From the IMG/VR virus record IMGVR_UViG_3300013285_000597, positions 1 through 20,905 of that record: 20,905 nucleotides of DNA. One strand, written 5' to 3'. This DNA comes from a virus. Position 1 is the stretch's first letter, and each line of letters opens with the position of its first letter. The notes below the pieces were generated by a model. It saw only the letters and a program-made list of their open reading frames with translations. It did not search any database and was not told where the DNA came from. The position numbers and the translations under genes were made by a program. This document shows, one piece after another, positions 1-20,905 of the stretch.

Positions 1-16
1 ATGTGACAAAACTCAA

Positions 17-406
17 ATGATTAATCTTAAATCTACTAGTCCAAAATACAACCCATACGTTCCTGAAAAGAGTCTTAGGCCCACGTGCGATCACGAAGGA
101 TGCAGTGAGCCAAAGGTTATTTGCACTATATCTAAAAAAACTAATGGACCATTGTACAACAGATTGTGTCGTAAGCATCACAATCAAAAATACTATAATG
201 GTGAACCTTCTATAAATTCCACTGCAAAAAAATTGGGATTGCCTCCTTGGAAATATGTTGAGCGGTCTGCATTAATACGTGGATTTAATTCATATAATGA
301 ATACGAAAAATGGTTAAAATCAAAACCTAAACAAGCACTACCAACAATTAAAGATGTTATATTCACGGAAATTAGCGCAAGATCCAGAGTAACTACCGCA
401 AAATGA
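17..406 (+). CDS. hypothetical Cys/His-rich protein, possibly zinc-binding
   Basis: I do not recognise this 129-residue protein. Its N-terminal half carries C24, H26, C29, C36, C51, H54 and H55, spaced like a zinc ribbon or treble-clef metal site (C-x-H-x-x-C ... C-x-x-H-H). The C-terminal half is basic with no clear motif. Small phage proteins with such sites are often nucleases or DNA-binding factors, but no catalytic HNH core can be drawn here. The ATG at 17 is the first in frame; the frame is open to the left edge, so an upstream start outside the window is possible, although the ATG-TGA at 1-6 looks like the end of a preceding gene. Its TGA overlaps the ATG of the next gene (ATGA, 403-406), which implies translational coupling. 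Confidence 0.6.
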   Translation: MINLKSTSPKYNPYVPEKSLRPTCDHEGCSEPKVICTISKKTNGPLYNRLCRKHHNQKYYNGEPSINSTAKKLGLPPWKYVERSALIRGFNSYNEYEKWLKSKPKQALPTIKDVIFTEISARSRVTTAK

Positions 407-879
407 TTTCCATAGAAATTATCAATGAATTAACGGATACTGTTGAAATAGGGGAGTTATTAACCAGATCGTTTGTATACAAACCCACTGGCAAAATGCC
501 TCCTCTTCTGTCTAAAAATGTAGAACATAGAATTGAAATAGAAAAAATAACATATCTAATCAACTTAATTGAGAATCCAAAGTTTTATATATTGGTAAAA
601 GATGGACAAAAAACAGTTGGATTTGGGATAATTAGTGAATCAAGTTTACAATATTTTTATGATTTGACCTGGGTTTGCGTTGATCCTGAGTATAGAAATC
701 AGGGTCTAGGTAAACAAATAACATCAAAGGCAGTGGAATTTGCTACAAGTCGTAACAGAACAATTATAATTACAACGGAGATTCCTAAGTTTTATACTGA
801 CTTAGGATTTACACAACTAGGATCTTACCGCCCTGGTTGGTACTTAATGACATCATCCATACTAACGGACAACATATGA
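403..879 (+). CDS. GNAT-family N-acetyltransferase
   Basis: This 158-residue protein is the usual size of a single GNAT domain, which moves an acetyl group from acetyl-CoA to an amine. The acetyl-CoA pyrophosphate-binding motif A is clear: VCVDPEYRNQGLG (residues 91-103, R/Q-x-x-G-x-G type), followed by a helix. Motif B is FYTDLGF (130-136). The substrate cannot be read from sequence; phage GNATs may modify host or virion proteins or small molecules. The gene overlaps its neighbours by ATGA at both ends (403-406 and 876-879), so three genes are probably translated as a coupled unit with the dNMP kinase. No signal peptide or membrane segment is seen. Confidence 0.88.
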   Translation: MISIEIINELTDTVEIGELLTRSFVYKPTGKMPPLLSKNVEHRIEIEKITYLINLIENPKFYILVKDGQKTVGFGIISESSLQYFYDLTWVCVDPEYRNQGLGKQITSKAVEFATSRNRTIIITTEIPKFYTDLGFTQLGSYRPGWYLMTSSILTDNI

Positions 880-1523
880 TTTTGGGAATTTCAGGATTAA
901 TAGGCAGCGGCAAAGATACTGTAGCTGATTATCTAGTAAACGTGCATGGGTTTCGCAGAGAAAGTTTTGCCGGAACTCTAAAAGATGCAGTATCAGCGGT
1001 ATTTGGATGGGACAGAATATTGTTGGAAGGTCGTACCAAGGCATCTAGGGAATGGAGAGAGCAAGTAGATTTATGGTGGGCAGAACGACTGCACATGCCT
1101 CATCTAACTCCACGCTGGGTTCTACAGTATTGGGGCACTGAAGTAATGCGAAAGGGTTTTCATGATGATATTTGGATTGCCAGCATTGAAAATAAAATAC
1201 GAAATCTTAAAGACAATGTAGTAATTTCAGATTGCCGTTTTCCTAATGAAATTGCTGCAATTAAATCATCAGGTGGACTAGTTATTCGCACCAAACGAGG
1301 TACTGATCCAGAGTGGTTTCATGCCGCAGAAGTAGTAAATGGTGGTCCTACACAGAATTTAAGTTGGGCCAGTAATAAATCAGTGTTGGATAATTATAAA
1401 GTACATGCCAGTGAAACAGCCTGGGCGGGCACAGAATTCAATCATGTATTAAACAATAGCGGCACAATGGATGAGCTATATGCTCAGGTTGATTCGTTAG
1501 TATTAGGCATTAAGAATTCTTAA
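876..1523 (+). CDS. deoxynucleoside monophosphate kinase (T4 gp1-like)
   Basis: Predicted to phosphorylate dNMPs to dNDPs from ATP, feeding phage DNA synthesis. The 215-residue protein starts with a β-strand and P-loop, GLIGSGKDT (residues 7-15), as in T4 gp1 and related kinases. VVISDCRFPNE (115-125) fits the Walker B region, and HASETAW (177-183) matches a segment I associate with this family. Length is close to T4 gp1 (241). An in-frame ATG at 837 would add 13 residues before the P-loop strand; I prefer ATG 876 because it overlaps the GNAT stop as ATGA and puts the P-loop at the usual distance from the N-terminus. The gene converges on the minus-strand endonuclease gene, and their stop codons share bases. 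Confidence 0.85.
   Translation: MILGISGLIGSGKDTVADYLVNVHGFRRESFAGTLKDAVSAVFGWDRILLEGRTKASREWREQVDLWWAERLHMPHLTPRWVLQYWGTEVMRKGFHDDIWIASIENKIRNLKDNVVISDCRFPNEIAAIKSSGGLVIRTKRGTDPEWFHAAEVVNGGPTQNLSWASNKSVLDNYKVHASETAWAGTEFNHVLNNSGTMDELYAQVDSLVLGIKNS
1510..1523. repeat. 14-bp perfect palindrome at a convergent gene junction
   Basis: TTAAGAATTCTTAA reads the same on both strands and contains the stop codon of the dNMP kinase (1521-1523) and, on the minus strand, the stop of the GIY-YIG endonuclease gene (1520-1522). It has no loop and no flanking U-tract pattern, so it is not an obvious intrinsic terminator. It marks the exact edge of the inserted endonuclease gene. Confidence 0.4.
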
Positions 1524-2479
1524 ACATCTGATTTAAGATCCCCCTGCTTCCAAGGCAAGTCAGACTTAGCCACATCTACAACACAATTTTGACATATTGT
1601 TTTTAGATTTTGAACCACATTATTGTTTAGATTTCCATCTATGTGAAATACTAACATCTGAGCAGCCCACCTTGATCTAAAACCACACCGATCACATACT
1701 GGTTTCTTTTTGTATCCAGAAAGTTCCCATCGCATTTTTGGAACTTTAAGTTTTTTATTTTTTCGTAGGCATTGAGAGCACATGCTACGATAATAAATTC
1801 GTCCATACTTATGATAAGCTATAGCTCGTGGACGCTGTTTACAGGTATCGCATATTGGGCGATGTTGTGAAATATTAGCTTTTTTCTCTTTTTCTTTTTG
1901 TAAATTCAGTGCTAAGACAGCTTTTTCTTGTTTAATTTTTTCTTCTTTTTCTAGTCTATTCTGTGTTCTAGTAAATTTTCGTTGTGCCACCGCTTCATCA
2001 TGAGCTTGTTGTTTTTGAAGTTTTTTTTGTTTTCTCGTTTCTTTATTAGCAGATACTTGATCTTTTCGCTCTTGCTCTCGCAAAACTTTTCTATCTCCGT
2101 ATCTTACTAGTCTGGTATTTTTTGCTTTTTTTATACTGTCTGCTTCACGCTTTTTTCCTTTTTGCCACCCGGGCCCGCGATGTCCGCCTATGGTAATATT
2201 CCACCCTATATTTTTACATGATCTTATGGTATTTTCCAAGCTATAGCAATATTCTTCTTCGCCACATAAAAAAATATCAACAATAAATTTGTCCCATCCG
2301 TACTTCTTGAATGCATATTTTAAGTGTGGATTTGTATGAGTACCACTGGTTAAACTCCGTATATGATGAGTTACCCGTTCATCTAAATTTTTAGATACCC
2401 CAACGTAGCCTTGGGTATAAATATCACTATGGCTATTAAGATGAATCCAATATATCACAGCTTCGTTGTATATTACCAT
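1520..2479 (-). CDS. GIY-YIG endonuclease with C-terminal zinc/HNH-like domain (homing-type)
   Basis: A 319-residue predicted site-specific nuclease, probably a free-standing homing endonuclease inserted antisense between the dNMP kinase and sheath genes. The N-terminal GIY-YIG domain (about residues 8-98) shows VIYWIHL (8-14), GYVGVSKNLDERVTHH (24-39) and Glu82 as the likely metal ligand. Residues 100-205 are highly charged and probably a helical linker. The C-terminal part holds Cys pairs at 210/213, 234/237, 262/265 and 296/299. Around FHIDGNLNNN (278-287) it looks like an HNH core (H279, D281, later NL and C-x-x-C), but the final catalytic His after C-x-x-C is missing, so this half may only bind DNA. 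A late-promoter-like CATAAATA lies 5 nt upstream of its ATG. Confidence 0.8.
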   Translation of the reverse strand: MVIYNEAVIYWIHLNSHSDIYTQGYVGVSKNLDERVTHHIRSLTSGTHTNPHLKYAFKKYGWDKFIVDIFLCGEEEYCYSLENTIRSCKNIGWNITIGGHRGPGWQKGKKREADSIKKAKNTRLVRYGDRKVLREQERKDQVSANKETRKQKKLQKQQAHDEAVAQRKFTRTQNRLEKEEKIKQEKAVLALNLQKEKEKKANISQHRPICDTCKQRPRAIAYHKYGRIYYRSMCSQCLRKNKKLKVPKMRWELSGYKKKPVCDRCGFRSRWAAQMLVFHIDGNLNNNVVQNLKTICQNCVVDVAKSDLPWKQGDLKSDV

Positions 2480-2484
2480 GTCTA

Positions 2485-2492
2485 TATTTATG
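2485..2492 (-). promoter_or_regulatory. T4-late-promoter-like octamer before the GIY-YIG gene
   Basis: On the minus strand CATAAATA is followed by exactly 5 nt and then the ATG at 2479. The T4 late promoter is TATAAATA at -13 to -6, so transcription would start at the A of the ATG. No Shine-Dalgarno sequence is visible. Confidence 0.5.
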
Positions 2493-2565
2493 TGCTGATA
2501 ACCAATAAAAAATCAATTTTTGTATATTCATAAATGCTAGCAATTAGAGTTTTTTTCAATAATTT

Positions 2566-2573
2566 AATAAATA
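2566..2573 (+). promoter_or_regulatory. possible late promoter of the tail sheath gene
   Basis: AATAAATA lies 30 nt upstream of the sheath ATG in the 124-nt gap between divergent genes. The expected transcript would carry a leader of about 25 nt containing a Shine-Dalgarno sequence AAGGA (2591-2595) 8 nt before the ATG. Apart from the two promoter-like octamers the gap is very AT-rich and I see nothing else in it. Confidence 0.45.
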
Positions 2574-2603
2574 TCCGTATAACATATTATAAGGATTTAA
2601 ATT

Positions 2604-5600
2604 ATGTCGAACACACTAGTTTCCCCAGGCGTTCAAGTTACTGTAGTTGATCAAAGCCAGTATCTTCCTGCAGCTACAAATTCAGTGCCGCTAATGGTTA
2701 TTGCAACTGCAGCCAACAAATTGTCGGGAGATGGCGTAGGCATTGCTCCTGGAACATTAGCTGTTAATGCCGATAAATTATTCCTGGCAACAAGTCAGCG
2801 AGCACTATCTGCAAACTACGGATCTCCATTCTTTTATCAAACAACTAACGGTACACCTATAAATGGGTACGAACTCAATGAATATGGCCTTCTTGCTGCT
2901 TATTCTGCGCTAGGTGTGACCAATCAATGTTATGTTATTCGTGCTGATATTGACTTAGCTGCGCTTTCCGCTAGTTTAACTCGCCCCACTGGCAACCCAG
3001 ATAATAATACTACATGGTTAGATACAGTAAATACTACCTGGGGAATTTATCAGTGGAATCAGGCAACATCTACATTCACTAATCAAATTCCATTAGTAAT
3101 CACTAGTTCAACATATTTAAATACAGGTTCTTCAGTGCCACTACAAAGTTATGGTAGCATTGGAAATTATGCAGTGACTGCTACATATAATACAAATCCT
3201 AACTACTTCAAGCGTGGCGGACCAACAACGACTCAATCAGATGATACAAGAATCACAAGTCTGTATAACACATGGGTACAACTTGGCAGTGCAGAATGGC
3301 AATCAGCATGGGCGACAGTACAGGGTTCTAATACTCCTACTAGTTTAGTTGCTGGCAATACATTTATAATTAATGGAACAACAATTACTGTTCCAGTTAG
3401 TCCAAATAACACAGTTACTGGTATTGTTGATGCTATTACTGCAGCTGCAATAACTGGAGTTTATGCTGCTAATATTGGCGGATCACTTAATCTATACGCT
3501 GATTTCACAGCTACAAATGGTACTATTGTTGTAGCAAATGGTAGTGGCACAGCACTTACTACATTAGGCATTACAGCAAAAACATATACATGCCCACGAT
3601 ATCAAGCAAGTCCTAGCTTTCAAGTACCATCTTGGAGTCAAGGTGGCTCGACTGCTATTGGCGTAACTGGTTCAATCTGGCAGAAAACAAATAATGTTAA
3701 CCTTGGTGTTAATTTAGTTCTGAAACAGTATAACGCAGCTTTAGGTGTATTTGTAATTAAAAATGTTCCTGTGTACGCAGGCGGCAGTGCAGCAATTTAT
3801 GGGTTAGATCCATCTGGTGGCGGAGAAAATATTCCTGCTGGGTCGTATTATTCAAAATATAATCCACTGAATAATCAATTATCTGGTTTTACTATATATG
3901 AAAGATATGTATCGGGTGCCACTATTGTTACTGGCGACACAGTTGATCAAACTTTTGTATCTGGTAACAGCTTTACTCTTCAGGCAACTCAGCCAGGCAC
4001 AGCTACATTAACAACAGTGACTGTTGAACTTACTGGAACTACTCCTAGTGATTTCATTGCTGCTGTAAGCTCAGCCGCGGTACCTTATGTTAGTGCTTCT
4101 ATTGATAGTAATGGCTCTATTGTGTTTACACACAACGCAGGTGGAAATATTATCCTAACAAATGTTACCGGAACTCCTATCACGACAGCAGGCTTTACCG
4201 CCAGCACTTTCTTATGTTTTCAAAATTATGTAGATGGGCTTGACAGCGGCGTGGTATTAAGTAACTGGGTAAGCACACCAACATTTACATATACTGCATC
4301 TGGTACAGCACCTGACCAAAATCCAAACAATGGTACATACTGGTATTATAGTGATCCTTCTCAAGTTGATATTATGATCCAACAAAATGGATCATGGGTA
4401 GGATACCAAACTGTGACTTCAGATTCTCGTGGTTACAATTTAACACAATGTAATGCTGCTGGCCCCATTATTAGTCCAACCGCTCCTACTACACAAACTA
4501 ACACAGCGGCTAGTCCATTAGTATACGGTGATTTATGGGTTAACACAAGTGATTTAGAAAACTATCCATTGTTATATCGTTGGCAGTCTGTTGCCGGGGT
4601 TGACCAGTGGGTTCAAATTGTTAACTCAGACGCAACACAATCTAGTGGCATTCTATTCGCCGATGCTCGTTGGGCATCGAATGGAGTAACTGATCCTATT
4701 AGTGGCGCATTGCCATCTATAACAAGTTTATTGACTAGTAATTACTTGGATCCAGATGCTCCAAATGCTGGCCTATATCCAGCCGGGGTATTATTATGGA
4801 ATACTCGCCGTTCGGGATTTAATGTTAAATCATTTGAATTAAATGCCTGGAATAATCAAGCATGGCCAACTTATGACTGGTCTTCTTCGACTACATACGC
4901 TATTGGTGAGTATGTTCAATATAATTCAGTAGTTTATGCTTGTATTGAAGGTAATACGAATCAAGTTCCTGATGTGAGCAACATCTATTGGTCAGTTCAA
5001 ACTGTCACTAATACATGGAATTCTGCAGTTGGTACTCGTCCAGATGGTTCACCATATATGGGCAGAAAAGCACAACGAGAAATTGTTGTACAAGCCATGA
5101 AACAAGCTATTGATACTAACGCTTCTATTCGTGAGGAACAAAATTCATATAATCTGATAACAGTTCCTGGATATCCAGAACTAGCGATTAACATGGTGGC
5201 GTTAAATAATGAGATCAATAATGTGGCATTTGCTATTATTGATACTCCATTACGATTATCACCTGACGCAATTATCACATGGGCAACCAACAATAATGGA
5301 TTAGGTCTAGAAACTGGTGATGGTAATTTAGCAGCGGGCGACAGTTATGGAGCAGCATTCTATCCAAGTTGCCAGACAACTGACCTAAATGGCAATGTTG
5401 TCGTTACATATCCAAGCCATATGATGACACGCACTATTATTCGTAATGATGAAATTGCTTATCCATGGTTAGCCCCAGCTGGCACTCGTCGTGGTTTAGT
5501 TGACAATGCGTTCCAGTTAGGTTATCTAGAATCGGTCACAGGAGTGTTTACCCCATTGGGTGTAGGCCAATCTATGCGTGATGTATTGTATACACACAAT

Positions 5601-6008
5601 ATTAATCCAATTACCTTTATTCCAGGTGTTGGTATTACTAACTTTGGTAACAAAACATTACAAAAAACTGCATCAGCATTAGATCGTATCAACGTGGCAC
5701 GATTAGTTTGTTACATCCGGGCAAGACTTGAAACGATTGGTAAACAGTATCTGTTTGAGCCAAATGATCAGGTTACTCGTGCTGAAATTACTAATACCAT
5801 TACAGGTTTATTAATCGACATAGTAGCTAAGCGTGGTATTTACGACTACCTAGTAGTTTGTGATAACACAAATAATACTCCTACGACAATTGATCAAAAT
5901 CAATTATGGGTTGATATTGCAATTGAGCCAGTAAAAGCAGTTGAATTTGTATATATACCGTTGCGAATTCAAAATACTGGCACTATAGCAGCACGAGCAC
6001 GTGCATAA
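2604..6008 (+). CDS. contractile tail sheath protein (gp18-like), enlarged
   Basis: This is the sheath that contracts around the tail tube to drive DNA injection. The N-terminus (SPGVQV) and a long C-terminal core from about residue 942 onward (RTIIRNDEIAYPW, RRGLVDNAFQLGYL, INPITFIPGVGI, ALDRINVARLVCYI) fit the gp18 family. The next two genes are tube-type, as in T4. At 1134 residues it is far larger than T4 gp18 (659). The extra length includes two β-rich segments that resemble each other (about 251-332 and 454-540, each starting GN-T/S-F and ending in a Gly/Thr-rich strand, reminiscent of flagellin hook IN repeats) and a segment at about 757-797 like a small aromatic carbohydrate-binding module (YDW...TYAIGEYVQYNSVVY...YW). 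The start is supported by AAGGA 8 nt upstream. Confidence 0.93.
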   Translation: MSNTLVSPGVQVTVVDQSQYLPAATNSVPLMVIATAANKLSGDGVGIAPGTLAVNADKLFLATSQRALSANYGSPFFYQTTNGTPINGYELNEYGLLAAYSALGVTNQCYVIRADIDLAALSASLTRPTGNPDNNTTWLDTVNTTWGIYQWNQATSTFTNQIPLVITSSTYLNTGSSVPLQSYGSIGNYAVTATYNTNPNYFKRGGPTTTQSDDTRITSLYNTWVQLGSAEWQSAWATVQGSNTPTSLVAGNTFIINGTTITVPVSPNNTVTGIVDAITAAAITGVYAANIGGSLNLYADFTATNGTIVVANGSGTALTTLGITAKTYTCPRYQASPSFQVPSWSQGGSTAIGVTGSIWQKTNNVNLGVNLVLKQYNAALGVFVIKNVPVYAGGSAAIYGLDPSGGGENIPAGSYYSKYNPLNNQLSGFTIYERYVSGATIVTGDTVDQTFVSGNSFTLQATQPGTATLTTVTVELTGTTPSDFIAAVSSAAVPYVSASIDSNGSIVFTHNAGGNIILTNVTGTPITTAGFTASTFLCFQNYVDGLDSGVVLSNWVSTPTFTYTASGTAPDQNPNNGTYWYYSDPSQVDIMIQQNGSWVGYQTVTSDSRGYNLTQCNAAGPIISPTAPTTQTNTAASPLVYGDLWVNTSDLENYPLLYRWQSVAGVDQWVQIVNSDATQSSGILFADARWASNGVTDPISGALPSITSLLTSNYLDPDAPNAGLYPAGVLLWNTRRSGFNVKSFELNAWNNQAWPTYDWSSSTTYAIGEYVQYNSVVYACIEGNTNQVPDVSNIYWSVQTVTNTWNSAVGTRPDGSPYMGRKAQREIVVQAMKQAIDTNASIREEQNSYNLITVPGYPELAINMVALNNEINNVAFAIIDTPLRLSPDAIITWATNNNGLGLETGDGNLAAGDSYGAAFYPSCQTTDLNGNVVVTYPSHMMTRTIIRNDEIAYPWLAPAGTRRGLVDNAFQLGYLESVTGVFTPLGVGQSMRDVLYTHNINPITFIPGVGITNFGNKTLQKTASALDRINVARLVCYIRARLETIGKQYLFEPNDQVTRAEITNTITGLLIDIVAKRGIYDYLVVCDNTNNTPTTIDQNQLWVDIAIEPVKAVEFVYIPLRIQNTGTIAARARA

Positions 6009-6012
6009 ATGT

Positions 6013-6036
6013 AATTGGGTAGAAATCTACCCAGTT
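6013..6036 (+). terminator. stem-loop between sheath and tube genes
   Basis: AATTGGGTAG (6013-6022) pairs with CTACCCAGTT (6027-6036) around a 4-nt AAAT loop: ten pairs with one G-U. It starts 5 nt after the sheath stop codon. No T-run follows, so it is not a classical intrinsic terminator. It may stabilise the 3' end of the sheath mRNA or act as a processing site. Confidence 0.4.
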
Positions 6037-6042
6037 GCATTG

Positions 6043-6050
6043 ACTAAATA
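6043..6050 (+). promoter_or_regulatory. possible late promoter of the tail tube gene
   Basis: ACTAAATA lies between the stem-loop and the tube gene, 20 nt before its ATG. A transcript starting about 6 nt downstream would keep the Shine-Dalgarno sequence (CAGGAG, 6059-6064). This suggests that the tube gene is transcribed separately from the sheath. Confidence 0.45.
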
Positions 6051-6070
6051 AAGTATACAGGAGATTTACC

Positions 6071-6715
6071 ATGGCAGCATCATCATTACTTAACCTGACA
6101 GTTCCATTAGGCGGACAAGGTCAAACCCCGTCAACTCAAGGCTTATTAATGCCTAAGTTGTCATATCGTTATCGTGTATTGTTTTATAACTTTGGAGTGG
6201 GTCAACCAGCCACTACTGAATTGACCAAGCAAGTTATGAAATTTGATCGTCCACATGTTCAATTTGAAGAAATTAAATTACCAATTTATAATAGTACTAT
6301 TAAAATTGCAGGAAAACATTCGTGGTCAGATGTTACGTGTGATATTCGTGACGATGCAGCTGGTAACGTAACTCGTTTAATTGGACAGCAGCTACAGAAG
6401 CAACTAGATTTTATGGAGCAAAGTTCAGCTCCTGCTGCTAATAATTACAAATTCGTGACAAGTTTACAATTATTAGATGGTGGAAATGGCATGAATCAAG
6501 AACGAATCTTAGAAGAATGGATAATTGAAGGATGTTATCTGAAAGACGTTAACTATAACTCAATGGATTATGCACAATCAGAAGCTGTAAAGATTACAAT
6601 TTCTATCACGTATGATAATGCTTATCAAGCTGACGCTCAGACAGGATTACCAGTGGGCGTTGGTCAACCAACTCCTATAGATCCTGCAAGAAATCTTGCT
6701 ACTTCTACCAACTAA
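6071..6715 (+). CDS. tail tube protein (gp19-like)
   Basis: A 214-residue protein predicted to polymerise into the inner tail tube. It has the gp19-family pattern: a short N-terminal arm, then YRYRVLFYNFG, the loop PHVQFEEIKLPIYNS, AGKHSWSDVTCDIRDD, a helix with QQLQKQLDF, and the C-terminal strand block EEWIIEGCYLKDVNYNSMDY ending in ITISITYDNAYQ. It lies directly after the sheath gene, as gp18-gp19 do in T4, but has its own promoter-like sequence and a strong CAGGAG ribosome site. Length is somewhat above T4 gp19 (163). The next gene begins immediately after its stop codon. Confidence 0.92.
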   Translation: MAASSLLNLTVPLGGQGQTPSTQGLLMPKLSYRYRVLFYNFGVGQPATTELTKQVMKFDRPHVQFEEIKLPIYNSTIKIAGKHSWSDVTCDIRDDAAGNVTRLIGQQLQKQLDFMEQSSAPAANNYKFVTSLQLLDGGNGMNQERILEEWIIEGCYLKDVNYNSMDYAQSEAVKITISITYDNAYQADAQTGLPVGVGQPTPIDPARNLATSTN

Positions 6716-8002
6716 ATGGGTACAGGCTATCTAGGACAAGGCGGAGACCTCCAACGAGATAGTGGAGGTCTTTTACTTAAAGACTATAAACACGCAGCAA
6801 ATATTTTCCTAAACAACGGATATCAACTTATTCCTAGGATGAAATTCCTATTTCATGTTAGGTTTAATATTAATACAGCACAAATTAAACAATTACAAAA
6901 CAAGTATGGAAGCCCTACCGTTGCAACTCTTGGCATGATGGTTAAAAGTATTGATCTTCCAAAGTACAAAATTGAAACTGATGTAATGAATCAGTATAAT
7001 CGTAAGCGAGTTATACAGAAAAAAATTCGGTATGAGCCTTGTAGATTTTCTCTTCATGATGATCAATCCGATTTAATCCGTGGAATGTGGTATGATTATT
7101 ATACATACTACTATAAAGACGCTATACAAAAATATGATGGCGTACCTAATCAAAGCGGTACATTAGGAGAAACAGCCGGGGTAAGCAACGGATACAACTA
7201 TAATGTATCCGACATTTATAACAATACTTTGCAATCTGCTGATTGGGGATATGTCGGTGAAAGTTATACTGATGGCACAAATCCTAATACAAGCTCAAAC
7301 GGCAAGCCTCGTTTCTTCAACGATATTACAATATATGGCATGAGCCAGAAAAAATATGCGGCATGGGTATTAATAAATCCACTAATTACTTCATGGGGAG
7401 AAGATACCTATAACTATGAAGAAGGCGGCGGCACAATGAAAGATGATGTCACAGTCGAATACGAAACTGTAAAATACTACGAAGGTGCAATTGGAGGCGA
7501 ACAACCATCTACCTCTGTGTCTGGATTTGCTATACCAGGCTATTACGATACTCAACCTTCTGGAATTACTCGTCCTGGCGCGACAAATTCAGTATTTGGA
7601 CAAACGGGGATTTCGCCAGCAGTACAGGGTACGGTAAGAGATTTGCAATCAGGAACTACAGGGCGAAATGGATCACAAAATGTCATAGGTGCAGTGCAAC
7701 GGCCAATCGTGGCATCAGGCACTGGCGCTCAGCAAAATTTAGGGCAATCAGTACAGCCGCAATTACAACAAGAAGCAACTGCTGCCGCATTGAATAGCAC
7801 TCCTGAATCTACGAGGGGTGCAGTTAATTCAAATACAGGCATGACATTTCCTAGGACTTCAAGTGGCGGATTCAATAGTGCAAATAATCCAGGAACAGTG
7901 GGCAATGCATTAGCCAACGGGACCGCAACAACTGAACAATTACAAGCTGCAGCAGCCAGAGTAAATGCCCAAAATGCAGCATTCAATATCGATGATTATT
8001 AA
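6716..8002 (+). CDS. tail tube-like / baseplate tube structural protein
   Basis: A 428-residue protein that looks like a second member of the tube fold. Residues 41-135 contain FLFHVRFNIN, VKSIDLPKYKIETDVMNQYN and RYEPCRFSLHDDQSD (HDD at 114-116) followed by an aromatic YYTYYYKD run, resembling the strands and loop of tube and tube-initiator proteins. By position it could correspond to the gp48/gp54 baseplate-tube group or to a tube terminator; sequence alone does not decide. From about residue 265 the chain is Gly/Ser/Thr/Gln/Ala-rich and probably disordered. The ATG follows the tube stop with no gap (TAAATG), so translation is probably by reinitiation. A terminator-like hairpin lies inside its first 20 codons. 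Confidence 0.65.
   Translation: MGTGYLGQGGDLQRDSGGLLLKDYKHAANIFLNNGYQLIPRMKFLFHVRFNINTAQIKQLQNKYGSPTVATLGMMVKSIDLPKYKIETDVMNQYNRKRVIQKKIRYEPCRFSLHDDQSDLIRGMWYDYYTYYYKDAIQKYDGVPNQSGTLGETAGVSNGYNYNVSDIYNNTLQSADWGYVGESYTDGTNPNTSSNGKPRFFNDITIYGMSQKKYAAWVLINPLITSWGEDTYNYEEGGGTMKDDVTVEYETVKYYEGAIGGEQPSTSVSGFAIPGYYDTQPSGITRPGATNSVFGQTGISPAVQGTVRDLQSGTTGRNGSQNVIGAVQRPIVASGTGAQQNLGQSVQPQLQQEATAAALNSTPESTRGAVNSNTGMTFPRTSSGGFNSANNPGTVGNALANGTATTEQLQAAAARVNAQNAAFNIDDY
6745..6774 (+). terminator. intrinsic-terminator-like hairpin inside the start of the tube-like gene
   Basis: AGACCTCCA (6745-6753) and TGGAGGTCT (6763-6771) form a perfect 9-bp stem with a 9-nt loop; the last stem base and the following TTT give a four-T run. 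It lies 30 nt past the stop of the tail tube gene and within codons 10-20 of the next gene. It would end or attenuate transcription after the highly expressed tube gene. Confidence 0.55.
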
Positions 8003-8014
8003 TAAGGTGTAATC

Positions 8015-8374
8015 ATGTCTAACATAAATGCTTTAAATTCCAATATTGACCTAACAGTACATATTTTTGATAAATTTTACAAATTTGAGCAGGCGGTGCC
8101 ATCTCAAGAGTATGACGCTGTACACAGTTATTTTCAATCGGTGTTTGAAACGCCAGCGCAAGCCAGTAATTTTACCACGACCCTGTTTCGTATATCATCG
8201 GCATCTGGAATACCAGCTATGGAATTGTTACAAAATATTCAAGGTATGACTAAGCCACAAATTACATTAAATTTTGCGTTTTATCTAAACACATTTCAAA
8301 GTCCTTCAACTATGTTGGGTGTACAAGCTACAGTGACTCCTAATTACTATGTTGCCCACAATATCAAACAATAA
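8015..8374 (+). CDS. hypothetical structural protein of the tail cluster
   Basis: A 119-residue protein that I cannot assign to a T4 gene. The first half (LTVHIFDKFYKFEQAVPSQEYDAVHSYF) looks like a strand followed by a helix. The centre (LFRISSASGIPAMELLQNIQG) looks helical, and the C-terminal half ends in a Thr/Val-rich strand before a short tail. No metal site, signal peptide or membrane segment is seen. It starts with AAGGTG 6 nt upstream of the ATG, 12 nt after the preceding stop. Its place between tube-like and head-completion genes suggests a virion or assembly role; that is inference only. Confidence 0.6.
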   Translation: MSNINALNSNIDLTVHIFDKFYKFEQAVPSQEYDAVHSYFQSVFETPAQASNFTTTLFRISSASGIPAMELLQNIQGMTKPQITLNFAFYLNTFQSPSTMLGVQATVTPNYYVAHNIKQ

Positions 8375-8376
8375 TT

Positions 8377-8811
8377 ATGCCTAGTTTTCGTCAGGGATTA
8401 TACCAGGTAAATAACGCAAACAAATACGTAGGCAAAGGTAAGCCTAGATATCGTAGCGGATGGGAAATGACTTTCATGCAGTTTTGCGACACAAATGAAA
8501 ATGTAATAAACTGGGCTAGTGAACCTGTTAGAATTCCATATCGTAATCCACTTACTGGCAAAATGACTATGTATGTGCCTGATTTCATCGTTGTATATCG
8601 TGGTCCAAATAATACTACCAAAGCTGAACTGATAGAAATTAAACCAAAAAATCAAAGTATAATAGAAGAAAAAATGAAAGACAGCCAACGAGCTGTTGTT
8701 GCTGTAAACTACTCTAAGTGGGCTGCCGCGCAAGCATGGGCTAGGCAAAATGGACTGACTTTTCGTGTAATCACCGAATCTGATATATTCTCAAATGGTC
8801 GCAAGAAGTAA
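8377..8811 (+). CDS. head completion protein with nuclease fold (T4 gp4-like)
   Basis: A 144-residue protein matching the T4 gp4 head-completion nuclease family, which acts after DNA packaging to make heads competent to join tails. It has a PD-(D/E)xK / TnsA-like layout: Glu30 in YRSGWEMTF, Asp69 in YVPDF, then Glu87-x-Lys89 in ELIEIKP. All three expected catalytic positions are present. Length is close to T4 gp4 (about 150). The gene starts 2 nt after the previous stop with no clear ribosome site, so it is probably coupled. It is followed by the small terminase gene, keeping head-maturation functions together. Confidence 0.82.
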   Translation: MPSFRQGLYQVNNANKYVGKGKPRYRSGWEMTFMQFCDTNENVINWASEPVRIPYRNPLTGKMTMYVPDFIVVYRGPNNTTKAELIEIKPKNQSIIEEKMKDSQRAVVAVNYSKWAAAQAWARQNGLTFRVITESDIFSNGRKK

Positions 8812-8826
8812 TTGCTATATTCCAAA

Positions 8827-8845
8827 ATACTGTAAATAACAGTAT
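8827..8845 (+). promoter_or_regulatory. palindrome with late-promoter-like motif over a start codon
   Basis: ATACTGT and ACAGTAT form perfect 7-bp arms around AAATA. The octamer TGTAAATA (8831-8838) lies across the first arm and loop, and the ATG at 8844 begins in the second arm, 5 nt after the octamer. The site could be a promoter with a dyad operator or an RNA hairpin masking the start codon. No Shine-Dalgarno sequence is present. Confidence 0.45.
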
Positions 8846-9344
8846 GACAAAAAAATTGCAAAAACTTTTTGGATTTGACCAACTTGATGATGCCCAAGAT
8901 CCTCCTACCGTTGAAAATATGACAGTAGAAGAAACTCGCCATGCTATTGTGAATATTGATGAAACAATCGACAAAATTGATGATGCACTACCTGCTATTA
9001 GAGATTTAGCTGCATCAGATAGAGAATTAGATGAGTTATCCGATCTTGCTAAACAAAGTTATCAAGATTTAAGTGACCTTGCTTTCAATGTGGATAGCAG
9101 ATATTCAGCTGAATTGTTTGCTGTTGCTAGTACCATGCTAAGTCATGCTTTAACAGCTAAAACCACTAAATTAAACAAAAAACTAAAGATGATTGATCTA
9201 CAGCTTAGAAAATTAAAGCTGGATCAAGATGCTGCTAAGAAGTCCGGTGATTTAGGCAACATTCCAACCGCCCAAGGACAGGTGTTATCACGCAATGATC
9301 TATTACAACGTCTATTAGAAGCAAGTTCACAAAAAGACAAATAA
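8844..9344 (+). CDS. probable terminase small subunit (gp16-like)
   Basis: A 166-residue acidic, mostly helical protein. The segment SRYSAELFAVASTMLSHALTA (residues 86-106) followed by a heptad-like helix (KLNKKLKMIDLQLRKLKLDQ) resembles the central helical hairpin of T4 gp16 and marine relatives, which bind DNA and stimulate the large terminase. Length matches T4 gp16 (164). The N-terminal third is rich in Asp and Glu. It follows the gp4-like gene and lies upstream of the large terminase, although about 6.5 kb of head-type genes separate the two. Assignment rests on size, helical pattern and position rather than a catalytic signature, so an unrelated coiled-coil assembly protein remains possible. 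Confidence 0.6.
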   Translation: MTKKLQKLFGFDQLDDAQDPPTVENMTVEETRHAIVNIDETIDKIDDALPAIRDLAASDRELDELSDLAKQSYQDLSDLAFNVDSRYSAELFAVASTMLSHALTAKTTKLNKKLKMIDLQLRKLKLDQDAAKKSGDLGNIPTAQGQVLSRNDLLQRLLEASSQKDK

Positions 9345-9352
9345 CATAAATA
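9345..9352 (+). promoter_or_regulatory. possible late promoter
   Basis: CATAAATA begins 1 nt after the small-terminase stop codon, 17 nt before the ATG at 9370. Here the leader is long enough to include a Shine-Dalgarno-like AGGA (9359-9362). Confidence 0.45.
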
Positions 9353-9369
9353 TAACATAGGAATTAATC

Positions 9370-9981
9370 ATGAAAAATTTTAAAGACTACTTAGCCGAAA
9401 GCGAAAGAACCTATAACTATCGTATCAAGATGGTTGGTGAATTGCCTTCAGGATTTTACAATTTGTTAAAAAATAAACTGGCTCAGTTTGATCCATTAAA
9501 AATTGGCACAGAAAAAACTACTCCAATTCAAGCTAAACCTGCTGATTTTCCAGCATGTGAAAATGAAAAAGTCACTAGTGTTGATGTAATGCTTCGTTAT
9601 CCTGCTATTGAGCCACAGATTAAACAGATTGCTCGGTTACTGGGATTTGATGAAAACAAAATTATTATGCAAACATCAATTTATGGCGATGATATTGCTG
9701 AATATCAGCAAAAACTTGAAGATCAACCAGAATCATTACTGGCTGACACGAATTATCCTGCTGATGATGCAGTACAAAAAGAATTAAAAGCAGATTACTC
9801 CGCTGATCCATATGATCATTCTGTGTTAAAAAATGCTTATCGTTCTAATTTCACTATCGCTGGTGGAAATCCTAAAGCAGCAGAAACAACAAATGATTTT
9901 AAAACGGGTAATATTAGCCCTATGACAAACGCAGAAAAGCGTCCAGCAAGACCAGCTACTGGCGCAAAGACTAAAGGATAA
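9370..9981 (+). CDS. hypothetical head-associated protein with capsid-targeting-like N-terminus
   Basis: A 203-residue protein of unknown function. It begins MKNFKDYLAESE, very like the T4 internal-protein capsid-targeting sequence MKTYQEFIAE, and has L-A-E at positions 8-10 where a gp21-type prohead protease would cut ((I/L)-x-E). The body contains two short α/β-like parts: YNYRIKMVGELPSGFYNLLK (residues 16-35) and VTSVDVMLRYPAIEPQIKQI followed by ARLLGF, resembling a small ferredoxin-like fold. The C-terminal 50 residues are polar and probably disordered. The gene has AGGA upstream and its own promoter-like octamer. I infer an internal head protein; the domain fold is a guess. Confidence 0.6.
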   Translation: MKNFKDYLAESERTYNYRIKMVGELPSGFYNLLKNKLAQFDPLKIGTEKTTPIQAKPADFPACENEKVTSVDVMLRYPAIEPQIKQIARLLGFDENKIIMQTSIYGDDIAEYQQKLEDQPESLLADTNYPADDAVQKELKADYSADPYDHSVLKNAYRSNFTIAGGNPKAAETTNDFKTGNISPMTNAEKRPARPATGAKTKG

Positions 9982-9986
9982 TAGTA

Positions 9987-12900
9987 ATGAACCCATTTTA
10001 TGATTTAAACAAAAAATTAGACGGTATTCGCAACGAGCCAACTCAAGAACAGAAAGCACTTGTAGAAAGCCAGGCTTCTAAATCACCTGCTAAAAAGACA
10101 CTTGAAGAAGCATTACGATCAGACTTACGTAGTCTTATGGAAGATGCTACTGGCGGAATGTCTGGGAGTAATACTCTAGAAAGTTCTATGCCAGACTACT
10201 TATATTTGTCAGGTAAAATTGGTGACTTGTTTATTAAATTATACGATCAAGGTAAAATATTCAGTCATGAAGATTTTGAAAAAATTAAAGATCGTGTTGC
10301 TAAATATCTAGGATATAGTTTAGGTGATCGTATTTTTGAAAAAGCTTGGTTAGAGGCAACTAGTGAACCAAATTTAGATAATGATGACTCAGATTATACT
10401 GATTATTCTATGCAACAAGGTGAAATGGGCCGTTACAATGAGTCAAAAGACAAGTCATTAAGCCAAGCCGCTAAAACAGTTAAAAAAGGTGCCTTACATA
10501 AGCAAGAAGGTATTCCTCAAGGCAAGAAAATTGGCGACAAGAAATTAAACAGTCTTAAGAAATCTGGCACACCACTAGAAAAGAAACGTGCTAACTTTGC
10601 TTTAAATATTCAAGGCAAAGGTAAAAAAAGTGTTGATGAATCAATTGACGAATGTAACGAATGCATGATGGGTGAGTGTATCGTACATGACATCAATGAA
10701 CTAAGTCATGGTGCTGTTGTTGGATACAAAACTGGTGCTCAACAAGATTTAAGAAAATTGAAACAACAACCAGTCGATGATTTCGTAAGCAATATGCGCC
10801 AGGGTCATCGTATAGGTGATGCAGCTAATATGGCAGTTCAAAATAATATTAAAGCAATTAAGAAAGCTAAAAATAGAGGTGCTGGTCTTGATAGAGCTAA
10901 CGCTCGTTTAGGTGAAGAGTATGAGGCAGAGGGTGCAACTACGCCTGATTTTAAACCAGGTGATAAAGTAATTTGGAAATATCCATCTGGACGACAAGTA
11001 CGAGGAATATTTAAGGGTATGAAAGATGGAGTAGATGCGTTGATATACTCTTCTCCAAATACCTATGCAATTCCACTTTCAAATTTGCAATTAGCCCAAG
11101 GTGATCAAGAATATAGAATGGAAGAGGGCGCAACTCCTAATCAGCTTGATCAACAAAAGATGTCACAAATGAAAAGAGCAGCTGCAACTAGAAGCAATAG
11201 TCGTGCTGTACAACAACAGCCAGCGCAAGGCGGCCCACGCCGTGCAGAAGTGCCAGCATTTATTCGCAAGGGTCGCGGAGATCCTGTATTAGACCACACA
11301 GACCTAGAGGAAACAGATATGTATAGTGAATCAGATAAAGATATTTTAGATTATTTAAAAGCTAAATTAGTGCCTAATGGTGGCAATCCTAAAGCAAAAA
11401 GTCGTCCTTACAACGGATCAGCTGGTGATGCGGATGCATACAACGGCATGGAATTTGAAGAAGCTGAGAGCAGATTTGATAAGCGTGAAGTATCTCCAGG
11501 CAGAACACAGTATACAAGAAAATATGACCCAGATACAGGACATAGCATAGGTTCAGACACGGGTTCTCCCGCGGCAAGTGATGGTCCACGTAAACGTGGT
11601 CGTCAGCCAGGTACTAAGTTTAGTGGTGGCTACGCAGCTAGACATGATGGATCACATGTATCAAAAGCAAAGATGGATTCTCGTAAAAAAGACATGGACG
11701 AAGAAGATGAATATTCGCGTCATACAGCAAGTAAGTCACCGGCCGGTGGTACAGTTTACACTCGCAAATATGATCCAGATACGGGGCATAGCATAGGTTC
11801 AGACACAAGCACAGCAGCAGCAAGTGACGGTCCACGTAAACGCGGTCGTCAGCCAGGTACTAAGTTTAGTGGTGGCTATGCTGCTAGACACGATGGATCG
11901 CATGTATCAAAAGCAAAAATGAATTCACGCAAGAAAGATATGGACGAAGATAGTGCCACATGCCCACACTGCGGTCATGCTATGGCAGATGAAGGCCGTG
12001 AAGTTGATATGGAAGGCGTTAAGGGTGGCATGGGTCATTTTGTTAAAGCTGCTAAGAAAGTAGGTGGTATAGCTAAAGTACTTGCTAACCGAGATTATGA
12101 CGGCGATGGTAAGAAAGAAACTAGTAAAGCAGAACATGCTGGTGTAGTAGACAAAGCTATCAAAGCCAGTAAATCTAAAACAAAATCTAAGCCAGCAGCT
12201 AAATCGGCAGATAAATCGGCAGATAAACCAAAAGCTAAATCGGCTGAGAAAACTGAAGAAGGCAATGCTTTTGGCAAAGCAGTTTCTGATGCTAAGAAAG
12301 ACGGTATCCAAAAAGGTGAAAAAGTCAAAGTAGGCGGCAAAGAATATCCGGTAAAAGAAGAAAAAGTTGAAGAAACAACTACGGGTTCTGTAGCTACAGC
12401 ACCTGCTAAAAAATCATCAGGTGGCAGTGGTGTTGGAAAAGGCATTTATGATTCATGGGAACGCAAGTATGAGAGTTTACTTAAGGAAGATGTAAATATC
12501 ACAACTAGCTCAAATAAAGGCGACGATGGCGAAGAGCATGAAAATATTAGTATTGAAGTAACTGGCGATGATGTTGCTCGTATCAAAGAAATGTTACATA
12601 GCATGGGTGTGTCACATGGTGATGAAGCTGGCCATGAACATGGTGGTGAAGAAGCATGTGATTCATGTGGCGGTGTTCCTTGCCAATGTGATGAAATGGA
12701 TGAAGGAATCAACAATCAAGGTGGTGATGCCGGACAATTAGTTCAAGATTATTATGATGGAAAATTAGATTGGGATGACTTTTTTAGTGCTGCTGTTGAC
12801 ATGACTAGAGTTAACGGTAAGATAAATACTGCTGGCGTTGACAAGATACTTCGTCATTTGCATGATCCAGAAAAATCAAATGAGCCGATAACATATGACA

Positions 12901-13529
12901 TGGTCATGCGACACGCACGACAGGACGGTGAGCGTAGTAATTTCAATTATGGCGATGACGATCACCAAGCATATAATAGTGATACTGATTATCCATCAAA
13001 AGATATTCCTAAAACTCAATTTGAAGATGGCATGGAAGAAACAACTAGTTTCAAAGATGCCGGAGCAACAGTTGGTCGTATAGGTGGTACTATTGCTGGT
13101 GGATTAGGCGGAGCAGCAGCTGGTTTGGGAATCGGCACAGTCCCGGGCGCGGTTGCAGGTGGCATAGCTGGTGGCTCAGCGGGTTCAGCATTAGGCACAG
13201 CAGCAGGAAGTTGGCTTGACAAGAAAACTGGCGCACCAGAAGAAACTGACGAAAGCATGGGTGAACATCAAAGAATGATGGAATTAGCTGGGCTTGGTGA
13301 AACTAGTATTATTGTTAGTGACAACGAGCCAGATTATCCTAGCAATCAAGAGTATTCTAATGATGAAATGCAATATAGCGGTGGATTAAATAGACAGAAA
13401 ACAACTGGGCAGTCCACATTGCCAGTTGTTGCAAGTCAAGTAAATCGCTTACATAGTCATGTATCTGAGGGGCAACGTATGAATGATTTATATAGAGCTA
13501 TCCAGGCGATAGAAAATAAGGAAGTATAA
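9987..13529 (+). CDS. giant mosaic protein with AT-hook-like repeats, Cys clusters and glycine zipper
   Basis: I cannot name this 1180-residue protein. Visible in order: a helical N-terminal domain (about 60-130, with DYLYLSGKIGDLFIKLYDQG); a C223/C226/C231 cluster; an SH3/KOW-like segment (322-367, FKPGDKVIWKY); two 64-residue repeats (509-572, 591-654), each with an AT-hook-like PRKRGRQPG; a C659/C662/H664 pair; an EF-hand-like DYDGDG (703-708); a Lys/Ala-rich stretch (about 725-760); a CDSCGGVPCQC cluster (891-901); and a Gly/Ala zipper (about 1026-1070). Many (I/L)-x-E sites are scattered through it. Its position among CTS-bearing genes suggests an internal, DNA-binding or core protein, possibly processed by the prohead protease. 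The gene starts 5 nt after the previous stop. Confidence 0.6.
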   Translation: MNPFYDLNKKLDGIRNEPTQEQKALVESQASKSPAKKTLEEALRSDLRSLMEDATGGMSGSNTLESSMPDYLYLSGKIGDLFIKLYDQGKIFSHEDFEKIKDRVAKYLGYSLGDRIFEKAWLEATSEPNLDNDDSDYTDYSMQQGEMGRYNESKDKSLSQAAKTVKKGALHKQEGIPQGKKIGDKKLNSLKKSGTPLEKKRANFALNIQGKGKKSVDESIDECNECMMGECIVHDINELSHGAVVGYKTGAQQDLRKLKQQPVDDFVSNMRQGHRIGDAANMAVQNNIKAIKKAKNRGAGLDRANARLGEEYEAEGATTPDFKPGDKVIWKYPSGRQVRGIFKGMKDGVDALIYSSPNTYAIPLSNLQLAQGDQEYRMEEGATPNQLDQQKMSQMKRAAATRSNSRAVQQQPAQGGPRRAEVPAFIRKGRGDPVLDHTDLEETDMYSESDKDILDYLKAKLVPNGGNPKAKSRPYNGSAGDADAYNGMEFEEAESRFDKREVSPGRTQYTRKYDPDTGHSIGSDTGSPAASDGPRKRGRQPGTKFSGGYAARHDGSHVSKAKMDSRKKDMDEEDEYSRHTASKSPAGGTVYTRKYDPDTGHSIGSDTSTAAASDGPRKRGRQPGTKFSGGYAARHDGSHVSKAKMNSRKKDMDEDSATCPHCGHAMADEGREVDMEGVKGGMGHFVKAAKKVGGIAKVLANRDYDGDGKKETSKAEHAGVVDKAIKASKSKTKSKPAAKSADKSADKPKAKSAEKTEEGNAFGKAVSDAKKDGIQKGEKVKVGGKEYPVKEEKVEETTTGSVATAPAKKSSGGSGVGKGIYDSWERKYESLLKEDVNITTSSNKGDDGEEHENISIEVTGDDVARIKEMLHSMGVSHGDEAGHEHGGEEACDSCGGVPCQCDEMDEGINNQGGDAGQLVQDYYDGKLDWDDFFSAAVDMTRVNGKINTAGVDKILRHLHDPEKSNEPITYDMVMRHARQDGERSNFNYGDDDHQAYNSDTDYPSKDIPKTQFEDGMEETTSFKDAGATVGRIGGTIAGGLGGAAAGLGIGTVPGAVAGGIAGGSAGSALGTAAGSWLDKKTGAPEETDESMGEHQRMMELAGLGETSIIVSDNEPDYPSNQEYSNDEMQYSGGLNRQKTTGQSTLPVVASQVNRLHSHVSEGQRMNDLYRAIQAIENKEV
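11511..11702 (+). repeat. intragenic repeat copy 1 (192 nt, 64 codons)
   Basis: Encodes YTRKYDPDTGHSIGSDT ... PRKRGRQPGTKFSGGYAARH ... SRKKDMDE. It is paired with 11757-11948; the two translated copies differ mainly in a short Gly/Ser/Pro/Ala patch after GSDT and one residue near the end. Synonymous changes between the copies show that the duplication is not very recent or is held by selection on protein. Confidence 0.9.
11757..11948 (+). repeat. intragenic repeat copy 2 (192 nt, 64 codons)
   Basis: Second copy, offset 246 nt from copy 1 and in the same frame. Its AT-hook-like PRKRGRQPG begins at residue 616. The copies are separated by an 18-residue spacer (EDEYSRHTASKSPAGGTV). Confidence 0.9.
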
Positions 13530-14018
13530 ATGTCACAGGCAAACGTACTAACATCAGCATCAAATGTAATTTGGTACACTGATAAATGTGAAATAGTAAC
13601 TGGCATTACAGCAGTTACATACAACATTTATCAGGTTGCGTTGCCACCACAGATTACATTTAGTGGCACTACTGCCAATCTTAGTAAGGTTATTACCACA
13701 AGCGCAGCAATGGCATTACCCGCTGGTAGCGCAATTACTGGCACTGGAATTCCCGGAGGAGCGACCATTGCTTCACAGATTCCATTTACCAGTGTAACAA
13801 TAAGTGCTAATGCTACGGCAAATGCCACTAGTGTGTTTACTGTAACAACACCTCCTAACGGCAATTTATATTCTGCTGCGCCACAAGTAGCAGCTAATGG
13901 CCGTCAACAAATTTTTGTTGGTGCAGGAAATTATTTAACCATTACTGGTGCTAATTTTACAGCTCGTGAATTAGGAACTGCTTCATCTGCGACAGCTGGT
14001 GTAAATGGGCAAGGCTAA
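13530..14018 (+). CDS. hypothetical β-rich virion protein
   Basis: A 162-residue Ala/Thr/Val-rich protein of unknown function. The composition and alternating small and β-branched residues suggest an all-β structural protein, perhaps a head decoration or neck component. Two blocks look like its core: ASNVIWYTDKCEIVTGITAV near the N-terminus and GRQQIFVGAGNYLTITGANF near the C-terminus. The middle, with repeated Gly/Thr/Ile/Ala (GSAITGTGIPGGATIASQIP), may be an inserted repeat-type segment. The ATG abuts the stop of the giant gene; AAGGA lies 7 nt before it, still inside the upstream gene. No signal peptide is seen. Confidence 0.55.
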   Translation: MSQANVLTSASNVIWYTDKCEIVTGITAVTYNIYQVALPPQITFSGTTANLSKVITTSAAMALPAGSAITGTGIPGGATIASQIPFTSVTISANATANATSVFTVTTPPNGNLYSAAPQVAANGRQQIFVGAGNYLTITGANFTARELGTASSATAGVNGQG

Positions 14019-14020
14019 TC

Positions 14021-14407
14021 ATGCGAGCCCGTGAATTTATATCCGAAGAAAAAGAAGGCAAAATAAACCCTGACCACGAATCAGTAATGCCAACTACCCG
14101 TCGTGTTCGTGATAAAGGTGGTTATGATCGTACTAATCATTTAAATAGAATGGGCATGGCAATGGCTATGCATGACGGAAAAACCACTGAGGCTATTCAC
14201 AAAGATAAAATGGATCCAAATAGCTGGGTAGAAAAATATAATACTGTGCATCCATATACTAAAGAAGAAGATAATATGGTAGTTGGTGCCATGAAAACAA
14301 TTGGTTCAGACCACAATCATATAGTCAGTGACCACCGTAGTCTTGAACCAGATCATGTACATAAAGTAAGTCCTGTCACAGGATTTAAGGGTTACAAAAG
14401 ACGATGA
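14021..14407 (+). CDS. hypothetical internal head protein candidate, CTS-like N-terminus (paralogue A)
   Basis: A 128-residue basic, His-rich protein. It begins MRAREFISEE, with I-S-E at 7-9 fitting a T4-type capsid-targeting sequence and gp21-like cleavage site. The body (MPTTRRVRDKGGYDRTNHLN, SWVEKYNTVHPYTKEE, SDHNHIVSDH) is rich in Arg, His and Asp, which fits DNA contact or metal binding, but no known catalytic motif is clear. It ends FKGYKRR. The next gene shares both its start and its end, so the two look like paralogues with divergent middles. Its TGA overlaps the next ATG (14404-14407), which indicates coupling. Confidence 0.6.
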   Translation: MRAREFISEEKEGKINPDHESVMPTTRRVRDKGGYDRTNHLNRMGMAMAMHDGKTTEAIHKDKMDPNSWVEKYNTVHPYTKEEDNMVVGAMKTIGSDHNHIVSDHRSLEPDHVHKVSPVTGFKGYKRR

Positions 14408-14805
14408 GGGCAAAAGAATTTATTTCAGAAGATACTCATGGTCGCACTGGTAGTATTACACAGGATGTGGCTTTGGCATTGCCTGGCGCTTTCAAAATTC
14501 CTAAATTACAAAATAATGATCCGTATGGACAATATCGGTTTGGAGTCGCCATTGCAGGAGCTAAAGGTCGCGCCCAACGTAAGAAAGATGGGGTACCTGA
14601 TTATGAAAAAGAAAGCATTTTTGGTGAAAACGAAATTATAGTTAGTTATGATCCCAATGTTGAAACATGGATCGATGATGCGTTGCAATCAATGGGAATG
14701 AGTGCAAGTGATTGTGTTCGTATTGCAACTCAAGGCAGTCAAGAAATGCCAGATACAGAAAAAACTAGTCCGATGGTTGCTTTCAAGGGTTACAAGAGAA
14801 AATAA
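14404..14805 (+). CDS. hypothetical internal head protein candidate, CTS-like N-terminus (paralogue B)
   Basis: A 133-residue protein starting MRAKEFISED (I-S-E at 7-9) and ending FKGYKRK, mirroring the preceding gene at both ends while the middle differs. The middle has a short hydrophobic stretch (DVALALPGAFKIP), a basic segment (GAKGRAQRKKDG) and an acidic strand-helix part (NEIIVSYDPNVETWIDDALQ). Function is unknown. The shared N-terminal peptide suggests that both are packaged into the prohead and trimmed there. It is coupled to the previous gene by ATGA and followed without a gap by the exported nuclease gene (TAAATG). Confidence 0.6.
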   Translation: MRAKEFISEDTHGRTGSITQDVALALPGAFKIPKLQNNDPYGQYRFGVAIAGAKGRAQRKKDGVPDYEKESIFGENEIIVSYDPNVETWIDDALQSMGMSASDCVRIATQGSQEMPDTEKTSPMVAFKGYKRK

Positions 14806-15630
14806 ATGAAAAAATTAATTGTTTTATTATTACTAATAGTATTATCATCTACTGTATTTGCGTGGAATCAACGAGCGCCAAATCCAGTACAAGCATGTCA
14901 AGTACACGCTCCATACGGATTTCCGCAAAGTTCCAAACCTATACAACCTATCTGTCGGCAAGCATATCTAGTGGGATATGATGTAGCAGCTAAATTGCCT
15001 GAGTTTGTAATGTATGAACTTACTCCTTCTAACGCATTGGGCTGTGTAGTAAGAACTAATGCTTTTGCTCCAGATCAATCTATACAGAATGGCGCTACCC
15101 CGGCAGATTATGTGGGAACAAATTATGACAAAGGACACATGGCTCCAGATGGTGATTTATCATGGGATACACAAGTCGAATTTGAATCATTTTTAATGAC
15201 AAATATGAGTCCGCAAGCAGGTTCATTGAATCGCGGTATTTGGAAATTATTAGAAACTTCAGTACGCGGCTGGGCTGTTCAACGTAATCAATCATATACG
15301 ATTATATCGGGTGGGGTATATGGACCAGGTGACAAAACTATTGGCAAAGGTGTAGTTGTGCCGCATGGTTTTTACAAGATTGTTATCAATAATCAAACTA
15401 ATGAAGTTGCCGCATGGGAATTTCCTCATGTGGCACCTTATCCTAATTTAGGAAATGATCTAACTAAATTCCGTGTTTCTATAGCACAGATTATGCAAAC
15501 AGCCGGTGTTAAGTATGCGTTTCCAACCAACGCGGTTGAACTAGCTCCGGGTAAAGAATGGTCAGTAGATTTCGGTAAATTAACACAGGCTAAACGTGCT
15601 AAATGTGGCGCAAATTCCACTGATGACTAA
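14806..15630 (+). CDS. exported DNA/RNA non-specific endonuclease (NucA/EndoG ββα-Me type)
   Basis: A 274-residue predicted secreted nuclease cutting DNA and possibly RNA. A classical signal peptide covers residues 1-19 (MKK, then a Leu/Ile/Val core, ending VFA|W), so it should reach the periplasm or beyond. The NUC1 catalytic motif is present as YDKGHMAP (107-114) with His111 as general base; the family usually has DRGH, here DKGH. The metal-ligand helix fits NMSPQAGSLNRGIW (133-146, Asn142). Four Cys (31, 50, 80, 267) could form disulfides after export. The ATG directly follows the previous stop. An exported nuclease inside a late head and packaging cluster is unusual; it might degrade host or competitor DNA, or act at lysis. 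Confidence 0.85.
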   Translation: MKKLIVLLLLIVLSSTVFAWNQRAPNPVQACQVHAPYGFPQSSKPIQPICRQAYLVGYDVAAKLPEFVMYELTPSNALGCVVRTNAFAPDQSIQNGATPADYVGTNYDKGHMAPDGDLSWDTQVEFESFLMTNMSPQAGSLNRGIWKLLETSVRGWAVQRNQSYTIISGGVYGPGDKTIGKGVVVPHGFYKIVINNQTNEVAAWEFPHVAPYPNLGNDLTKFRVSIAQIMQTAGVKYAFPTNAVELAPGKEWSVDFGKLTQAKRAKCGANSTDD

Positions 15631-15886
15631 ACAATACAGAATTACCACTCAAAACTTAACTCCAACTAGTGATGACGATTGCTTTTTAGAACCAGATGAC
15701 CCAATACATCAGTTATTAATTGCCAGTCATATGGGTGGATTAGGAAGTCAAAAAAAATTAACAGAATACAATAGAATTACTGCCGAACGCCTAAAGTCTA
15801 AAATATCTCCTGAACTTGAATATGCTAAATCAACCGGAATACGGCCGGGAACTCCGGCATGGTATGCGCTGTTTCCTAAAAAGTAA
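15623..15886 (+). CDS. hypothetical small protein upstream of the large terminase
   Basis: An 87-residue protein of unknown function. I start it at ATG 15623 (MTKQYRITTQNL), which overlaps the nuclease gene by 8 nt; an in-frame ATG at 15596 would add nine residues that read like out-of-frame nuclease sequence. The N-terminal third is polar (LTPTSDDDCFLEPDDP), the centre helical (IHQLLIASHMGG), and the C-terminus GIRPGTPAWYALFPKK is aromatic and basic. No known motif is seen. Its position immediately before the terminase suggests a packaging accessory, but nothing more can be supported. Confidence 0.5.
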   Translation: MTKQYRITTQNLTPTSDDDCFLEPDDPIHQLLIASHMGGLGSQKKLTEYNRITAERLKSKISPELEYAKSTGIRPGTPAWYALFPKK

Positions 15887-15896
15887 TGCACTTTAA

Positions 15897-15904
15897 AGTA
15901 AATA
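15897..15904 (+). promoter_or_regulatory. late-promoter-like octamer before terL-N
   Basis: AGTAAATA ends 4 nt before the ATG at 15909; no Shine-Dalgarno sequence follows. A 10-bp palindrome ACTTTAAAGT (15890-15899) overlaps it. Expected transcription would begin at the start codon. Confidence 0.5.
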
Positions 15905-15908
15905 CACC

Positions 15909-16562
15909 ATGGGTTTTGATTCACATTCACTGGCGAAAGCGCCATATAAACAACAGGTATATACTGAGCAACAGCTTCAAGAATTTGCTGCATGTGCTGA
16001 TCCAGTAACTGGACCAGAGTATTTTATGCGTAATTTTTTCTATATCCAACAAACTATTGGTGGTAGAACATTATACAAACCATTTGAATATCAAGTACGG
16101 TTAATTGACACTTATCATAATTACCGTTACTCAATAGCTATGATGCCACGGCAAACTGGTAAGTCAACTTCAGCAGCAGGATATCTACTATGGTATGCGA
16201 TGTTTATACCAGACTCAACAGTTCTAGTTGCTGCTCATAAATTTGACGGTTCACAAGAGATTATGAAGCGTATTCGTTTTGCATATGAGCTATGTCCAGA
16301 TCACATACGCGCGGGAGCCACTAATTATAATCTAGGTTCAATTGATTTTGAGAATGGAAGTCGCATTGTATCAGCAACTACCACAGAAAATACTGGTCGT
16401 GGTATGTCAATATCACTATTATATTGTTTAGACGGCGATACTACGACTGTTAAAATTAGAAATAAACTATCATTAATAGAAGAAGACATTACATTAAAAA
16501 ATTTGTTTATACGACTTCATAAACCTAATACCGTTTTAACTGATGAGTTTGCGTTTGTATAA
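15909..16562 (+). CDS. large terminase N-fragment fused to split-intein N-part (TerL-N + IntN1)
   Basis: First of three genes that together encode the gp17-like packaging motor. Residues 1-172 are the N-terminal ATPase half: Walker A PRQTGKST (80-87), the helix after it, and the strand-loop ENTGRGMSISLLY that leads into Walker B. At Cys173 the terminase sequence stops and an intein begins: CLDGDTTTVKIRN (block A, catalytic Cys1), continuing to about residue 205 (LKNLFIRLHK). The last residues, TDEFAFV, resemble the terminase sequence found after the intein (CDEFAYV) and precede TAA. Alone this fragment lacks Walker B and the nuclease domain, so it needs trans-splicing with the product of 17426-18169. 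The start has a late-promoter-like motif 4 nt upstream. Confidence 0.9.
   Translation: MGFDSHSLAKAPYKQQVYTEQQLQEFAACADPVTGPEYFMRNFFYIQQTIGGRTLYKPFEYQVRLIDTYHNYRYSIAMMPRQTGKSTSAAGYLLWYAMFIPDSTVLVAAHKFDGSQEIMKRIRFAYELCPDHIRAGATNYNLGSIDFENGSRIVSATTTENTGRGMSISLLYCLDGDTTTVKIRNKLSLIEEDITLKNLFIRLHKPNTVLTDEFAFV
16425..16559 (+). other. split intein 1, N-terminal part (IntN1)
   Basis: 45 codons from Cys173 of the upstream ORF to its last residue. CLDGDT at the start is a typical block A. The functional part is probably about 33 residues; the tail PNTVLTDEFAFV lies beyond the usual end of such short IntN pieces. The break comes before block B, as in the atypically split AceL-TerL intein (25-residue IntN), not at the common endonuclease-domain site. 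Confidence 0.85.
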
Positions 16563-16565
16563 ATA
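16558..16565 (+). promoter_or_regulatory. perfect T4 late promoter octamer before endonuclease 1
   Basis: TATAAATA, identical to the T4 late consensus, overlaps the terL-N stop codon (16560-16562) and ends 4 nt before the ATG at 16570. It could drive a leaderless mRNA for endonuclease 1 and the IntC1/TerL-M gene behind it. Confidence 0.55.
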
Positions 16566-16569
16566 GAAT

Positions 16570-17448
16570 ATGAACCCTAAACTTTTAAAATTTATCAAAA
16601 GAAATAAAAAACGAAATGCTGATTTATATAAATTTGGGCTAGTAGAAGGACATGATTATGTGGTTTGTCCTATTAGTGGAGAACGATTAAGTCACATTAA
16701 AAATAATTATATAGTTAAAGTATTAGGAATGAGCATTGATGACTATCCTAATGTGCAAAGAGTAAGTAAACGCCGCATTGATAATATTAAAGATGGTCTT
16801 AAACAGATTGATCTAGTCACGGGTCTTACAAAATATGAAGCTGGTCAAATTGAAGCAAGAAAAACATTAAAACAAATTGATTCATTTGGTTTATCAGGGT
16901 ACGAAAAAAAAGGTCAAAAAACTCGTGCAACGCATATGACCAAAATTGATGAATTGGGTAGAAATGGATACGCACAAATAGCAGCACATGCTATCATTAA
17001 AGGAAATATTACTAAAGCCAATAAAGGTTTAATATCATTGAATCGTAATGAATACAAACGATATAAACTAATTGTTATCTATTTGACAGAAAAATTACGA
17101 AAAAAAATAACGGCTGGATTTATTACAGGCTTATCTGGTAAATCACATGCATGGCATATAGATCATAAATTTTCAATTTTAGAAGGCTATAAACAAAAAA
17201 TAAGCCCATTGGTAATTGGCAATATTAATAATTTAGAAATGTTACCGTGGAAAGAAAATTTAAAAAAACATTCAGGATGTAGTATTGATTTAGGTGATTT
17301 GTTACAAAATTGTGGATATTCAATTGATGATTCACAAAAAGAATTTGATATTTTTACAAAATTAATTCACGAAGACATATCAAATAATATTCCTCCTAAC
17401 GGAGCATTTTTGATAGAGAGGTTTTATGAATCAAATTTACGCGCCTAA
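16570..17448 (+). CDS. free-standing homing endonuclease 1 (HNH-like) between intein halves
   Basis: A 292-residue predicted homing endonuclease lying exactly between IntN1 and IntC1, the arrangement known from fractured genes with split inteins. The N-terminal part has a short Cys-containing segment (CPISGERLSHIKNNYIVKVL, 33-52). Next comes a repeated DNA-binding-like unit: KQIDSFGLSGYEKKG (101-115) and TKIDELGRNGYAQIA (124-138), sharing ID-x-x-G-x-x-GY. The C-terminal catalytic part, AWHIDHKFSILEGYK (194-208), IGNINNLEMLP (216-226) and KENLKKH (228-234), fits an HNH ββα-metal core with H196/D198/H199, N221 and N230. It starts 7 nt after the terL-N stop and overlaps the IntC1 gene by 23 nt in the +1 frame. 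The cut site is presumably the uninterrupted Walker B sequence of terL. Confidence 0.82.
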   Translation: MNPKLLKFIKRNKKRNADLYKFGLVEGHDYVVCPISGERLSHIKNNYIVKVLGMSIDDYPNVQRVSKRRIDNIKDGLKQIDLVTGLTKYEAGQIEARKTLKQIDSFGLSGYEKKGQKTRATHMTKIDELGRNGYAQIAAHAIIKGNITKANKGLISLNRNEYKRYKLIVIYLTEKLRKKITAGFITGLSGKSHAWHIDHKFSILEGYKQKISPLVIGNINNLEMLPWKENLKKHSGCSIDLGDLLQNCGYSIDDSQKEFDIFTKLIHEDISNNIPPNGAFLIERFYESNLRA

Positions 17449-17761
17449 TGAAGAATATGAAATCTTAACTCCAAATGGATGGGAAGATTTTGAGGGAATA
17501 TTTTTAAATGAAAATGCAAATAAGCCATCAACGAAGATAATATTCACTGATGGCACTTTTATTATTGCCACCAATGATCATAGATTTTTTAATAATAAAA
17601 AAGAAATTAAAGTTATTGATTTAGTTGTTGGCAATGAATTAGATTCTCAGTATGGAAAAATAAAAATTTCAAATTTAGAAAAAATTTCATTAGTAAATAC
17701 ATACGAAATTTTTAATGCGACCAATCATGTTATTATTGCAAATAAGATTTATTCTCATCAA
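17426..17761 (+). other. split intein 1, C-terminal part (IntC1)
   Basis: 112 codons containing blocks B, F and G; the AceL-TerL IntC is of similar size and has the same TPNG/SPNG-x-x-x-F-x-G-I opening. The C-terminus is His-Gln followed by extein Cys. Most inteins end in Asn, and Gln is a known but uncommon variant for the cyclising residue. Confidence 0.85.
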
Positions 17762-18169
17762 TGCGATGAATTTGCATATGTACGTCCTAACGTAGCCCAA
17801 GAATTCTGGGCTTCAATTAGTCCTACATTAGCAACTGGTGGATCAGCTATCATTACCTCAACACCAAATAGTGACGAAGATCAATTTGCGCTATTGTGGA
17901 AAGGCGCCAATAAAATGGAAGATAGCCATGGTAATCCACAAGAATTAGGTATAAACGGATTTAAAGCATTCCGTAGTTATTGGCGCGAACATCCTGATAG
18001 AGATGATGCATGGGCTTCAGCTATGCGAGCGCAACTTGGTGAAGATCAATTCCGTAGGGAAATGGATTGTTTGGGCAGCGAAGCATTGCTAACATTACGA
18101 GATAAATCAGGAAAAGTGTTCACTAGTACTATTGGCGAACTTGAAACAATTTTAAAGTGTTATACATAA
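17426..18169 (+). CDS. split-intein C-part, terminase middle fragment and second IntN (IntC1 + TerL-M + IntN2)
   Basis: The central piece of the fractured terminase, 247 residues with a split intein at each end. Residues 1-112 are IntC1: TPNGWEDFEGI, block B ATNDHRF (48-54, T49 and H52), block F around NTYEIFNATNH (His101), ending IYSHQ. Residues 113-214 are terminase: CDEFAYVRP (113-121) completes Walker B with Cys113 as the +1 nucleophile, then ITSTPNSDEDQF (coupling motif) up to EDQFRREMD. Residues 215-247 are IntN2, starting CLGSEALLTLRD. The start ATG has AGAGAGG 4 nt upstream and lies inside the end of endonuclease 1. The product must be spliced on both sides; order of the two reactions is not fixed by the sequence. 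Confidence 0.9.
   Translation: MNQIYAPNEEYEILTPNGWEDFEGIFLNENANKPSTKIIFTDGTFIIATNDHRFFNNKKEIKVIDLVVGNELDSQYGKIKISNLEKISLVNTYEIFNATNHVIIANKIYSHQCDEFAYVRPNVAQEFWASISPTLATGGSAIITSTPNSDEDQFALLWKGANKMEDSHGNPQELGINGFKAFRSYWREHPDRDDAWASAMRAQLGEDQFRREMDCLGSEALLTLRDKSGKVFTSTIGELETILKCYT
18068..18166 (+). other. split intein 2, N-terminal part (IntN2)
   Basis: 33 codons beginning at Cys215 of the middle terminase ORF: CLGSEALLTLRDKSGKVF, then a short helix (TIGELETIL) and stop. Like IntN1 it is very short, and the break precedes block B. The sequence is clearly different from IntN1 beyond the initial Cys-Leu, which should help the two inteins avoid mispairing. Confidence 0.82.
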
Positions 18170-18172
18170 TAA

Positions 18173-18180
18173 ACTAAATA
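18173..18180 (+). promoter_or_regulatory. late-promoter-like octamer before endonuclease 2
   Basis: ACTAAATA follows the terL-M stop by 3 nt and ends exactly 5 nt before the ATG at 18186, with no Shine-Dalgarno sequence. The geometry matches that of the octamers at 8831, 19786 and 2485(-). Confidence 0.5.
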
Positions 18181-18185
18181 ATAAT

Positions 18186-18734
18186 ATGCGTAAACATATA
18201 ATTCACAATCATCATATTATACCCCGTCATGCCGGTGGAACAAACGAACCCAGTAATTTAATAAAGCTTACTGTAGAAGAACATGCAGAAGCACATAAAA
18301 CTCTGTATGAACAATATGGGTGTTTAGAAGATAAGTTAGCTTGGAAAGGGTTATCAGGGTTAATGGATACAGCAGAGATTATTCATACATTACAATCGGA
18401 AGGTATGAGAGGTGAAAAAAATCCTATGTACGGCAAAGCAGCACCCAATCGTGGAACAAAACGGCCTGGTATTGGAGGTCGTAAAAAAGGGACAGTATGG
18501 TCAGCAGAAGAACGACGAACTAAAGAATTAATGCGAGAAACTGAAGAACATAAAGATAAGATGAGATTAGTTTATGCTGATCCTAAACGCAACAGAAAAA
18601 TAAGTGAAGGCAAAAAAGGTAGTGTGGGCGCAGCAAAAAATAAAAGATGGTTTAATAATGCCACCTATGAAAAATATTATACTATAGGCGAAGAGCCAGA
18701 AGGGTGGACTCGTGGCAGACTTAGTAGAAAATAA
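18186..18734 (+). CDS. free-standing homing endonuclease 2 (N-terminal HNH, NUMOD3-like) between intein halves
   Basis: A 182-residue HNH endonuclease in the gap between IntN2 and IntC2. The catalytic HNH core is at the very N-terminus: HHIIPRHAGGTNEPSNLIKL (9-28) then EEHAEAH (31-37), giving H9/H10, N24 and H33/H37. It is followed by a NUMOD3-like DNA-binding motif, NPMYGK (79-84), a basic region, and a C-terminal W-F-N-N ... PEGWTRGR segment common in such phage HNH proteins. It is unrelated in layout to endonuclease 1, so the two fractures were probably invaded independently. It begins 16 nt after the terL-M stop and overlaps the IntC2 gene by 23 nt. The probable target is intein-free terL at the ATPase-nuclease junction. 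Confidence 0.85.
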   Translation: MRKHIIHNHHIIPRHAGGTNEPSNLIKLTVEEHAEAHKTLYEQYGCLEDKLAWKGLSGLMDTAEIIHTLQSEGMRGEKNPMYGKAAPNRGTKRPGIGGRKKGTVWSAEERRTKELMRETEEHKDKMRLVYADPKRNRKISEGKKGSVGAAKNKRWFNNATYEKYYTIGEEPEGWTRGRLSRK

Positions 18735-19044
18735 GTTAGGATTAGAAGTATTAACTGATACTGGTTGGAGTAAATTTGAAGGTGTGCTCAATAAAGGTCG
18801 GCGACAAATTGCTGAAATACAACTAACAAATACAACTATTAAAGCAACACTTGATCATGATATATTTACATCTTTATTATCAAAACTAACAGTAAAAAAA
18901 TTACGGCCTGGTATGAAAATTTATACCAATACGGGAATACAACGAGTAGTTAGAGTTAATCTAGCGGGAACAGAACAAGTTTACGATTTACTAAATGTTG
19001 AAAAAAATCGTCGCTTTTATGCCAATGACATTCTGTGTTCAAAT
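18712..19044 (+). other. split intein 2, C-terminal part (IntC2)
   Basis: 111 codons with blocks B, F and G. Two usually conserved positions differ: the block F His is replaced (NRRF) and the residue before the terminal Asn is Ser (C-S-N) rather than His. The terminal Asn and +1 Cys are intact. Splicing without the penultimate His is known for some inteins but is often slower. Confidence 0.83.
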
Positions 19045-19785
19045 TGTGAATTCATTATTAACGATGAAACACTAATAGCGCCTGCTAAATTGATAGATTT
19101 AGAGGGTATTGAGCCAATACATCGTACTGCACAAGTACGATGGTATAAACAACCACAGGCTGGTAAAATGTATTGTGTAGGACTTGATCCATCATTGGGA
19201 ACAGGCGGTGATCCTGCCGCTATACAAATTTTTGAAGCTAATACTACAGAGCAAGTTGGTGAGTGGAAGCACAATAGAACACCTATTCCTGAACAAGTAC
19301 GCATACTTGCTGACATTATAAAATACATTTACAGTTTTACTAAGGACGAGCAATCAATATACTATTCGGTTGAAAACAACACAATTGGAGAAGCAGCACT
19401 TATATCAATAGAACAGTTTGGAGAAGAAAATATTAAAGGTTATTTTCTGTCAGATCCCACCAGAGGCGCGGGTAGATACCGAAAAGGATTTAATACTAGC
19501 CCTAAAAATAAACTAACTGCATGTGCTAAGTTAAAAACTCTGATAGAAACAAATAAGATGAAGATAAAAAGTCGTCCTCTAATTTCTGAACTTAAAACAT
19601 TTGTGGCAAATGGCGTTAGTTATGAAGCGAAACAAGGGTCAACCGACGATTTAGTCATGGCTACATTGTTAGTTACTCGCATGATGATACTGTTACAGAC
19701 ATATCATCCAGAGATGGATACCCAGATGCGAGATCATGGAGAAAATATTCTTCCTCCTCTTCCATTCATTGCCACGATGTATTAA
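18712..19785 (+). CDS. split-intein C-part and terminase nuclease domain (IntC2 + TerL-C)
   Basis: The third terminase gene, 357 residues. Residues 1-111 are IntC2: LTDTGWSKFEGV, block B ATLDHDIF (45-52, His49), block F QVYDLLNVEKNRRFYAND and C-terminus CSN. Cys112 is the +1 nucleophile and begins the terminase part CEFIINDETLIAP. The RNase H-like nuclease domain has its acidic residues: Asp159 (VGLDPSLGTGGD), Glu221 (SVENNTIGEAAL) and Asp312/313 (STDDLVMATLL). The start is GTG at 18712, with AGAAGG about 8 nt upstream; no ATG exists near the beginning of the intein, and this start lies inside the end of endonuclease 2. After splicing the terminase would be 172+102+246 = 520 residues, normal for TerL. 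Confidence 0.9.
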   Translation: MADLVENKLGLEVLTDTGWSKFEGVLNKGRRQIAEIQLTNTTIKATLDHDIFTSLLSKLTVKKLRPGMKIYTNTGIQRVVRVNLAGTEQVYDLLNVEKNRRFYANDILCSNCEFIINDETLIAPAKLIDLEGIEPIHRTAQVRWYKQPQAGKMYCVGLDPSLGTGGDPAAIQIFEANTTEQVGEWKHNRTPIPEQVRILADIIKYIYSFTKDEQSIYYSVENNTIGEAALISIEQFGEENIKGYFLSDPTRGAGRYRKGFNTSPKNKLTACAKLKTLIETNKMKIKSRPLISELKTFVANGVSYEAKQGSTDDLVMATLLVTRMMILLQTYHPEMDTQMRDHGENILPPLPFIATMY

Positions 19786-19793
19786 CATAAATA
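19786..19793 (+). promoter_or_regulatory. late-promoter-like octamer
   Basis: CATAAATA begins right after the terL-C stop codon and ends 5 nt before the ATG at 19799, without a Shine-Dalgarno sequence; the octamer and spacing are the same as at the minus-strand gene starting at 2479. Confidence 0.5.
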
Positions 19794-19798
19794 ATACT

Positions 19799-20128
19799 AT
19801 GAACATAAAAGACATAATTGGCGAAAGCTCGACATTTAATGTGCAAACAATGAATGTTATCGTTGTTGGCAATGAAAAAGAAGCCAGCCAAGTAGTCAAT
19901 CCTGGTGTAAAATATGACAAAAATGGAAAATCTAAATGGAGCCCTCCGTTACAACAGCAATTAGATGTAATGAAAGATGCGGTTGGTCCATCCGCAGATG
20001 ATGTAATTAATGAACCAACTGAAGATGAAGTAGAGGAACTTCAAGTTGATGACAGTGATGCCAGTATTAATCGTATCAAAAAATTAGCAGCTATCTTTTC
20101 ACCATCTACTACTTTCCCATCGGGATAA
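19799..20128 (+). CDS. hypothetical acidic protein with CTS-like N-terminus
   Basis: A 109-residue protein of unknown function. I start it at ATG 19799 (MNIKDIIGESSTF) rather than at the in-frame ATG 19736, because the extra residues would lie inside the terL-C gene and the octamer at 19786 places transcription at 19799. The first nine residues contain I-G-E, matching the (I/L)-x-E end of a T4-type capsid-targeting sequence. The body has a strand-like TMNVIVVGNEKEAS, then KWSPPLQQQLDVMKDAVGPS, then an acidic disordered-looking part. An internal head or packaging-related role is inferred from the N-terminus and location. Confidence 0.55.
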   Translation: MNIKDIIGESSTFNVQTMNVIVVGNEKEASQVVNPGVKYDKNGKSKWSPPLQQQLDVMKDAVGPSADDVINEPTEDEVEELQVDDSDASINRIKKLAAIFSPSTTFPSG

Positions 20129-20133
20129 GTAGA

Positions 20134-20905
20134 GTGCCAAATATACAAGAATTTTTTACCAGTCGAAATAACGGAATTGCTAGCGGAGATTTTGTGGGGC
20201 AATCCGGGCGATTATGGTATGATCCCGACACGAATACTATAAGAGTTTACGATGGCTCACCTGGTGGAGCTTTGGTTACTTCTGGTTCTGGTGGTGTTGG
20301 TCCGCAAGGACCGCCAGGCCCCCAAGGTATACAGGGCATACAGGGTGAACAGGGTGATATTGGTCCTACTGGACCTCAGGGACAGCAAGGTATCCAAGGT
20401 ATCCAGGGTGATACTGGCGCAGACGGCACTGACGGCACTAGTGTTGTATTAAAAGGTGCAGTAGCCACTGTGGCAGATTTGCCAGTCACTGGTAATACCA
20501 ATGGCGATCTTTATATTGTATCTGCATCAGGGAACGGTTATGTATGGTCGGATACAGTATGGGTTAATGTAGGAGCAATTCAAGGCCCTCCTGGTAATAC
20601 AGGGCCAACTGGTCCACAGGGAATTCAAGGCCCGCAAGGCGAACAGGGCACACAAGGCATTCAAGGCATTCAAGGCATACAAGGTCCACAGGGCATACAG
20701 GGTATTCAAGGTGAAGGAATTGGTGTAGGTGATATTGTTTTATCTAGTGCTAAAAAAGCATTAGATCCAAATTATCTAGTTGCTGATGGAAGTGTGTATC
20801 TTCAATCAGCTTATCCTGAATTATTTTCTGTAGTTGGTGTAGCTAGATACCCGCCTAACACTAAATTGAACACTCCGGTAACAACACCTCCCGGCGCAGC
20901 AAGTG
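20134..20905 (+). CDS. collagen-like tail fibre or collar protein, partial (runs off right edge)
   Basis: 257 codons are visible and the frame stays open to the end of the window. The start is GTG at 20134 (reads MPNIQEFFTSRNNG), 5 nt after the previous stop; the following GRLWYDPDTNTIRVYDG is a typical opening of phage fibre and structural proteins. Residues 56-103 and 151-195 are Gly-X-Y collagen-like repeats (16 and 15 triplets) rich in GIQGIQG. Between them is a small domain containing TVADLPVTGNTNGDLYIV and YVWSDTVWVNVG. After the second repeat, LVADGSVYLQSAYPELFSVV resembles the phage tail-collar domain. It probably forms trimers on the virion surface and could contact the host. The GTG start makes the gene easy to miss. 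Confidence 0.8.
   Translation, partial: MPNIQEFFTSRNNGIASGDFVGQSGRLWYDPDTNTIRVYDGSPGGALVTSGSGGVGPQGPPGPQGIQGIQGEQGDIGPTGPQGQQGIQGIQGDTGADGTDGTSVVLKGAVATVADLPVTGNTNGDLYIVSASGNGYVWSDTVWVNVGAIQGPPGNTGPTGPQGIQGPQGEQGTQGIQGIQGIQGPQGIQGIQGEGIGVGDIVLSSAKKALDPNYLVADGSVYLQSAYPELFSVVGVARYPPNTKLNTPVTTPPGAAS
20299..20442 (+). repeat. collagen-like Gly-X-Y repeat 1 (16 triplets)
   Basis: Sixteen consecutive codon triplets start with glycine; several are GIQ, GPQ or GEQ types. This is a coding repeat, not a CRISPR or tandem DNA satellite. Confidence 0.9.
20584..20718 (+). repeat. collagen-like Gly-X-Y repeat 2 (15 triplets)
   Basis: Fifteen consecutive Gly-X-Y triplets, with three successive GIQ units in nearly identical codons, suggesting slippage or expansion. 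Confidence 0.9.

What the first reader, a model, noticed from the sequence alone, without database searches (positions are those of the whole stretch)
15909..19785. Large terminase fractured into three genes by two different split inteins, each gap holding a homing endonuclease
Seen: TerL-N ends at the residue before Cys173, then IntN1; endonuclease 1; IntC1, 102 terminase residues, IntN2; endonuclease 2; IntC2, 246 terminase residues. Joining the exteins gives a continuous 520-residue TerL with Walker A, Walker B and RNase H-like motifs. Known: single fractured genes with a split intein plus a free-standing endonuclease, and the atypically split AceL-TerL intein, were found in metagenomic phage terminases. 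A three-piece terminase with two such units in tandem is, to my knowledge, not a standard arrangement. Infectivity would depend on two successful trans-splicing events.
Basis: partly seen in the sequence, partly recalled or inferred. Interest (0 to 1): 0.93.

Follow-up and report, generated by a model that had tools for sequence, protein, structure and literature searches.

The report
Phage packaging motor in three genes
A T4-type phage carries its DNA-packaging motor protein as three separate genes that two different protein-splicing elements should stitch together, each gap holding a mobile DNA-cutting gene; relatives with none, one, two or three such breaks show how mobile elements can dismantle an essential gene without killing the virus.

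Summary
TerL is encoded in three pieces (172+102+246 aa). The joined exteins are 97% identical, residue for residue, to an uninterrupted 520-aa TerL in a close relative (L002) and align across T4 gp17. Both junctions carry intein halves: IntN1 39-45 aa/IntC1 112 aa and IntN2 33/IntC2 111, all atypically split like the known AceL-, GOS- and Cat-TerL inteins. Relatives hold the same inteins uninterrupted in cis; one such form models as a HINT fold (pLDDT 95.6, top PDB hit VidaL).

In 167 distinct TerL loci, 51 are empty at all three known sites. Site 1 plus site 2 are split in 8 (window included), one more adds a cis Walker A intein, and two are split at three sites (four-piece TerL). Cultured Salicola phage SCTP-2 has TerL in three scattered genes.

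New here: the endonuclease genes are preceded by a copy of their own TerL insertion-site flank beside a TAAATA promoter-like box (site 1 z=10.9; site 2 z=8.6, but not detectable at the window's own site 2). This resembles the I-TevI operator and suggests autorepression, which I did not test. IntN1's odd DEFAFV tail is that element read in frame. Splicing itself is inferred.

The parts
15909..16424 (+). TerL extein E1 (172 aa; Walker A PRQTGKST, ends just before the Walker B acidic pair)
   Evidence: 98% identical to the uninterrupted TerL of L002; intact relative aligns to T4 gp17
16425..16559 (+). IntN1, N-terminal half of split intein 1 (Cys1; about 39 aa in relatives, here 45 aa because the upstream element of HEN1 is read in frame as TDEFAFV)
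   Evidence: homologous cis intein in L089/L090
16540..16558 (+). Homing-site mimic / putative operator (CTGATGAGTTTGCGTTTGT), copy of the E2 5' end
   Evidence: (window local alignment p=0.007)
16558..16565 (+). TATAAATA late-promoter-like box directly before HEN1
   Evidence: TAAATA box enriched 4-7 nt before ATGs in the phage group
16570..17448 (+). HEN1, putative HNH-like homing endonuclease (292 aa, HIDH motif; phrog_5104 family, function unknown)
   Evidence: homologues in the site-1 gap of relatives; no Pfam match
17426..17761 (+). IntC1 (112 aa, block B TNDH, C-terminal His-Gln)
   Evidence: PDB profile hits gp41-1 intein and CatC
17762..18067 (+). TerL extein E2 (102 aa; starts with +1 Cys and the Walker B DE pair)
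18068..18166 (+). IntN2, N-terminal half of split intein 2 (33 aa)
   Evidence: fused to the IntC2 homologue in L032 and L107
18175..18180 (+). TAAATA promoter-like box before HEN2 (site-2 mimic not recognisable in this contig)
18186..18734 (+). HEN2, HNH homing endonuclease (182 aa)
   Evidence: (phrog_655 homing endonuclease E=6e-13; PF01844 E=0.003, below cut-off)
18712..19044 (+). IntC2 (111 aa, GTG start, block B TLDH, C-terminal Ser-Asn)
   Evidence: PDB profile hits VidaL E=3e-11, CatC, gp41-1
19045..19782 (+). TerL extein E3 (246 aa; RNase H-like nuclease domain, +1 Cys); stop codon 19783-19785
   Evidence: (PF17289)

Best explanation
The locus is a large terminase gene of a T4-type phage, fractured twice. 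Translation of the three terminase pieces and two protein trans-splicing reactions (intein 1 inside Walker B, intein 2 between the ATPase and nuclease domains) should restore the 520-aa motor protein. In each intein the gap between IntN and IntC is occupied by a selfish endonuclease gene that overlaps the IntC start and has its own late-promoter-like TAAATA box. The endonuclease is expected to cut alleles lacking the cassette and copy it in by recombination. Shown: anatomy, exact empty alleles, cis versions, conserved catalytic residues, purifying selection at site 2, and recent lateral movement of the IntN2-HEN2 cassette. Inferred: actual splicing, cleavage and homing. Also inferred: the target-mimicking element upstream of HEN1 (and of most site-2 endonucleases in relatives) is an operator through which the endonuclease represses its own promoter, as I-TevI does; I give that sub-claim about 0.5-0.55.
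For: Exteins abut exactly in intact relatives and the joined product is 97% identical to L002 TerL; the T4 gp17 alignment crosses both joints. Nested allele series: empty (L002), site 2 only (L003), site 1 split + site 2 cis (L032), site 1 cis (L089, L220), site 2 cis (L107), both split (window, L095, L101 and others), three splits (L290, L296). Site-2 cis intein modelled as HINT fold, pLDDT 95.6, best PDB match VidaL E=1e-9. IntC profiles hit gp41-1, CatC and VidaL inteins. +1 Cys 35/36 in occupied vs 41/98 in empty site-1 alleles. Window vs L003 dN/dS: E1 0.01, E2 0.04, E3 0.03, HEN2 0.17, IntC2 0.09; IntN2+HEN2 dS about 0.09 against 0.66-0.84 in exteins, a recent cassette transfer whose high-identity tract starts at the E2/IntN2 joint. 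Operator mimic: site 1, 23 loci, 70% identity at one register, z=10.9; site 2, 41 loci, z=8.6; element 77% conserved between loci against 41-44% in flanks; mismatches to the local target 6/4/53% by codon position; I-TevI precedent PMC2988022. A cultured phage, SCTP-2, has TerL in three intein-bearing genes.
Against: No splicing, cleavage or binding was measured. The window is a 20.9-kb contig, so an extra intact TerL elsewhere in the genome cannot be excluded. HEN1 has no Pfam match and its AlphaFold model is poor (pLDDT 51.5). The site-2 mimic is not detectable in the window itself (local alignment p=0.33). The HEN1 relatives aligned are only 53-60% identical, so recent mobility at site 1 is not shown. 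At site 1 the +1 Cys bias could partly reflect the endonuclease's target preference. The operator reading rests on sequence similarity and position alone.
Confidence: 0.9

Rival explanations
1. The pieces are never ligated: each works as a separate subunit that assembles non-covalently, as reported for a ribonucleotide reductase gene split by a homing endonuclease gene.
For: Such a case is cited in PMC10448857.
Against: Pieces carry intein halves with conserved splice residues; site 1 lies inside Walker B; the same inteins occur in cis in relatives.
Confidence: 0.04
2. Decaying pseudogene: the terminase is broken and the phage carries another copy or is defective.
For: Only one contig of unknown completeness; some relatives carry a second diverged TerL ATPase copy upstream.
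Against: dN/dS 0.01-0.04 in the exteins and 0.09-0.17 in IntC2 and HEN2; same architecture in independent lineages at about 50-60% identity; cultured SCTP-2 with a scattered TerL.
Confidence: 0.03
3. Assembly chimera or frameshift artefact.
For: Metagenomic contig.
Against: A 977-bp insert of the same length at site 2 in L003 and L102/L116, homologous site-1 inserts in many contigs, with intact frames.
Confidence: 0.01
4. RNA-level splicing (group I or II introns) rather than inteins removes the inserts.
For: Introns with endonucleases are known in T4-like phages, and a spliced terL was found in phage ICP1.
Against: No Rfam match in 15600-20000 at E<=0.5; HINT fold and intein motifs; cis forms are open in frame.
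Confidence: 0.01
5. Within the best explanation: the target-like element upstream of the endonuclease genes is only a fossil of how the endonuclease entered the intein (cleavage at a target-like sequence), not an operator.
For: Loci with a truncated or shortened insert keep it (L087, L226) or have a decayed version (L083); I recall exon-like flanks having been proposed for the I-TevI ORF.
Against: Conserved far above flanking DNA (77% vs 41-44%), fixed relation to the promoter box at site 1, absent in cis and several endonuclease-less alleles.
Confidence: 0.4

Closest known systems
Fractured genes (Dassa et al. 2009, NAR gkp095; PMC2677866, full text not held)
   Same: Conserved phage enzyme gene broken by a split intein with a free-standing endonuclease gene in the gap.
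   Different: As I recall the abstract, each described locus is broken in two. Here one gene is broken in three (four in L290 and L296) by two (three) different inteins.
AceL-TerL, GOS-TerL and Cat-TerL split inteins (table in PMC11766414)
   Same: Terminase inteins split after 25-37 residues with 104-115-aa IntC; IntC1 and IntC2 profiles match the CatC structure, IntC2 also VidaL.
   Different: Two such inteins in one terminase; intein 1 ends in Gln and intein 2 lacks the penultimate His; both have cis alleles in relatives.
I-TevI autorepression in phage T4 (PMC2988022)
   Same: Copy of the homing site at the late promoter of the endonuclease (15/20 nt identity there; 11-17 of 19 nt at site 1 here).
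   Different: Endonucleases in split inteins, not group I introns; seen at two TerL sites with HNH-like and GIY-YIG enzymes; binding untested.
Mycobacteriophage TerL inteins (PMC5050341)
   Same: Inteins in the ATPase domain, including Walker A and Walker B sites.
   Different: The paper's text does not mention split inteins; no gap-borne endonuclease gene.
Salicola phage SCTP-2 terminase (GenBank MF360958: gp534, gp267, gp224)
   Same: Cultured phage with TerL in three genes bearing split-intein halves, and a HEN1 homologue next to the third piece.
   Different: Pieces lie tens to hundreds of kb apart and on both strands; breaks at Walker A and site 1; extra cis intein inside E2.

Membership tests
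Split intein (class 1) | IntN with nucleophilic residue 1, IntC with block B TxxH, terminal Asn/Gln and C/S/T +1 residue | tested here: met
   Cys1, TNDH/TLDH, terminal Gln (intein 1) or Asn (intein 2), Cys+1; conserved across loci. Intein 2 lacks the usual penultimate His.
Split intein (class 1) | HINT fold | tested here: met
   Cis form of intein 2 from L032: pLDDT 95.6, VidaL TM 0.87. Intein 1 was not modelled; its IntC profile hits intein structures.
Split intein (class 1) | Trans-splicing activity | not testable with these tools
   Needs co-expression.
Fractured gene | Host gene continuous when exteins are joined; empty alleles exist | tested here: met
Fractured gene | Free-standing endonuclease gene in the gap | tested here: met
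   HEN2: phrog_655 homing endonuclease and weak PF01844. HEN1: by motif and relatives only, no Pfam match. Endonuclease activity untested.
T4-type large terminase (gp17) | Walker A/B ATPase and RNase H-like nuclease | tested here: met
   PF03237, PF17289; gp17 structures 3ezk/3cpe E about 1e-45 for the intact relative
I-TevI-like autorepressed endonuclease | Homing-site mimic at the endonuclease's own promoter | tested here: inconclusive
   Mimic present over loci: site 1 z=10.9, site 2 z=8.6; window site 1 yes (p=0.007), window site 2 not detectable. That the mimic is the true homing site, and the box a true promoter, is not shown.
I-TevI-like autorepressed endonuclease | Endonuclease binds the mimic and represses without efficient cleavage | not testable with these tools
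   Needs gel shift, cleavage and reporter assays.

The most novel reading that the evidence does not exclude
Terminases of a large group of mostly uncultivated T4-type phages are a hotspot where several endonuclease families have independently invaded inteins and split the motor gene into two, three or four pieces. The endonucleases carry an operator copied from their own target, so that HNH-like and GIY-YIG enzymes alike repress themselves. This would extend the I-TevI control logic to split inteins and explain how an essential gene can be fractured repeatedly without harmful endonuclease expression.
Probability: 0.5. Interest if true: 0.82.

Novelty: new variant of a known kind. Interest (0 to 1): 0.74.

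Why it matters
An essential motor protein encoded in three (in relatives four) pieces is an extreme natural case of protein trans-splicing. It supplies naturally co-occurring split inteins with 33-39-residue IntN pieces that ought not to cross-react. The allele series (empty, cis, split with endonuclease, split with the endonuclease lost) makes the origin of split inteins directly traceable, including an apparent re-fusion (L089). The target-mimicking upstream elements suggest a general rule for how endonucleases tame themselves on entering an essential gene.

Tried and rejected
HEN1 AlphaFold model: low confidence (pLDDT 51.5), not used for fold search. HEN1 single-protein scan of viral contigs and IntC1 profile scan of bacterial genome contigs returned nothing, so no host was inferred. 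The best-18-mer test of the mimic per locus was weak individually; the register test over many loci was decisive. The site-2 mimic anchored on the TAAATA box was weak because spacing varies; anchored on the left junction it is strong. A mimic at the Walker A site was not found in L021, L229 or L296, nor by eye in Serratia phage 92A1 or SCTP-2. Left-flank and cross-site controls gave much lower peaks (z at most 5.4). Introns rejected. Dassa 2009 full text is not held, so whether a doubly fractured gene was listed there is unchecked.
Full report
OBSERVATION. The window is a 20,905-base virus record from IMG/VR with T4-type structural genes (sheath, tubes, head closure). At 15909-19785 there are five overlapping or closely spaced genes on the + strand. 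Gene 1 encodes 172 terminase residues followed by an IntN of 39-45 residues. HEN1 has 292 aa. Gene 2 encodes IntC1 (112), 102 terminase residues and IntN2 (33). HEN2 has 182 aa. Gene 3 encodes IntC2 (111) and 246 terminase residues. Both HEN ORFs overlap the next IntC start codon by 23 nt, an arrangement that also recurs in relatives.

THE TERMINASE IS CONTINUOUS WHEN JOINED. In contig L002 the three exteins abut exactly in one ORF; joined window TerL is 97.3% identical to it over 520 residues with no gap or duplication at either joint. Most of the other relatives with 67-97% identical E3 are also uninterrupted at both sites. The intact relative aligns to T4 gp17 with E about 1e-45. Site 1 splits Walker B just before its acidic pair; site 2 lies between the ATPase and nuclease domains.

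THE INSERTS ARE INTEINS. IntC1 and IntC2 profiles match solved inteins: gp41-1 and CatC for intein 1 (8e-6, 3e-5); VidaL, DnaX, CatC and gp41-1 for intein 2 (3e-11 to 4e-10). L032 and L107 carry intein 2 in cis (132 and 143 aa); L089/L090 and L220 carry intein 1 in cis. The L032 cis intein models as a HINT fold with pLDDT 95.6 and finds VidaL first among PDB structures. IntC1 and IntC2 are 28% identical and homologous. Their C-terminal chemistry differs: intein 1 ends in Gln, intein 2 ends in Asn without the usual His. Residue 1 is Cys in 88 of 89 occupied loci. The +1 residue at site 1 is Cys in 35 of 36 occupied alleles but only in 41 of 98 empty ones, which fits a splicing constraint.

A POPULATION OF ALLELES. 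After removing duplicates, 167 loci were classed: 51 empty at all three sites; 35 split at site 2 only; 12 split at site 1 only; 8 split at both with Walker A empty (window, L095, L101, L205, L210, L219, L231, L287); 5 with a Walker A insert in cis plus split site 1; one (L087) with cis Walker A plus both splits; and two (L290, L296) split at Walker A, site 1 and site 2, i.e. a terminase in four genes. The remaining loci have other combinations or are cut by contig ends. The gaps hold different enzymes: HEN1 family, HNH-NUMOD3, GIY-YIG-NUMOD3, a DUF7487 protein, an MTES_1575-like nuclease, or none. L089 looks like a re-fusion, since its cis intein matches the split intein of L091 and keeps the IntC start methionine, with a palindromic linker. 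The census is of loci fetched by intein, endonuclease and TerL searches, so the proportions are not population frequencies. 'Split' was called from an in-frame stop or frame change in the gap and was checked by reading the ORFs for the key loci only.

MOBILITY AND SELECTION. Between the window and L003, synonymous divergence is 0.66-0.84 in the exteins but 0.08-0.09 in IntN2 and HEN2 and 0.46 in IntC2. The 97-99% identical tract starts at the E2/IntN2 joint and fades within IntC2. The IntN2-HEN2 cassette therefore moved recently, apparently into or between inteins already present. dN/dS is 0.17 for HEN2 and 0.09 for IntC2. The site-1 insert has no such close relative, so recent movement there is not shown.

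A TARGET COPY AT THE ENDONUCLEASE PROMOTER. Gene 1 ends in TDEFAFV, imitating the E2 start CDEFAYV. The DNA explains it. Upstream of HEN1 in nearly all site-1 loci lies TGAYRARTTYGCATTYG-TATAAATA, whose left part copies the TerL insertion-site right flank and whose right part is a T4-type late-promoter box. In most relatives it follows a stop or is out of frame. Over 23 loci the match to the local target peaks at a single register (70% identity, z=10.9); the element is 77% conserved between loci against 41-44% for flanks. Mismatches to the local target fall on codon positions 1, 2 and 3 at 6%, 4% and 53%. Site 2 shows an independent mimic of its own right flank (41 loci, z=8.6). Left-flank and cross-site controls give much lower peaks (z at most 5.4). 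In the window the site-1 mimic is clear (p=0.007) but the site-2 one is not (p=0.33). T4 I-TevI has this design, 15/20 nt of its homing site overlapping its late promoter, and represses itself through it (PMC2988022). I propose the same for these endonucleases; a fossil of invasion is the main rival and the two are not exclusive. The z-scores compare registers within the same loci and do not correct for relatedness among loci.

IS IT VIABLE? Cultured Salicola phage SCTP-2 has TerL in three genes (gp534 with a Walker A IntN; gp267 with IntC, E1b and IntN1; gp224 with IntC1, E2 carrying a cis intein, and E3), up to about 210 kb apart, plus a HEN1 homologue beside gp224. Two trans-splicing steps in a terminase therefore appear compatible with infection, though splicing in SCTP-2 was not checked either.

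KNOWN OR NEW. Fractured genes and atypically split TerL inteins are known (PMC11766414; Dassa 2009, recalled abstract, full text not held). A terminase in three or four pieces, the cis/trans allele series and target-copying promoters were not found in the papers I could search, which is a limited library. I therefore rate it a new variant of a known kind.

Noticed in passing
window 15909, 16570, 18186, 19800 and 990 ORFs in related loci: A TAAATA box sits 4-7 nt before the start codon in 239 of 990 ORFs of at least 150 aa; an internal control stretch of 40 nt per ORF gave 14 hits in all. This suggests late promoters giving leaderless or near-leaderless transcripts in this phage group.
   Followed up: partly
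L290 and L296: Terminase split at three sites into four genes.
   Followed up: partly
L088 2283-3101; also L093, L094, L096: A second, diverged (about 30% identical) TerL ATPase-domain gene lies directly upstream of the intein-bearing TerL.
   Followed up: no
L089/L090 around 800-880: Cis intein 1 with a 16-bp palindromic linker where split relatives have the endonuclease; looks like re-fusion of a split intein.
   Followed up: partly
window 1520-2479 (-): Free-standing GIY-YIG-type endonuclease (weak PF01541) on the opposite strand, upstream of the tail sheath gene.
   Followed up: no
window 14806-15630: Predicted DNA/RNA non-specific endonuclease (PF01223, E=7e-39) with an apparent signal peptide, just before the terminase; L021 and L105 carry similar-looking genes at the same place.
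   Followed up: no
Campylobacter phage Los1 (KX879627) and Serratia phage 92A1 (OR088902): Cultured phages with split-intein TerL: Los1 has its N-terminal piece about 24 kb from IntC-E2-E3; 92A1 is fractured at site 2 with a GIY-YIG-like gene in the gap.
   Followed up: partly
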